Assembly: GCF_900128485.1 (NCBI RefSeq)
Contig: NZ_LT635859.1
Location: forward strand, 495,869-559,868
Source of the DNA: Duodenibacillus massiliensis
GTDB lineage: Bacteria; Pseudomonadota; Gammaproteobacteria; Burkholderiales; Burkholderiaceae_F
DNA: 64,000 nt
Reading direction: 5' to 3'
The notes beneath the pieces are model-generated. The model saw nothing but the letters and a program-made list of their open reading frames with translations. It made no database searches and was not told the origin of the DNA. A program made the translations under genes and the position numbers. This document shows positions 1 to 64,000 of this stretch, one piece after another; position 1 is the first letter of the stretch, and each line of letters opens with the position of its first letter.

Positions 1-540
1 GGAAAAATCCCCGGCTTCATCTTCGGCCTGTGCTTGTGGCAACCCGCGGGCGACGAATGCCTCAGCCACCACAGAAGCAATCACAGCAGACATCTCTTCG
101 GGTGCGGCATCCTTAAGTGCTTCAGAAAACTGTTTTCCGAGCAAACGCATGGCAATACGCGCAGTCACAGAAACCGCCGTGCGCAGGTTAACCGCCTCCT
201 GCCGCTTTCCTTCCCGGCTGTGCCACAATCTGACGCCCTCGGATCGGGTTTCGCCGCTTCCAAAAAGAAGGCGGTCCTTCTCCGGAAACACCTCATTGAG
301 CACGCCGTAACAGGCGAGATCCTCATCGTCGGCAGGGGAAGCCGCTGCTTTATCTGCCCGATATGCCGCTTCAAGCGTGCGGCCGACAAGCAACCTGTCA
401 ATTGTGTTCAGAAATGTTCCGGCCAAGTCAACCGCCACAGCCGTCATTTCGTGCGGCAATGCGCGAAAAGCCGCTTCAAGATTTTCCCGGCTGACACCGG
501 CATCCTTAATAAAAAATCCTTTGTAAGAATCGTCTTCCAT
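1..540 (-). CDS. Unknown protein, cut by left window edge
   Basis: An open reading frame runs without a stop from an ATG at 538-540 to the left edge, about 180 codons (begins MEDDSYKGFFIKDAG). A purine-rich GGGAAGAG lies just upstream of the ATG, which supports the start. The visible part is acidic and helical-looking, with no transmembrane segment, signal peptide or catalytic motif that I recognise. It is divergent from the phosphate transporter gene, and the shared 190-bp gap carries a Pho-box-like site. The function is unknown, and the C-terminus lies outside the window. Confidence 0.6.
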   Translation of the reverse strand, partial: MEDDSYKGFFIKDAGVSRENLEAAFRALPHEMTAVAVDLAGTFLNTIDRLLVGRTLEAAYRADKAAASPADDEDLACYGVLNEVFPEKDRLLFGSGETRSEGVRLWHSREGKRQEAVNLRTAVSVTARIAMRLLGKQFSEALKDAAPEEMSAVIASVVAEAFVARGLPQAQAEDEAGDFS

Positions 541-648
541 TTTTCTCTTCCCGCCCGACAGCCGATTGTTATTGCAGTGGCACGAGACTAACACGGCAAG
601 GCCTTTTTTTCCGCGCCTGCAGCGAAACATTTGCCGAATGTGTCGGTT

Positions 649-666
649 TGTCACAAATCTGTCACA
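649..666 (+). promoter_or_regulatory. Pho-box-like direct repeat
   Basis: The heptamer TGTCACA occurs at 649-655 and again at 660-666, exactly 11 bp apart. This is the layout of a PhoB-binding Pho box, in which TGTCA-type half sites repeat every helical turn. It sits 68 bp upstream of the PiT transporter start, so phosphate-starvation control is plausible. No strong -10 is obvious, and PhoB itself is not in the window. Confidence 0.5.
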
Positions 667-733
667 AAACCCCGTCAGACTCTCAAAAATATCATAGACC
701 CGTCATATTTGTGCCTGTGGCACAGCTCTCGCG

Positions 734-3115
734 ATGGACAACTTTTACCTTGTCATCCTGGCTTTTCTGGCGATTCTCGCCTGTTTTGACCTCTTTGTGG
801 GCGTCAGTAACGACGCCGTCAACTTCTTAAATTCAGCCCTGGGCTGCCGCATCGCCACCTACCGCACCACAATGATTGTGGCAAGCCTTGGTGTGCTTCT
901 CGGAGCCACCTTCTCTTCGGGGATGATGGAAATCGCACGAAGCGGCGTTTTTCATCCGCAGATGTTTACCTTTGCGGAAATCATGGTGATCTTTTTTGCC
1001 GTGATGGTCAGCGACGTGCTGCTGCTTGATACCTTCAACTCCCTGGGGCTTCCCACCTCCACCACGGTTTCGATTGTCTTTGAACTGTTGGGCAGCGCCA
1101 TGGCTGCGGCGCTTTACAAAATCCTCACCGCCGACGGGTCAGTGGCGGGCCTGGCTGAATACATCAACAGCGCCAAGGCGCTCACCATTATTTCGGGCAT
1201 TCTGATTTCGGTGGTCGTCGCCTTTATCGCGGGCATGGTCGTGCAGTACATTGCGCGCCTTATTTTCACCTTTCACTTTGAGCGGATGTACCGCCGCGTG
1301 GGCGGCCTTTTCGGGGGATTCGCGATCACCGCGATCTTTTACTTTCTGGTGATTAAGGGGGCTTCGGGCTCTAGCTTCATGCGCCCCGAATGGATCAGCT
1401 GGATTAACGCCAACACGCAGACCATTCTTCTCTCGCTTTTTATCGGGCTCACGGTTCTTTTTCAGATCCTCATCCTGCTTTTTAACCTCAATATCTTCAA
1501 GATCGTCATTCTGTCGGGGACGTTTTCGCTTGCCTTTGCCTTTGCCGGCAACGACCTTGTGAACTTTGTGGGTGTGCCTCTGGCGGCTTTAGACAGCGTG
1601 CGCGACTTTATGGCAAACGGCACGGATGCCGCAACGTACCTGATGACAAGCCTTCAGAAGGGAAGTGCCGCGCCCACGTTCTTCCTCTTACTCTCGGGCA
1701 GCATCATGGTGGCAACGCTCTGGCTCAGTAAAAAAGCCAAACGCGTGGTGCAGACCTCCATCAACCTCTCTTCGAGCCAGTCGGGCACGCACGAGCAGTT
1801 CGGTTCGTCGCTGCCCGGGCGAATGATTGTGAGAAGCTCGATGACGCTCGGCCGCGTTGTGCGCCAAATTATTCCGGCCCCCGTGCAGGTGATGCTGCAC
1901 TCGCGCTTTAAGCCCCGGGCAATCAAGCGCGGTGAACCCGTGCTTCCCTTTGACTATGTGCGTGCCTCCATCAACCTCGTTTTAAGTTCAATTCTGATTG
2001 CTTCGGCAACGAGCCTCAAGCTCCCGCTTTCGACGACCTACGTCACCTTCATGGTGGCGATGGGCTCAAGCTTCGCGGACGGCGCCTGGGACCGTGAGTC
2101 GGCGGTCTACCGCATCTCTGGCGTTTTAACGGTCATCAGCGGGTGGTTCCTGACGGCACTCACAGCCTGCACGGTCGCGGGCGTGATGTGCATGCTCGTG
2201 ATGATGGGCGGGGAACTGATGTGCTGCGCTCTGATTCTTCTCGCCGTCACGCTTCTTGTGCGCTCCAACTTCTTTGGTAAGAGCAGCGCCGACACTGTGA
2301 TCGTGGCCCCGAAGGCCAGCGACTGCAATTCCGTGCGGGACGCCTTAAACAAGATGGTGGGCACGTATCTTTCCCGCACCGTGGATATTTACAGCGACAC
2401 CGTCACGAGTTTTCTTGACGACAACGAAACGGGCCTGCGGCACTTAAAGACGGACGCCACCTCGCTATTTGACAGCCTCTCGCAGCAGAGAAGCACCTAC
2501 TACGGTATGGCGCAGGGTACGGGCGGCGCAGACACCAAACTTGATCAGGATGCGCGCTACTGCTTCTTAAGAACCTACACCAACATGCGTGAAGTGGGGC
2601 GCGGCCTGCAGCGGCTGACAACCACCGTTAAGGAGCACGTTGCCAACCGTCACCGTGTTTTCCATGGTGAGTCAAAGCGCAATCTTTTGGCGCTTGTCAA
2701 AGACCTGCAGCGCCTGAGCCAAACCGGCGAAGGCAAGCATTCCCTGGAAGCCGTAAGCCTCTCCGCCAACGACATCATCAGCGAAATCGACGCGATGCAG
2801 TCGGACCTTTTAAAGTCCATTTCCCGCGAAAACCTCTCGATGCGCGGCTGCGAGCTCTACCTCACGTTCCTGCAGTTTGCCCGTGAGCTCGTGAACCGCT
2901 ACTCGATTGTCGCGGTGCTGCAGAAGGAATTAAACGACCTCTGTGACGAAAACGACCGCCGCAAAGCCAAGGAAGCAACGGAACAGAAAACGACTGCGGC
3001 CACGCCCGCAGCCCAGCCCTCGTCGGGGCGCAGAATTCTGCAGGCGCTGCATCTGACGCCGCGCCAGCCCAAGGTGCCTGACGGGCAGAGCAACACGCCT
3101 GAAGGAAAGGCCTGA
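734..3115 (+). CDS. PiT-family inorganic phosphate transporter with long C-terminal helical domain
   Basis: Membrane phosphate carrier. The two PiT inverted-repeat signatures are visible: GVSNDAVNF near residue 27 and GNDLVNFVG near residue 278. Each is followed by the family's conserved Pro-(Leu)-Ser/Thr-Ser/Thr-Thr loop (GLPTSTT about residue 115, KLPLSTT about 430). About ten hydrophobic segments fill residues 1-510. The remaining roughly 280 residues are soluble and helical, resembling a PhoU/DUF47-type regulatory domain. At 793 aa it is far longer than the 420-500 aa of simple PiT carriers. No good Shine-Dalgarno precedes the ATG. Its TGA overlaps the next ATG (TGATG), so gph is probably co-translated. 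A Pho-box-like site lies upstream. Confidence 0.88.
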   Translation: MDNFYLVILAFLAILACFDLFVGVSNDAVNFLNSALGCRIATYRTTMIVASLGVLLGATFSSGMMEIARSGVFHPQMFTFAEIMVIFFAVMVSDVLLLDTFNSLGLPTSTTVSIVFELLGSAMAAALYKILTADGSVAGLAEYINSAKALTIISGILISVVVAFIAGMVVQYIARLIFTFHFERMYRRVGGLFGGFAITAIFYFLVIKGASGSSFMRPEWISWINANTQTILLSLFIGLTVLFQILILLFNLNIFKIVILSGTFSLAFAFAGNDLVNFVGVPLAALDSVRDFMANGTDAATYLMTSLQKGSAAPTFFLLLSGSIMVATLWLSKKAKRVVQTSINLSSSQSGTHEQFGSSLPGRMIVRSSMTLGRVVRQIIPAPVQVMLHSRFKPRAIKRGEPVLPFDYVRASINLVLSSILIASATSLKLPLSTTYVTFMVAMGSSFADGAWDRESAVYRISGVLTVISGWFLTALTACTVAGVMCMLVMMGGELMCCALILLAVTLLVRSNFFGKSSADTVIVAPKASDCNSVRDALNKMVGTYLSRTVDIYSDTVTSFLDDNETGLRHLKTDATSLFDSLSQQRSTYYGMAQGTGGADTKLDQDARYCFLRTYTNMREVGRGLQRLTTTVKEHVANRHRVFHGESKRNLLALVKDLQRLSQTGEGKHSLEAVSLSANDIISEIDAMQSDLLKSISRENLSMRGCELYLTFLQFARELVNRYSIVAVLQKELNDLCDENDRRKAKEATEQKTTAATPAAQPSSGRRILQALHLTPRQPKVPDGQSNTPEGKA

Positions 3116-3789
3116 TGCCCGCGCACTTTAAAGCCGTCCTTTTTGATCTGGACGGCACGCTCGTGGACAGCGCACCGGACCTTGTGGCGGCCGTCAACAG
3201 CCTCAGGCGTAATCTGGGGCTGCCGGAGATCATTTATGAGGCCTTAAGGGGCCGAGCCGGGCACGGAATACGGGGCCTTGTGTGGAGCGCGCTGAGAATC
3301 CGTAAAGAGGATCCCCCCTTTGCAGGGCTTTCAGACGCGTTTCTCACGCATTACGAAGCGCATATCCATGACGGCACGCACCCTTTTGCGGGTGTTGAGG
3401 CAATGCTCACGGCACTCACCCGACGCGGCATTGCCTGGGGCATTGTCACGAATAAACCGGAGCGCCTTGCGAAAATTGTCGTCGGCAACAACCCGGTGAT
3501 CTCCGAGGCCCGCTGCGTGATCGGCTGGGACACGGTCGGGAAAATGAAACCGGCTCCGGATTCCCTCATTTTGGCCATGAAAACGCTGGGGGTTATGCCG
3601 TCCGAAGTTTTGTACGTCGGAGACGATGCGCGCGACACACTTGCCGCACACAACGCCGGCTGCCGCGCAGCCGCCGCCCTTTGGGGCTACACAGCCGGCA
3701 ACACCCAGCCGGCTGACTGGGGATCTGACTTTCTCCTTAAGAGCCCCGCAGAGCTCCTTAACCTTCTCTCAGAGCCCGTCGCCGGCTGA
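3115..3789 (+). CDS. gph: Phosphoglycolate phosphatase-like HAD hydrolase
   Basis: Cytosolic HAD-superfamily phosphatase of 224 aa, the usual length for Gph, which dephosphorylates 2-phosphoglycolate. All four HAD motifs are visible: DLDGTLVDS near residue 9 (nucleophile and acid Asp), VTNKPE near 115, the Lys of KMKPAPDS near 143, and GDDARD near 168. The family also includes related sugar-phosphate phosphatases, so the exact substrate is inferred. It starts on the A of the preceding TGA and is translationally coupled to the phosphate transporter. Its last 21 bp overlap the 3' end of uvrB on the other strand. Confidence 0.8.
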
Positions 3790-5805
3790 CCCGAAGACAA
3801 GCTTTTTGAGTTCCTCCAGGCGGTCGCGGTACATCGCGGCCTGCTCGAAGTCGAGATTTTTAGCGCACTCAAGCATCTTCTTTTCGGTTTCCTTGATGCG
3901 CTTGGCAACGCTTTTTTCATCATCAGGATTGACGTCGGCAAAGACAACCGCCGATTCTTTCTTGGCCTGATCCGGACCCTTATAAACCCCGTCGATGATT
4001 TCACGGACTTCCTTCACCACAGACCGCGGCGTAATGCCGTGCTCCTTGTTGTAGTCCTGCTGCTTGGCGCGGCGCCGTTCCGTCTCTCCGATGGCTTCCT
4101 TCATCGAGTCAGTCATCTTGTCGGCGTACAAAATGGCCTTGCCGTGCACGTTACGCGCGGCGCGCCCGATGGTCTGAATGAGCGACCGCGTTGAACGCAG
4201 AAACCCCTCTTTATCCGCGTCCAGAATCGCCACAAGCGAAACTTCCGGAATGTCCAAGCCCTCACGCAGGAGGTTAATGCCCACAAGCACGTCAAAGACG
4301 CCGGCACGAAGGTCGCGGATGATTTCCACGCGCTCCACCGTATCGATGTCGGAATGGAGGTACCGGACCTTGACGTTGTGTTCGCTTAAAAACTCGGTGA
4401 GCTCTTCGGCCATGCGCTTGGTGAGCGTGGTGACCAGCACGCGGTCCCCGACCTTCGTGCGCTCGGAGATTTCGCTTAAAACATCATCGACCTGCGTTGT
4501 CGCGGGCCGCACCTCTACTTCGGGGTCCACAAGCCCCGTGGGACGCACGACCTGCTCGACGATCTGAGAACTCTTTTTGAGTTCCCACTCCGCGGGCGTT
4601 GCCGACACAAAGATGCTGCGGCGCATCTTGCGCTCAAATTCGTCAAAGCGAAGCGGCCGGTTGTCAAGGGCCGAAGGCAGACGAAACCCGTAATTGACAA
4701 GCGTCTCTTTTCTTGAGCGGTCCCCGCGGTACATGCCGCCTAACTGCCCCAGCATCACGTGGCTTTCATCGAAAAACATGAGGGCATCGCTGGGGAGGTA
4801 GTCAATAAGGCACGGGGGCGCCTCCCCGGGCGCAAGGCCCGTCAAATGCCGCGAATAGTTTTCAATGCCCTTGCAAAAGCCCACCTGATCGAGCATTTCA
4901 AGGTCAAAAAGCGTTCTCTGCTGCAGGCGTGCCGCTTCGATTTCCTTGCCGGCCGCCCTGAGTTCGGCAAGCCGCTCCTTAAGCTCCGCCTTAATCGTGC
5001 CGATTGCGTGCACGATCTCGTTTCTCGGAGTCACGTAGTGACTTGCGGGGTACACGACAAAGCGCGGCACCTTCTGGCGCACCTGGCCCGTTAAGGGATC
5101 AAAGAGCACGACGGCATCCACCTCATCGTCAAAAAGCTCAATGCGGACCGCAATTTCAGCGTGTTCGGCGGGGAAGACATCAATCGTGTCGCCCCGTACC
5201 CGAAACGTGCCGCGAAGAAATTCGAGGTCATTGCGCTTGTACTGCATTTTGACGAGCTGCTTGATGAAGTCTTCGCGCGTTTTGGTGTCGCCCTGCCGTA
5301 GAATCAGACGCATCATCGTGTAGCTTTCGGGCTTACCGATACCGTAAATTGCAGAGACCGTCGCGACGATGATCGTGTCACGACGCTCCAAAATACTTTT
5401 GGTGGCGGCAAGCCGCATCTGCTCGATGTGTTCGTTTACCGCCGAATCCTTTTCAATGAAAAGATCACGCGCCGGAACATAGGCTTCCGGCTGGTAGTAG
5501 TCGTAGTAGGAGACAAAGTACTCGACGGCGTTTTCCGGAAAGAACTCACGCATTTCCGAATAAAGCTGCGCGGCCAGCGTCTTATTGGGGGCCATGACAA
5601 GCGCCGGCACCCCCACGCGCGCGATGACGTTGGCCATCGTGAAGGTTTTGCCTGACCCCGTGACGCCCAAAAGCGTCTGAGCGGAGAGCCCTTCTTCCAC
5701 CCCTTCCGTGAGTTTTTCAATGGCAGGGCCCTGGTCACCGGCCGGATCGTAGGGCGAATGCAGCCTGAAGGGCGAATGCTCAAACGTGAGAACCTTATCT
5801 GTCAT
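3769..5805 (-). CDS. uvrB: UvrABC nucleotide-excision repair helicase subunit UvrB
   Basis: Damage-verification subunit of the UvrABC excinuclease. Motifs visible: Walker A GVTGSGKT near residue 48, the beta-hairpin region [15 protein letters not shown] box FFDESHV, SATP motif, helicase motif [11 protein letters not shown], and a C-terminal UVR domain ([17 protein letters not shown]) that contacts UvrC. I chose ATG 5805 ([10 protein letters not shown], 678 aa), close to the E. coli length. An upstream TTG at 5832 would add nine residues that look non-native. No CTGT-N8-ACAG LexA box is evident upstream. The 3' end overlaps gph by 21 bp in convergent orientation. Confidence 0.96.
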
Positions 5806-5961
5806 CGCTGTTGCACTAAAACGCAGTACCAAACGCAGAAACGGTTAACTTTAGCACCCGGCGCGTCCGATCGCCTCAGGAAGACGCAATTTTCTTTTCG
5901 TTGAATTTCAGTTACTTAGCCTCAGGAGCCGAATTTATTTCTAAAAATCGGCTGTAAGGAC

Positions 5962-5990
5962 TTGCCAAGAGTGAAAAACGCCTGTATAGT
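5962..5990 (+). promoter_or_regulatory. Sigma-70 promoter of tRNA-Asn
   Basis: TTGCCA (5962-5967) and TATAGT (5985-5990) are separated by exactly 17 bp and end 13 bp before the mature tRNA-Asn. A start near 5997 would give a very short leader. Confidence 0.7.
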
Positions 5991-6003
5991 TCGCGTCCTG
6001 CAT

Positions 6004-6079
6004 TCCCCGATAGCTCAGTCGGTAGAGCAACGGACTGTTAATCCGTGGGTCGTTGGTTCGAGCCCAACTCGGGGAGCCA
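6004..6079 (+). tRNA. tRNA-Asn (GTT)
   Basis: A complete cloverleaf: acceptor arm TCCCCGA (6004-6010) pairs with TCGGGGA (6069-6075), followed by discriminator G and an encoded CCA. The anticodon loop CTGTTAA gives anticodon GTT, and the T arm carries GGTTCGAGCC. It is a single-gene unit with its own promoter and terminator. Confidence 0.98.
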
Positions 6080-6087
6080 GAATTCAT

Positions 6088-6120
6088 AAAGGTCCTGATA
6101 CAAACGTGTCAGGACCTTTT
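6088..6120 (+). terminator. Intrinsic terminator after tRNA-Asn
   Basis: The stem AAAGGTCCTGA...TCAGGACCTTTT begins nine bases after the tRNA CCA and ends in a T run. The dyad is symmetric and could also stop leftward transcription. Confidence 0.75.
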
Positions 6121-6188
6121 CATTTGTGCTTGCCGCACCCGCTTCTCCCAAAATTGTGCGTTTTCTCTGTAACTAGCGCACGCACGTA

Positions 6189-6213
6189 GAAGGCCGCCAT
6201 TACGACGGCCTTT
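6189..6213. terminator. Second terminator-like hairpin
   Basis: AAGGCCG and CGGCCTTTT form a short GC stem with a small loop and a T tail. It lies between tRNA-Asn and the interrupted minus-strand ORF, and could terminate either direction. The surrounding 6121-6327 otherwise holds nothing I recognise. Confidence 0.45.
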
Positions 6214-6393
6214 TGCGTATCCGGGCTCAGTCATCAAGGTCCGGCGGCAAATCCCCAGACGACGCTCGGGAAATGTTGCTTGCAACGCCTGTGCCAGGGG
6301 TGTAGACCCCACCAGCTGATTCAACGCTCAAGTAGCACCACCGTGTAAGCGGACTATCTCTTTGGTCCGCCGAATTGAGTTCTCGGGATCAAT

Positions 6394-6403
6394 GGGCTTG
6401 AAC
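6394..6403 (+). repeat. Target-site duplication, left copy
   Basis: GGGCTTGAAC immediately left of the IS21 element is identical to 9471-9480. Ten bases is longer than the 4-8 bp usual for this family, so the true duplication may be 8 bp plus chance identity. Confidence 0.75.
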
Positions 6404-6458
6404 TGTTGCACGACATACTAAAGTACCCACCAAACGACATTAATTTTGACCCACCTCG
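6404..6458 (+). repeat. IS21 left terminal repeats
   Basis: Begins TGTTGCACGACAT. The inner unit ACGACATTAATTTTGACCCA ending CCTC is nearly identical to the reverse complement of the inner right-end unit. Confidence 0.85.
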
Positions 6459-6544
6459 AGGGGGCGTCGTGAGGTACTTTTACAATGACGAGAAAGTCGA
6501 GGATCATGGGTTCCGTTGTTCATCACAACGGAGGTTCCAAAACC

Positions 6545-7837
6545 ATGATTACCAAAGAATGCCGTCTTCTTGTGCGGCAACTTGTTCTTGAAGAACACAA
6601 ACCCATCCGCCATGTCGCCCGGATCTTGGGCATGGCACGCAACACGGTTAAGCGGTGCCTGCAGACGGATACCGACCAACCCCGCCGAGACACCCGCAGT
6701 CAGGCCGGCCGCTTTCTGGCCGAGCACTCCGACGAGGTGCGAAACAGCTTCTACACGTGCGAGAGCCGCTGTCCACCACTGCAGAGTTTGTTGCGTGAGA
6801 CTTACGGCGTTGACATCCCCCTGAGAACGCTTGAGCGGTTTTGCAAGCCGTTTCGTGAGGCTGCCCGAGCTTGCCTGCAGCAGCAGGCTATTCACGGTCG
6901 CTACGAGACTGCTCCGGCACAGCAGTTGCAGATCGACTTCGGCGAGAAGGTTGTTCGGTTGGGCGGGAAGATGACACGCCTGCACTTTTTTGTTTGCAAG
7001 CTCGGTTACTCACGCCGATTGTTTGCCAAGGCCTATCCGTCTGAGACCCAGACTGCCTGGCTGGACGGGCTTGAGTCGGCCTTCCGCTACTTCGGCGGTC
7101 TGCCTTACTGCATCGTGTGCGACAACGCTTCCAGTCTGGTTCGCAACCACTATGCCAAGACGGCGGTCGAACGCTTTACCGAGCGCTTCTACCAGTTCTG
7201 CACCTACTACGGTCTCAAGCCGATTGCGACCGCCGTGTGTAAGCCTCGCAGCAAGGGAAAAGTGGAATCGGGGGTGAAGTATCTCAAAGGCAATCTGGCC
7301 GGCGTCAACAAACCCACCATCGAGGATTGGAACCTGTGGCTTGAGGCTTGGTGCCGATCTTCCGACGAGCGCAAGCTCTCGACGGTGTTTGACGGTCCTC
7401 GGACTCCTGCCCAGAGGTGGCAAATCGAGCTCCCCAAAATGCGTGCGCTCAGTAAGCCGCCGATGATCCACACCTACGTGGAGACTCGCAAGGTCGGCAA
7501 CAACGACGGTCTTATCCGTGTTGACAACAAGTACTACCGAGTCCCCCAACATCTTGTCGGAATGAAGGTGCAGATTCAGATCGACGAGGCAACGATTTCT
7601 GTGTTGCAAGGGGGTGTTATGGTAGCCACACTCGATAAGACCGCCGATGTATTTAACCCTCAAGCTCAAAATCTGTCAAACGGTGAGATCGAGAAGGATG
7701 CCTACGACAAGAGTCGGGACAAGCTTGCCGAGGATCCTCAGTGGCAAGCTTACAGTGAGCACCGCAGCGCTCTCAGCGCCGATACGCGTGCCTATGACGA
7801 CAGCATCGGCTGGACCGAGCCCAAGGAGCAAGAGTGA
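6545..7837 (+). CDS. istA: IS21-family transposase IstA
   Basis: DDE transposase of 430 aa. An N-terminal helix-turn-helix (HVARILGMARNTVKRCL, near residue 24) binds the ends. The rve catalytic core shows the triad: Asp in QIDFGE, Asp in VCDNASS and Glu in KGKVESGVKY. The start at 6545 is chosen because GGAGG lies 8-9 bp upstream. The frame extends back to 6485 without a better site. The stop overlaps istB (TGATG), the typical coupled arrangement that keeps IstA and IstB in ratio. The frame is intact. Confidence 0.93.
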   Translation: MITKECRLLVRQLVLEEHKPIRHVARILGMARNTVKRCLQTDTDQPRRDTRSQAGRFLAEHSDEVRNSFYTCESRCPPLQSLLRETYGVDIPLRTLERFCKPFREAARACLQQQAIHGRYETAPAQQLQIDFGEKVVRLGGKMTRLHFFVCKLGYSRRLFAKAYPSETQTAWLDGLESAFRYFGGLPYCIVCDNASSLVRNHYAKTAVERFTERFYQFCTYYGLKPIATAVCKPRSKGKVESGVKYLKGNLAGVNKPTIEDWNLWLEAWCRSSDERKLSTVFDGPRTPAQRWQIELPKMRALSKPPMIHTYVETRKVGNNDGLIRVDNKYYRVPQHLVGMKVQIQIDEATISVLQGGVMVATLDKTADVFNPQAQNLSNGEIEKDAYDKSRDKLAEDPQWQAYSEHRSALSADTRAYDDSIGWTEPKEQE

Positions 7838-8628
7838 TGAGCCGTGAATCTGATGAGAGGCTCTGCTCTCTGGCCGATCGTTTGCGTCTGCCCTATCTGC
7901 GCGACCACATGACCGAAGTTCTCGAGAATATTGCGCAGGCCAAAATGACGCCCCGTCAGGCTATCGAGTACGCCTTCGGCAAGGAAGTGCAACAGCGTGA
8001 ATGCAATCGCTTCAAGCAGTTGCTGCAGTCGGCGCATCTGCCGACGATCAAGAAGCTGGAAGATTTCGATCTGACGGCGCAGCCGTCTATCAACCCCGGG
8101 ACTATCCGTGAATTGGCCAGCTTGGAGTGGATTGACGCCGGCGAGAATGTCGCCTTCTTCGGCGTTCCTGGTGTGGGTAAGACGCATCTGGCGATCGGGC
8201 TTGGCTACAAGGCCATTGAGAGCGGTCGGTCCGTGCGTTTTTACACGGCGGCCAATTTGCTCGCCACGCTTGAGAAGGCGTCAAGAGAAGATACGTTGGA
8301 AGCGAAGCTGCGGGAAATCAACAAGCCCCAGGTGATCATCATCGATGAGATTGGCTACCTGCCGTTCTCGCCGTCGGCAGCACATCTTCTGTTTCAGTTG
8401 ATCAACCGCCGTTACGAGAAGAAGAGCGTGGTCATCACGAGTAATCGACCGCCCTCGGAATGGAGGCTCATCTTTGCCGACGAAGCGGTGGCCGCGACGA
8501 TCCTCGATCATCTTCTGCACCACAGCACAGCGTTAACCATCACGGGAAGCAGCTATCGATTGAGGGAGCATCGCCGTCAGGCCCTGAACAAGGGGCTTTT
8601 AACCAAGGACAATCGTCCCGAGTCGTAA
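7837..8628 (+). CDS. istB: IS21-family helper ATPase IstB
   Basis: AAA+ ATPase of 263 aa that assembles on target DNA and recruits and stimulates IstA. Walker A GVPGVGKTH lies near residue 106 and Walker B IIIDEIGYLPF near residue 170. The start ATG 7837 shares its A with the istA stop and has AAGGAG 8 bp upstream. A GTG one codon earlier is a poorer choice. Length and motifs match the family, and no frameshift is seen. Confidence 0.93.
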   Translation: MSRESDERLCSLADRLRLPYLRDHMTEVLENIAQAKMTPRQAIEYAFGKEVQQRECNRFKQLLQSAHLPTIKKLEDFDLTAQPSINPGTIRELASLEWIDAGENVAFFGVPGVGKTHLAIGLGYKAIESGRSVRFYTAANLLATLEKASREDTLEAKLREINKPQVIIIDEIGYLPFSPSAAHLLFQLINRRYEKKSVVITSNRPPSEWRLIFADEAVAATILDHLLHHSTALTITGSSYRLREHRRQALNKGLLTKDNRPES

Positions 8629-8631
8629 CAA

Positions 8632-8656
8632 TAACGTTACGCTGTAACGTTACAGC
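8632..8656. promoter_or_regulatory. Tandem palindromes upstream of the KfrA-like gene (candidate operator)
   Basis: TAACGTTA at 8632-8639 is followed by a perfect 16-bp palindrome GCTGTAACGTTACAGC at 8641-8656, whose core repeats TAACGTTA. The two centres are 13 bp apart. The site ends 20 bp before the KfrA-like start codon. KfrA proteins repress their own promoters through palindromic operators, so this is a likely autoregulatory site (inference). Confidence 0.6.
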
Positions 8657-8676
8657 AATTTTTGAAGAGATTAAAA

Positions 8677-9294
8677 ATGATGAAAGATCAAAGTGTTAGT
8701 GATTCTGTACGTGAAATTTTAGAGAGCGTGCGGGAGAGTGACCTTCAGTTGCCGTCCATCCGTGCCATCCGAGCCAAGATTGGGAAGGGCTCGCTGGGGA
8801 CGATCTCGGAGGCAGTGAATGAGTGGAAACAAGAAAAGCTTGTCCAAAAGGGCGAACTTCCGTCAGGGTTCGAACAACGTGAAGCCGAAAATATCATCAA
8901 AGCAGTATGGGAAGCCGTGGCCCCGATGATTCGGGCCCAGGTTGAACAGATCGACAGCCGCGCCAAGGCGCGGCTTCAGATCGAACACGACGAGGCAAGC
9001 CGTGTCAGGGAGGCCGCCGACGAGGCTCTAGCCTCGGTGGAGAAGAAGGAGCGCCGACTCGAAGAACTCGATGAGCAGGTGCGTGGTTTGCAGGAAGATC
9101 TGGCCAAGCTCAAGGGAGCGCTCGAACAGGCCAACACGGAGAATCTGCGCCTTGCAGCAGAAAACACCCAATTGCACGAAGCCTTGGATAAATCGCTTCA
9201 GGAGGAAGCCAAAGCACAGGCGTCACTGCAGTCGATGAAGAGGCTGTTGCCGTTCCTTGATCCCAAACACTTGGACAAGGTCTGCGTTGGGTAG
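8677..9294 (+). CDS. KfrA-like DNA-binding coiled-coil protein (IS21 passenger)
   Basis: 205 aa. Residues about 5-50 resemble the KfrA N-terminal DNA-binding domain (VREILESVRES, then LPSIRAIRAKIGKGSLGTIS, then NEWKQ). From about residue 85 to 190 the protein is an almost unbroken heptad-rich, Glu/Lys/Gln-rich coiled coil. KfrA proteins are plasmid-encoded, bind DNA and help plasmid stability. Here the gene lies inside a transposon, between istB and the right end. ATG 8677 is preceded by GAAGAGA; ATG 8680 and TTG 8662 are alternatives. A role in transposition control or in silencing istAB is possible but unproven. Confidence 0.75.
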   Translation: MMKDQSVSDSVREILESVRESDLQLPSIRAIRAKIGKGSLGTISEAVNEWKQEKLVQKGELPSGFEQREAENIIKAVWEAVAPMIRAQVEQIDSRAKARLQIEHDEASRVREAADEALASVEKKERRLEELDEQVRGLQEDLAKLKGALEQANTENLRLAAENTQLHEALDKSLQEEAKAQASLQSMKRLLPFLDPKHLDKVCVG

Positions 9295-9328
9295 CTTTGA
9301 ATAAACAACCGGGGGGGGGGCGGCGGCC

Positions 9329-9405
9329 AAGAACGGCATTTGACGCGCCTTCCCCCTCCACGGCCTGCCGGCCGTGGAGGGTCGGCACGTCAAATGCCGT
9401 TCTTT
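9329..9405. repeat. 77-nt composite inverted repeat near the IS21 right end
   Basis: An outer stem AAGAACGGCATTTGACG (9329-9345) pairs with CGTCAAATGCCGTTCTT, and an inner 12-bp stem CCCTCCACGGCC/GGCCGTGGAGGG has a TGCC loop. The outer arm ends in a T run, so it would act as a strong terminator for the passenger gene. It is preceded by a run of ten G (9311-9320). Confidence 0.75.
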
Positions 9406-9415
9406 TGTCCCTTTT

Positions 9416-9470
9416 GGAGGTGGGTCAATTTTTATGTCGTTTTGAGGGTCAATTCTTATGTCGCTTGACA
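9416..9470 (-). repeat. IS21 right terminal repeats
   Basis: Read on the minus strand this begins TGTCAAGCGACAT and carries two CGACAT units 24 bp apart, matching the left end in inverse orientation. Confidence 0.85.
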
Positions 9471-9480
9471 GGGCTTGAAC
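9471..9480 (+). repeat. Target-site duplication, right copy
   Basis: GGGCTTGAAC immediately right of the IS21 element is identical to 6394-6403. Deleting one copy restores the interrupted frame. Confidence 0.75.
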
Positions 9481-9737
9481 TCAAGTCGTCCGCCTCTGTA
9501 GCGATAAACGCGGAACTTCTCCAGTCCGGAGTGCTCCTTTTTAAAGTCCTCTTTGAAAACAATCTCCCAGCAATCCTTCTTACCGTTGACCGGCAGGCAC
9601 TTACCGACAGAGCGGGAATTCCCCTTGCTGCGGGCAGGACGCTTCTTAACGGGATTCTTGTACGTCATTGCGTCCCTGTTCTTGGCTGAACCGTTGATGA
9701 TCAGGGGCGGCAGTTCCGGAAGCGTAATGTTGGGCAT

Positions 9738-10163
9738 GGTGTGCTCATAGAAACCTGTAGAGATGTTCTTTTTTGCGCAAAATATCGTTGTTTGCCATTG
9801 ATTTAAAACAAATCTTTGGCGATTAATCTATGAATGTATCTATACGCGCACAATTTGGGCTTCTTTTCTTCAAAAAAACCACGCTGTAAGCACAAGGCAC
9901 TATGAAGCCTCAGTAAAACCGTTCTAGCATGACGGTTACCCGGTTTTTTCCGCATCCACCGAAAGGAAAAAGCGTGCCGGGGCGTTTTCTGAGGTCAACA
10001 CAAACGGCCCGCGGAAAACGTTGGCTGTTACGTTCTGAAGGCCTGGTTCACAGCCTTTGCGCCTGCAGAAGCAGTCAAATTCGTGCGGTCTGCGCCGGAC
10101 AACCCCGATGCCGGTACCGTCTGCACCGTTGGTTTACATGCATTGCGAAAGAAGTTAAGAAAA
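9738..10163. other. Non-coding stretch and leader before the BASS transporter
   Basis: 426 bp without a convincing gene. 9750-9900 is AT-rich and probably holds the promoters of the minus-strand ORF and/or the transporter. At 9916-9946, AACCGT can pair with ACGGTT or, alternatively, AAACCG with CGGTTTTTT, giving two mutually exclusive hairpins, one terminator-like. I see no riboswitch class that I recognise. Confidence 0.4.
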
Positions 10164-11123
10164 ATGAAAACTCTGGCCTCCGTCAGTCAGTTCTTCGGCA
10201 AGACTTTTGCCCTCTGGGTGCTTGTCTTTGCCGCCCTCGCGTTTTACTTTCCTGCAACCTTTAAGGTTTTTCTGCCCTACGTCTCGATTCTTCTCGGGAT
10301 TGTGATGTTCGGTATGGGTCTTACGCTCTCCGTGGGCGACTTTAAGGCCGTTTTAACGCGCCCCCGCGACGTCTTCATCGGTATTGTCGGTCAGTTTGTG
10401 ATCATGCCCGCAATTGCCGCGTTTCTCTGCTGGGCGATGAACCTGCCGCCCGATATTGCCGTGGGCGTCATTCTTGTGGGCTGCTGCCCGGGCGGCACCG
10501 CCAGTAACGTGATGACCTTCCTGGCCCGAGGCGACGTGGCGCTTTCCGTGACCATTACGAGCTGCACCACGATTCTCGCGCCGCTTGTCACGCCGTTTTT
10601 GATTTACTTCCTCGCCAACCAGTGGGTGGAAATCAATCCGCTCGCGATGTTCTGGTCCATCTGCCAGATCGTGCTCATTCCGATCGCTTTGGGTGTGGCC
10701 GTGAAGTCGCTCTTCGGTCGTAAGGTGGAAGTGGCTGTCTCGGCGCTGCCGCTGGTAAGCGTCGTGGCCATTGTGCTGATTCTGGCAGCTGTCGTTGCCG
10801 TGAGCCGCCCCACGATTGAGAAGGCAGGCCTGCTCGTTCTTGCCGTCGTGATTCTGCACAACGGTCTCGGACTTTTGCTCGGCTACATTCTCGGCAAGGT
10901 CTTTCACATGGAACTCCCGAAGTGCAAGTGCCTTTCCATCGAAATCGGTATGCAGAACTCGGCCCTTGGCGTGGCGCTTGCAACGGCGCACTTCGCGACG
11001 ATGCCTCTCGCGGCACTGCCCGCTGCGGTCTTCAGCTTCTGGCATAACGTCTCCGGCCCCATCATGGCCACGGTTTACCGCCGCATGAATGACAAGGCCG
11101 GTGAACCGGTTGAATTCAAATAA
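10164..11123 (+). CDS. BASS-family (bile acid:sodium symporter-like) transporter
   Basis: Inner-membrane protein of 319 aa with about nine to ten hydrophobic segments. The family's conserved core is visible: CCPGGTASNVMTFLARGDVALS near residue 110, split here as GCCPGGTASN followed by VMTFLA, and later EIGMQNSALGVALA near 255. BASS members move bile acids, pantoate or other organic anions with sodium, and the substrate cannot be read from sequence. ATG 10164 is chosen because the protein then begins just before the first membrane segment. Earlier in-frame codons are not membrane-like. A terminator pair follows. Confidence 0.85.
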   Translation: MKTLASVSQFFGKTFALWVLVFAALAFYFPATFKVFLPYVSILLGIVMFGMGLTLSVGDFKAVLTRPRDVFIGIVGQFVIMPAIAAFLCWAMNLPPDIAVGVILVGCCPGGTASNVMTFLARGDVALSVTITSCTTILAPLVTPFLIYFLANQWVEINPLAMFWSICQIVLIPIALGVAVKSLFGRKVEVAVSALPLVSVVAIVLILAAVVAVSRPTIEKAGLLVLAVVILHNGLGLLLGYILGKVFHMELPKCKCLSIEIGMQNSALGVALATAHFATMPLAALPAAVFSFWHNVSGPIMATVYRRMNDKAGEPVEFK

Positions 11124-11138
11124 CGGTTCACCCACCAA

Positions 11139-11161
11139 GGCGGCGTCACACTGACGCCGCC
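11139..11161 (+). terminator. GC hairpin after BASS gene
   Basis: A perfect 10-bp stem GGCGGCGTCA/TGACGCCGCC with a 3-nt loop, 15 bp after the stop. It has no T run of its own and may act with the next hairpin. Confidence 0.5.
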
Positions 11162-11172
11162 CGAATACGACG

Positions 11173-11206
11173 AAACGCCCGATTTCTTTGCGGAAACCGG
11201 GCGTTT
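11173..11206. terminator. Bidirectional intrinsic terminator
   Basis: AAACGCCCG (11173-11181) pairs with CGGGCGTTT (11198-11206), with T or A tracts on both sides. It separates the convergent BASS and amino-acid-binding-protein genes. Confidence 0.75.
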
Positions 11207-11228
11207 TAGTGTGCGTTAAGCGTACGCT

Positions 11229-11972
11229 TTAGAGCGTATCGCCGAACCACTTCACGTAGATTTTCTTGTACGTACCGTCTTCACGCACAGCCTTTAAGGC
11301 CTTGTTGAGACGTTCACGCAGGGCATTACCCTTTTGCACGGCAAAGCCGTAATCGTCCTCAGAAAGGATCACCGGCACTTCCCTTAGGTTCAGGTTGCGC
11401 GCAGCCTTCTGAGTGAGGAAGTATTCGTTCACGGGCTTATCGTTCACCATCGCCCAGCAACCCTTCTGATTGACTTCCAAAAAGGCTTCCGCAGCGGAAT
11501 TAAACGTGCGGATCTTCGTTCCCTTGAGACGCTGAGAGAAGAGTGCCCCGGAGCTGCCGATTTCAACGCAAAGGGTTTTGCCTTCGAGATCCTTCGCGCC
11601 CTTAATCTTGTCGACGTTATCCTTGTGCGTCATGATCGAGAGACCGCTCTTGTAGTAGGGGTCCGAGAAATCGACCTTGGCTGCACGCTCGGGCGTAATC
11701 GTGAGTGCGGATACCGCCACATCAATGGAGCCCGAAACAAGCGCCGGCACCAGGCCGTCTAAGCCCATCGAATAGATCTGCACGTCAAACCCGGCCTTTT
11801 TGCCGATGGCGTTGATGAGATCAATGTCAAAGCCGACGTACTTGCCGGACGCTGAATCCAGGAATTCAAAGGGGGGATAGACCGTCTCACTGCCAACACG
11901 CAGGGTTTCGGCGTTGACGCTCACGACAACAAGCGCGGTCGCTGCTGCGACCGCAATCTTCTTGATATTCAT
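11229..11972 (-). CDS. Amino-acid ABC transporter periplasmic binding protein
   Basis: 247 aa, SBP family 3. A Sec signal peptide occupies residues 1-21, with cleavage likely after VNA. The ligand-binding signature LRVGSETVYPPFEFLD follows, then GFDIDLINAIGKKAG and DPYYKSGLS, typical of polar or basic amino-acid binders. AAAGGAA precedes the ATG. It stands alone: no permease or ATPase is adjacent. A second paralogue at 46.6 kb sits beside a permease, and the two could share it (inference). Ligand identity is not determinable here. Confidence 0.88.
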   Translation of the reverse strand: MNIKKIAVAAATALVVVSVNAETLRVGSETVYPPFEFLDSASGKYVGFDIDLINAIGKKAGFDVQIYSMGLDGLVPALVSGSIDVAVSALTITPERAAKVDFSDPYYKSGLSIMTHKDNVDKIKGAKDLEGKTLCVEIGSSGALFSQRLKGTKIRTFNSAAEAFLEVNQKGCWAMVNDKPVNEYFLTQKAARNLNLREVPVILSEDDYGFAVQKGNALRERLNKALKAVREDGTYKKIYVKWFGDTL

Positions 11973-12112
11973 ACCGTAGGTTCCTTTTCCTATTGTTGTA
12001 CGGGATTATTTCGGTGCGGCTCATATGGCCGCTCGAGAAGCCATGAGTCTACGCATCCCGGGATAAAAAACCATACGGCAAAATGGCTAGGAACAAACCC
12101 TTTAGGCAAAGA

Positions 12113-12147
12113 AAAACCCCCGAGACCGTTTTGATCCCGAGGGTTTT
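12113..12147 (-). terminator. rRNA operon terminator
   Basis: In the minus-strand transcript AAAACCCTCGGGA pairs with UCUCGGGGGUUUU using two G-U pairs, and it ends in a U run. The pairing is better on this strand than on the plus strand. It lies 10 bp after 5S rRNA. Confidence 0.75.
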
Positions 12148-12157
12148 AAATGGTAAA

Positions 12158-12273
12158 GCCCGGCAGTGTCCTACTTTCACTGGAAATACAACCAACTATC
12201 ATCGGCCCAGAAGCGTTTCACTGTCCTGTTCGGAATGGGAAGGAGTGGTACCGCCACGGTATGGCCGCCGGGC
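12158..12273 (-). rRNA. rrf: 5S ribosomal RNA
   Basis: Terminal helix GCCCGGCGGCC pairs near the end with GGACACTGCCGGGC. The conserved CCGAACAGG-type loop and GATGATAGT segment are present. About 116 nt, last gene of the rRNA operon. Confidence 0.95.
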
Positions 12274-12431
12274 AAAGCCTGTTGTCTCAGAAGTTCTTTA
12301 ATTGAACTCCCGTGACGAAGTCTTTGCAAAAAGAAGTAAACGTCGGAACGCGATTATTTGCATTCACTGCGCTTCAAAATCCATTGTCCGTTTCTCAACT
12401 GCCTCACATTAGGCTAGGCAGCACGGTTATA

Positions 12432-15314
<2,883 letters not shown>

Positions 15315-15492
15315 TATAACCCTGCAGCCTTTTGCCCGCAGAGTATTCACGTGACTGATTTCGTAACGTGCTGTTCTCTTGGTTAATTCGTTGAGATTCT
15401 CGTTCAATGAAGATTTGAAACTCAGTTCAAATGCAATCACATCCCGTTTCAGCGTCTCATCAACGCTGAAATTGAACGCTTTACTTCTTTTT

Positions 15493-15510
15493 CCAAATTT
15501 TTAAAGAGCT
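15493..15510 (-). promoter_or_regulatory. boxA-type antitermination site before 23S
   Basis: Minus strand reads AGCTCTTTAAAAATTTGG, close to the boxA consensus TGCTCTTTAA. It is placed in the 16S-23S spacer, as is usual for Nus-factor antitermination of rRNA transcription. Confidence 0.6.
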
Positions 15511-15584
15511 CGGTGCATCTTCGTACTGAAGACACTCCGTTTAAATGTTTTCAGTTCTCACTGAAAACGCTTAAACCGGGCGTC

Positions 15585-15660
15585 TGGTGGAGACAAACGG
15601 GATCGAACCGTTGACCCCCTGCTTGCAAAGCAGGTGCTCTCCCAGCTGAGCTATGCCCCC
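15585..15660 (-). tRNA. tRNA-Ala (TGC)
   Basis: In the 16S-23S spacer. Acceptor GGGGGCA pairs with TGTCTCC, the anticodon loop TTTGCAA gives anticodon TGC, and CCA is encoded. Confidence 0.98.
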
Positions 15661-15681
15661 GCGTGTTTCATGCACTGCGTT

Positions 15682-15758
15682 TGGTGGGTCTTGATGGACT
15701 CGAACCATCGACCCCCGCCTTATCAAGACGATGCTCTAACCAGCTGAGCTAAAGACCC
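15682..15758 (-). tRNA. tRNA-Ile (GAT)
   Basis: In the 16S-23S spacer. Acceptor GGGTCTT pairs with AAGACCC, the anticodon loop TTGATAA gives GAT, and CCA is encoded. The Ile-Ala order is the common proteobacterial one. Confidence 0.98.
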
Positions 15759-15784
15759 AACCGCATTACAACTTCAACAGACTC

Positions 15785-15800
15785 AACCGATAAGTGTGGG
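15785..15800 (-). repeat. 16S processing stem, 3' arm
   Basis: On the plus strand AACCGATAAGTGTGGG is the exact reverse complement of 17515-17530. The pair would bring together the 16S leader and trailer for RNase III. Confidence 0.75.
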
Positions 15801-15844
15801 AACTTCCTTCTTTTACTGCAGTTCCTTTTCAGAAACATTCTCTA

Positions 15845-17379
<1,535 letters not shown>

Positions 17380-17514
17380 AATCCTGCTTTTTGGTCGTAC
17401 TCAAATCACTCGCAGAAACTGACCGAGATAAATCTCAATCATTTCTTTGGCTTAAAGTCTGAGTACTTCCGATTTTTTTGCGTTTCCATGAAGAAACTGC
17501 ATTTTTCAGAAGCA

Positions 17515-17530
17515 CCCACACTTATCGGTT
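17515..17530 (-). repeat. 16S processing stem, 5' arm
   Basis: CCCACACTTATCGGTT pairs perfectly with 15785-15800 across 16S. Confidence 0.75.
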
Positions 17531-17540
17531 CGTCTGTTTC

Positions 17541-17555
17541 AGATTTTTAAAGAAC
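17541..17555 (-). promoter_or_regulatory. boxA-type site in the 16S leader
   Basis: Minus strand reads GTTCTTTAAAAATCT, matching the boxA core CTTTAA and the copy in the spacer before 23S. It lies between tRNA-fMet and 16S. Confidence 0.55.
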
Positions 17556-17571
17556 ACCGAAAACCTGTCGT

Positions 17572-17648
<77 letters not shown>

Positions 17649-17687
17649 ATCCGAGTTTTCGCTCTGCCTCATCAGCAGAGAAAGCGC

Positions 17688-17716
17688 ATATTACAGAACG
17701 ATTTTTCTGATGTCAA
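17688..17716 (-). promoter_or_regulatory. Promoter of the tRNA-fMet/rRNA operon
   Basis: On the minus strand TTGACA (17716-17711) and TAATAT (17693-17688) are separated by exactly 17 bp, a near-consensus sigma-70 promoter. It ends 39 bp before tRNA-fMet. No second promoter of this quality is visible between tRNA-fMet and 16S. Confidence 0.8.
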
Positions 17717-17841
17717 GCTTTGCGCCAAAAATTTTTTAAGCGCCTTTTGCGGCCATTACCTGAATTACGCCACCGCCTGAGGTTTTTCGCCTTGATTTAC
17801 AGCGGTTTTCCGAAAGCCAGCCAACCCCGACGGCCCCGCTC

Positions 17842-17850
17842 TGTTAAAAT
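17842..17850 (+). promoter_or_regulatory. Candidate extended -10 promoter for pyrD
   Basis: TGTTAAAAT matches an extended -10 element (TG-N-TAAAAT). No good -35 is seen. Transcription from here would give a leader of roughly 140 nt. Confidence 0.35.
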
Positions 17851-17898
17851 GCACAAACAACACTTAGTACTTTCGGCCTACGCCGCACACCATATGCT

Positions 17899-17929
17899 GA
17901 CAGCCGCTTGAAAGTTTGAAGAGGCTGTC
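17899..17929 (+). other. Hairpin in the pyrD leader
   Basis: GACAGCC (17899-17905) pairs with GGCTGTC (17923-17929) around a 17-nt loop, about 70 bp before the pyrD start. Pyrimidine genes are often controlled in their leaders, but no specific mechanism can be read here. Confidence 0.35.
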
Positions 17930-17997
17930 GGAAAATGTGCGTGCATTTTTCCCCTGCGGCAGAGCATTTTGCCGCCATTTATAAACAGTAAACCGCC

Positions 17998-19050
17998 ATG
18001 CTTTACAAACTTGCCAAGAGCGTTCTCTTTCAGATGCAGCCTGAAACTGCCCACCATCTGATCATGGAGAACTTGGACTGGGTCACTTCGTTCGGTCTTC
18101 ATAAGCTGCTTACCCACACGCCCCCGGAAGATCCGGTGGAAGTGATGGGCATCCGCTTTCCCAATACGATCGGGCTTGCGGCCGGCATGGATAAGGACGG
18201 CGAGCGTGTAAGCGCTTTCGGTGCCCTCGGGTTCGGCCACGTCGAAATCGGCACGATCACGCCGCTCGCGCAGCCCGGTAACGCCAAGCCGCGCTGTTTC
18301 CGCGTGATTCCCGCCGAAGGCATCATCAACCGCATGGGCTTTAACAACGAAGGGTGCGACAAGGTGCTCAAGAACTTAAAGAGTGCCGACGCCTTTAAGC
18401 TCAGAGGCGGTGTTTTGGGGATCAACATCGGCAAAAATGCCGTCACCCCCATTGAAAATGCGGTGAGCGACTACCGTATCTGCCTGCAGAAGACCTATGC
18501 CAAGGCCGATTACATCGCCGTCAACATTTCAAGCCCCAACACCAAGAATCTGAGGACGCTCCAAGGCGACAAACCCCTGTGCGAACTGCTCGAGGCCCTT
18601 AAGACCGAGCGTGAAAAGATCATGGAAACGCAGGGTCTGGCCTACAAGCCCATCGCCGTGAAGCTTGCGCCCGACCTCGATAACGATGCCATCCTGCGCG
18701 CCGTGGACCACATTGTGAGCTACGGCATGGACGCGGTGATTGCCACCAACACGACGATTGATCACTCCTCCGTTCAGGGGCTGCCCCACTGGGAGGAAAC
18801 GGGCGGCCTTTCCGGTAAGCCCCTGATGGAGCGCTCCACCGAATGTCTGCGCCTCATTACCGAGCACCTCAAGGGCGAACGCCCCGTGATTGCCTCGGGC
18901 GGCGTCATGACCGGGGAAGACGCCGTCATCAAGATGCAGGCCGGCGCCGCACTCGTGCAGCTTTATTCGGGCTTTGTCTATAAGGGACCGGCTCTGGTGG
19001 CTGAGTGCGTGGAAGCCGTTGCCAGGTGGCGCGCTGAACAAAAGCACTGA
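17998..19050 (+). CDS. pyrD: Dihydroorotate dehydrogenase (quinone), class 2
   Basis: Membrane-associated flavoenzyme of 350 aa that oxidises dihydroorotate to orotate in pyrimidine synthesis and passes electrons to quinone. The N-terminal helical segment (about residues 1-40) that binds quinone identifies class 2. FMN and substrate motifs include GLAAGMDKDGE near residue 60, GFGHVEIGTIT, NRMGFNN and NISSPNTKNLR, where the second Ser is the class 2 catalytic base. The C-terminal ASGGVMTGEDA and LVQLYSG complete the barrel. The ATG lacks a strong ribosome site. A terminator follows. Confidence 0.96.
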   Translation: MLYKLAKSVLFQMQPETAHHLIMENLDWVTSFGLHKLLTHTPPEDPVEVMGIRFPNTIGLAAGMDKDGERVSAFGALGFGHVEIGTITPLAQPGNAKPRCFRVIPAEGIINRMGFNNEGCDKVLKNLKSADAFKLRGGVLGINIGKNAVTPIENAVSDYRICLQKTYAKADYIAVNISSPNTKNLRTLQGDKPLCELLEALKTEREKIMETQGLAYKPIAVKLAPDLDNDAILRAVDHIVSYGMDAVIATNTTIDHSSVQGLPHWEETGGLSGKPLMERSTECLRLITEHLKGERPVIASGGVMTGEDAVIKMQAGAALVQLYSGFVYKGPALVAECVEAVARWRAEQKH

Positions 19051-19064
19051 CATACATTTTTTCT

Positions 19065-19100
19065 GAGCCGGTTTCAGCAGTCTGATTCCGGCTCTTTTTC
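19065..19100 (+). terminator. Intrinsic terminator after pyrD
   Basis: GAGCCGG (19065-19071) pairs with CCGGCTC (19088-19094), followed by TTTTTCT. Confidence 0.75.
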
Positions 19101-19253
19101 TCCGAAATATCCGATACTTCGCTCATGGTTGGGTGCGGTAAAATCGCCCGCACCTTTAAGAGAGGTCTGACGGCGCGGCTTCCTGCCGCAAACCGACAAA
19201 CGAAAAACGCCGCAGCCTCTGAAAACCCCAACACAACAATTACAGCGACAGCC

Positions 19254-21281
19254 ATGTTGTCTTCCACTCTTCCTGTCCGTCCCGCCTTTTGGAACGTACC
19301 GCTTTGGGCCGAAATCGGCGTTTACATCATCGGACTCATCGCCGTCATCGTCTGCGCGGCAGGCATTATCCGTGTGATCAGGGAGCGCCGCGCGGGAGCT
19401 GCGCCCGAAACGCCTGAAGGCCCCCGCAAGCGGCGCATCGCAAATCTTTTCTGCGAGGTGCTCGGACAAAGCAAAGTCATGCGTGGCGCAAGCGGCAAAG
19501 CGCATCTGGCGATTTTCTGGGGCTGCATTTTCCTTTTCTGGGGAACGGCCACCGCCACGCTTGACTGGGACGTCGGTCACTATGTGTTCGGGCAGCAGTT
19601 TCTGACCGGACGCTTTTATCTTGTCTACAAGCTCATCCTGGATACGGCCGGCCTTGCCGCTTTAATCGGCCTCGGCTACGGCGCCTGGCGCCGCTTTGTG
19701 GCGCACGACGAGCGGGTGGAAAGCAACGGGCGCTTTGCCTGCCTTATTGCAAGCCTTGCCGCCATCATCATTACGGGCTTTTTCGTTGAAGCCCTACGCC
19801 TTGCGGTGCAGCAGCCCGCCTGGCGTGAGTTTTCTCCCGTGGGTAACCTCCTTTCCCAGCTGTTTGCGGGCAGCACCCCGGATTTTCTGACCACAGCCCA
19901 TCTCTTTCTTTGGGTTGTGCACGGGCTTGCCTCGCTGATTTTCATCGCCGCGGTGCCGCTCACGTTTTATTCGCACATCTTTAAGACGCCGATCTCCATT
20001 TTCTGGCAGAAAGTGTCGCCCGCGGGTGCCATTGCCAAAATCGACAACATCGAAGAGCAGGAAACGTTCGGCATTTCCAAGTACGAGCAGTTCACCTGGC
20101 GCGACCGCGCCCGCTTTGACGGCTGCACCGAATGCGGCCGCTGCCGCGGCGTGTGCCCGGCCGTCAAGGCTGATACGCCTCTGGATCCGAAGTCGCTCAT
20201 CATGACGCTCCGAGACAGAATGCGCGATGCGGCAAACGACAAGGAACTTATTGGGGGGCTCGTGAGCCGTGACGCGCTCTGGAGCTGCACCACGTGCGGC
20301 GCCTGTGCGCGCGCCTGTCCCGCCGACATTCCGATTCCGGATCTCATCGTCTTGATGCGCCGGCATCTTGCGCTTGAAACAGGCGAATTCCCCGAAGGGC
20401 TCGCCGGCGCCCTGGAAAACACCGCTTCGGTCGGTAACCCCTGGGGCATGGACCCGGGCAGCCGCCTTGCGTGGGCCAAGGACCTGGATGTGCCGGTTGC
20501 CAAACCCGGCGTTGCCTACGACGTACTCTACTGGGTGGGGTGTTCAGCCAGTTACGACCGCCGGGCGCAGAAAATTGCCCGCGCCATGGTGAAGATTCTC
20601 AAGGCCGCCGGCATTCACTTTGCCGTAATGCAGGAAGAGCGCTGCCACGGCGACTTCGCTCGCCGCGCCGGTGAGGAATACCTCTTTCAGACAGCTGCCG
20701 CCGAAAACATCGAAAACCTCAGAAAGTATCAGTTCAAGGAACTCGTTGCGGCCTGCCCGCACTGCTTTAACACCCTTAAAAACGAGTATCCCCAGTTTGA
20801 GGGCGGCACCTTTAACTGCGTGAGCCATACGGTTCTCATTGACCGGCTCATCACCGAAGGCCGCATCAAGGTGAGTAAATCGCAGTTTTTCACCGTGATG
20901 CACGATCCCTGCTATCTCGCGCGCATGAACGGCATCACCGCCGAACCCCGCCGGGTGCTCGAAACCCTCGGCGCACACCTGCGCGAAGCCAAACACAGTA
21001 AGGCCGATACGCTTTGCTGCGGCGCGGGCGGCGCTCAGATCTTTATGGACCGGCCGGCCCGCATCAACGTGATCCGCCTGAAAGAACTCAAGGACACCAA
21101 GAGCGAAGTCGTTGCAAGCGCCTGCCCGCACTGCCTCACGATGCTCACAAGCGCGCAGGCTCAGCAAAAAGAAGGCGACAAGGACGAAGTTCTCTTCCTT
21201 GACGTCGCGGAAATCGTGGCCCAGCAGCTCGAAAGCGCTGCCGCCGAAGAAACGTCCGGAAGCCAGCGTCATGGCAGCTGA
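19254..21281 (+). CDS. Fused membrane/Fe-S oxidoreductase (HdrD-like, CCG domain)
   Basis: 675 aa from ATG 19254. Residues about 15-260 hold five or six membrane segments resembling the haem-b subunit of nitrate or heterodisulfide reductases (NarI/HdrE type). Next comes a two-cluster ferredoxin domain (CTECGRCRGVCP and CTTCGACARACPADIP). The C-terminal half carries two cysteine-rich CCG-type domains (ACPHCFN and CCGAGGAQ near residue 587, then ACPHCLT). Such proteins pass electrons between a quinone pool and a soluble partner, often electron-transfer flavoprotein or D-lactate-type dehydrogenases. The partner here is unknown because no etf or dehydrogenase gene is adjacent. The last 11 bp overlap the IclR regulator. 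The upstream in-frame extension to 19125 looks non-native. Confidence 0.8.
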   Translation: MLSSTLPVRPAFWNVPLWAEIGVYIIGLIAVIVCAAGIIRVIRERRAGAAPETPEGPRKRRIANLFCEVLGQSKVMRGASGKAHLAIFWGCIFLFWGTATATLDWDVGHYVFGQQFLTGRFYLVYKLILDTAGLAALIGLGYGAWRRFVAHDERVESNGRFACLIASLAAIIITGFFVEALRLAVQQPAWREFSPVGNLLSQLFAGSTPDFLTTAHLFLWVVHGLASLIFIAAVPLTFYSHIFKTPISIFWQKVSPAGAIAKIDNIEEQETFGISKYEQFTWRDRARFDGCTECGRCRGVCPAVKADTPLDPKSLIMTLRDRMRDAANDKELIGGLVSRDALWSCTTCGACARACPADIPIPDLIVLMRRHLALETGEFPEGLAGALENTASVGNPWGMDPGSRLAWAKDLDVPVAKPGVAYDVLYWVGCSASYDRRAQKIARAMVKILKAAGIHFAVMQEERCHGDFARRAGEEYLFQTAAAENIENLRKYQFKELVAACPHCFNTLKNEYPQFEGGTFNCVSHTVLIDRLITEGRIKVSKSQFFTVMHDPCYLARMNGITAEPRRVLETLGAHLREAKHSKADTLCCGAGGAQIFMDRPARINVIRLKELKDTKSEVVASACPHCLTMLTSAQAQQKEGDKDEVLFLDVAEIVAQQLESAAAEETSGSQRHGS

Positions 21282-22056
21282 TAAAGATTCAGACATCAAA
21301 ACCGTGCAGGTTCTTGACCGCGCCGTCAAAATTCTCGACGTGGTCGCTGCCGGCTCGGACCCGGTTAATTCCAACCGCATCGTGCAGGAAACCGGGATTC
21401 ACGCGTCTACCGCACACAGGCTTTTGTGGAGCCTCACCGAGCTCGGATTTCTGGAGCACACGACGGAAAACTGCTGGCGTCTGGGCCTGCGGTTTCTCGA
21501 GTACGGCAACCGCGTGCGCCGGGCGCTTCCCGTGCGCACTGCAGCCGTTGACGTGATGCGCTCGCTTTACGAAAAAACGCAACTTACCGTCAACCTTTCG
21601 ATGCGCTCGGCGGATTCGATCATGTACATCGATCACGTCTACGCGCCCAAAACCGGCGTGCGGTTTTCCCGCCAGGTGGGAGCCGTGGCGCCGATGCACT
21701 GCACAAGCGGCGGCAAACTCTTTTTAAGAGAAATGACGCCCGAGGATCTGAGCGCCTACATCGAGCGCACGCATCTGGCACCGCGCACATCGCATTCGCT
21801 TGCCACCCGCGAAAAACTCATCATTGAACTGGACCGTATCCGCGAAAGAGGCTGGGCCGAAGACAACGAAGAGCTCGAATACGGCATCCGCTGCATCGGT
21901 GCGCCGATCAGGGACGAAAACGGCCGCATCACGGCGGCCGTCACACTGGTCTCTGACACGGAGATCAAACGTAAGCCCGAATTTGTGGACCTGCTCGTTA
22001 AGGGCGCGGCGCAGATCTCGGCGGCACTTGCCTCAGCGGCGCAGCCCGCCGCCTGA
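21271..22056 (+). CDS. IclR-family transcriptional regulator
   Basis: 261 aa. An N-terminal winged helix-turn-helix (LDRAVKILDVV, then NSNRIVQETGIHASTAHRLL) is followed by the IclR effector domain (VGAVAPMHCTSGGKLFL near residue 140 and EDNEELEYGIRCIGAPI near 200). The effector is not predictable. ATG 21271 gives the normal family length. It overlaps the preceding oxidoreductase by 11 bp, so the two are probably co-expressed and the regulator may control that unit. A terminator follows. Confidence 0.9.
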   Translation: MAADKDSDIKTVQVLDRAVKILDVVAAGSDPVNSNRIVQETGIHASTAHRLLWSLTELGFLEHTTENCWRLGLRFLEYGNRVRRALPVRTAAVDVMRSLYEKTQLTVNLSMRSADSIMYIDHVYAPKTGVRFSRQVGAVAPMHCTSGGKLFLREMTPEDLSAYIERTHLAPRTSHSLATREKLIIELDRIRERGWAEDNEELEYGIRCIGAPIRDENGRITAAVTLVSDTEIKRKPEFVDLLVKGAAQISAALASAAQPAA

Positions 22057-22073
22057 TTTAAAGGCAGGACTCA

Positions 22074-22110
22074 AAGCGGCAGAGCTCAGACGGGCACTGC
22101 CGCTTTTTTC
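22074..22110 (+). terminator. Intrinsic terminator after the IclR gene
   Basis: AAGCGGCAG (22074-22082) pairs with CTGCCGCTT, followed by a T run to 22110. It sits in the convergent gap with the racemase gene. Confidence 0.75.
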
Positions 22111-22113
22111 TTG

Positions 22114-23220
22114 TCAGAAACCGCGCTCCTTGTTGGCGGCAAGCGCGGTCTTTACGACGCGCCGCGCCAGAGACGATGTCGGATCGATGATGTAGACCGT
22201 CTTACCTGCGCAGTCAAAATCCCCTTCATCCAGAATCAGCGGCAGCTCCGTGCAGCCCAAAATGAGCACGTTGCAGTCATAGGTCTTCACCAGGTACTCG
22301 GCGGCGCTGACGAGGTCCTCGCGGCAGATGCCGTCGGTAAATCCCGCCTTGGCGCCCTTGGGCCCGTAAATCGCCGCCATCACGCGCGCCTGATGCGCCT
22401 CATCGGGCACAAACATGGGAATGCCCATCGCTTCAGCTTTCTTCGAGTAAATGCCGGTGCGCACGGTGCCTGTCGTCGCCATCAGACCAACGCGGGCCTT
22501 ATCGCCGAACTTTGCCTGAATTTCGTTGAGGCACGACTCCTGCATGTCGATGAAATTCACATCGAGGTGACGCCGCATGTAGGGCATAAAGGCGTGCGCC
22601 GTATTGCACGGGATGATGACTGCGTCACAGCCGTCGGCCTGCAGGGCCTTGGCGCAGCGGTACAGTGCGAGCGTGGGATCGGCTCCGCCCTCCAAAAGCG
22701 CCTTCGTCCGGTCCGGAATCTGGGGATTTTGCTCCACCACCAGACGGATATGTTCCTGATCGGTTGTCGCGGGCGTTGCCTTCACAATCTTGTCGTAGAG
22801 GTCCACCGTTGCAGCGGGTCCAAGGCCGCCGATAAGTCCCACCTTGTAGGGTTTCTCAGGCAGCGCATCACACGTTGAAAGCAGCTTTTCCGCGTAGTCT
22901 TCAACGGGAAGAGGCCCGCCCTTGGCGCCGCAGGCATCCACCACGGCGATGCTCACCTCGGCCGCGAGCTCATCAAACCAGGCATGCGGGCACGCACAGG
23001 TAAAGGCGGCAATTCTCACGCCCTTTGCGGCAAGCGCTTCCACCGCGTTAAAAAGCTCAATCTTGCGGTCGGCAAGCTTCACCCGTTCGTCCGGCGCATC
23101 CTGCCGCATGGCCGTCTCTTCAATCACAACCTTCACGAGCGGATCTTTTGCAATGAGTGCGGCTTTCAGAGCCGTTGCCTGCTCCGGTTTGGCGCCGGCC
23201 ACAATACCGATATATTTCAT
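22114..23220 (-). CDS. Two-part aspartate/glutamate racemase-family protein
   Basis: 368 aa, longer than the roughly 230 aa typical of the family. Residues about 128-368 form a complete YgeA/aspartate-racemase-like unit: GLIGGLGPAATVDLY, then the two catalytic cysteines in IPCNTAH and LGCTELPL. Residues 1-125 look like a second, incomplete racemase half (IGIVAGAK, and CACPH, which echoes PCNTAH). These enzymes racemise amino acids without a cofactor through a two-cysteine mechanism. The ATG has AGGAGAG upstream. Substrate and role of the N-terminal half are unknown. Confidence 0.8.
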   Translation of the reverse strand: MKYIGIVAGAKPEQATALKAALIAKDPLVKVVIEETAMRQDAPDERVKLADRKIELFNAVEALAAKGVRIAAFTCACPHAWFDELAAEVSIAVVDACGAKGGPLPVEDYAEKLLSTCDALPEKPYKVGLIGGLGPAATVDLYDKIVKATPATTDQEHIRLVVEQNPQIPDRTKALLEGGADPTLALYRCAKALQADGCDAVIIPCNTAHAFMPYMRRHLDVNFIDMQESCLNEIQAKFGDKARVGLMATTGTVRTGIYSKKAEAMGIPMFVPDEAHQARVMAAIYGPKGAKAGFTDGICREDLVSAAEYLVKTYDCNVLILGCTELPLILDEGDFDCAGKTVYIIDPTSSLARRVVKTALAANKERGF

Positions 23221-23313
23221 TTCTTTCTCTCCTGCACTTTGTGTCTGCAGTGTTTTTTCCAGGACGCTCCCGGCGCCCGGCTGATCGGGTCATGATACCG
23301 CCCCTGATACGAA

Positions 23314-23341
23314 AAAACCTTCGGTTTTTTCCGAAGGTTTT
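23314..23341. terminator. Terminator between racemase and PBP7-type genes
   Basis: AAAACCTTCGG pairs with CCGAAGGTTTT over an 11-bp stem with a TTTTTT loop. It is symmetric, and mainly serves the minus-strand peptidase gene that ends at 23356. Confidence 0.7.
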
Positions 23342-23355
23342 GCCTCTGACGGGTC

Positions 23356-24363
23356 TTACATCAGCTCGTAAGGAGTGCTCTTGGCAAAGACCGCCTGATA
23401 CTCGGTTTCGTCCTCAAGCCAGCGGCGCATCCTGAGCATATCGTCGGCGCGCTTACCGTTGGTGGCGGAGTCAAGCACCACCATCACAAGGCGGTGCCCG
23501 GCAAATTCGCTCTGCACCACCATGCAGCGGCCCGCTGCCGTCGTAAAGCCCGTTTTCTGCAGTCCCACATTCCAGCGCGGATCACCGATCAGACGGTTTG
23601 TGGTCTGAAGGCGAAGTTTCGAAATCCCGGCGTTTAGTAGTGCCGTGGGCGTTGTCGATGCCTTACGGATCACGGCATAGCCGTGTGCTGCCGCCGCCAA
23701 AAGCCCGAGATCGCGGGCCGTGGAAATATTTTCGTTGGAAAGTCCCGTGGGATCGGTAAAGCGGCTGCTTGTCATGCCGAGTTCCGCAGCCTTCTCGTTC
23801 ATTGCCTTCACAAAGGCTTTAACACCCCCGGGATACGTGCGCGCAAGCATGTGCGCGGCGCGGTTGTCGGAGCTCATAAGCGCCGCCTGCAGCGTGGCTT
23901 CACGCGTTAAAACCATTCCGTTTCTGAGCTTACTTTCCGCGCGCGACTTCACGTAATCGGCGCGCGTCACCCGCAGTTTCGCTTTCATCGGCAGTTCGCT
24001 TTCCACAATCACCAGAGCCGTCATCAGTTTGGTGACGGAAGCGATCGGAAGGCGCACATCGGCATTTTTCTCAAAAAAGACTTCACCCGAGTCCTGATCG
24101 GCCATATAGGCAACGGAACTCGAAAGTTCCAGCGGATCCGGTGTATCGCGCAGGCCCGCGAGCATCGCCACCGACGGTCTCTGGCGCGTAAAGCGCGCAC
24201 GGGTGCGGCGCTTGGGCGTTTTCACCTGGGGCTTGGCAGGCGCATAAACCGAGGCGGGCCGCAGGCTTGCAACGGCGTCGCCCGTGGCGGCGGGCGCGGC
24301 AACGGCCGAGCCTGCCAGCACAAAAGCAGCACTGACTGAAATCAACAATTGACGGAAAAACAC
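23356..24363 (-). CDS. pbpG: Periplasmic D-Ala-D-Ala endopeptidase/carboxypeptidase (PBP7 type)
   Basis: Serine peptidase of the S11 family acting on peptidoglycan. Active-site boxes: SxxK in ASVTKLMTA, SxN in SSDNRA, KTG in QKTGFT. A Sec signal (RQLLISVSAAFVLAGSAVA) precedes a Pro/Lys/Arg-rich linker. No ATG is available. I chose GTG 24363, which puts the signal peptide at the N-terminus. The frame stays open to a TTG at 24453, five bases after hrpA ends, which would add 30 hydrophobic residues. Probably transcribed with hrpA. PBP7 and PBP4-type enzymes are not fully separable by these motifs. Confidence 0.85.
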   Translation of the reverse strand: MFFRQLLISVSAAFVLAGSAVAAPAATGDAVASLRPASVYAPAKPQVKTPKRRTRARFTRQRPSVAMLAGLRDTPDPLELSSSVAYMADQDSGEVFFEKNADVRLPIASVTKLMTALVIVESELPMKAKLRVTRADYVKSRAESKLRNGMVLTREATLQAALMSSDNRAAHMLARTYPGGVKAFVKAMNEKAAELGMTSSRFTDPTGLSNENISTARDLGLLAAAAHGYAVIRKASTTPTALLNAGISKLRLQTTNRLIGDPRWNVGLQKTGFTTAAGRCMVVQSEFAGHRLVMVVLDSATNGKRADDMLRMRRWLEDETEYQAVFAKSTPYELM

Positions 24364-24457
24364 GCGGAGAGCCCCGAAAAAAACGCGCCCGAAAACGGCA
24401 AAAACCTTGTTAATGCTAAGGAAAAATTTCTTCAAAATCAACCAGATTAACAATTTT

Positions 24458-27400
24458 TTAAAGTCGGCGGATCGACTCCCAGACCTTGGTGAGGCGCTTC
24501 ACGCTCACGGGCATCGGGGTTCTCAATTCCTGAGCAAAGAAGGACACCCTCAGCTCTTCAAGAAGCCAGCGGAAGTCCGTGAGCCGCTCATCGGGCTGTC
24601 CGCGCCGCTCGGCCAATTCCCGGAAGTACGGTACCGAAAGGCGGGTGATGTCTGCCATGCGTTCGGCGTCTTTTGCCGGATCATTGCGGATTTTGTCCAG
24701 ACGGCTGTTGACCGCCTTCACGTAGCGCTCGTAATGCCTGAGTCTGTCAAGCCCCACCACCAGGAGAAAGTGTTTCGGGAAAAGCCCCCGCAACTGATTT
24801 TTGATGTCCTTGACGGCCTCGGGCCAGGCCTTGGCGCCCTGCAGTTTTTTGGGCACGAGCGCGAGTTGCGCCGTCACCGCTTCAAGCGTGCGGGCAATTT
24901 CCTGGCCGATGAGCGTGAGTTTTGTCCGCGCCTCGTCCTTGCGGTGTCCGAACTCTTCGGCGTTCACGGGCCAGGGTTCAGCCATCGCGCAGGTCTCAAC
25001 GGCCGCTGCCACCACGTCGTCGCGGAGCGCTTCAAAGCTTTCAAAGGCGGCGCTTACCTCCTCAATGACACCGGCCTGCATCTGCACACGGTGCAGTCCC
25101 GAGAGGTTCTTTTCGAGGTACTTCACCTGCTCTTTCATCTGAATGATGAAAAGGCGCCGCAGCCCCGCGCGGTGCGCGGCCTTTGCCTGCAGCGGATCAT
25201 CGAAGACTTCCAGGGAGCACGCGTCTCCCCGGTCGACTAAGGCCGGGTGCCCGATCAGAGTCTCACCCCGGCGGCTGATCTCCATAAGTTCAGGCAGTTC
25301 CCCGAAATTCCAGACCGTGATGTTGTCGGCCAAATCTTCGGCAATCGATTCATCGGCCTGCGCCACGGTCTGAAAACTCTTTTGAGCCTCCTCTCCGAGC
25401 TCACTTCTGAGTTCGGCAAGGTTTCGGCCCATACCGAGCTGACGGCCGTGCTCATCAACAACCTTAAAGTTCATGATGAGGTGCTTGGCGAGAAACTCGG
25501 TTTTAAAGTCTTCCCGCTGACAACGCACGCCGGTCTCTTGGGCAATATCGTCGATCAGGGCATCAATGAGGGTTTTGGAGCCGACCTGAACCCCCTTGGT
25601 GCGCTCGAAAAAGCCCGCGGCGTACTGCTGCAGCGGCACGCAGTGCCGTCTTAAGCGCTGCGGCAGGCTCTTTAAAAGACTCTGCACCTTTTCCTTGAGC
25701 ATACCCGGCACCAGCCACTCGCAGCGCACGGGATTAACCTGATTGAGCGCGAAAATCGGCACCGTCATCGTGACGCCGTCGCGCGGTGCACCGGGTTCAA
25801 AGTGGTAGGTAAGCCCCATCTCAACCCCCGCAACCGTCACCTTCTTCGGGAAGAAGTCCGTGGTGACCCCCTGCGCATCGTGGCGCATGAGCTCTTCCCG
25901 TGAGAGGTAAAGCACCTTTTTATTGTCTTTTACCGCCTCTTTGAGCCACGCTTCAAAGCCCGTCTGATCCGTCACGTCCTTGGGGATACGCTCATCGTAA
26001 AAAGCCACAATGAGTTCATCGTCGACCAAAACGTCCGGACGGCGGCTTTTGTTTTCAATGTCGCGGATTTCCCGCACAAGCTGCATGTTGTGCCGGAAAA
26101 AGGCGGCGTTACTGTCAAAGTCCCCGCCGACGAGCCCCTCGCGGATAAAAAGTTCTCGCGCGAGCACCGGATCATGCCGGGCAAAGGAGACACGACGCTG
26201 CATGTAAACGGGGAGCCCGTAGAGCGTTCCCCTTTCAAGCGCCACCACTTCACCGCGTTTTTTCTCCCAGTGCGGTTCCGTCCAGCTCTTTTTGATGAGG
26301 TGCGCCGCGGCCCTTTCCACCCACTGCGGCTCAATATCAGCCGCGCAGCGGGCAAAAAGCCGGCTTGTTTCAACGAGTTCCGCGGCCATGAGCCACTTTG
26401 CGGCTTTCTTTGCCAAACCCGAGCCCGGCCACACCCAGAAGTGAATGCCGCGGGCACCGAGATACGGGGGCGCCCGGAAGTCGGCGTCAAGCTGCCGGCA
26501 GCCGAGGTTACTCAAAAGCCCTGTTAACAGTGCCTCGTGAATCTCTTCGTAGCGGGCGGGCTTGGTGTTCACGGTCCAGCCGATCTCGCTCGTAAGTTCA
26601 CTTAACTGCTTAAAAACGTCGCGCCACTCGTGAAGCCTTCGCGCAGAAATAAAGCGCCGGTGCAGCTCTTCGGTAAGTTTCCGGTTGCTTTCTTTTTTGG
26701 CGCGTGCCTCTTCGTACCAGCGCCAGATTCTGAGATAGGACAAAAAGTCGCTTTTTTCATCCTTAAACATCTTGTGCGCGTTGTCGGCGGCGTCCGGCGC
26801 ATCCGCAGGCCGCTCTCTGGGATCCTGAATCGAAAGACCGGAAACAATCACAAGCGCTTCAGCCAAAGACCCCTTCTCATGCGCGGCAAGGAGCATCCGC
26901 GAAAGGCGCGGGTCCACCGGAAGACGCGCCAGAGTCTTACCGACCTCGGTGAGGTTTCCGATGTCGTCCGTTGCGTTTAATTCATTGAGAATCTGATAGC
27001 CGTCGGCCACCGCGCGCGCGGGCGGCGCCTGCACAAAGGGAAAGTCCCGGACTTCGCCGAGTTTTAAGGACTTCATCCGCAGAATCACCGCCGCAAGGTT
27101 GGAGCGCATGATTTCCGGATCGGTAAAGGCCGGGCGCCGGGCAAAATCTTCTTCCCCGTAAAGACGGATACAGATACCGTCGGCCACACGGCCACAGCGG
27201 CCGGCACGCTGATTGGCCGAAGCCTGACTCACGGGCTCAACCAAAAGCTGCTCCACTTTGTTGCGGTAGGAGTAGCGCTTGATGCGCGCCAAGCCCGTAT
27301 CCACCACAAAGCGGATTCCGGGCACCGTAATGGAGGTTTCCGCCACGTTTGTGGCAAGCACCACGCGTCTTAAGCCGCCCGGTCGAAAAACGCGCTCCTG

Positions 27401-28573
27401 ATCCTGCGCCGAAAGCCGTGCGTACAGGGGAAGAATGTCAATCATCCCGGGGCGGTGATGCTTGGCAATCACTTCCGCGGCTTCCCGGATTTCACGTTCT
27501 CCGGGCAAAAAGACAAGAATGTCGCCGCGGCCTGCCGTCTCCAGTTCATCAACGGCATCGGCAACCGCGTCCATAAGCGTGCGGTCGTCTTCCTCGTCGA
27601 GGTCTTCCACAGGTCTCCAGCGGATTTCCACCGGATACGTGCGGCCTGAAATCGTAAAGACAGGGACCGGATGCTCGGCGTCTTTACCGAAGTGCTTGGC
27701 AAAGCGCTCGGAGTCAATTGTTGCGGACGTCACAATCACTTTGAGGTCAGGACGCTTTGAGAGAAGGCGCTTTAAGTACCCCAGCAGAAAATCAATATTG
27801 ATCGAGCGCTCATGCGCTTCGTCGATAATGATTGTGTCGTATTTTTTGAGCAGCGGATCGGTCTGGGTTTCCGCAAGGAGAATGCCGTCGGTCATCAGCT
27901 TGATGGTGGCGCCGAGCGAAGTGACGTCGGTGAAGCGCACCTTGTAGCCCACCACCTCACCGGGCTCGGTGTTCAGTTCCTGAGCAATGCGTTTAGCGAT
28001 GGAACTTGCGGCAATACGCCGCGGCTGAGTGTGACCGATAAGCCCCTTTTTGCCGCGCCCCGCCATCAGACAGATTTTCGGAAGCTGCGTGGTCTTCCCC
28101 GACCCCGTTTCACCGCAGACGATGATCACCTGGTTATCTCGTATGGCCTTCACAAGCAGATCACCCTGCTCACTTACGGGCAGTCCCGGCGCGAGCTCAA
28201 AAGGCGGAATCGGGTTGCGGGATTCTTCAAAACTTAAGCGCGCTTTTGCCGGTGCCGCGGGTTTTCGGGCTTTTTCATGATCCGCCCGGCGGGCTTTCTG
28301 AAGGGGCCCTTGGGCCGGCATCTCACTTCTGCGGTTTACCGGCGCGCGCTGCGGCTGCTTTTTCTCTGTGGGCTGCTTTGCTGCCGCACGGCCCGTCTTC
28401 ACTTCATGCACGGCCGTTTTTTCGGGCTGCCGGGCCTTTTTGAGCTGATCCGGTTTCTGCGGGGTCTGAGGCTTTGCCGCTAACTTGGGCGCAGCCGCCA
28501 GAAAAGTGGCCTTCCGGCCCTCAATAAGGCTGCGCAAATCACCGAACGGACGGGCCGAGGCTGAATCTGTCAT
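24458..28573 (-). CDS. hrpA: ATP-dependent RNA helicase HrpA (DEAH box)
   Basis: 1371 aa, close to the roughly 1300 aa of E. coli HrpA. A low-complexity basic, Lys/Ala/Pro-rich N-terminus (about 1-120) is followed by Walker A GETGSGKTT, DEAH in IIDEAHERS, SAT in VTSATIDSE, and motif VI QRAGRCGR. A long C-terminal region (HA2, OB fold and the DUF3418-type extension) follows. HrpA family helicases process mRNA and rescue stalled ribosomes. The ATG at 28573 has no strong ribosome site. The PBP7-type gene follows within a few bases. Confidence 0.95.
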   Translation of the reverse strand: MTDSASARPFGDLRSLIEGRKATFLAAAPKLAAKPQTPQKPDQLKKARQPEKTAVHEVKTGRAAAKQPTEKKQPQRAPVNRRSEMPAQGPLQKARRADHEKARKPAAPAKARLSFEESRNPIPPFELAPGLPVSEQGDLLVKAIRDNQVIIVCGETGSGKTTQLPKICLMAGRGKKGLIGHTQPRRIAASSIAKRIAQELNTEPGEVVGYKVRFTDVTSLGATIKLMTDGILLAETQTDPLLKKYDTIIIDEAHERSINIDFLLGYLKRLLSKRPDLKVIVTSATIDSERFAKHFGKDAEHPVPVFTISGRTYPVEIRWRPVEDLDEEDDRTLMDAVADAVDELETAGRGDILVFLPGEREIREAAEVIAKHHRPGMIDILPLYARLSAQDQERVFRPGGLRRVVLATNVAETSITVPGIRFVVDTGLARIKRYSYRNKVEQLLVEPVSQASANQRAGRCGRVADGICIRLYGEEDFARRPAFTDPEIMRSNLAAVILRMKSLKLGEVRDFPFVQAPPARAVADGYQILNELNATDDIGNLTEVGKTLARLPVDPRLSRMLLAAHEKGSLAEALVIVSGLSIQDPRERPADAPDAADNAHKMFKDEKSDFLSYLRIWRWYEEARAKKESNRKLTEELHRRFISARRLHEWRDVFKQLSELTSEIGWTVNTKPARYEEIHEALLTGLLSNLGCRQLDADFRAPPYLGARGIHFWVWPGSGLAKKAAKWLMAAELVETSRLFARCAADIEPQWVERAAAHLIKKSWTEPHWEKKRGEVVALERGTLYGLPVYMQRRVSFARHDPVLARELFIREGLVGGDFDSNAAFFRHNMQLVREIRDIENKSRRPDVLVDDELIVAFYDERIPKDVTDQTGFEAWLKEAVKDNKKVLYLSREELMRHDAQGVTTDFFPKKVTVAGVEMGLTYHFEPGAPRDGVTMTVPIFALNQVNPVRCEWLVPGMLKEKVQSLLKSLPQRLRRHCVPLQQYAAGFFERTKGVQVGSKTLIDALIDDIAQETGVRCQREDFKTEFLAKHLIMNFKVVDEHGRQLGMGRNLAELRSELGEEAQKSFQTVAQADESIAEDLADNITVWNFGELPELMEISRRGETLIGHPALVDRGDACSLEVFDDPLQAKAAHRAGLRRLFIIQMKEQVKYLEKNLSGLHRVQMQAGVIEEVSAAFESFEALRDDVVAAAVETCAMAEPWPVNAEEFGHRKDEARTKLTLIGQEIARTLEAVTAQLALVPKKLQGAKAWPEAVKDIKNQLRGLFPKHFLLVVGLDRLRHYERYVKAVNSRLDKIRNDPAKDAERMADITRLSVPYFRELAERRGQPDERLTDFRWLLEELRVSFFAQELRTPMPVSVKRLTKVWESIRRL

Positions 28574-28958
28574 AAGGAATTGAAAAAACGGGCGAAATAA
28601 CAGAAGGCCGCCATTTTAACGAAGTCGGGGAAGGTCCAACCACGAAACAAAATCCGAACTTCCGCAGACTCCGCGCAACCGTTTCGCCCTTGAGGAAGGC
28701 GATATCCGGGATTCGGTGTTGGCAGAGTTCCGCCGGATCACAGTGCCGCCGTTGCGGCGTCTGTTGAGTACCGAAAACTGCCAAAAGTTAACGCCCGCAA
28801 GTCTCGTAAACAGGCGGGCGTTGGAGGACGCGATGAGCACTAGAAACCATCGCTTACCTGCCATTCTACTCAGACTCAGATGCGAATTCGGCGTAGGATG
28901 CGCTTACGGTCGACAGCTGCTGGCTTTACGGCCGTTTTGCACACAGCAAGGAAACACC
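28574..28958. other. Intergenic region between hrpA and argA
   Basis: 385 bp between divergent genes, with no gene I can support. It holds a 9-bp stem AACGCCCGC/GCGGGCGTT (28789-28822) without a T run, and a short hairpin GCGATG...CATCGC (28831-28854). Promoters for both genes must lie here, but none is clear. No ARG-box could be identified with confidence. Confidence 0.4.
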
Positions 28959-30335
28959 ATGCCGACAGAAGAAAATCACGCCGCAGAGACGCAGAAAGCC
29001 GTCCCCGCGGTCACAGAACCGGCCGCCGCCGACCTCTCACGCTGGGTGGCGTGGCTGCGCTCGGCCGCGCCCTACGTGCATCTTTTCCACGGCAAAACCT
29101 TTGTGATCAGCTTTGCGGGCGAAGTGGTGGCCGACACCAAGCTTCTGAACCGCCTCGTGATGGACGCAAGCCTTATTGCGAGCCTCGGGATCAAGCTCGT
29201 GCTCGTGCACGGCTCGCGCCCTCAGATTGAAGAGCTGATGCAGTTAAGGGGGCTTGCGGGTGAATTTCATAAGGGCGTGCGCATCACCGATGAAGCGGTT
29301 TTGGAATGCGTGAAGGAAGCCTGCGGCGAAACGCGGTTTGACATTGAAGCAGCGTTTTCCCAGGGGCTTCCCAACACCCCGATGCAGCACTCCCGCATCC
29401 GCGTGGTCTCCGGCAACTTTGTGACCGCCCGCCCCATGGGCATTATTGACGGCGTGGACTTCCGGCACACCGGTCTTGTGCGCAAAGTCGACGCCCAGAG
29501 TATTGAAGACGTCTTAAACCGGGGCTTTGTCGTGCTCGTGAGCCCCTTCGGCTTTTCCCCCACGGGCGAAGGTTTTAACCTCACGACCGAAGACGTCGCC
29601 ACGTCCATCGCTTCTGCCATCAAGGCCGACAAACTCATTCTTCAGGTCGGGGTTGCAGGCGTTCGTCCTGACGGGGTCATGGCCCCGGAACTCACGGCCA
29701 CACAGGCCGAAAAACTGATCGGCGACAAACGCGTCGACGCCGAAGACGTCTACAACCTCAACTTTGCCCTTAAGGCGATCCGTAACGGCGTGAGCCGCGT
29801 GCACATCGTCCCCTGGATGGTTGACGGCGCCATTTTGGCCGAGCTTTTCACGCACGACGGCGTGGGCACGATGATTGCCGAAGAGAATATGGAAAGCATG
29901 CGTGAGGCGGTCGCCGACGACGTGGGCGGCATCATGAAGCTGCTTGAGCCCTTTGAAAACGAAGGGATCCTTGTAAAGCGCCCGCGCGAAAAGCTTGAGC
30001 GCGAAATCAGTCACTTTACGGTTTTGGAACACGACGGCATCATTTACGGCTCGGCCGCCCTCTATCCCTATCAGGAAGCTAAAATCGGGGAAATGGCCGC
30101 CTTTGCCGTGCATCCTGCCTATCAGGGCAGCGGCGATGGCGACAGGCTTTTGCGCCGCATCGAGCAGCGGGCCCGCGAACTCGGGCTCACGCGGCTTTTT
30201 GTGCTCACCACGCGCACATCGCACTGGTTTATCAATCACGGGTTTGAGGCTGCGGACCTCGAGAGCCTTCCGATTGAAAAGCAGCGCATGTACAACTGGA
30301 ACCGGCGCTCACAGATTTTTATCAAGCAACTTTAA
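28959..30335 (+). CDS. argA: Amino-acid N-acetyltransferase (N-acetylglutamate synthase)
   Basis: 458 aa, first step of arginine synthesis: acetyl-CoA plus glutamate to N-acetylglutamate. Residues about 40-300 form an amino-acid-kinase-like domain (KLVLVHGSRPQIEELM near 80, then the arginine-binding part). Residues 310-458 are a GNAT acetyltransferase domain (HPAYQGSGDGDRLLRRIE is the acetyl-CoA loop). This is the classic ArgA layout. ATG 28959 has AAGGAA at the right distance. The in-frame region back to 28716 is unlike coding sequence. yggX follows after 12 bp. Confidence 0.93.
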   Translation: MPTEENHAAETQKAVPAVTEPAAADLSRWVAWLRSAAPYVHLFHGKTFVISFAGEVVADTKLLNRLVMDASLIASLGIKLVLVHGSRPQIEELMQLRGLAGEFHKGVRITDEAVLECVKEACGETRFDIEAAFSQGLPNTPMQHSRIRVVSGNFVTARPMGIIDGVDFRHTGLVRKVDAQSIEDVLNRGFVVLVSPFGFSPTGEGFNLTTEDVATSIASAIKADKLILQVGVAGVRPDGVMAPELTATQAEKLIGDKRVDAEDVYNLNFALKAIRNGVSRVHIVPWMVDGAILAELFTHDGVGTMIAEENMESMREAVADDVGGIMKLLEPFENEGILVKRPREKLEREISHFTVLEHDGIIYGSAALYPYQEAKIGEMAAFAVHPAYQGSGDGDRLLRRIEQRARELGLTRLFVLTTRTSHWFINHGFEAADLESLPIEKQRMYNWNRRSQIFIKQL

Positions 30336-30347
30336 GGAATAACGACC

Positions 30348-30632
30348 ATGGCACGCACCGTGCACTGCATCAAACTCAACAAAGACGCCGAAGGGCTCGA
30401 TTTTCCGCCGGTTCCGGGCGAACTCGGCAAGCGCATCTGGGCTGAAGTCAGCAAAGATGCCTGGGAAGACTGGAAGAAGCTGCAGACGATGATGATCAAT
30501 GAGTACGGTCTGAACTGCGCCGACCCCAAGATCCGCAAGCATCTGATGGAGCAGTGCGAACGCTACTTCTTCGGCGAGGGCGTGGAAGCCGTCCCCAATC
30601 ATGTGCCTGTGGAAGAAAAGAAGCCTGAATAA
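30348..30632 (+). CDS. yggX: Probable Fe(2+)-trafficking protein YggX
   Basis: 94 aa, normal length. Begins [21 protein letters not shown] with the conserved Cys7, then the family's [15 protein letters not shown] and QCERYFFG segments. YggX protects Fe-S clusters against oxidants and may deliver iron. AAGGAA precedes the ATG. It lies directly downstream of argA in the same orientation and ends at a strong terminator. Confidence 0.95.
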
Positions 30633-30651
30633 TTCCGCTTCCCTCCAAAGC

Positions 30652-30695
30652 AAAAGCCGGCGAAGACTCGACAAAGGCGTCTAGCCGGCTTTTTT
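30652..30695. terminator. Terminator between yggX and rpiA
   Basis: AAAAGCCGGC (30652-30661) pairs with GCCGGCTTTT (30684-30693), followed by more T. It serves two convergent genes. Confidence 0.75.
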
Positions 30696-30705
30696 GTCTA
30701 TGCGC

Positions 30706-31368
30706 TTAACGGGCCTTGAAGGTCTTCACGCCCTCTTCCGTTCCGAGCAACAGCACATCCGCCCCTCTCCGGGCGAAAAGCCCGACCGTCACGACGCCCG
30801 CCATCGAATTAATCTTGTCTTCAAGCGCCTTGGCGTCCGTAATCGAGAGCCCGTGCACATCGAGAATCCGGCAGCCGTTATCAGTCACAAAGTCCCGGAG
30901 CACCGGGCGCCCGCCCAGGGCGGCAAGTTCCCGGGTTAAAAGGCGGGCAGCCATCGGGATGACTTCAACGGGCAAGGGAAAACGCCCGAGCACATCGACT
31001 TTTTTACTTGCGTCAGCAATGCAGACAAAAGTGTCGGAAGCCGCGGCCACGATCTTTTCACGGGTGAGCGCGCCGCCGCCCCCCTTGATCATTTCAAAGT
31101 CCGCGTTGATTTCATCGGCCCCGTCCACGTACACCGAAATGCGGTCTTCGAGCGTATTGAGGTCAATCACCTTAAAGCCCAGGGCTTCCAGTTTTTTGCG
31201 GGAGCGCTCGGAACTTGACACACAGGCGGACGGCTTTTTCCCGGCTTCTTTGAGAGCATCAATAAAAAAATCCACCGTGGAACCGGTACCGACGCCAAGC
31301 ACTTCGCCGTCGGTGACATAGTCAAGCGCCGCAAGGGCGGTTTTGCGTTTAAGATCGTTCTGATTCAT
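30706..31368 (-). CDS. rpiA: Ribose-5-phosphate isomerase A
   Basis: 220 aa, usual length. Interconverts ribose-5-phosphate and ribulose-5-phosphate in the pentose phosphate pathway. Conserved segments: [12 protein letters not shown] near residue 25 (phosphate loop), the catalytic DGADEIN near 82, and [14 protein letters not shown] near 95. GAGG lies 8-9 bp before the ATG. It is divergent from the histidine kinase gene, with an 80-bp gap. Confidence 0.96.
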
Positions 31369-31447
31369 CTTTTAAATCCTCTGCGGGGCGGTGTTTAACC
31401 GTCTCAACAGAGCGAATTTTGGCAAACGCGGGCGCAGATTGGAAACC

Positions 31448-32155
31448 ATGGCAACAGGACACAACGAAACGGACACCCCAGAGGCTCAGTTTCTCGCGCA
31501 TCAGCTCATGCAGCCGGTGACGGCTGCCGACAATTACGCGGCGGCTCTCCTGGAACTCCTTCACGGCGGGCGCCTTACCCCCGAAAAGCTCGAAGAAGGA
31601 CTCGCCAAAATTAAGTCGCAGACAGAAAAAGCGCTCGGCACCGCCAAGGCCCTCCGGGCACTCACCCGCGCGCAGACAACGGCTGCGGGCCGTGCCCTTT
31701 TTTCAGAGGCGTTTAAGGCGGCGCTTACCCGCGTGCAGACCCTTTTTCCGGCCTTTTCCTGTCCGGCCGAAGGCCTTTGCGGTACGAACGTTGTCTGCGA
31801 CCCGGTCCTTTTGGAAGAGCTCCTTTTTAATCTGCTGAAAAACGCCGCAGAAGCCGCTTCTGACACGGGCAGCAGTAAAGCCCGCGCAGCCGTCACGGTC
31901 TCGGGGGGCACCCTCGTTTTCACGCTCACCAACCCCGTTGCGGACGCAGACGAGGCGTTCACCGCCGCGCAGGGACCTGCGGCCGCAAACCGCAAAAAAG
32001 GCGGCAGCGGCACGGGACTCATCGTCGTGCGGCGCATTTTGGAGGCCTGCAGAGGACGCCTCTCACTGACCGCTCTTTCCGAAGGACAATTCAGCGCAAC
32101 CGTCACGTTTTGTGTCGCCGGATACAGCCCGCGAACCGTTTCTAATAAAAACTAA
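31448..32155 (+). CDS. Short sensor-less histidine kinase
   Basis: 235 aa from ATG 31448. The phosphoacceptor box is recognisable at the extreme N-terminus (LAHQLMQPVTAADNYA, His18), matching the FixL/TtrS-type HELNQPLTAI pattern. An HATPase follows: N box EELLFNLLKNAAEAA near residue 135 and G2 box GGSGTGLIVVRRI near 195. There is no PAS, periplasmic or membrane sensor domain at all, and the G1 box (DxGxG) is missing or degenerate. It is followed 73 bp later by a FixJ-type regulator, its probable partner. It may be activated by another protein or may mainly dephosphorylate the regulator. Confidence 0.75.
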   Translation: MATGHNETDTPEAQFLAHQLMQPVTAADNYAAALLELLHGGRLTPEKLEEGLAKIKSQTEKALGTAKALRALTRAQTTAAGRALFSEAFKAALTRVQTLFPAFSCPAEGLCGTNVVCDPVLLEELLFNLLKNAAEAASDTGSSKARAAVTVSGGTLVFTLTNPVADADEAFTAAQGPAAANRKKGGSGTGLIVVRRILEACRGRLSLTALSEGQFSATVTFCVAGYSPRTVSNKN

Positions 32156-32158
32156 CCC

Positions 32159-32187
32159 TTACGCGTAAACCCTCGGTGCGGTACAAT
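32159..32187 (+). promoter_or_regulatory. Candidate promoter with palindrome before the FixJ-type gene
   Basis: TACAAT at 32182-32187 is a plausible -10. The palindrome TTACGCGTAA (32159-32168) occupies the -35 position at a 17-bp spacing, where the -35 hexamer itself is poor. This suggests an activator-dependent promoter. Confidence 0.35.
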
Positions 32188-32228
32188 AAGAAACACGACC
32201 GATTGCTATTGTTCCAGGAGTTTGATTT

Positions 32229-32873
32229 ATGGCTTTCCCGGATTACTTCACCGAGCCGCAGCAGCCTTTGGGCACTGTTTACGTTGTCGACGACGATGAG
32301 GCCGTCTGCGATTCCGTGCGCTGGCTTCTGGAAGCCGGCAACTACAAGGTGGAGATTTTCGACAGCGGCGAAAGCTTTATCGCAAAGTACGATCCGCAGG
32401 CCATTGCCGTGCTGCTGCTTGATGTGCGCATGAGCGGCATGAGCGGACTGGAAGTCCAGGAACACCTCATTGCCCGCAAGGCAGACCTTCCGATCATCAT
32501 TCTCACGGCCTACGGCGACGTGCAGATGGCCGTCAACGCCCTGAAAAAGGGTGCCGTCGACTTCATTGAAAAACCCTTTGACCATGCGGCTCTGAGGCAG
32601 CTCGTGGAAAAAATGCTCGGTGAAGCACGCCGCAGACGCAGTCTCAACGAGCGGGAAGCCGCGGGGCGCCAGAAACTTGCCAAACTCACGCCGCGCGAAC
32701 GTCAGGTTCTGGAGCGCATCGTTGCCGGGCGCCTTAACAAGCAGATTGCCGATGACCTCGGTATCTCCATTAAGACGGTGGAAGCCCACCGCGCCTCCAT
32801 TATGGATAAAACAGCCTCCGGCACCGTTGCCGATCTGATGCGTGTGGTGATGGATTCGGGCGAGCGGCTCTGA
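32229..32873 (+). CDS. FixJ-family response regulator
   Basis: 214 aa. Receiver domain with acidic pocket VDDDE (21-24), phospho-acceptor Asp65 in LLDVRM, Thr in LTAYG and Lys in EKPF. The C-terminal LuxR-type helix-turn-helix is LTPRERQVLERIVAG, then NKQIADDLGISIKTVEAHR. The FixJ/TtrR subgroup pairs with kinases of the upstream type. AGGAG precedes the ATG. The regulated pathway is not visible in the window; tetrathionate or other respiratory control would be a guess. A terminator follows. Confidence 0.9.
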   Translation: MAFPDYFTEPQQPLGTVYVVDDDEAVCDSVRWLLEAGNYKVEIFDSGESFIAKYDPQAIAVLLLDVRMSGMSGLEVQEHLIARKADLPIIILTAYGDVQMAVNALKKGAVDFIEKPFDHAALRQLVEKMLGEARRRRSLNEREAAGRQKLAKLTPRERQVLERIVAGRLNKQIADDLGISIKTVEAHRASIMDKTASGTVADLMRVVMDSGERL

Positions 32874-32898
32874 AGCCCGCCTGACAACGACTTAACGC

Positions 32899-32934
32899 AA
32901 TCCGGCGCAAGAAAAACAAAAAACGCCGGATTTT
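32899..32934 (+). terminator. Intrinsic terminator after the FixJ-type gene
   Basis: AATCCGGCG (32899-32907) pairs with CGCCGGATT (32924-32932), ending in TTTT. It lies just 16 bp before the rpfE-like start codon. Confidence 0.65.
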
Positions 32935-32950
32935 GTTTGGCTTTCCTTTA

Positions 32951-34030
32951 ATGACCCAGGTTTATTTTCTGATTCCGGGCTTGCTGCTGCCTGAAGCGGC
33001 GCGCCCCTTTCTCTCAGCCGAAACGCTTGCCGTTGCGGGACGCATCACACGCGCTGCGGCGGGCGACGCCGTCACGCAGGTGCTCACCGCCGGCCCTGCG
33101 GCAGCAAGTGTGCATCTGGCGTGGCTCTGGCGGGTGCTTACGCGAAAGCCCCTGCCGTTTGCCTCAGCTCCCTACGCCTGGCTTATGGATCAGGGGCCGG
33201 AACTTTCGGGCGAAATCTGGCGCATGCACTTTGCTCACGATGACGGCACGGCACTTACGGACCTGGACGGCCGCATCACAAATGACGCGGCCGAGAGCCT
33301 TGCGCAGTTACTCAGAGCGCCTCTTGATCAGGCGGGCTTTGTGTTGCAGCGCTGGGATCAGACGTTTTACCTCACCCGCAAGACGGACTGGGGCGTGGAA
33401 GCGGCCGCCTGGCCCGTGCTGCGCGCAGGAGTCATTAACCGGGATTGCACCCTGGCCGCGCGCACTGATGCGGCGCCCGACGCATTACCGAAAGCGCAGG
33501 AAACGGTGAGAACCATCAACAGCCTCTTGGCCGGCGCCCGCATCACAACAGACGGTACCCAAGTCAACTTCACCTGGATCGACGGGGGCGGTCACGGCGG
33601 GCGCTTTTATCCGCCCACCAAAATCCGCAGCGTCCTCACCGACGACCCGGCTGTTTTGGGCTGGGCTCAGGAAGCCGGGATTCTCAACCACCGCACCGGA
33701 AAAGCCAAGGACGCAGAGACCTGGCCCGGGGATGCCCCTCCGGGCGAATGCATTGCCGTGCTTGAGGACCTTTACGAGCCGTGGCTCACGCGCGACTGGA
33801 AAACCTGGAGTGAAAAACTTCCGGCGCTTGTCACGCACATCGAAACGCTTGCTGCCGCCTCCCGCATCAAAAACTGTGATCAGGCGCTTGTTGTTGCCTG
33901 CGGCACGACGCACACGGTGTCGGTTCCGGTGAGACTTCCCGGGGCCGCCGCACGCGCCTTAAGCCTTTTGGAGCGCCTCAGGGGAAACAGCGGGCTTACT
34001 GCCGAAGCCTGGCTTTTCGAACCGGATTAA
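32951..34030 (+). CDS. RpfE-type protein (phosphoglycerate-mutase-like, COG4255 type)
   Basis: 359 aa. Begins MTQVYFLIPGLLLPEAARPF, with a WIDGGGHGGRF segment near residue 212. The protein resembles the RpfE-type family found next to recJ in Burkholderiales and Xanthomonas. Members are loosely related to cofactor-independent phosphoglycerate mutases, and their biochemical role is unknown. Identification rests partly on synteny: the order rpfE-recJ-prfB-lysS is that of the Xanthomonas rpf region. ATG 32951 has no clear ribosome site; the TTG 18 bp earlier is unlikely. Confidence 0.65.
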   Translation: MTQVYFLIPGLLLPEAARPFLSAETLAVAGRITRAAAGDAVTQVLTAGPAAASVHLAWLWRVLTRKPLPFASAPYAWLMDQGPELSGEIWRMHFAHDDGTALTDLDGRITNDAAESLAQLLRAPLDQAGFVLQRWDQTFYLTRKTDWGVEAAAWPVLRAGVINRDCTLAARTDAAPDALPKAQETVRTINSLLAGARITTDGTQVNFTWIDGGGHGGRFYPPTKIRSVLTDDPAVLGWAQEAGILNHRTGKAKDAETWPGDAPPGECIAVLEDLYEPWLTRDWKTWSEKLPALVTHIETLAAASRIKNCDQALVVACGTTHTVSVPVRLPGAAARALSLLERLRGNSGLTAEAWLFEPD

Positions 34031-34036
34031 TTCATC

Positions 34037-35737
34037 ATGACCACTCTTTTTCAGCTGCGTCCTTACGACAAGCAGGCGTTTGAAACACTGGTGCACGGCG
34101 GAGTACTGCGGCCCGTCGCGCAGGCTCTCGCGGCCCGCGGGGTCACCTCAAACGAAGACCTGCGGGAAGACTGGAAGGCGATGCTCCCTCCGTCAGCGCT
34201 TGAGGGCACCGAAAAAGCAGCCCGCCTTTTAGCCGACCTCAGGGAAAAGAAGGGCCGCGTCATCATCGTTGCCGACTACGACTGCGACGGGGCAACGGCC
34301 TGCGCCGTGGCGATGAAGGGGCTCACCCTCATGGGGATTGCCGCCGACTACATCGTCCCTGACCGCTTTAAGCTCGGCTACGGGCTTACACCCGAAATCG
34401 TGGACATGTGTGCGGAGCGCACGCCGAAACCCGATCTCATCATCACGGTTGATAACGGCATAGCAAGCATTGAGGGTGTGGCGCACGCCAAGGCGCTCGG
34501 AATCGACGTTTTGGTCACCGACCACCATCTGCCCGCGGATGTGCTGCCCGAGGCAGCCTGCATCGTGAACCCCAACGTAAAAACAAGTACCTTCCCGAGT
34601 AAGTCCCTTGCCGGCTGTGGTGTGATGTACTACGTGCTTCTTGCGCTGCGTGCGGAGCTGAGACGCCGGGGTGTGTTTACAGCAGAAACGCAGCCGAGGC
34701 TTGATGCGTTAAGCGACCTCGTTGCCTTGGGGACGGTCGCTGATGTCGTGAGACTCGACAAAAACAACCGCATTCTTGTGGCGCAGGGGCTCGGACGCAT
34801 CCGCCGGGGCCTTGCCGCCCCGGGCATTTCCGCGCTTTTTACCGTCGCGGGCCGCGACTGGCAGAAGGCTTCGGCGCGCGACATTGCCTTTGCGGTCGCC
34901 CCGCGCATCAACGCCGCAGGGCGCCTCACGGAAATGGGTGTCGGTATTGAATGTCTTTTAACCGACAACCCCGATCACGCACAGCTCTGCGCCGAAAAAC
35001 TTGAGGAACTCAACAAAGAGCGGCGCGGTCTGGAAGACACCATGCAAAACGACGCGAGCGAATACGTCGCGCAACTTGACTGGCACAGCCGTGCCACCGT
35101 CACGCTTTTTGACGAGAGCTGGCATCAGGGTGTGGTGGGACTTGTGGCAAGCCGCGTCAAGGAAAAAATCCACCGTCCGGTGATTGCCTTTGCCTGTGAC
35201 GGCGAGGAAGAACTCAAGGGGTCGGGGCGCTCAATCGAGGGAATTCACCTCAGAGATGCCCTGGATCGGGTGAGCAAAATTGCCCCGGACGTCATCGTGC
35301 GCTTCGGCGGCCACGCCATGGCCGCGGGCCTTACGATCCGCAAGGAAAACCTGCGGCGCTTCAGCGCGCTTTTTGAGCAGGCAGTCTCCGAAATGTACGA
35401 CGCCTCCGTCTTTAACCGCGTGGTGCTTGTAGACGGCGCGTTAAGTCCCGAAGAGATCACGTTTCCTCTGGTGGAAGCGATCAGCGCGCGCATCTGGGGG
35501 CAGGGCTTTGAAAGGCCCCTTTTTGCCAATGACTTTACGGTGCTTTCGCAGCGCGTTTTAAAGGAAACGCACTTAAAGATTTTGCTCGAACTCGGCGACA
35601 TGCGCTTTGACGCGATTTTTTTCCGCAGAAACACACCGTTGCCGGCCAAGGTACGCCTGGCGTACCGCCCTGAAATCAATGAATTTCAGGGGCGGCGCAC
35701 CGTGCAGCTCGTCGTTGAAGCCGCTGAAGGCGCTTAA
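34037..35737 (+). CDS. recJ: Single-stranded-DNA-specific exonuclease RecJ
   Basis: 566 aa, normal for RecJ, a 5'-3' ssDNA exonuclease in recombination and mismatch repair. DHH-phosphoesterase motifs: VADYDCDGATA near residue 77, TVDNGIAS near 137, VTDHHLPA near 159, and the DHHA1 glycine-rich GGHAMAAGL near 428. Mn-binding Asp and His residues are all present. It starts six bases after the rpfE-like stop, so the two are probably co-transcribed. Confidence 0.95.
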   Translation: MTTLFQLRPYDKQAFETLVHGGVLRPVAQALAARGVTSNEDLREDWKAMLPPSALEGTEKAARLLADLREKKGRVIIVADYDCDGATACAVAMKGLTLMGIAADYIVPDRFKLGYGLTPEIVDMCAERTPKPDLIITVDNGIASIEGVAHAKALGIDVLVTDHHLPADVLPEAACIVNPNVKTSTFPSKSLAGCGVMYYVLLALRAELRRRGVFTAETQPRLDALSDLVALGTVADVVRLDKNNRILVAQGLGRIRRGLAAPGISALFTVAGRDWQKASARDIAFAVAPRINAAGRLTEMGVGIECLLTDNPDHAQLCAEKLEELNKERRGLEDTMQNDASEYVAQLDWHSRATVTLFDESWHQGVVGLVASRVKEKIHRPVIAFACDGEEELKGSGRSIEGIHLRDALDRVSKIAPDVIVRFGGHAMAAGLTIRKENLRRFSALFEQAVSEMYDASVFNRVVLVDGALSPEEITFPLVEAISARIWGQGFERPLFANDFTVLSQRVLKETHLKILLELGDMRFDAIFFRRNTPLPAKVRLAYRPEINEFQGRRTVQLVVEAAEGA

Positions 35738-35903
35738 GCTTTCATTTTTCGAAAGAAAAACGCGCCCCGCGGGCTTTTGTAAGCGGCCCTGCTCCCTTAT
35801 AATTCATAGTTTCTCCGCACGAAAAGCACTTTTTTGAAAGAGGCCGGGTTCACGCGTGAATCCGCCCGTGCGGACCGTTTGACAAATACATATTTGTAGG
35901 GAC
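35738..35903. other. recJ-prfB intergenic region
   Basis: 166 bp. TATAAT at 35798-35803 is a good -10, with TTTTGT 17 bp upstream as a weak -35, giving a possible promoter for prfB-lysS. The palindromic segment GTTCACGCGTGAAT (about 35848-35861) lies downstream, in what would be the leader. Confidence 0.35.
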
Positions 35904-37011
35904 ATGATGGAAGCCGAACGCATCAACCACATCACGAACCTCTGTGAAGATTTAGCTCACCGTCTTGCTGAGCTTAGGGGGTATCTTTGACGTCGACCGC
36001 AAGGAGCGCCGACTCGAAGAAGTAAACCGCGAAATGGAAAATCCGGATCTCTGGAACGATCCGGAACACGCGCAGAAAATCAGCAAGGAAAAGAAAACGC
36101 TTGAGGATCTGTGCGGCAGTTTCAAGCGTCTCACATCGGGCATTGCCGACGCCAAAGAGCTCTTTGAGATGAGCCTGGCCGACAACGATGAAGCCGGCGC
36201 CGAAACGGTTGCCGCCGAAGTCGAAGGCTTTGAAAAAGACGTTGAAAAGCTCGAATTCAAGCGCATGTTCAATCAGCCGATGGACAGCGCCAACTGCTAC
36301 CTCGAAATTCAGGCGGGCGCAGGCGGCACCGAAGCCCAGGACTGGGCCTCGATGCTTGAGCGCATGTATCTGAGGTATGCCGAACGCTCCGGGTTTTCCG
36401 CCAAACTCACCGAAGAAACCGAGGGTGACGTCGCAGGGATCAAAGGCTGCACGATCTTTATCGAGGGCGAATGGGCCTACGGCACGCTCAGAACTGAAAC
36501 CGGCATTCACCGTCTGGTGAGAAAAAGCCCCTTTGACGCCAACGCCCGCCGCCACACGTCCTTTGCCAGCGTCTACGTCTACCCCGAGGTCGACGATTCC
36601 ATTGAAATCACGATTAATCCGGCGGACCTTCGCGTTGACGTCTTCCGCGCTTCCGGTGCGGGCGGCCAGCACGTGCAGAAAACGGAATCCGCGGTGCGCA
36701 TCACCCATATTCCGACCGGTATCGTCACCGTCTGTCAGGATGACCGCAGCCAGCACAACAACCGTGAGCAGGCCATGCGCCAGTTAAAGGCCAAGCTTTA
36801 CGAAGCCGAACTCAGAAAACGCATGGCCGCGCAGGAAAAACTTGAGGAAAGTAAGAGCGACATCGGCTGGGGACACCAGATCAGAAGTTACGTTCTCGAT
36901 CAGTCCCGCGTTAAGGATCTCCGGACCAACGTTGAAACCGGCAACACCGGTGCGGTTCTGGACGGCGACCTGGATCAGTTTATTGAGGCAAGCCTCAAGC
37001 AGGGCATTTAA
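35904..37011 (+). CDS. prfB: Peptide chain release factor 2 (programmed +1 frameshift)
   Basis: RF2 recognises UGA and UAA and triggers peptide release. The first 28 codons (35904-35987, [10 protein letters not shown]...) end at an in-frame TGA at 35988-35990. A +1 shift at the preceding CTT continues at 35989 (GAC, reading DVDRKERR) to the stop at 37011, giving about 368 aa (E. coli 365). The anticodon-like SPF motif is in [11 protein letters not shown] and the catalytic GGQ in [16 protein letters not shown] precedes the ATG. A plain ORF call misses the first exon-like part and begins in mid-protein. lysS follows. Confidence 0.96.
35977..35991 (+). promoter_or_regulatory. prfB: RF2 autoregulatory frameshift site
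   Basis: AGGGGGTATCTTTGAC contains an internal Shine-Dalgarno (AGGGGG), slippery CTT, and TGA followed by C, the canonical layout. Low RF2 lets ribosomes slip +1 and make more RF2. Confidence 0.95.
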
Positions 37012-37057
37012 CCGGACGGCCCAAACGGACACAACAATTTTTCGGAAAAAAGAGAAA

Positions 37058-38581
37058 ATGACCGAACAGAACAACAAGAATCAAGCCCCGGCAGCCGCGG
37101 CAGAGGATGAAAACCACATCATCGCCGAGCGCCGTGCCAAGCTCGCACGCCTGCGTGAAGCCGGTGTCGCCTACCCCAACGATTTCGTGCGCAAGGACCT
37201 TTTCGGGGACCTGCGCGCCAAGTTTGGCGACAAAAGCCGCGAAGAACTCGAGGAACTTAAGCCCGAAGTCGCCGTTTCCGGCCGCATGATGCTGAAGCGC
37301 GTCATGGGTAAAGCTGCCTTTGCGACCATGCATGACTTCACAGGCGACATGCAGTACTTCATCACCCCGAGCGAAGTGGGCGATGAGGCGTTTGCGCAGT
37401 TTAAGGCGATGGACCTCGGGGACATTGTCGCCGCCCAAGGGCGCCTTTTCCGCACCAACCGCGGAGAGCTCTCGGTGCACGTCACCAAAATCCGGCTGCT
37501 CACAAAGAGTATCCGGCCGCTGCCCAATAAATTTAAGGGCCTGCAGGATCCGGAACAGTGCTGCCGTCAGCGCTACGCCGATCTCATCATCAATCCGGAA
37601 AGCCGCACGCGCTTTGAAACGCGCTCCAAGGTTGTGGCTTCGATCCGCGAATACATGCAGGCGCACCGCTTCATGGAAGTGGAAACGCCGATGCTCAACC
37701 CCATCCCGGGCGGCGCCAACGCCAAGCCCTTTGTGACGCATCACAACGCGCTTGACATGGACCTGTTCCTGCGGATTGCCCCCGAGCTTTATCTCAAGCG
37801 CCTCGTGGTTGGCGGCTTTGAGCGCGTCTTTGAAATCAACCGGTGCTTCCGTAACGAAGGCATCGACACGCGCCACAACCCGGAATTCACGACGATCGAG
37901 TTTTACGCCACCTACTGGACGTACCGCGATCAGATGGAATTTACGGAAAACCTCCTGAGAACCGTGGCTCAGAAGGCAACGGGCTCGATGGTGCTCAACT
38001 ACCAGGGCACTGAAATTGATCTTTCGAAACCCTTTGCGCGGCTCACGCCCGAACAGGCAATCATGAAGTACGCGCCGCAGTACACGCCGGAAAACCTCAC
38101 GGATGAGGCGTTCCTCAGAGCAGAACTTAAGCGCCTCGGAGAGCCCCAGCCCGACTGGGTCGGCATGGGGGCGCTCGTGATGGGGCTATTTGAAGCCGTG
38201 GCAGAGTCCAAGCTCATTGAGCCCACGTTCATCATCGACTACCCGGTCGAGATTTCGCCTTTGGCCCGCGCTTCCGACACCCATCCGGAACTTACCGAAC
38301 GGTTTGAACTCTTTATCTACGGGCGCGAGACCGCCAACGGCTTTTCCGAACTCAACGACCCCGAAGATCAGGCGCGGCGCTTCCAGGCGCAGGCTGACGC
38401 CAAGACCCACGGCGACGATGAAGCCATGTACTACGATGCGGACTTTATCCGCGCGCTCGAGTACGGGCTGCCGCCGACCGCGGGCTGCGGTATCGGCATT
38501 GACCGCTTCGTGATGCTTTTAACGAACGCCTCCACGATCCGCGACGTGCTGCTCTTCCCGACGCTGCGTCTTGAAGCGTAA
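37058..38581 (+). CDS. lysS: Lysyl-tRNA synthetase (class II)
   Basis: 507 aa. Charges tRNA-Lys. An N-terminal OB-fold anticodon-binding domain (about 60-180, with [19 protein letters not shown]) precedes the class II core: motif 2 [18 protein letters not shown] near 265 and motif 3 [13 protein letters not shown] near 478. ATG 37058 follows GGAAAAAAGAG. The open frame further upstream overlaps prfB and is not real. Forms a unit with prfB and the Nudix gene 17 bp downstream. Confidence 0.97.
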
Positions 38582-38598
38582 GCCGCAAAGGACGATTC

Positions 38599-39399
38599 AT
38601 GCCGGTTCAGTTTGACGGCGTGACGCGAGAGCCCCGGCCCGCCGGGGCTCTTTTGCTGTCGGTTAACGGGCAGAGAGCCGGCCTTGTCACACGCGAAAAC
38701 CTCGCCTTTATCGAAAGACTCGAAAAGCCTCTGGCATCCGCCTTTTCACTGAAGGGAGAAACCCTCACGCTCACGCTTCCCGCGGCTTCCGACGCGTTTT
38801 TGGCTGACCTCGCAGCAGCGCTCTGGCGGCGTCACGCGTTTTTTCAGTGGCGAAATGAAGCGCTTGACGTGTTGGCCGAAGACGACGCAACGGTCATTGC
38901 GCACGCCGAGCGCGGCCTTTTTCGGTTTCTCGGGCTCACAACCCGCTGCGTTTATGCGGTTGCCTCCACCCCTTCAGGAAAATTTTGGCTCGGCAAAAGA
39001 AGCGCGCATAAAGCAATTGATCCGGGGCTTTACGATACGCTCGCTAGCGGGCTGATTGCCGCAGGCGAAACCGTGCAGGAAGCGCTCATCCGGGAAACCG
39101 CCGAAGAGTCGGGACTTACGCCCGAAGTCTGTCAGTTTCACCCCGGCTGTGCCGTCACGTTGATTGAACGGCGCGTCAGGGAAGGATGGATGCGGGAAAT
39201 CACATACACATACCGCGCAGAGGTCGCTGAAGACGTGACGCCCCAAAACACCGACGGCGAAGTGGAACGCTTTGACGCCGTGGATACTGAAGAGCTCAAA
39301 GACTGCGCACGGCGCGGGCTTCTTACCTTTGAGACCGTTGAGGCGCTCACCGTCCTCGGACTTCTTCCCAAAACCAAACAACAGAACACAACACCGTGA
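38599..39399 (+). CDS. Nudix hydrolase with DUF4743-type N-terminal domain
   Basis: 266 aa. Residues 1-110 match the DUF4743 type of lead domain, seen in thiamin-pyrophosphokinase-related Nudix proteins. The Nudix box GLIAAGETVQEALIRETAEE (then SGL) fits GX5EX7REUXEEXGU with all metal-binding Glu present. Relatives hydrolyse damaged or unusual thiamin diphosphates (TDP43-type), and the substrate here is inferred. AAAGGAC precedes the ATG, and the stop overlaps xthA (GTGA). Confidence 0.85.
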   Translation: MPVQFDGVTREPRPAGALLLSVNGQRAGLVTRENLAFIERLEKPLASAFSLKGETLTLTLPAASDAFLADLAAALWRRHAFFQWRNEALDVLAEDDATVIAHAERGLFRFLGLTTRCVYAVASTPSGKFWLGKRSAHKAIDPGLYDTLASGLIAAGETVQEALIRETAEESGLTPEVCQFHPGCAVTLIERRVREGWMREITYTYRAEVAEDVTPQNTDGEVERFDAVDTEELKDCARRGLLTFETVEALTVLGLLPKTKQQNTTP

Positions 39400-40190
39400 A
39401 AATTGCCACCTGGAACGTAAACAGCATCAAAGTGCGCGCCCCGCAGGTCTGCGCGTGGCTTCAAGCCTCCCGCACCGACGTGCTCGCGATGCAGGAAATC
39501 AAAACAACAGACGACCTCTTTCCGCGCGACGCATTTGACGCCGCAGGGTACGATACGTATGTCTTCGGGCAGAAGACCTATAATGGGGTGACGCTTGCCG
39601 TCAGACGCGAAACCGTCGCAAAAGTCGAGGATGTCGTCACTGGGATTCCGCATTATCCGGACGAACAGAAGCGCTTTATCGCCGCGACAATCACAGGTAA
39701 GGACGGTGCCCTCGTGCGGCTTGCGGGCGTTTATGTTCCCAACGGCCAGGCCGTGGGCTGCGACAAGTACCTCTATAAGCTTGACTGGCTCTCGGCACTG
39801 ACCCACTGGACGCGCGCTGAAATTGCTGCCGGCAATCCCCTCATGATTGTCGGAGACTACAACATTGCACCTACGGACGCCGATGTCTGGAATCCGGAGA
39901 GCTGGAAAGGCAACATTTTGGTGAGCGAACCCGAGCGCAGTGCGTTAAAAACACTGCTTGCCGCCGGCCTCACCGACACGTGGAACCTGGAACTGCACGA
40001 CCCCGAAACCTACTCCTGGTGGGATTACCGCCAAAGCGGTTTTGAAAAGAACCACGGCCTGAGAATCGATCTGATGCTCGCTGCCGAGCCGCTGACGCAG
40101 CGCATTAAAGACGTTGCGGTCGATACGGCCCCGAGAGCCACCGAAAAGCCGAGCGATCACGCACCGGTGGTGCTCACGCTTTCAGCCTGA
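39396..40190 (+). CDS. xthA: Exodeoxyribonuclease III
   Basis: 264 aa, AP endonuclease and 3'-5' exonuclease in base-excision repair. Motifs of the EEP fold: TWNVNSIKVR at the N-terminus, the metal-binding Glu in MQEIK, VYVPNGQ, GDYNIAP, and the catalytic SDHAPV at the C-terminus. The start codon is GTG 39396, overlapping the Nudix stop by four bases. A terminator follows. Confidence 0.95.
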   Translation: MKIATWNVNSIKVRAPQVCAWLQASRTDVLAMQEIKTTDDLFPRDAFDAAGYDTYVFGQKTYNGVTLAVRRETVAKVEDVVTGIPHYPDEQKRFIAATITGKDGALVRLAGVYVPNGQAVGCDKYLYKLDWLSALTHWTRAEIAAGNPLMIVGDYNIAPTDADVWNPESWKGNILVSEPERSALKTLLAAGLTDTWNLELHDPETYSWWDYRQSGFEKNHGLRIDLMLAAEPLTQRIKDVAVDTAPRATEKPSDHAPVVLTLSA

Positions 40191-40211
40191 TTCTTATCCG
40201 CAGGTACAAAA

Positions 40212-40246
40212 AAGGGAACCGTTTTTTAGCGGCTCCCTTCTTTTTT
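40212..40246 (+). terminator. Intrinsic terminator after xthA
   Basis: AAGGGA and CCG pair with CGG and TCCCTT across an unpaired base, with a T6 tail. It lies between convergent genes. Confidence 0.7.
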
Positions 40247-40265
40247 ATCCGGCAGTCAGCAAAGA

Positions 40266-40622
40266 CTACGGAACATTGAACTTAAAGTCGTGGCACTGAG
40301 CGCAGAAGTTTTCGCTCTTTTCGTGGCCCAGGTGGCAGTTCGTGCACTCGAGCTTATCCTGGTAGTGCGGAGAGGTGTGCGGGTTGTGGGGCTTGACGTT
40401 TTTCGTCTTATTCACCAGAGCCTGCGTCGGATGGCACTTCGTGCAGGTATTGATGTCGGGCGGATCAAGCTCGGCGGGATTGCCCTTACCGTGACACATC
40501 TCGCAACTCACCCCCTTTGCGACGTGGCGGTCAGCCAGAAACTTATCAGCGGCCGAAGCCTGGCTCACAGCCATGAGGCCGGCGCTCACTACAGCCAACG
40601 TCATCAGAGCAGTACGCAGCAT
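40266..40622 (-). CDS. Small periplasmic tetrahaem cytochrome c
   Basis: 118 aa with a Sec signal (LRTALMTLAVVSAGLMAVS, cleaved after ASA) and four CxxCH haem sites: CEMCH, CTKCH, CTNCH and CAQCH, with several extra His residues as distal ligands. This is the small tetrahaem/cytochrome c3-like type, which carries electrons to periplasmic flavoprotein reductases such as fumarate-type reductases. No reductase gene is adjacent, so it must serve partners encoded elsewhere. AGGAGAAA precedes the ATG. It lies at the end of, but separate from, the isc region. Confidence 0.9.
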   Translation of the reverse strand: MLRTALMTLAVVSAGLMAVSQASAADKFLADRHVAKGVSCEMCHGKGNPAELDPPDINTCTKCHPTQALVNKTKNVKPHNPHTSPHYQDKLECTNCHLGHEKSENFCAQCHDFKFNVP

Positions 40623-40780
40623 TTTCTTTTTCTCCTGAATCGGGGGATTTCTCTTTTATTCTGCAGGGCGCATTATGGGCTTATGCGAAACTTAAAGCCA
40701 TAACAAAAAAGGGCGTCCCTACTGGGGAAATCACTAGGAGAATTATGCGGACCTTAAGCTCCTAGGAGTTTTGCCCGCGG

Positions 40781-40981
40781 TCAGTCGCGCTCGTCAATCC
40801 AAATCTGAAGGATCGCCTCAAGGCGCGCTTCGGTGGAAGCCTGCGGGTCATCGTCAAAATCCGGAAGCGCCAGAATTTTGGCGTGCAGTTCCGTCATTCT
40901 GAGCGTTGTCGGGTCCAGGTCCGGCTCATTGTCGTAAAGCTCTTCGGCAATGGCGCGGCTGTCGGTCCATTTGAGTCCCAT
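40781..40981 (-). CDS. iscX: Fe-S assembly adaptor IscX
   Basis: 66 aa ([15 protein letters not shown]..., with [11 protein letters not shown]), the usual IscX/YfhJ length. It binds IscS and iron and modulates sulfur transfer. ATG 40981 has GGGAGAG upstream. The open frame further back to 41110 overlaps fdx and is not real. A terminator-like hairpin separates it from fdx, so its dose is probably lower than the rest of the operon. Confidence 0.92.
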
Positions 40982-41000
40982 GATTTTCTCTCCCAGGCAA

Positions 41001-41035
41001 AAAGAAAAAAGCCGGTGCTCACGAAAAACACCGGC
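41001..41035 (-). terminator. Terminator-like hairpin between fdx and iscX
   Basis: On the minus strand GCCGGTG (41035-41029) pairs with CACCGGC (41017-41011), followed by TTTTTTCTTTTT. It is a good intrinsic terminator placed inside an operon. Confidence 0.65.
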
Positions 41036-41051
41036 AGCGGCCGAAAACGGC

Positions 41052-41384
41052 TTATTCGTTGACGAGATTGCGGTTATTTTTCGGAATCTCGATGGTGATG
41101 TCTTTGTCACCCATCACGGTCTGGCAGGCAAGGCGCGATTCGCTTGTGGCGCCGAAGGCGTTGTCGAGCTGATCGTACTCGTCGTCGGAGGGCTCACCGA
41201 GGCTCTCAAACCCCTCCTTCACAATCACGTGGCAGGTCGCGCAGGCGCAGTTGTACTCGCAGGCGTGCGGCAGATTGATGCCCGACTTATTGAGGCTCTG
41301 CGCGAGCTTTTCACCCGTTTTGACTTCAATTTTGGCGCCCTGCGGGCAGAGTTTTTCGTTCGGAAGAATCGTTACAAAAGGCAT
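41052..41384 (-). CDS. fdx: ISC-system [2Fe-2S] ferredoxin
   Basis: 110 aa. Cluster ligands in [11 protein letters not shown] plus the later Cys in RLACQTV, the adrenodoxin-type pattern. It supplies electrons for cluster assembly on IscU. AGGAG precedes the ATG. It lies directly downstream of hscA, as in other isc operons. Confidence 0.95.
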
Positions 41385-41410
41385 GGTTAATCTCCTGATA
41401 ATTTGTGTTT

Positions 41411-43288
41411 TTAAATCTTGATGTCACTTAAGCTTTGGCCGGCCAGGGCCTGACGGATCGAGCGGTCCATGCGCCGTGCGGCAAAGTCGCCCGTGACGCG
41501 TGTGAGCTCATCAAGCGCCTTTTTAATGGCGGCGGCGTCCGTCCCTGAAGCGGTCTTTTTAAGTGCCGCTTCAGCTGCATCAATCGTGCGGCGCTCGGCG
41601 TCATCCAAAAGGTCTCCGTCCTGAGCCAGGGCCGAATCCGTGGATTCGATGAGACGGTCGGCTTCCACGCGGTTTTCACGCAGTTCCCTCTCGTGCATGT
41701 CGCTTTCAGCCGAGCTCGACCCGTCTTTAAGCATCCGCACGATATCCTCGTCACTTAACCCGTAACTCGGTTTCACGGTGATGGAACTTTCCACCCCGGT
41801 GTGCTGTTCGCGGGCTGAGACCGACAAAAGGCCGTCGGCGTCAATCTGAAAGGTCACGCGGATGCGGGCAGCACCGGCTGCCAGCGGCGGGATCCCGCGC
41901 AATTCAAAGCGCGCAAGCGACCGGCAGGCGTCCACCACTTCGCGTTCGCCCTGCACCACATGAATGGCCATCGCGGTCTGTCCGTCCTTAAAGGTCGTGA
42001 AGTCCTGCGCCATCGCCACCGGTATTGCGGTGTTTCTGGGAATGACTTTTTCAACGAGCCCGCCCATGGTTTCCAGGCCCAGGGACAACGGCGTGACGTC
42101 CAGAAGCAGCCAGTCGTCGCCTTCGGCAACGTTACCGGCAAGCTTATTGGCCTGCATCGCTGCGCCCACGGCCACCACCTGGTCCGGGTCGATGTTGCAA
42201 AGCGGCGCCTTTCCGAAATACGCATCAACGGCCTTGCGCACGCAGGGCATGCGCGTTGCGCCCCCCACAAGCACCACGCCCTTAATATCGGCGGCGCTTT
42301 TTTTGGCGTCCTTTAAAACGTTTCCCACGGCGTCCGTTGTCTTTTGCACAAGCGGAAAGACCATGTCGTCAAAAGCCGCGCGGGTGAGCGTTTTTTCAAT
42401 TGTGCGGCCGTCGGAGAGTTCGAGCTTTAAAACCACCGCATCGGTGTCGGTGAGCGCTTCGCGCGCTTTTTTCGCCGCGAGCGTGAGCCTGCGTTTGTCT
42501 TTGGGCGTGAGAATCCCCTCGCCCTGACCGGCAACGCCTTCAAGCGCCCAGCAGACGACGCGGTGATCGAAGTCATCGCCCCCCAAGGCGGAGTTGCCGC
42601 CCGTGGCGAGCACTTCAAAAACACCCTTGGTGAGTTCCAGCAGCGACACATCAAAGGTGCCGCCCCCGAGGTCATAGATGAGATAAAGGCCTTCCGCGGC
42701 GTTATCAAGCCCGTAGGCGAGCGCCGCAGCCGTCGGTTCATTCAAAAGCCGCAGAACGTTAAGCCCCGCCAGACGCGCCGCGTCCTTGGTAGCCTGGCGC
42801 TGCGCGTCGTCAAAGTACGCAGGCACCGTAATCACGGCCCCCACAAGCTCCCCGCCGAGGCGCGCTTCAGCGCGCGCTTTCAGGGCCTTTAAAACTTCAG
42901 ATGAGACTTCCACGGGGGTTTTCACGCCCGCCGCGGTTTCAATTTTCACCATCCCTTCGCCCGGCACAAAGCGGTAGGGAAGCGTGATGTTCCCGGCGAT
43001 GTCTTTAAGCCCCCGGCCGATCAGGCGCTTGGCTGAACTGATGGTGTTTAAGGGATCGTCGGCCTGCTCGACCGCGGCCTGCCAGCCCGTGTGCACGGTG
43101 CCGTCGGCGAGATACCGGACAATTGAAGGCAGAAGCGCCCGCCCCTCATCGTCGCGGATCACTTCGGCTGCGCCGCTTACGACGCTTGCCACAAGGGAAT
43201 TAGTGGTGCCGAGGTCAATACCGACCGCAAGCCGCTCCTCGTGCGGCGCCGCGGACAAACCCGGTTCGGCAATCTGCATGAGCCCCAT
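41411..43288 (-). CDS. hscA: Fe-S assembly chaperone HscA (Hsp70 family)
   Basis: 625 aa, typical of HscA. The actin-like ATPase starts with [12 protein letters not shown] near residue 23, with phosphate loops [12 protein letters not shown] near 208 and [10 protein letters not shown] near 340. The substrate-binding domain begins near residue 395. It drives cluster release from IscU by binding its LPPVK motif, which is present in this iscU. AAGGAATT precedes the ATG, two bases after the hscB stop. Confidence 0.96.
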
Positions 43289-43290
43289 GA

Positions 43291-43800
43291 TCAGAATTCC
43301 TTACGTACATCACTGCCCGCGAGTTCCGCGCGCATCTTTTCAATAAACATGAGGCGCCGCACGGACTGAACCGCCGCGTCATTGTCCCTGGCGTCATCAA
43401 GCGCCGCAGCCAATACGCCGATTTCCTTCGTGCGCGCGGCGTCCACTTCGGCGATCAACTTGTCCCGGGCCTCACCCTGCGCTTCTTCAGCGGCTTCCCG
43501 CCACTGCATCTGCTGCATGAGAAAGGCCGTGTCCATGTGCGTGTCGGTTTCGCTTTTGATGTCGCGGCCCCTGAGTTTCAGCAATTCCGTAGCCCGGGCA
43601 ACCGGCGTCATCAAAGCATCGCGCGCTTCGTTGATGCGGCCCGCCCACTGCTCGGCCACGCGGCGCTCGGCGGCTGAGCGGTCGGCAAAGCGGTCGGGGT
43701 GCACCGCGGCAATGGCTTTTTTCCAGCCCGCTTCAACCGCGGCCGGATCAAGCCTGAACTGCTCGGGAACCCCGAGCAGTACAAAAGACGTCATCTGCAT
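43291..43800 (-). CDS. hscB: Fe-S assembly J-protein co-chaperone HscB
   Basis: About 169 aa. The J domain includes the diagnostic HPDRF near residue 35. The C-terminal helical domain (about 90-165) binds IscU. It stimulates HscA ATPase. I chose ATG 43800 ([10 protein letters not shown]); ATG 43794 is equally possible, and a TTG at 43806 is less likely. No strong ribosome site, consistent with coupling to iscA nine bases upstream. Confidence 0.92.
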
Positions 43801-43809
43801 GATCAAAAA

Positions 43810-44133
43810 TCAGACGTGAAAGGACTTACCGCACCCGCAGGTCTCTTTTTCCTGCGGATTGTTGTACTTAAAGCCTTCCTGCAGGCCCTCCTTGACATAG
43901 TCAAGTTCGGTGCCGTCAATGTAGGGAAGACTCTTTGCGTCAACAATCACCTTGACGCCGTGACTTTCCCACATCTGATCATCGTCGTTCACGGCATCGG
44001 CAAACTCAAGCTTATAGGCCATCCCCGAGCAACCCGAGGTTTTTACGCCGAGCCTTAAACCAATGCCCTTGCCGCGCTTGGCAAGATAGGCTGCAACGTG
44101 CTTGGCGGCGGCTTCCGTTAGTGTGACTGCCAT
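43810..44133 (-). CDS. iscA: A-type Fe-S carrier IscA
   Basis: 107 aa. The three conserved cysteines of the HesB/IscA fold are present: SGCSG near residue 34 and CGCG near 100. It carries or donates iron or [2Fe-2S]/[4Fe-4S] clusters. AGGAG precedes the ATG. Part of iscRSUA-hscBA-fdx-iscX. Confidence 0.95.
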
Positions 44134-44170
44134 AATCCTTTACTCCTGAAATCCGGTGTCCTGCGCGGGC

Positions 44171-44557
44171 TTACTTTGCCTGCTGCTTCTTCTTGTAGTC
44201 GTCAATGGCGGCCTTTACCGCATCTTCGGCGAGAATCGAGCAGTGAATCTTCACGGGCGGAAGGGCGAGCTCCTCGGCAATCGCGCTGTTGGAGATCTTG
44301 GCTGCATCGTCCAGGCTCTTACCTTTCACCCATTCGGTCACCAGAGAACTCGAGGCAATCGCCGAGCCGCAGCCGTAGGTCTTAAATTTGGCGTCTTCAA
44401 TCACGCCCTTGTCGTTGACCTTAATCTGCAGGCGCATCACGTCACCGCAGGCGGGGGCCCCCACCATACCGGTGCCGACGTTGGCGTCATCCTTGTCAAG
44501 CGTTCCCACGTTGCGGGGATGCTCGTAGTGGTCCATCAGTTTTTCGCTGTAAGGCAT
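44171..44557 (-). CDS. iscU: Fe-S cluster scaffold IscU
   Basis: 128 aa. The three ligand cysteines are visible (APACGD, YGCGSA, IHCS), with the conserved Asp two residues after the first. LPPVKIHCS is the HscA recognition motif. Clusters are built here from IscS sulfur. GAAGAAG precedes the ATG. Confidence 0.97.
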   Translation of the reverse strand: MPYSEKLMDHYEHPRNVGTLDKDDANVGTGMVGAPACGDVMRLQIKVNDKGVIEDAKFKTYGCGSAIASSSLVTEWVKGKSLDDAAKISNSAIAEELALPPVKIHCSILAEDAVKAAIDDYKKKQQAK

Positions 44558-44634
44558 TTCTTCTTCACTCCGGAAAATTCGTGATTTTCCCCGGACGCGC
44601 TTTATAAAGCAGAGCCCGGGGTACGGTCAAAGAC

Positions 44635-45852
44635 TCAGTGTTCGCTCCACTTCACCTGGGCCATGTCGATGCCCTGCTGGTGCATTTCCCACAGGGGCGA
44701 GAGCTCACGCAGCTTCGCGACTTTTTCCGTGAGAAGCTTCACGGCAAAATCGATTTCTTCTTCGGTCGTAAAGCGCCCGAGCGTAAAGCGGATCGAGCTG
44801 TGCGCAAGTTCATCGCTTCTGCCCAGAGACTTCAGCACGTAACTCGGCTCAAGCGAAGCCGAGGTGCAGGCAGAGCCAGAACTCACCGCCAAGTCCTTGA
44901 CGGCCATCATGAGGCTTTCGCCTTCGATGAAATTGAAGGACACGTTAAGGTTGGAGCAGACGCGGTGCTCCATGTCGCCGTTAATGACGATTTCGGGGAT
45001 GTTCTTTTCGATCCCGTCCTTTAAGCGGTCACGAAGAGCGGCGATACGCTTGATTTCCTCGGCCTGCTCCAGGCGCGCGAGGCGGTAGGCTTCACCCATA
45101 CCGACAATCTGGTGCGTAGGCAGCGTGCCAGAGCGCATGCCGCGTTCGTGTCCGCCCCCGTGAATCTGCGGTTCGATACGAACACGGGGCTTGCGGCGCA
45201 CGTAAAGGGCACCGACACCCTTGGGGCCGTAAACCTTGTGACCGGAAAGGCTCATGAGGTCAATCTTGAGTTTTTCCGTATCCAGGTCCATCTTGCCCAC
45301 GGCCTGCGTGGCGTCGCAGTGGTAAAGCACGCCGTGCCTGCGGCACATTTCGCCGATTGCGGCAATATCCTGAATGACGCCGATTTCGTTGTTGACGGCC
45401 ATCACGGAAACGAGCGTCGTGTCCGGACGGATGGCGGCTTCAAGCTTGGCAAGATCGAGAAGGCCGTTTTCCTCAACGTCCATGTAGGTCACTTCAAAAC
45501 CTTCGGTTTCAAGATGGCGCATGGAGTCAAGCACAGCCTTGTGTTCGGTCTTGACCGTAATGAGGTGCTTGCCCTTATCCTTGTAGAAGTGCGCAACCCC
45601 CTTGATTGCGAGGTTGTCGGCTTCCGTTGCGCCCGAAGTCCACACGATTTCACGGGGATCGGCGTTGATGTAGCGGGCCACTTCGGCGCGCGCTTCTTCA
45701 ACGGCCTTTTCGGCCTCCCAGCCGTAGGCGTGCGAGCGGCTTGCGGGGTTACCGAACTTTTCGCACAGGTAGGGAATCATTTTTTCGGCCACGCGCGGAT
45801 CCACCGGGGTCGTTGCCGAGTAGTCAAGGTAGACAGGAAGCTTCAGGGTCAT
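44635..45852 (-). CDS. iscS: Cysteine desulfurase IscS
   Basis: 405 aa, PLP enzyme that takes sulfur from cysteine as a persulfide. The PLP lysine is in [12 protein letters not shown] and the mobile catalytic cysteine in [13 protein letters not shown] near residue 328. Length and C-terminus (ending WSEH) match IscS group I. Located between iscR and iscU. Confidence 0.97.
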
Positions 45853-45934
45853 TCGTTGTTACTGCGGCCTTTTGTTGCCGCATCCTCATGGATTAAAAGT
45901 GTCTTCTGATGAAAAACGGGTTCTTCAAAAAAAA

Positions 45935-46405
45935 TCAGTGCGCGGGCATTCTCACCCGCACGGGCGACTCATTGGCGGCCTCGGCGGCATGCGCGTGGCG
46001 CGCTTCGTAGCGGTCGCGGATGTCGGAGAGCGTCTGCGTATTTAAAAACTCGGCCATCCGGTCGTTTAATTCCGACCACAGACCGTGCGCGAGGCACTCG
46101 GCTCCGCCGCGGCAGCTTGCGCCCCCGCGGCACTGCGTGGCATCAACCTTACCTTCCACCGCAGAGACAATTTCTCCGGCGGTGATTTTGTCGGTCGGCC
46201 GTGCCAGGCGGTAACCGCCTCCGGGGCCGCGGACGGACTGCACCAGTTCGGCGCGCCTCAGCTTACAGAAAATCTGTTCAAGATAGGCCACTGAGATCTG
46301 CTGGCGGCGGGCAATGTCACTTAAGCGCACCGGGCCCGCGTCACCGTAGAGGGCCAGGTCGATCATGCTCGTCACCGCAAAGCGGCCGCGTGTCGTCAGT
46401 TTCAT
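45935..46405 (-). CDS. iscR: Fe-S-sensing repressor IscR
   Basis: 156 aa, Rrf2 family. The helix-turn-helix lies at about residues 25-55. The cluster ligands appear as Cys-X5-Cys-X5-Cys-X2-His (CRGGASC, then GGAECLAH near 92-107), as in E. coli IscR. With a [2Fe-2S] cluster it represses the isc operon. ATG 46405 (MKLTTRGRFAVT) is the family start; the seven-residue upstream extension is unlikely. Two IscR-box-like sites lie upstream, giving the expected feedback loop. Confidence 0.95.
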   Translation of the reverse strand: MKLTTRGRFAVTSMIDLALYGDAGPVRLSDIARRQQISVAYLEQIFCKLRRAELVQSVRGPGGGYRLARPTDKITAGEIVSAVEGKVDATQCRGGASCRGGAECLAHGLWSELNDRMAEFLNTQTLSDIRDRYEARHAHAAEAANESPVRVRMPAH

Positions 46406-46434
46406 AATCGTGTCGCTCAGCCTCAAAAAAATAA

Positions 46435-46459
46435 ATAGCCGAGTAATTTTGTCAGGAAT
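46435..46459 (-). promoter_or_regulatory. IscR box 1 (type 1)
   Basis: Minus strand reads ATTCCTGAC, AAAATTA, CTCGGCTAT, close to the type 1 consensus ATASYYGACTRWWWYAGTCRRSTAT. Its proximal edge is 30 bp upstream of the iscR start. Confidence 0.65.
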
Positions 46460-46479
46460 GATACAGATTCCGGCAGAAA

Positions 46480-46504
46480 ATAGCTGACTAAAACTGTCAG
46501 GTTT
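46480..46504 (-). promoter_or_regulatory. IscR box 2 (type 1)
   Basis: Minus strand reads AAACCTGAC, AGTTTTA, GTCAGCTAT, an even better match to the type 1 consensus. Its centre is 45 bp upstream of box 1. Confidence 0.7.
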
Positions 46505-46580
46505 AGAAAAACCCTGCTTCCGAACTAAGACTTGTTACGGTGTCCTCCTCCGGCTTTATTACAATGTTCTGCTAAGACGA

Positions 46581-46609
46581 AAGGTGCGCCGGACGTAAGG
46601 GCGCGCCTT
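46581..46609 (+). other. Leader hairpin before the ABC binding-protein gene
   Basis: AAGGTGCGCC pairs with GGCGCGCCTT (one G-U pair), followed by CTTTG. It ends 24 bp before the start codon, so it may be a leader structure or the terminator of a short transcript. Confidence 0.4.
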
Positions 46610-46632
46610 CTTTGTGTTCGGAGAAACAAACC

Positions 46633-47379
46633 ATGAGAAAAACGACGCTTTGTGCCGTCCTTTTTGCCGCTGCGTTCGGCGTCCACTGCGCGCAGGCCGC
46701 CCAGACCCTGCGCGTTGCCACGGAAAGCACCTTTCCGCCCTTTGAGTACGTGAACACCAAAACCGGTGACATCGAGGGCTTTGACATGGACCTCATCCGG
46801 CTGCTCGCGAAAAAAGCGGGCTACAACATCGAAATCGCCAACATGGGGTTTGATGCGATTGTCCCGGGCATTCTCACAAACACCGTTGATATCGGCGCCG
46901 CGGGCATTTCCATTACGCCGCAGCGCGCTAAGCGCGTTCTTTTTACGGATCCCTACTACACCTCGGGGCTTTCCTTCGTGATCCGCGCTGAAGACAAAAC
47001 GAAACTCAAAAGCATCAAAGATCTCGACAATCAGCCGATCTGCGTGCAGATCGGCACCTCGGGCGCCATGCGTGCGGCCAAGATCCCCGGCGCCACGGTC
47101 CGTACCTATAACGGGCTCAATGAAGCCTATACGGAACTCTTAAACGGCGGCTGCCGCGCCGTGCTTAACGATAAGCCCGTAAACGGCTACTTCATGGCCA
47201 AGTCCAATAAGAGCAAGCGCTACCACCACGTCACCGACGAGAGCCTTAAAGCCGAAGAGTTCGGGTTTGCCGTGAGTAAAGAGCGCCCGGAGCTGCTTGA
47301 AAAGCTCAACAAGGCCCTAAGAGAAGCCCGTAAAAACGGCGAGTACCAGGCGCTTTACACGAAGTACTTCGGGGAGTAA
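46633..47379 (+). CDS. Amino-acid ABC transporter binding protein
   Basis: 248 aa, SBP family 3, paralogous to the one at 11.2-12.0 kb. Signal peptide residues 1-21, cleaved near CAQA. Signatures LRVATESTFPPFEYVN, GFDMDLIRLLAKKAGY and DPYYTSGLSFV indicate a polar or charged amino-acid ligand. GGAGAAA precedes ATG 46633. The matching permease follows after 173 bp. Confidence 0.9.
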   Translation: MRKTTLCAVLFAAAFGVHCAQAAQTLRVATESTFPPFEYVNTKTGDIEGFDMDLIRLLAKKAGYNIEIANMGFDAIVPGILTNTVDIGAAGISITPQRAKRVLFTDPYYTSGLSFVIRAEDKTKLKSIKDLDNQPICVQIGTSGAMRAAKIPGATVRTYNGLNEAYTELLNGGCRAVLNDKPVNGYFMAKSNKSKRYHHVTDESLKAEEFGFAVSKERPELLEKLNKALREARKNGEYQALYTKYFGE

Positions 47380-47444
47380 TCCGCCCGCCGTATGCGGTGT
47401 AAGCCGCACGCGGCGCGATTCTTCTTTATGATGCGTTGATAAGA

Positions 47445-47481
47445 AAGCCCGTTTCCGGGACGCCCCGCGTTCCGGGGGCTT
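47445..47481 (+). other. Hairpin between binding-protein and permease genes
   Basis: AAGCCC (47445-47450) and GGGCTT (47476-47481) enclose further GC-rich pairing (CCGGG/CCCCG). Such structures between SBP and permease genes often stabilise the upstream mRNA, giving more binding protein than permease. Confidence 0.45.
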
Positions 47482-47552
47482 ATTTCGTCCGCTGTTTTCA
47501 CTGTTTTTCTGCGTTCTCGGCCGCGGCTGAGAGCCAATCTTGGGAGCCACAC

Positions 47553-48218
47553 ATGGAGTTTGATTTTTCACTGATTACCGGGTCGCTGCCCCTGTTACTG
47601 CAGGGCGCACTTGTGACGCTGGAAATCACCGCGCTCTCCGTGGGCCTGGGACTCGTATTCGGTCTGATTGCGGCGCTCGCGCAGATTTCCAAGTTTGCCC
47701 CGCTGCGGCTTTTGGGCAAGATCTACGTGGACTTTATCCGCGGCACACCGCTTCTGGTGCAGATCTTCATCATCTACTTTGCCCTGCCCGTCATCATCGG
47801 CCAGCGCATCGACCCGTTTGTGGCGGCCGTGGCGGCCTGTTCCATTAATTCGGGCGCCTATGTGGCGGAAATCTTCCGCGCGGGCATTCAGTCGATTGAC
47901 ATCGGCCAGATGCGCGCGGGGCTTTCGCTCGGGATGAACTGGTCCATGACGATGCGCTACATCATCCTGCCGCAGGCCTTTAAGCGCATCATTCCGCCGC
48001 TTGGAAACGAATTTATCGCCATGCTCAAAGACTCGTCCCTTGTGTCCGTGATCGGCTTTGAAGAGCTCACGCGCTCGGGGCAGTTGATCATTGCCGAAAC
48101 CTACGGGTCACTGGAAATCTGGTCGGCCGTGGCGGTGATTTACCTCGTGATGACTCTGACCATCACGCGCCTTGTGAGTTTCCTTGAAAAGCGCTTTAAG
48201 ACGAGCGACGCACGTTAG
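47553..48218 (+). CDS. Amino-acid ABC transporter permease (HisM/GlnP type)
   Basis: 221 aa with five membrane segments. The ATPase-contacting EAA loop is EIFRAGIQSIDIGQMRAGLS near residue 110, then YIILPQAFK. It forms a homodimeric channel working with the SBP upstream. GGGAG precedes ATG 47553. No ATP-binding gene follows: a terminator comes next, so the ATPase must be supplied from elsewhere. Confidence 0.92.
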   Translation: MEFDFSLITGSLPLLLQGALVTLEITALSVGLGLVFGLIAALAQISKFAPLRLLGKIYVDFIRGTPLLVQIFIIYFALPVIIGQRIDPFVAAVAACSINSGAYVAEIFRAGIQSIDIGQMRAGLSLGMNWSMTMRYIILPQAFKRIIPPLGNEFIAMLKDSSLVSVIGFEELTRSGQLIIAETYGSLEIWSAVAVIYLVMTLTITRLVSFLEKRFKTSDAR

Positions 48219-48238
48219 AAAACTTTCAGGCAACACGC

Positions 48239-48276
48239 AAAAGGCCGCATTCCTTTTTTGGAAACGCGGCCTTTTT
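48239..48276. terminator. Bidirectional terminator after the permease
   Basis: AAAAGGCCGC (48239-48248) pairs with GCGGCCTTTTT (48266-48276). It sits between convergent genes. Confidence 0.75.
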
Positions 48277-48297
48277 GTTGGGTGGGCGCTTTACGCC

Positions 48298-49077
48298 TCA
48301 GAAAAGTTTGCCTGAGGCAATGTCCCAGGCGGTCTGCACGAAAAGAACCGCAAGCACGATGAAAATGATCGGCCGCACGATGCGGCTGCCGTTTTTAATC
48401 ACAAGGCCCGCGCCGATGTAGTGGCCCGCGATGCTAAACAGCGCAGCCGCAGCACCGAGCACCCAAAGCACTTCGCCAGAGGCGGCAAACGTCACAAGGG
48501 CCGCCGTGCCGCTTGCAAGATTCACAGCCTTCATTTCGCCCCCGGCGTTACGCACATCAAGCCCCGCAAAAAGGGAAAAGCCGATCAGCATAAAAGTGCC
48601 CGCACCGGGCCCGTAAAAGCCGTCGTAGATCCCGCAGATAGCGGACACCGCAACAAGCATGACGATGCGCCGCTCAAAAGGCATCTCCCGGCGTTCCGCC
48701 GCGAGCGACCCCGACCGAAAAAGAAGAAAACCGGCCACAAAAGGCAGCGCCGCCACCATCACAATGAGAAAAATATCCGCCGGCACTTTAAGGGCAATCA
48801 GAGCTCCGAGTGTGCTCCCCGCAAGCGCAGCCGCCACTGCGGGCACGGTCTGCCGCCAGTGCATGCAGCCCGCGCGCGCAAGCCTCACCGCCGACACGGC
48901 CATCCCCACGCAGCTTGAGAGCTTGTTGGTGCCGATTGCCATATGCGGGGGCACCCCGGCAATGAGGTATGCAGGCAGCGTAATGAGGCCTCCGCCTCCG
49001 GCAATCGCATCCACAAAACTGCCCAAAAACACCAGCGGACAGACGATGAGAAAAAGTGTGAGATCAAGCTCAGGCAC
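48298..49077 (-). CDS. TSUP/TauE-family membrane permease
   Basis: 259 aa with about eight hydrophobic segments. Family motifs GSFVDAIAGGGGLITLP near residue 19 and GIYDGFYGPGAGTF near 150 are the paired TauE/SafE repeats. Members export sulfite, sulfoacetate or other organosulfur anions; the substrate is not readable. The start is GTG 49077, with AGGAAGG upstream. It lies 12 bp after the peptide ABC ATPase stop and is probably co-transcribed with it. Confidence 0.88.
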   Translation of the reverse strand: MPELDLTLFLIVCPLVFLGSFVDAIAGGGGLITLPAYLIAGVPPHMAIGTNKLSSCVGMAVSAVRLARAGCMHWRQTVPAVAAALAGSTLGALIALKVPADIFLIVMVAALPFVAGFLLFRSGSLAAERREMPFERRIVMLVAVSAICGIYDGFYGPGAGTFMLIGFSLFAGLDVRNAGGEMKAVNLASGTAALVTFAASGEVLWVLGAAAALFSIAGHYIGAGLVIKNGSRIVRPIIFIVLAVLFVQTAWDIASGKLF

Positions 49078-49089
49078 GACAAAACCTTC

Positions 49090-50901
49090 CTAAAGATCAA
49101 GGCGCGGCACGGCCTTTAAAAGGCGCTTTGTGTACGCAGCCTGCGGGTTGCACAAAACTTCTGCCGCGTCACCGGCTTCCACCAGGCGTCCTTTTTCCAT
49201 CACCGCCACGCGGTCGGCAAGATACTCCACCACGGCAAAGTTGTGGGTAATAAAGAGGTAGGCCACACCCGTCTCTTTCTGAATCGCCTTCATGAGGTTC
49301 AAAATCTGCGCCTGTACGGAAACGTCAAGCGCGCTCGTCGGTTCATCACAGATAATGAGCCGGGGATTGGCGGCCAAAGCCCTTGCAATGGCAATACGCT
49401 GGCGCTGGCCGCCCGAAAACTCGTGCGGCAGGCGCTCTGCCGCTGATGCAGGCAACCCCACACGCTCCAGAAGCCCGGCGGCGCGCTTTAAGCGTTCTTC
49501 CTTCGTTTCTCCGATGCCCAGCGCCCGCATGCCTTCGGTGATGCTCTCCCCCACACTCATACGGGGATCGAGGGAACTGAAGGGGTCCTGGAAAATCATC
49601 TGGTTTGCGCGCCTCAATTTCGTGAGGTCTTCACCCTTGGCGGTCAGCGCTTCAATACCACCGCAGACCACACGTCCCATGATACGCACGTCTCCTTCAA
49701 TGAGTCGCAGCACGGCTTTTCCGAGTGTTGTTTTCCCCGAGCCAGACTCCCCGACCAAGGCCACGGTTTCCCCCTCACGGACCGTGAGCGTCACGTCATT
49801 GACTGCCGGCGTGAGAAGCGGCTTTTTAAAGAGCCCCCGCGACTTTACAAAAGTAACCGAAAGGTGTTCTGCCCTCAGCACTTCGTGTGAGCCGGTTTCG
49901 GTGAGAGGGCTTTCCGTCACATCAGCGTGAGCTGCGGGCAGCCTTCCGGGATTAAGGCACCGCACCCGCCGATCCGGATCCCCCTTGACCGGCACCTGCG
50001 GCACAGGCGCTTTACGGCATGCTTCCCTGGCTTTCGCGCAGCGGTCTGCAAACCGGCAGCCCGCAGGCATCTCGTTTAAGTTGGGAACGCGTCCGGCGAT
50101 CCCCGAGAGGCGCTGTCCGCGCTTTGCTGTTGAAGGCACGGCGGAGAGGAGGCCCGCGGCATACGGGTGCAGGGGCGAGGCGAAAAACGCACTGCAGGGC
50201 GCTTCTTCCACGATCTCTCCGGCGTACATGAGCGCCACTCGGTCGGCATAACGCTTTACGACCGCAAGGTCATGGGTAATCAAAAGAAGCGCGAGATTTC
50301 GCTCTTTCTGCAGGTCCTTTAGGAGATCAAGAATCTGCGCCTGCAGTGTGACGTCCAGTGCCGTTGTCGGTTCGTCGGCAATCACCACGTCGGGGTTACC
50401 GGCGAGCGCAATGGCAATCAACACGCGCTGCTTTTGCCCGCCCGAAAGTTCGAAAGGGAAAGCGTCAATGCGCTCTTCAGGCTTGTCAATTCCGACGCGC
50501 GTGAGCCACTGAAGAACCTTTTGGCGGACAACATCTTTTCCCGGGTTTTCGTGCAGCCGGATCACTTCGGCTATCTGCTCGCCCACCGTCATCACGGGAT
50601 TTAAGGCGGTGGCTGGCTCCTGAAAGATCATCGCCATTTTGGCGCCCCGCACGCGGCACATTGCATCTTCGGGCAGGTCCGGAAGCGACACACCGTCAAG
50701 CACCACGTCACCGGCACTCACACCGGCCTGCGCGGGCAACAGGCGCATGAGCGCAAGAGCCGTCAATGACTTTCCGCACCCGGATTCTCCCACGAGCGCA
50801 AGCGTCTCGCCGGGGCTGACGGTAAAGCTGATGTCCTTGAGTGCCGTGACTTTCCCTGAAGGCAGGTAAAAGTCCACGGCAAGTGATTTCACGTCGAGCA
50901 T
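49090..50901 (-). CDS. Double-domain peptide ABC transporter ATPase (YejF/DppDF type)
   Basis: 603 aa with two ABC cassettes: Walker A GESGCGKSLT near residue 37 with signature LSGGQKQR and Walker B DVVIADEP, then GESGSGKTTL near 378 with FSGGQRQR and LIICDEP. Oligopeptide-specific C-terminal extensions with Cys (CRFADRCAKAREAC) follow the first cassette. It energises the permeases encoded by the two genes at 51.3-53.8 kb. A transposase relic and about 400 bp separate it from them, so it may rely on its own promoter. Confidence 0.93.
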   Translation of the reverse strand: MLDVKSLAVDFYLPSGKVTALKDISFTVSPGETLALVGESGCGKSLTALALMRLLPAQAGVSAGDVVLDGVSLPDLPEDAMCRVRGAKMAMIFQEPATALNPVMTVGEQIAEVIRLHENPGKDVVRQKVLQWLTRVGIDKPEERIDAFPFELSGGQKQRVLIAIALAGNPDVVIADEPTTALDVTLQAQILDLLKDLQKERNLALLLITHDLAVVKRYADRVALMYAGEIVEEAPCSAFFASPLHPYAAGLLSAVPSTAKRGQRLSGIAGRVPNLNEMPAGCRFADRCAKAREACRKAPVPQVPVKGDPDRRVRCLNPGRLPAAHADVTESPLTETGSHEVLRAEHLSVTFVKSRGLFKKPLLTPAVNDVTLTVREGETVALVGESGSGKTTLGKAVLRLIEGDVRIMGRVVCGGIEALTAKGEDLTKLRRANQMIFQDPFSSLDPRMSVGESITEGMRALGIGETKEERLKRAAGLLERVGLPASAAERLPHEFSGGQRQRIAIARALAANPRLIICDEPTSALDVSVQAQILNLMKAIQKETGVAYLFITHNFAVVEYLADRVAVMEKGRLVEAGDAAEVLCNPQAAYTKRLLKAVPRLDL

Positions 50902-51060
50902 GGAGTGCTTCTTTAGTATCCGTTAAGTGAGAACGATAACAGAAGGAAAAACGCACGAGAAAGAACTTCTTGAAGCGCGAAAAAAGTCCGATTTGCGAGA
51001 AGTGTTGCCTTTTTCGTTTCCCGGGCACTTACTGAAAACTATGCCCCCGATTCGAATCAC

Positions 51061-51155
51061 TTAATGCAAAGCGGCGGCTTGTACTAAAAAATTCCGGCAG
51101 AAACGTCTGCCCCTCATGTCTCAGCCGCAAAGGGAAACCACTGAGTTTGCATTAA
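51061..51155. repeat. 95-bp inverted-repeat segment next to the IS3 relic
   Basis: TTAATGCAAA (51061-51070) and TTTGCATTAA (51146-51155) are perfect inverted repeats, bracketing a segment without a gene. It may be an IS end or MITE-like remnant. The rest of 50902-51206 shows nothing I recognise. Confidence 0.45.
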
Positions 51156-51206
51156 ATGCCATACTACCTTTCGCCACCCCTTCAACCTTTCATGGAGTGG
51201 CAAAAC

Positions 51207-51345
51207 ATGCGATATTCGCAGGAGTTCAAAGACAACGTCGTAGCGCGCCTGCTGAGCAAGGAGCTCAGCATCTCTGAAGCCGTGGAGCAGTACTCGATCG
51301 GCAAATCAACGATCTCGTACTCGCTCAGGATTGCCAGAGAGAGCA
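51207..51345 (+). pseudogene. IS3-type transposase OrfA remnant
   Basis: ATG 51207 with GGAG upstream starts MRYSQEFKDNVVARLLSKEL, then SISEAVEQYSIGKSTISY, a typical HTH_Tnp_1/IS3 OrfA N-terminus. After about 45 codons the similarity fades into the antisense of the peptide permease gene, though the frame stays open to 51599. OrfB and the rest of the element are missing. The exact right junction cannot be placed by eye; it lies somewhere in 51345-51410. Confidence 0.7.
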
Positions 51346-52784
51346 AGCAGGTTGCGGCAAGCTGCCCGACGAAACCGCAGCACCCGTCCGCCCGCACCAG
51401 ATCCGGACCTCGGATCAAACACGTCCCGCACGGCCGAAGCAAAGAGGTTCGCGCACAAAACAAGCGTCACCATGAAAAGAAAACAGGCGGCCAGATTCCA
51501 CCAGATCATGGGGCTGCGGCTCATCTCAACGGCTGCTGCATTAATCATGGTGCCGAAACTGTCGATCGTCGGATCAACCCCGACCCCCACGTAACTTAAA
51601 ACCGCTTCGTAAAGCACAATCCCCGAAAAGTCGAGCACCGCCACAATGAGCACAATGTGCGTGACGTTCGGAAGCACGTGGCGCGCCATGATGCGCCAGG
51701 GCGAGACGCCGAACGACTTGGCGGCGGTCACAAAGTCCATCGCCGCCACCTTCATCGTTTCAGCGCGCAAAAGTCTTGCGAGCGCAGCCCACCCCGTCAC
51801 ACCCATGATGACTGCCAGAAGAAAAAGCCGCACGTCCGCGCGCTCAAGCCCCGTTTCGTAGAGCTGCGGGTTTTTGTCGATAAAAACCTGCACCATCAGA
51901 ACTGACGCAGCAATCAGAAGCACCGAGGGAATGGACGAAAGCGTCGTGTAAATGTACTGGATGACGTCGTCGGTCTTACCTTTAAAGTACCCGGCGGCTA
52001 TACCCAAAACAACCGCAAAGGGAAGCGCGGAAAGTGTGGCGAGAGACCCGATCACAAAGGCCGTTCTCACCGACTTTAAGGCTGTGTAGAGGACGTCGTT
52101 ACCAGTGGCATCGGTGCCGAAAACATGCCGCATCGGCCAGATAAACATAAGAATGACCGCCAAAAGCACGGCGACCTGCACCACCTGCACCGCAGGCCGC
52201 GCGGGATTGGTGCGCGCCGTAACCTTCACCAGGCTCAGCGTAAAAGGCGTTTTGCAGACCGCCTTATGCGCGAGCGCCAGGATAATCCAGAGCATTGAGA
52301 GCGCAATCACCCCCGTTAAAAACCCCGCAAAAAAACGTTTCCCGAGCTTAAGCCCCGCGCCCTTTTCGGGCACGTCAGGCGAAGCCCCGGTAAGCCTCTG
52401 ATAGTCACGCACGCTTTTACCATCCCTGATGACCGTTGTTTTGTCAAAGTCGTGCAGGGCAAAAGGCGCTGAGTAACTTCTCTCGCGTCCCGCAATGTGC
52501 GGCAGCACCAGGGTGTCTAAAAGCGACACGGTCTTCGTGTCGTAGGCAACGGTTGCCTCAGCTGTCTGCTTCGGGAGTTCATTTCGCCAGTGCACGCTGT
52601 CGGCAAGCGCCAAAAGGAAAAAGAGCAGCAGCACCGTGCCGCAGGCCTGGGCCGCGGGGCGGATGAGCACTTGTTTCCATTTGGCCGCAAGTTCCGGGGT
52701 TTTCGCGGCATAAACCGCAAAAAATAGAACTGCGGCCGCAAGAAACCACATCACAAGATCGGTGTAGAGAACAACAATTTTCAC
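51306..52784 (-). CDS. Peptide ABC transporter permease (YejE/DppC type), altered C-terminus
   Basis: 492 aa, long for the family because of an extended N-terminal part. The core has six membrane segments. Family pattern: FGTDATGNDVLYTALKSVR near residue 222 and the EAA loop DFVTAAKSFGVSPWRIMARHV near 373. Homologues end soon after VRDVFDPR. Here some 30 further Arg-rich residues are read, the last part antisense to a transposase remnant. This suggests the natural stop was removed by the insertion. Start GTG 52784 with AAGGA upstream. Confidence 0.87.
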   Translation of the reverse strand: MKIVVLYTDLVMWFLAAAVLFFAVYAAKTPELAAKWKQVLIRPAAQACGTVLLLFFLLALADSVHWRNELPKQTAEATVAYDTKTVSLLDTLVLPHIAGRERSYSAPFALHDFDKTTVIRDGKSVRDYQRLTGASPDVPEKGAGLKLGKRFFAGFLTGVIALSMLWIILALAHKAVCKTPFTLSLVKVTARTNPARPAVQVVQVAVLLAVILMFIWPMRHVFGTDATGNDVLYTALKSVRTAFVIGSLATLSALPFAVVLGIAAGYFKGKTDDVIQYIYTTLSSIPSVLLIAASVLMVQVFIDKNPQLYETGLERADVRLFLLAVIMGVTGWAALARLLRAETMKVAAMDFVTAAKSFGVSPWRIMARHVLPNVTHIVLIVAVLDFSGIVLYEAVLSYVGVGVDPTIDSFGTMINAAAVEMSRSPMIWWNLAACFLFMVTLVLCANLFASAVRDVFDPRSGSGAGGRVLRFRRAACRNLLALSGNPERVRDR

Positions 52785-52797
52785 TTTGCCGCATCCT

Positions 52798-53775
52798 TTA
52801 CTTCAGCCGTATTCTGGGGTCAACCACCGTGTAGGCCACGTCCGTGAGAATGAGCCCGAGAATATAGGCAGCCGTTCCCAAAAACACCATCGCGCGCACG
52901 ACGGAAAAGTCCTGGGCGTTAATCGCGTCAATCGTGTAGGAACCAAGCCCCGGAATTCCGAAAAAGTTTTCCATGATAAGTGACCCCATAAAAAGCATCG
53001 GGATCACGGCCACGGTACTGGTGATCACCGGAAGCATGGCGTTACCGAGCACATGGCGGAAAAGCACCCGCATTTCGCTTACGCCCTTGGCGCGGGCCGT
53101 TCTCACGTAGTCTTTTTCGCTTTCTTCAAGAAACATCGAACGGTAAAGAAGCGCTTCGCCGCCAAGGCGCGTAAAAACGCCGATAGCGACCGGCAGCACC
53201 AGAAACGCGGCCATGGCAAACCCCTCGGAAAACCCAGAGACCGGCACCCATCTCAGGGTCTTAGAAAAAAGCCACTGCCCCACGATGATGTAAAAAAGCG
53301 CCGAAATGCTCATCACCGTGACGCTCATCGCCACACCCGCCCACTCCAGCCGCGTTCTTCTCACCATCACCAAAATGAGCGCAAAACTCACCGATACAAA
53401 TACACCCAGCAAAAAGGTCGGGAGGGCGAGCGCCAAAGACGCGGGCGCCCTTTCCTTAATTTCGGTATTGATACTGCGGCCGGTGTCCGAGAGCCCGAAG
53501 TCCCCGGCCAAAAGAGGCGCTGAGCGCCGGAAAAAGATCGTTTCCGTGAATTTCCCGGTACCTTCGGCCGCACTGTTAAAGATAAGCGGCACGTCGTAGC
53601 CCCGCTCCTTTTTCCAAGAGTCAATTGCCTGCTGCGTCACGTAGCGCCCGCCGATTGAAAGCCGGGCCATATCATCCGGCGTGTTGACGGCAAAAAAGAG
53701 GGCAAACGTAAGGGCGTTCACACCGAGCAGAATGAAAAAGCCGTAGACAATGCGGCGGAAAATGTAGCCGATCAT
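52798..53775 (-). CDS. Peptide ABC transporter permease (YejB/DppB type)
   Basis: 325 aa, six membrane segments. The N-terminal MIGYIFRRIVYGFFILLGVN and the EAA loop DYVRTARAKGVSEMRVLFRHV near 225 match the family, which ends VDPRIRLK as expected. Its start overlaps the binding-protein stop by four bases (ATGA). Partner of the next permease; together they form the membrane channel. Confidence 0.93.
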   Translation of the reverse strand: MIGYIFRRIVYGFFILLGVNALTFALFFAVNTPDDMARLSIGGRYVTQQAIDSWKKERGYDVPLIFNSAAEGTGKFTETIFFRRSAPLLAGDFGLSDTGRSINTEIKERAPASLALALPTFLLGVFVSVSFALILVMVRRTRLEWAGVAMSVTVMSISALFYIIVGQWLFSKTLRWVPVSGFSEGFAMAAFLVLPVAIGVFTRLGGEALLYRSMFLEESEKDYVRTARAKGVSEMRVLFRHVLGNAMLPVITSTVAVIPMLFMGSLIMENFFGIPGLGSYTIDAINAQDFSVVRAMVFLGTAAYILGLILTDVAYTVVDPRIRLK

Positions 53776-56009
53776 TTATTTCCCTCCGCAATACGGCCGG
53801 TCACGGAACGGCGCGCCCTCACATAATTTCTCACCGCCCAAACCAAAAATCCCGCCGCCAAAAGAATGATGAGCGCCGGCCAGAGAACGGGCGTATTCCA
53901 CGCGCGGATTTTTTCAGCCCGCGCTTTTGCGTGAACGGCCATGTACTGCACGTTATCCCGCACCGTCTGCGTGGGCTTGGCGTTTTTCACCCAGCCGTGC
54001 AGAGCCGCAGCCTGCCGGGGGTAGTAACCGAAACTCCACGGGGCCTCGGTCTGCGCGATCCGGATCATGCGGTCAATCAAAGCAGCTTTTTCCGGACCGT
54101 TTTCTTCCGTACGCATTTTTTCAAAAAGCCGATCAAATTCGGCGTTGCAGAAATTACTCGCATTTTCGCCTCCGGACGTGCTTCCCACTTTACTGTTGGG
54201 GCCGTACAGGAGAAAAAGAAAGTTTTCCGCATCCGGATAATCCGCGATCCACCCCCAGTAATAAATCTGGGCCGTGCCGTTCATCATCTTGTCCTGAAAG
54301 CGGTTGTAGTCGGTGGCACGGACTTCGAGCTGAATGCCGATCTTGGCAAACTGCCGCGTAAACCACTCAAGAAACGCTTTGGAGCCCGGGGCCGCGCTCT
54401 GCCAGTCAAAATTAAGCACAAGGGGGCGCCCCGTCTTCACGTCGCGCCCGTCGGGGTAACCGGCTTCACGCATCAGACGCCTGGCGTCCTCAATACTGCG
54501 GCGCACAATGCGGCCGTTTTCGTCCTTACGGTAGACAACCGGGTTAAAGGCCGCAGGCCCGTCTGCGCGGTAACCGAAAAGCCCGGGCGGCAGCGGCCCG
54601 TGCGCGGCTTCACCCTGCCCCTTTTCAAAGATCGCAATCTGCTCTTCCCAGTCAACAGCAATAGAAATAGCTTGTCTCAATTTTCGGTTGCGTTCGCGCT
54701 CGGCTGCCGTTTTTCCAGCGCCCACCACGGGGTCAAGCCAGTTAAAGCCGAGGTACCAGAGATTGGCTTCCACGGTTGTCGGGAAAACAAGCTCACGCTC
54801 GGCGTAAAGCTTTGCCTTATCCGCGTCATCTCCCGCAGCAACCAGATACCCCTGCCCCACATCCACGCGCGAAATCTGCGGACTGTCGTAATAGCCCTGC
54901 AGGAATTTTGTGGTCACCGGAACCGCTTCCTTTTCAAGCGTCATCACGATGCGGTCAACAAAGGGAAGGGGCTTGCCGCAGTCCTTTAAAAGGCCCTTTG
55001 CCTCATGCTCCGGCTCACCCTCACACGGATAGGGCACAAAGCGAAACTCGGGGTTGCGCTCCAAAACGTGCTCCCGGTTTTGCCGCGAAGAAACGAGCCG
55101 GTAGGGGCCTGTGCCCACAGGCCAGGCCTCAAGCGTGACGTTGTTCTTTTTAAGGAGCGGGTTGGCCCCGTAAAAGGCGGTTGCTTCCCACGGAACCGGT
55201 GCAAAAAACGCCATCGTGAGCCAGTTGGCAAACTGCGGATAACGCCCGTAGACCGTGATTTCAAGCGTATGGCTGTCGCGGGCTTTCACTCCCTCAACGG
55301 TAAAATCCCGGATATCGGGCGCCGGACGTCCGGCGGCTTCCGCCTCCTTTAAGGCTTGGGCAAAAGTTTCGGAAAAGGCCTTTAACCCCACGATGTGCGA
55401 GGACAAAATCCCCAAAACAGGGCTTACGGTGCGGACGTCACCAATGCGCTTAATGCCGTAGACGTAATCGTCGGCCGTCAGTTCCCGCGTCCCTTTTTCC
55501 GGAAGGTCCAGGGGGTTGGTGAGTTTTTCCGCCACCGCATCGGTTAGCCGGTGATAGCGGTAGTTGCCGGCCGCGTCTTTCGCAAAAGCCGGGTGCAGTG
55601 CGTAGCGGATCCCTTTTTTAATCGGAATCACGTAGCGGGAGAAGGCACTGGCGGAAACATCCGCCCCTGGCGCAAGTTCCCGGCCGTTTTTATCAAGGTA
55701 AACAGGAGTGACCACGCGCTCCGCCGTTTTCGGTATCACTTCATAAGGGCGCTTCAGATAGTGGTAACCGTAGGGCGGCTCGTAGATCGTGTAGGTGTAA
55801 ATCGTCTCGTCGCTTGAGTAGGAGACCTGGGGATCAAGCGTCTTGGGGCTTCTCCCCGAAAAGCTCGAAAAGAGCGTGTTCTCGGCATAGTCCGCAAGGG
55901 GCCTGGGGTTATTAACCGGGCGCGAACAGCCGCAGGCAGTAAGGACCGCGACCACTGCCGCAGCCGTCAAAAACCGTTTCAAAGTGCATTTTTGCGTTGC
56001 AAAGCGCAT
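53772..56009 (-). CDS. Peptide ABC transporter binding lipoprotein (SBP family 5)
   Basis: 745 aa, larger than DppA/OppA (about 540). The N-terminus has a lipobox (LTAC followed by GCS, Cys near residue 26), so it is probably anchored as a lipoprotein. Family features: YTIYEPPYGYHYLKRP near 70, then NPEFRF and the typical FNWLDPVV near 425. A hydrophobic segment (WPALIILLAAGFLVWAV) near residue 715 could be a C-terminal membrane anchor, which is unusual for an SBP. Divergent from ybgC. Confidence 0.88.
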   Translation of the reverse strand: MRFATQKCTLKRFLTAAAVVAVLTACGCSRPVNNPRPLADYAENTLFSSFSGRSPKTLDPQVSYSSDETIYTYTIYEPPYGYHYLKRPYEVIPKTAERVVTPVYLDKNGRELAPGADVSASAFSRYVIPIKKGIRYALHPAFAKDAAGNYRYHRLTDAVAEKLTNPLDLPEKGTRELTADDYVYGIKRIGDVRTVSPVLGILSSHIVGLKAFSETFAQALKEAEAAGRPAPDIRDFTVEGVKARDSHTLEITVYGRYPQFANWLTMAFFAPVPWEATAFYGANPLLKKNNVTLEAWPVGTGPYRLVSSRQNREHVLERNPEFRFVPYPCEGEPEHEAKGLLKDCGKPLPFVDRIVMTLEKEAVPVTTKFLQGYYDSPQISRVDVGQGYLVAAGDDADKAKLYAERELVFPTTVEANLWYLGFNWLDPVVGAGKTAAERERNRKLRQAISIAVDWEEQIAIFEKGQGEAAHGPLPPGLFGYRADGPAAFNPVVYRKDENGRIVRRSIEDARRLMREAGYPDGRDVKTGRPLVLNFDWQSAAPGSKAFLEWFTRQFAKIGIQLEVRATDYNRFQDKMMNGTAQIYYWGWIADYPDAENFLFLLYGPNSKVGSTSGGENASNFCNAEFDRLFEKMRTEENGPEKAALIDRMIRIAQTEAPWSFGYYPRQAAALHGWVKNAKPTQTVRDNVQYMAVHAKARAEKIRAWNTPVLWPALIILLAAGFLVWAVRNYVRARRSVTGRIAEGNK

Positions 56010-56136
56010 CTTTTTCGCCCGAAAACAATGGCAAAACCCAAATCTTCTGTAGTATTTCGGCTCATCCGGCCGAAGGCTGACGCCAAATTAGCACGACTTC
56101 AGCCAGACAAGCACAAATTTTCTGCCACAAAACCTC

Positions 56137-56583
56137 ATGCCGAGTCCAGTTTTTACCCTGCCCATACGCATCTACTGGGAAGATACCGATGCGGGCGGCA
56201 TTGTTTATCACGCTAATTATCTGCGCTACATGGAGCGCGCCCGCGGTGAATTTTTAAGAAGCGCGGGGTTTGAGCAGCGCCGCATGCAGGAAGCCGGCAT
56301 GCCCGTGATTGTTGTGGCGGACTTGTCACTTAAGTACCGGCGTCCGGCAAAGCTCGATGATCTTCTCACCGTCAAAACCCGCGTCAAACTCATCCGGGCC
56401 GCCTCCGTCGTTTTTGCGCAGGAAGTCTGGCGGGACGATACACTGCTGGTTTCCGCCGAAGTACGCTGCGCCGCGGTTGACCCCGAAAAAGGCACGCCCG
56501 TCACGATTCCTGACGCATTGTCCGAGGCCTGCCGCCGGATGCTTGCCGAGGCCGAAACAACAACCGATACCGAAAACAAATAA
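56137..56583 (+). CDS. ybgC: YbgC-type acyl-CoA thioesterase of the tol operon
   Basis: 148 aa hotdog-fold thioesterase. The catalytic Asp and following His are in WEDTDAGGIVYHANYLRYME near residue 15-35. It is the usual first gene of tol-pal clusters, and its stop lies three bases before tolQ. Confidence 0.94.
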   Translation: MPSPVFTLPIRIYWEDTDAGGIVYHANYLRYMERARGEFLRSAGFEQRRMQEAGMPVIVVADLSLKYRRPAKLDDLLTVKTRVKLIRAASVVFAQEVWRDDTLLVSAEVRCAAVDPEKGTPVTIPDALSEACRRMLAEAETTTDTENK

Positions 56584-56585
56584 AA

Positions 56586-57257
56586 ATGAATCCGTCTTCT
56601 GCCGATCTTTCCATCGTCACCCTGGTGATGAACGCAAGTGTCGTCGTTCAGTGCGTGCTGGGCATTCTGGTTCTGGCGTCTCTGATGAGCTGGGCCACGA
56701 TTTTTTCAAAGGCCATTGTTCTTTCGCGCACGGCGCGCCAGACCGAAGAATTTGAAAAGCGCTTCTGGTCAGGCGCTGATCTCGCAAAACTCTTTGAGTC
56801 CGCCACGTCGCGCCACGACAGAACGGGCGCGGAAGAACGCATCTTCGTTGCCGGCATGGCCGAATTCGTAAAGCTTGCCGGCAAAGCCGAGGTCGAGCAG
56901 CTCTCGGGCGTGCGCCGCGGCATGACCGCCGCCTTTCAGCGTGAGGTCGATGACCTTGAGCGAGGGCTTCCGCTTCTCGCCTCCATCGGGTCGGTCTCCC
57001 CTTACATCGGTCTTTTCGGTACGGTCTGGGGCATTATGAATGCCTTCACCGGGCTTTCAACGCTTGACAACGTCTCGCTTGCCGTCGTGGCCCCGGGCAT
57101 TGCCGAAGCGCTCGTTGCGACCGCAATCGGCCTTTTTGCCGCCATTCCCGCGACGGCTGCCTACAACTATTTTGCCAACCGCCTTGAGCGCATCACCAAC
57201 CGCTTTGACAGCTTCAGCGAAGAGTTCTTAAACATCCTCTCGCGTCAGACGGCCTGA
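56586..57257 (+). CDS. tolQ: Tol-Pal system proton channel subunit TolQ
   Basis: 223 aa, three membrane segments (about 15-40, 130-155, 168-190), with TolQ/ExbB signature GSVSPYIGLFGTVWGIMNAF near 135 and TAIGLFAAIPATAAYN near 178. With TolR it uses the proton gradient to move TolA and constrict the outer membrane at division. It starts two bases after ybgC, indicating coupling. Confidence 0.95.
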   Translation: MNPSSADLSIVTLVMNASVVVQCVLGILVLASLMSWATIFSKAIVLSRTARQTEEFEKRFWSGADLAKLFESATSRHDRTGAEERIFVAGMAEFVKLAGKAEVEQLSGVRRGMTAAFQREVDDLERGLPLLASIGSVSPYIGLFGTVWGIMNAFTGLSTLDNVSLAVVAPGIAEALVATAIGLFAAIPATAAYNYFANRLERITNRFDSFSEEFLNILSRQTA

Positions 57258-57279
57258 CACCCCTGAAGGACAGACAATC

Positions 57280-57705
57280 ATGGCACTTAAAAGCCTTCAG
57301 ACGCGCAAGAAACGCCGCATGATGAGCGACATGAACGTCGTTCCCTATATCGACGTGATGCTTGTGCTCGTGGTGATTCTGATGGTCGCCGCCCCTTTTG
57401 TGAACCCTTCGGTCATTAATCTGCCAAGTGTTTCCAAGGCTTCCGCCGCACCCGCCAATCCCGTTGAAGTCGTGGTGCACGCCGACGGTCACCTCTCGCT
57501 TAAAGTCCAAAATGGGCTCAGGCCCGTTGACATGACGGCTCTCATTGCCAACGTGCGTTCGGCGCAGGCCGATGCCGACACGCCGGTCGTGATCGCCGCC
57601 GACCGCGATGTGCGCTACGAGCAGGTCGTGAACGTCATGAAAGCCCTGCAAAACGCCGAAATCAAGCGCGTGGGCCTCGCGCTGAAGATTGAGCGCACGA
57701 AATGA
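57280..57705 (+). CDS. tolR: Tol-Pal system protein TolR
   Basis: 141 aa. One membrane helix near residues 20-40 contains the proton-conducting Asp in VVPYIDVMLVLVVI. A periplasmic domain follows (VVIAADRDVRYEQVVNVM). AAGGACAG precedes the ATG. Its stop overlaps the tolA start (ATGA). Confidence 0.95.
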   Translation: MALKSLQTRKKRRMMSDMNVVPYIDVMLVLVVILMVAAPFVNPSVINLPSVSKASAAPANPVEVVVHADGHLSLKVQNGLRPVDMTALIANVRSAQADADTPVVIAADRDVRYEQVVNVMKALQNAEIKRVGLALKIERTK

Positions 57706-59021
57706 GCGAAGGCAATCAGGATAAGCGCGAAGATCCGCAGGATCTGCAGTCGGACCGGACTCAGACGGACAATGAGTCCGGAGATCCCGCGCGCCTTGCG
57801 CCCGCCAATTCCCGTCTGACGGATGTACCGGCTGGCGTCATTGCGGCGGTGGCTGTGCACGGGCTCCTCTTTTTCGCGCTCTTTAACGTCTTTCAGTGGA
57901 ATACGGATACCGAAACGGTCTACGCCGAACTCTGGGCGCCGGAAGACGCCTCCGGCATGAGCCTCAAAGGCACGACGCAGGAAACCGAGGAAGAAGCTCC
58001 TGACAACAAAGCGGCACCGGCGCCGGAAGAACCCACGGCCGAAGAACTGCAGCTCAAAAAAGAAGCGCAGGTGAGACGTGAGGCGCAGCGCCTTGCCGAC
58101 GAAAAGGCGCGCGCCGAAGCTGAAGCAAAGGCGCAGACTGAAGCTCAGAAGCTTCTTGAAGAAGAGCGCCGGGAAGCAGAACGCAGAGAGGCCGAGCGTC
58201 TCGAGGCTGAGCGCCTGGAAGCTGAAAAACGGGCCGCCGAAGAAGCTGAACAAAAGCGCCGCGAAGAAGATATCCGTATCGCTGAAGAAAAGCGTCTGGC
58301 GGAAGAAAAGCGTATTGCCGAAGAAAAACGCATCGCCGAGGAAAAACGCATCGCTGAGGAAAAACGCATCGCCGAAGAAAAGCGCCTCGCTGAGGAAAAA
58401 CGCATCGCCGAGGAAAAACGCATCGCTGAAGAAAAGCGTATCGCCGAAGAAAAGCGCCTCGCTGAGGAAAAGCGCATCGCCGAAGAGAAACGCATTGCAG
58501 AGGAAAAGCGTTTGGCGGAAGAAAAACGCATTGCGGAAGCCAAAAAGCGTGCCGAAGCTGCCCGCCGCAAGCGCATTGCCGAAGAAAAACGCCGGCAGGC
58601 GGAGCTCGCTGAAGAAATGCGTCGGGCCGAACTCGCCCGCATCACCGGGGCACCCGCCGTTACTTCGGGCCGCGTGGGCTCAACGCGCGGCACACCGGGC
58701 GTTGAACGCTCGATGCAGGGGAAACTCTCTGCAGCGTACGCCTCACGCGTCATCAGCTGCATCCGGCCCTTTATCCTGTTTTCCGTTCCCTCGGGCATTG
58801 CCAGAGGCACGCATGTGGCCGTCTACAGCGTGAGACTTCTTCCGAACGGCAAAATCGCCGAAACCCCGCGTATGACGCAAAGCTCGGGGCTTCCCGCCTT
58901 TGACCGGGCCGTGCGGCACGCCATCAGCCGCTGCAATCCCTTCCCGCGGCCCCTTGGCAACACCCCGATGCCGCGGCGCATGGAGATTTCCTTCGATCCG
59001 GTTGAAGACGCACAGCCCTGA
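57702..59021 (+). CDS. tolA: Tol-Pal system protein TolA
   Basis: 439 aa. A single membrane anchor (about 45-63, AGVIAAVAVHGLLFFALF) is followed by a long helical domain II, then a C-terminal TonB-like domain III (VYSVRLLPNGKIAETPRM near 383). Domain II contains 14 perfect-to-near-perfect hexapeptide units AEEKR(I/L). It spans the periplasm and links TolQR to Pal. Overlaps tolR by four bases. tolB and pal do not follow: a terminator and convergent genes come next. Confidence 0.95.
   Translation: MSEGNQDKREDPQDLQSDRTQTDNESGDPARLAPANSRLTDVPAGVIAAVAVHGLLFFALFNVFQWNTDTETVYAELWAPEDASGMSLKGTTQETEEEAPDNKAAPAPEEPTAEELQLKKEAQVRREAQRLADEKARAEAEAKAQTEAQKLLEEERREAERREAERLEAERLEAEKRAAEEAEQKRREEDIRIAEEKRLAEEKRIAEEKRIAEEKRIAEEKRIAEEKRLAEEKRIAEEKRIAEEKRIAEEKRLAEEKRIAEEKRIAEEKRLAEEKRIAEAKKRAEAARRKRIAEEKRRQAELAEEMRRAELARITGAPAVTSGRVGSTRGTPGVERSMQGKLSAAYASRVISCIRPFILFSVPSGIARGTHVAVYSVRLLPNGKIAETPRMTQSSGLPAFDRAVRHAISRCNPFPRPLGNTPMPRRMEISFDPVEDAQP
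58281..58532 (+). repeat. tolA: 18-bp coding repeats in tolA
   Basis: Fourteen consecutive 18-bp units encode AEEKRI or AEEKRL. Codon choice varies between units (GCC/GCT, GAA/GAG, CGC/CGT), so the array is partly diverged rather than freshly expanded. Confidence 0.9.
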
Positions 59022-59029
59022 AAAATGCA

Positions 59030-59066
59030 AAAACCGAAGCTAAACACAATATCCGCTTCGGTTTTT
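59030..59066. terminator. Terminator after tolA
   Basis: AAAACCGAAGC (59030-59040) pairs with GCTTCGGTTTT (59055-59065), followed by T. It closes the ybgC-tolQRA unit only nine bases past the tolA stop. Confidence 0.75.
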
Positions 59067-59082
59067 CTTTATTCTCGCGGCT

Positions 59083-59550
59083 TTATTTCGGGAGCGAATC
59101 CACCACCGCAAGCCACTCCGTGAGGGCTTTGTTGCCGGTGGCCATATGCCGCACGTCATCGAGCCTTGCAAACCGCTCGGTGCCGCCTGGAAGCGTCACC
59201 GTGGGGACGTCACGGGAGCACTTAAACGTATCGGCAAAAGCGTCAATATCAACGTAGCGCACGCCGTCCTTCTGCACAAAGCGCGCGATCGTCTCGCCGT
59301 TTTCGCCGCTGATGACATCATCGTCAATCTCAACCCACTCATCATTGCGCCGCGTCACAAGCCACAGCCAAATAAAGGGCCAGACGGCAAACAAAAGCCA
59401 GAAGGGCGAGGTAAGGAGAAACGAGAGCCAGCCCGAGCCGCCCCTGGAGTCCTCGAAAAGAAAGATGCTGCCGATCACGCCCCAGGCAATCCACGCCAGC
59501 CACATGGTGCGGGACCGGGCCTTACTCAGTTTTTGTTTTCGTCGCTGCAT
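59083..59550 (-). CDS. Unknown small membrane protein
   Basis: 155 aa from ATG 59550; ATG 59505 is an equally possible start. Two hydrophobic helices (about residues 17-32 and 42-65, Trp-rich) are followed by a soluble domain of about 80 residues with the segment GVRYVDIDAFADTFKC. I recognise no family. It overlaps the end of rlmN by 25 bp and is probably co-transcribed with it. Confidence 0.6.
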   Translation of the reverse strand: MQRRKQKLSKARSRTMWLAWIAWGVIGSIFLFEDSRGGSGWLSFLLTSPFWLLFAVWPFIWLWLVTRRNDEWVEIDDDVISGENGETIARFVQKDGVRYVDIDAFADTFKCSRDVPTVTLPGGTERFARLDDVRHMATGNKALTEWLAVVDSLPK

Positions 59551-60572
59551 TGTTCAATCTGTCGGTTAATCTCAAGTACCCGTGCCCGCAGCTGGCCGCA
59601 TCCGCCTTCAATATCCTGCGCCGCACTGTCCCTTATCGTAGCGATGATCCCCTGACGGCGCAAAATTGTGATGAGATCCTGCATGTGAGCATTTGACGGA
59701 CGCTTAAATCCGGTGCCTTCCACGGGATTGACGGCGATAAAGTTCACCATCGCGTAGCGCCCCTTGATAAGTTCGGCAAGGCATTCGACTTCTCGGGCAG
59801 AGTCGTTCACACCCTCAATCAGTGTCCACTCAATCTGCGCCGGGTACTTGGTGCTTTCCGCGTAATCGAGCGTCATCGCCAAAAGGTCTGCGGCTGGAAT
59901 TTTCGGCGCCTTGGGTAAAAGCTCGCGGCGCTTCATGTCGTCCGTTGTATGAAGCGAAAGAGCAACAGCCGGATGCACGCCGTTGGTGCGGATCGCATCA
60001 AAAAGCCTCGGATCCCCCACCGTTGACACCACAATTTCCTTGTGCGCAAGGCCCAAAACGTCGCCGAGAAAATTCACCGCCTCCAGCACTTCCTTCAGGT
60101 TGTGGCTGGGCTCACCCATCCCCATCATCACAACCTTTTTAATATCGGGCCGGATTTTGAGGGCTTCGACAACCTGAGCGACAATTTCCGCGCTCCCTAA
60201 CTGCCGCACAAGGCCGCCCTTTCCCGTCATGCAGAAGCGGCACCCCACAGCGCATCCCACCTGCGTCGACACGCACAGCGCACGGCGCGGCAGCAGGACG
60301 CTTTCAATGCACTCTCCGTCACTTAACCCCACGATAAGTTTTAAGGATTCCGCCTGCTCACTTTTTACGGGCAGCACTTGCGTGAGTTTTGTGAGCCGGT
60401 TGCGGATTTCTGTGAGTTTTGCTTCCAGAGCGGCCGGGTAGCGCGCCGAGTCCTTGGCCTCCCAGGGGCCGAGCCCCAGCCAGGCACGGTAAATGCGGCG
60501 GATATGACGGGGCCCTGCGCCGAGCGCGCGCAGTTCGTCTTCAAAGTCCGAGAGTGAGAGGCCTTTTTGCAT
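59526..60572 (-). CDS. rlmN: RlmN-family radical-SAM RNA methyltransferase
   Basis: 348 aa. The radical-SAM cluster motif CAVGCRFC lies near residue 107. GMGEPSHN and STVGDPRLF follow. The C-terminal GGCGQLRA carries the conserved methyl-carrying Cys, as in RlmN (adenine-2503 C2 methylation of 23S rRNA and tRNA). The segment between the strand and the CxxxCxxC motif is shorter and less typical (LLPRRALCVSTQVG) than in canonical RlmN. It could be a paralogue rather than the main housekeeping enzyme. Confidence 0.82.
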   Translation of the reverse strand: MQKGLSLSDFEDELRALGAGPRHIRRIYRAWLGLGPWEAKDSARYPAALEAKLTEIRNRLTKLTQVLPVKSEQAESLKLIVGLSDGECIESVLLPRRALCVSTQVGCAVGCRFCMTGKGGLVRQLGSAEIVAQVVEALKIRPDIKKVVMMGMGEPSHNLKEVLEAVNFLGDVLGLAHKEIVVSTVGDPRLFDAIRTNGVHPAVALSLHTTDDMKRRELLPKAPKIPAADLLAMTLDYAESTKYPAQIEWTLIEGVNDSAREVECLAELIKGRYAMVNFIAVNPVEGTGFKRPSNAHMQDLITILRRQGIIATIRDSAAQDIEGGCGQLRARVLEINRQIEQCSDENKN

Positions 60573-60912
60573 CAGAGAATCGCAGCAGGATCGGGGATGT
60601 TGATAAAGTCGGTTCAGCCAATTAACGGCATCTAACGAGAAAAACTCTGTGTTTTAGCTGCCTGCTCCTCACCAACAGCGTAGCAAACAGGTTTTTCAAA
60701 TATCTAAACCGGTTTGTGACGGTTAAATTAAAAATTCCATCCATTGATTTTCAATGGTTTTTTACTTCGCTCAATGAGCCGATTTTATCAACACCCCCAG
60801 GAATGCCGCTTGTTATTTTTTCCAAGCATATCTGCAGGATTCTAACCATTAGCACAGCCATTGGTTTTGATAGACTTCGAAGCTCAGTGGTACCAGCCGT
60901 ACCAGAGATCAC
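60573..60912. other. AT-rich intergenic region before the TnpB relic
   Basis: 340 bp, clearly richer in A+T than neighbours, especially 60700-60870. It probably contains the left end of an IS200/IS605-type element. The short inverted repeat GGTAC...GTACC (60889-60903) just before the relic gene may be part of it. No gene is supported here. Confidence 0.4.
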
Positions 60913-61251
60913 ATGCTTCACGTTGTCAAAGTCCGCATCTACCCGACAGAGGAACAGCAACAGTTCCTGCGCGGGCAATTTGGCGCCGTGCGTTACTGCT
61001 ACAACAAAGCCGTCGCCATAAAGAATCATTGCTATAAGGTTCATGGCGAGAGCCTCAGTGTTATTAAGGACATTAAACCGCTGCTGACGAAAGCCAAAAA
61101 ACTACACAATCACTGCTGGCTTAAGCAATACGATTCCATGGCGGAGCAGGAAGCGGTCCGCAATGCAGATAAGGCCAAAGGCGGAAGGGCTGTCCGTCTC
61201 TGCTCGCGGAGGCTGTGTAAGTCACAACGACAGTTGTGCTGTAGCCGTTGA
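60913..61251 (+). pseudogene. TnpB (IS200/IS605 OrfB) relic with internal deletion
   Basis: 112 codons. Residues 1-85 are a TnpB N-terminus (VRIYPTEEQQQFLRGQFGAV, then RYCYNKAVAIKNH and SMAEQEAVRNADKA). The RuvC domain, zinc finger and all catalytic residues are missing. After about 61186 the frame joins what looks like the extreme C-terminal coding part of TnpB (SRRLCKSQRQL). The centre of the gene has therefore been deleted in place. It cannot be a nuclease. Confidence 0.8.
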
Positions 61252-61290
61252 ACCGAGAAGCCCCTCAATTTATTAAGGGGGAGCAGTCAC
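61205..61290 (+). repeat. IS200/IS605 right end with hairpin (omegaRNA-like 3' segment)
   Basis: GCCGTTGAACCGAGAAG precedes the hairpin CCCCT (61261-61265) / AGGGG (61276-61280) and then GAGCAGTCAC. This is the layout of IS605-type right ends, which in intact elements also encode the guide scaffold RNA of TnpB. The segment survives although the nuclease is deleted. Confidence 0.65.
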
Positions 61291-61373
61291 CTGGTACGGA
61301 TGATTTTCTTGTGCGGCCGATTATGCGGGAAAACCGTCCGCGACTGCAAGCGCTGCCGGGTTCGTCCAAGATC

Positions 61374-62774
61374 TCAGAGCCCGAGCTCCTGAATCTTTCG
61401 CGTGAGCGTGTTGCGCCCCACTCCGAGCTTTTGCGCTGCCTCCACCTTGCGGCCGTGCGTAAAGTCAAGTGCCGCGCGAAACACCGCGCACTCAAAATCG
61501 CGGGTAAATTTCGCCATTACTTCCGGAGCTCCAGTAGTCAGTGCCACGCGGATTTCGTCTTTGAGCGCCGATGTCCACTCGCCCTCGGCACCGCCCTTTA
61601 CGGCATCCTTTGCCGCCTCACCCCGCAAAAACTCGTCCGGTAAGTCTTCGGTCCGGATCCACTGGCTCGGGGCCATCACGGTAAGCCAGTTACAGAGATT
61701 CTCAAGCTGCCTCACGTTTCCCGGAAAAGGGAAACGCCGTATAAAGTCCAGCGCTTCGGGCTTTAAGTGCTTGCGTTCTGTTTTGAGGTTTTTCGCGGCC
61801 TCAGCCAAAAAGTGATCGGCCAAGGCCGCAATGTCTTCAGAGCGCTCGCGCAGGGGCGGAAGCCTGAGACGAATCACATTTAAGCGGTGAAAGAGGTCTT
61901 CACGGAAAAGGCCTTCGCGCACGCGGGCCTCCAGGTTTTGGTTCGTAGCGGCAATGACGCGCACATCACTTCTGATTAACTGACAGCCCCCGACGCGGTA
62001 AAAGCACCCGTCCGACAAAACGCGCAAAAGCCGCGTCTGCATCTCCATCGGCATGTCGCCGATTTCGTCCAGAAAGAGCGTGCCGCCCTTAGCCTGCTCA
62101 AAGCGCCCGTACTGCAGGGAGTTTGCCCCAGTAAAGGCCCCCTTTTCGTGGCCGAAAAGTTCGCTTTCAAGGAGTTCCCTCGGTATCGCTGCCGTATTGA
62201 TCGCCACAAACGGTGCCGAGCGGCGCGGCGAATGATTGTGAAGGGCGCGCGCCACCACTTCCTTACCGGTACCGGATTCGCCCGTCACAAGCACTGTGAC
62301 GTTACTTTGAGAAAGCCGCCCGATTGCCCGAAAGACTTCCTGCATGGCAGCGGACTGTCCGATGATTTCGGGCACCGCCTCCCCTGTCTCAGTCTGTGGC
62401 GTCTCCGAGGCCCCCGACTCTTCGCAGGCACGGCGCAGAAGTTCAATCGCGCGGTTGATGTCAAAGGGCTTGGCGAGGTACTCGTACGCTCCGCCCTGAA
62501 AGGCGTTCACCGCACTGTCCAGGTCACTGAAAGCCGTCATGATGATGACCGGCACTTCCGGATGCTCTTTTTTGACGGTGTGAAGGAGCTCCATGCCGGA
62601 CGTCCCCTTCATACGGATATCACTTAAAAGCACTGAGGGCGTTTCGGCCTGAAGCGCCGCAATGACGTCAGCGGCATCCTCAAACATCCGGAAAGGCAGG
62701 TTCTCGCGCTGCAGCGCCTTTTCAAGCACCCAGCGGATGGACCGGTCATCGTCAACAACCCAAATGGCTTTCAT
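61374..62774 (-). CDS. glnG: NtrC-family nitrogen response regulator
   Basis: 466 aa, the size of NtrC. Receiver with VDDD (7-10), phospho-acceptor Asp52 in LLSDIRM and Lys in LAKPFD. The sigma-54 activator core has Walker A GESGTGKE near 165, the sigma-54-contacting GAFTGA near 213 and Walker B LFLDEIGD near 232. A Fis-type helix-turn-helix is at the C-terminus (KVEAAQKLGVGRNTLTRKIQ). It activates nitrogen-limitation genes. Its usual kinase partner (glnL/ntrB) would lie upstream, but an IscB element occupies that place. Confidence 0.92.
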   Translation of the reverse strand: MKAIWVVDDDRSIRWVLEKALQRENLPFRMFEDAADVIAALQAETPSVLLSDIRMKGTSGMELLHTVKKEHPEVPVIIMTAFSDLDSAVNAFQGGAYEYLAKPFDINRAIELLRRACEESGASETPQTETGEAVPEIIGQSAAMQEVFRAIGRLSQSNVTVLVTGESGTGKEVVARALHNHSPRRSAPFVAINTAAIPRELLESELFGHEKGAFTGANSLQYGRFEQAKGGTLFLDEIGDMPMEMQTRLLRVLSDGCFYRVGGCQLIRSDVRVIAATNQNLEARVREGLFREDLFHRLNVIRLRLPPLRERSEDIAALADHFLAEAAKNLKTERKHLKPEALDFIRRFPFPGNVRQLENLCNWLTVMAPSQWIRTEDLPDEFLRGEAAKDAVKGGAEGEWTSALKDEIRVALTTGAPEVMAKFTRDFECAVFRAALDFTHGRKVEAAQKLGVGRNTLTRKIQELGL

Positions 62775-62792
62775 AGAAATTCCGCGAGGAAA

Positions 62793-62812
62793 CCCGCGTC
62801 TTCAGACGCGGG
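62793..62812 (-). repeat. Hairpin at the end of the IscB element
   Basis: CCCGCGTC (62793-62800), loop TTCA, GACGCGGG (62805-62812): a perfect 8-bp stem overlapping the iscB stop codon, 19 bp before the ntrC start. It resembles the subterminal hairpins of IS200/IS605-type elements recognised by Y1 transposases. Confidence 0.6.
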
Positions 62813-64000
62813 AGGAATCGCGGCCCTCCTTTCTCAGTTCAGTTAAAAACATCTTTCGCTTCTCAAGAAGCGAAAGTTTCTTGTAGGAAATACCGGCAGA
62901 AATCTTTGTACCGTTCAGACGGCGCACATCGAATGCACCCGAGGAGCGTCTGCCAAAAATAAAGCCCACTTCCCCTTTGCACAGCACCTTGTCAAAGAGC
63001 CTGAAGCCGTGCACTAGGTACGGAGCCCGATGGCGCTTGCGCACACCGCCTTTGAGAATCGTCAGCTTGTGGATCTGGCGATTGTGGCGGCGCGTCTGTT
63101 TCTGAAACAGGTATTCGCCCCGACGTTTTGCGTCGAGGACGCCAGCAATGCAGAAAGCGTCCGCGCAATGCGTCTTCGGCAAGCCCTCGACGATGCGCTT
63201 GTGTTTGGTCAGATACCCGTAGGTATTCGTGACAGGCAATTCGGGATGGCGCTCGCGCAGGCGGTTGAACACCGTCCAACGCATGATGCCCATGAAAGTC
63301 TCTGCCCTGAAAGAAGCGCAGCGCCGGGGACTGAACTGCTTCAACTTGCCTGCGTGATACGCCTTGTGGCACGCCTCGCACAGCGTGATGAGGTTGCCCG
63401 GCGCGTCGCCTCCCGTTTTCCGACTCTCAATGTGATGCACGTTGAGAATCAGATCTTTCGATCTGCCTTTGCAGGCTTGGCAAACGTGACCGTCGCGGAA
63501 CAGCACATATTCGCGCACGTTCCAAAAGCCAAGCTGCTCGCCCTGCTGATAGCCTTCGCCTTCAATCTCTGGGTTTTTGATCTTCTGAATGTCGAAGGAT
63601 GCGGTTTCAATCACGATTTTGGTGATCGGAAGCACTCGGCAAACCGCTTCAATGCGCGATATGTGCGCCTGAATGCGGTTCTCCACGGACGGCGCAAGCC
63701 AGCCCTTGTGCTCCGATCGAACGCGGTTGGCAAAGCGTGGTGCGCGGTAGCGGGTCTTGCGGTTGCGTCGGGCGCGGCGAAGTGCCAAGCGATTCGAGAG
63801 CAAGCCCGTCACGTCCTGCCGCAGTTCGACCTCGAAAGCCAACAACTCTTCCTTGGCGGTCGTTGCGCTCAGGCCGACGTGCTTGTAGCCCGCATCCACA
63901 CCCAAGGTGATCGGCTGCTTGGTTTCGCCCGTCGGCACCGTCAGTTGAATCACAAAGGGCGTTCGGCGCACAGGCACGGCCTTCCCGGCCCGAAGGAGCT
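62802..64000 (-). CDS. iscB: IscB RNA-guided nuclease (N-terminus beyond window)
   Basis: At least 399 codons, open at the right edge. The visible start reads GKAVPVRRTPFVIQLT, the end of the IscB PLMP-domain region, so GTG 63977 is internal. Domains then follow in IscB order: RuvC-I ITLGVDAGYKHVG (Asp), Arg-rich bridge helix LRRARRNRKTRYR, RuvC-II VIETASFD (Glu), HNH with zinc cysteines (CQAC, then LNVHHIES, GNLITLCEACH), RuvC-III HCADAF (His/Asp), and a C-terminal target-interaction domain. All catalytic residues are present. IscB is the Cas9-ancestor family and uses an omegaRNA encoded upstream of the gene, which here would lie outside the window. Confidence 0.93.
   Translation of the reverse strand, partial: LLRAGKAVPVRRTPFVIQLTVPTGETKQPITLGVDAGYKHVGLSATTAKEELLAFEVELRQDVTGLLSNRLALRRARRNRKTRYRAPRFANRVRSEHKGWLAPSVENRIQAHISRIEAVCRVLPITKIVIETASFDIQKIKNPEIEGEGYQQGEQLGFWNVREYVLFRDGHVCQACKGRSKDLILNVHHIESRKTGGDAPGNLITLCEACHKAYHAGKLKQFSPRRCASFRAETFMGIMRWTVFNRLRERHPELPVTNTYGYLTKHKRIVEGLPKTHCADAFCIAGVLDAKRRGEYLFQKQTRRHNRQIHKLTILKGGVRKRHRAPYLVHGFRLFDKVLCKGEVGFIFGRRSSGAFDVRRLNGTKISAGISYKKLSLLEKRKMFLTELRKEGRDSSRV

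Follow-up and report, generated by a model that had tools for sequence, protein, structure and literature searches.

The closest described relatives of the locus analysed here are the IscB/HEARO (ISC) elements of the IS200/IS605 superfamily (OMEGA systems), with which it has in common the protein family, a 5' HEARO RNA (RF02033) and an ATGA behind the element. An integration preference for ATGA/GTGA was reportedly described by Weinberg in 2009. The available text of two further reports shows that IscB, HEARO RNA and ATGA-type motifs are already known (PMC9755519; PMC9581776), and that of the latter describes ATGA as a TAM accepted by the relative DtIsrB as well as a Shine-Dalgarno (SD) sequence inside the last hairpin of the omegaRNA, which is reported for the nuclease's own gene (PMC9581776). 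ATGA is not mentioned in the available text of PMC13180657 or PMC9640706. Placement at a start codon and an end made of an SD, a stem and a spacer were not found described for known IscB/HEARO elements in a literature search that covered few subscription papers, and our claim to novelty is limited accordingly.

A precedent for such an end comes from phage T4, where an SD is brought near the AUG of genes 38 and 25 by a looped-out stem, an arrangement that the available text treats as established (PMC3014915). In T4 the split ribosome-binding site is fixed in phage genes and has been reporter-tested, whereas here a transposon end stands before many host genes and its role is putative. Herein we describe an IscB-omegaRNA element from Duodenibacillus massiliensis that sits exactly before the ATGAA of ntrC, and whose end is likely, with a probability that we put at roughly 0.6, a portable split ribosome-binding site that would keep ntrC translated.

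The IscB-omegaRNA element and its copies

The window, by which we mean the whole stretch of 64,000 nucleotides that was analysed, holds part of the element on its minus strand (62775..64000), with boundaries taken from an alignment of copies; outside the window the element continues to approximately 64371, which is the end of the HEARO RNA. Elsewhere in the window are an rRNA operon comprising 16S, two tRNAs, 23S and 5S (12158-17379, minus strand), and a TolA-like frame (57702-59021, plus strand) that contains an extended series of IAEEKR-type repeats and lies behind frames judged by eye to be ybgC-, tolQ- and tolR-like.

The C-terminal part of iscB occupies 62802..64000 on the minus strand, and the gene runs on past the right window edge. 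The preliminary description had proposed an intact IscB in one unbroken frame, and this was borne out: the open reading frame at 62802-63998 (minus strand) is uninterrupted, with no stop up to the window edge, and matches the NCBIfam profile 'RNA-guided endonuclease IscB' with 323.5 bits (cut-off 175) in addition to the Pfam families RRXRR and HNH. The catalytic and zinc-binding residues it had pointed out were largely recovered in a nine-member alignment reaching down to 31% identity, in which RuvC-I D35, RuvC-II E131, RuvC-III H277 and D280, HNH H189 and N202, and the CxxC pairs C173/C176 and C207/C210 are all invariant; the RuvC and HNH roles given to these residues are those we take them to have. 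Of the proposed HNH His/Asn/His set, the first two members thus held throughout, while the last, H211, is present and is invariant in a closer four-member set only, not throughout the nine-member alignment.

Past the window edge the N-terminus reads MENTLKVFVLNMRGQPLMP, so that the anticipated PLMP start is found there within a QPLMP motif. The stop or frameshift just beyond the edge that might have spoken against an intact gene is absent, as the frame remains open across a 5-N assembly gap that lies inside the iscB of the window copy and starts one base past the edge (L001:2697-2701). This gap has AGCT on either side, and the stretch is 9 bases longer than in sister copies, resembling a short unjoined overlap; in the five sister copies compared, IscB is 425 aa long. 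The structured omegaRNA expected to end at the element boundary was likewise located past the right edge, where HEARO (RF02033) scores 132.4 bits (gathering score 83) and extends to that boundary. Across loci, HEARO was found upstream at the element boundary in 14 of the 20 given, the window locus included. Profile match, catalytic residues, PLMP N-terminus and upstream omegaRNA together place the protein among the IscB nucleases, whose solved structures include OgeuIscB and other IscB proteins. From its sequence we infer that the window copy, with an assembly gap in its iscB, is probably a functional nuclease.

Aligned copies have sharp boundaries, the last element base in the window being 62775. 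The element has defined ends with hairpins, a fixed target, and empty sites in relatives, as is characteristic of the IS200/IS605 type. Regarding mobilisation by TnpA, there is no tnpA within the element and the genome contains nine Y1 transposase matches; the left end is common to iscB and tnpA elements, and the right ends differ. At the right, both kinds of element have a hairpin with the loop TTCA, its sequence not being the same. A shared right end was considered and rejected, with GTTGAC at the element end in 0 of 8 tnpA loci (one distant match, L028) and the likeness residing solely in a similar type of hairpin and a final GTTTAC.

Searching the genome (2,353,688 bases in 22 contigs) with the IscB protein gave 35 matches, nine of which extend over the full 398 query residues, eight of them being free of internal stops. 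Some internally deleted iscB copies also remain in frame, and one copy with an internal tandem duplication still has an open frame of 757 codons (L010/L014; G000:C22:468585-470672). A search for the HEARO end yielded 22 matches, of which 19 were full-length. At least 24 iscB-type ends share the final 95 bases of the element, and at least another nine ends, of the tnpA type, share the final 55, both being lower bounds because 40 of 51 candidates were scored. Within the family, an iscB relative at E 1e-30 occurs in 17 of 67 genomes, the source genome counted, with close relatives in Sutterella wadsworthensis and Parasutterella excrementihominis, a distribution that suggests a source bacterium of the Sutterella type from the gut.

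Host genes directly behind the element ends

The more informative side of the element is its 3' end, which lies at the ntrC start, is present in multiple copies and carries an SD/stem-loop cassette. Directly behind it is ntrC (glnG; 61374..62774, minus strand; TIGR01818, 677.8 bits against a cut-off of 558.6), whose start codon together with part of codon 2 forms the ATGAA at 62770..62774 (minus strand; TTCAT on the plus strand), presumably the target of TnpA and the TAM of IscB. Beyond the opposite end of the element, past the window edge, is a gene that appears ntrB-like by eye, and the other end of ntrC adjoins an N-terminal remnant of an IS200/IS605 tnpB (60913-61251, plus strand; HTH_OrfB_IS605, 54.3 bits). 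The start of ntrC is conserved in congeners. Eight of the nine searched had an ntrC match, and in all eight the element is absent from the 70 nt upstream and the start codon (ATG, TTG or GTG) aligns with that of the window ntrC. For lepB, another host gene, the start was complete in seven of eight matching congeners; each of the seven starts with ATGAA at the same position and lacks the element. The former ribosome-binding site of ntrC is the AAAGGA found in the left flank 8 nt before the insertion point, and it now lies approximately 1.6 kb upstream of the gene. Insertion separates each host gene from its own ribosome-binding site in this manner.

ATGA stands directly behind every iscB-type end found (24/24, the number of ends being at least 24). 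Of these 24 ends, 19 open a frame of 90 codons or longer, compared with 117 of 438 background sites, which are the ATGA sites of the 64-kb window (P 1e-7); the remaining five have no frame of 90 codons behind them. When a short upstream frame, a trait of true starts, was required as well, 13 of the 19 copies with both flanks passed versus 42 of 438 background sites (P 9e-10). As insertions within genes would be purged, start-like versus intergenic ATGA sites (27 versus 36 in the window) form a fairer null, against which 19 of 24 still stands out (P 3e-4, on simple gene calls).

NCBIfam models that start no more than 12 residues from the ATG match 13 of the 19 host proteins, several of them below the family cut-off, and such N-terminal support was absent for the other six. 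The matched products are NrdG, LplT, NtrC, SerC, a YdiK-like transporter, SppA, LepB, a BilS-like flavodoxin, LolC/E, a TrhP/UbiU-like protein, a copper P-type ATPase, an erythronate dehydrogenase-like protein and a histidinol-phosphatase-like protein. Both lepB and lolC are essential in Escherichia coli; in the genome analysed here lepB is single-copy, with one match, and LolC/E has one full match and a weak, partial second one.

A Shine-Dalgarno, stem-loop and spacer cassette

Read toward the host gene on the minus strand, the element ends with a Shine-Dalgarno-like AAAGGAGG (62825..62832) that lies within the last iscB codons, one base, a double stem-loop (62782..62823) and the 7-nt spacer AATTTCT (62775..62781), which leads from the stem to the host ATG. 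In the double stem-loop, which derives from fold prediction and from covariation across 43 ends, an outer stem of six pairs (62818-62823 with 62782-62787) opens, is followed by an inner hairpin of eight pairs (62805-62812 with 62793-62800), and closes before the spacer. No ATG occurs in the element between its SD and the host ATG. The heptamer AAGGAGG, the double stem-loop and a distance of 7 nt to the host ATG are found at 24 of 24 iscB-type ends, giving the layout of a split ribosome-binding site, with SD, stem, short spacer and start codon in conserved order.

The tnpA-type elements of the same genome provide a comparison. Those compared are 1751 bp long and encode TnpA and a TnpB-like protein (TnpB by eye) from genes in the opposite orientation to the iscB element. 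Their last 55 bases are 87-100% identical to those of the iscB type, and the TTCAT/ATGAA site is common to both. Stem-loop and spacer are as in the iscB type, whereas an A/T-rich stretch replaces the SD in the tnpA-type ends examined, which were eight of the nine; AAGGAGG is present in 0 of these 8 versus all 24 of the iscB type, and a frame of 90 codons or longer follows 3 of 8 versus 19 of 24 (P 0.07).

Among eight folded ends the double stem is the predicted minimum in six, and two do not form it. In the fold of the window sequence the SD is predicted to pair with the spacer (unpaired probability 0.01-0.14). In columns 26-33 of the 43-end alignment described below, a TTCCTCC that hardly varies separates the stems; it is complementary to the SD, and an alternative hairpin hiding the SD could form. 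Such a switch, pairing GGAGG with TTCCTCC, was considered and is not claimed, because the double stem is mostly the minimum and TTCCTCC is kept in the tnpA elements that are free of an SD.

For comparison across taxa, the best 80 of 435 loci from a scan of genome contigs were taken and 72 used, the other eight being excluded for an early end of the iscB match or of the contig. Among these best 80 of 435, the cassette layout also occurs in records of Pseudomonadota, Bacillota, Synergistaceae and Desulfovibrio, whose host names may err since some are metagenome bins; the host frames behind it include some judged by eye to be hisA-, nadD-, yhbY- and rapZ-like. Alignment A3 has 43 rows, consisting of 55 called ends minus 6 doubtful and 7 similar ones, plus one copy of our own. 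In it, 86.0% of cells are paired versus 62.6% in shuffles, the covariation score is 0.599 versus 0.175, and 12 of 14 pairs have changed on both sides; in 22 of the 43 ends the outermost pair is not formed. A match of at least 6 nt to the anti-SD lies beside the stem in 33 of 43 ends versus 15% of shuffles. The stem-loop also occurs in tnpA elements and its sole function may be in the action of TnpA, so this covariation is no proof of a role as RNA.

The reading frame of the heptamer varies over the 72 loci, being RKE-type in 15, ERR-type in 25 and the third frame in two, with a further eight heptamers behind the iscB stop, and these counts include some chance hits (L126, L128, L175 and L184 at least, as judged by eye); by the same rule no heptamer was found in 22 of the 72. 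Its occurrence in differing iscB frames or behind the stop suggests that the heptamer is selected at the nucleotide rather than the protein level. In seven loci (L143, L151, L153, L178, L180, L192 and L228) the host ATGA gives iscB its TGA stop, making a 4-base start/stop overlap.

Using an automatic rule that takes the first ATGR behind the end, and that sometimes took the SD-containing alternative hairpin for the inner hairpin, an open frame spanning 90 codons or more was found at 30 of 54 genome loci called (of 72) versus 202 of 802 controls, and at 21 of 41 viral-contig loci called (of 69) versus 93 of 539. The viral loci numbered 80, of which 76 were taken with five duplicates removed for a motif caller, and 69 were taken for the automatic rule. 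Ends with and without an SD did not differ significantly in the proportion followed by an open frame, either by the motif caller, itself unreliable (55 of 72 genome and 25 of 71 viral loci called; L139 mis-called), with 23/37 versus 7/18 in genome loci (P 0.15) and 7/13 versus 6/12 in viral loci (P 1.0), or by the automatic rule, with 16/26 versus 14/28 (P 0.43) and 11/23 versus 10/18 (P 0.76), respectively. A strict two-stem end caller was unreliable as well. Because all four comparisons were non-significant, the presence of an SD as a predictor of start-codon insertion was rejected and is not claimed. Three loci (L064, L065 and L133, from G054, G051 and Sutterella seckii) have the stem-loop without an SD, and the frames behind their ATGA are short or doubtful.

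Proposed translation of the host gene behind the element

We propose the following scheme. The element would be moved to TTCAT, which is ATGAA on the other strand, by an IS200/IS605 TnpA whose gene lies at another place in the genome. The guide of IscB lies outside the element, and its transcription must therefore begin in the DNA of the host; sense transcription of a gene leader would supply this. Host transcription through the leader would yield the omegaRNA, with the region of the former host ribosome-binding site as guide, and IscB would cut the empty site, consisting of guide and ATGA. Ribosomes would bind the SD of the element and initiate at the host ATG, brought to a distance of approximately 8 nt by the folded stem-loop. 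Under the proposed insertion and ribosome-binding scheme, the host promoter would drive guide and nuclease while the host gene is spared. By analogy with T4 genes 25 and 38, we infer that the end probably acts as a portable split ribosome-binding site.

The main rival to this reading is translational coupling, in which ribosomes ending iscB would re-initiate at the host ATG, with the SD at most assisting and no stem being looped out. In its favour, the stop of the window iscB (62802-62804) lies 28 nt before the host ATG, and in 18 of 106 loci the iscB stop by rule overlaps the start of the host gene (as ATGA or as TGATG/TAATG), of which 15 remain once L171, L249 and L262, at least, are set aside as by eye not at the element end. 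However, copies with a broken or nearly deleted iscB precede intact frames (L030, before nrdG, as well as L045, L047 and L050), and the heptamer persists behind the iscB stop in L134, L165 and L169. We regard coupling as an unlikely substitute for the split ribosome-binding site, although it may act alongside it.

We are similarly doubtful, placing it just after coupling, that a TCAT/TTCAT transposase target combined with the loss of in-gene insertions suffices, the SD-like heptamer having no host role. This would agree with the use of the same target by tnpA-type elements free of an SD, and with the lack of a significant difference between SD-plus and SD-minus ends across taxa; it sits less well with the over-representation of starts even against intergenic ATGA sites, as judged by simple gene calls, and with a heptamer that is kept beside the stem across different reading frames. 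That the insertion instead silences ntrC, its ribosome-binding site lost and its protein no longer made, is suggested by the displaced AAAGGA in the left flank, but ntrC is a full-length, high-scoring profile match and lepB and lolC show the same arrangement, making this outcome very unlikely.

We advance a broader proposal tentatively, at somewhat short of even odds: IscB/HEARO elements would be start-codon parasites that repair their own breakage, in which the start codon of the host gene doubles as the ATGA target and TAM, the promoter is that of the host, the guide is the former ribosome-binding site, and the element brings a portable split one. Were this true, even essential genes would tolerate insertion, and the use of ATGA as the TAM of these Cas9 ancestors would be explained. 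The proposal gives a rationale for the site that an ancestral RNA-guided nuclease targets, suggests that its guide RNA may be transcribed from host promoters, and points to a transposon that would pay for its insertion by lending the host gene a ribosome-binding site, in a layout found in several phyla.
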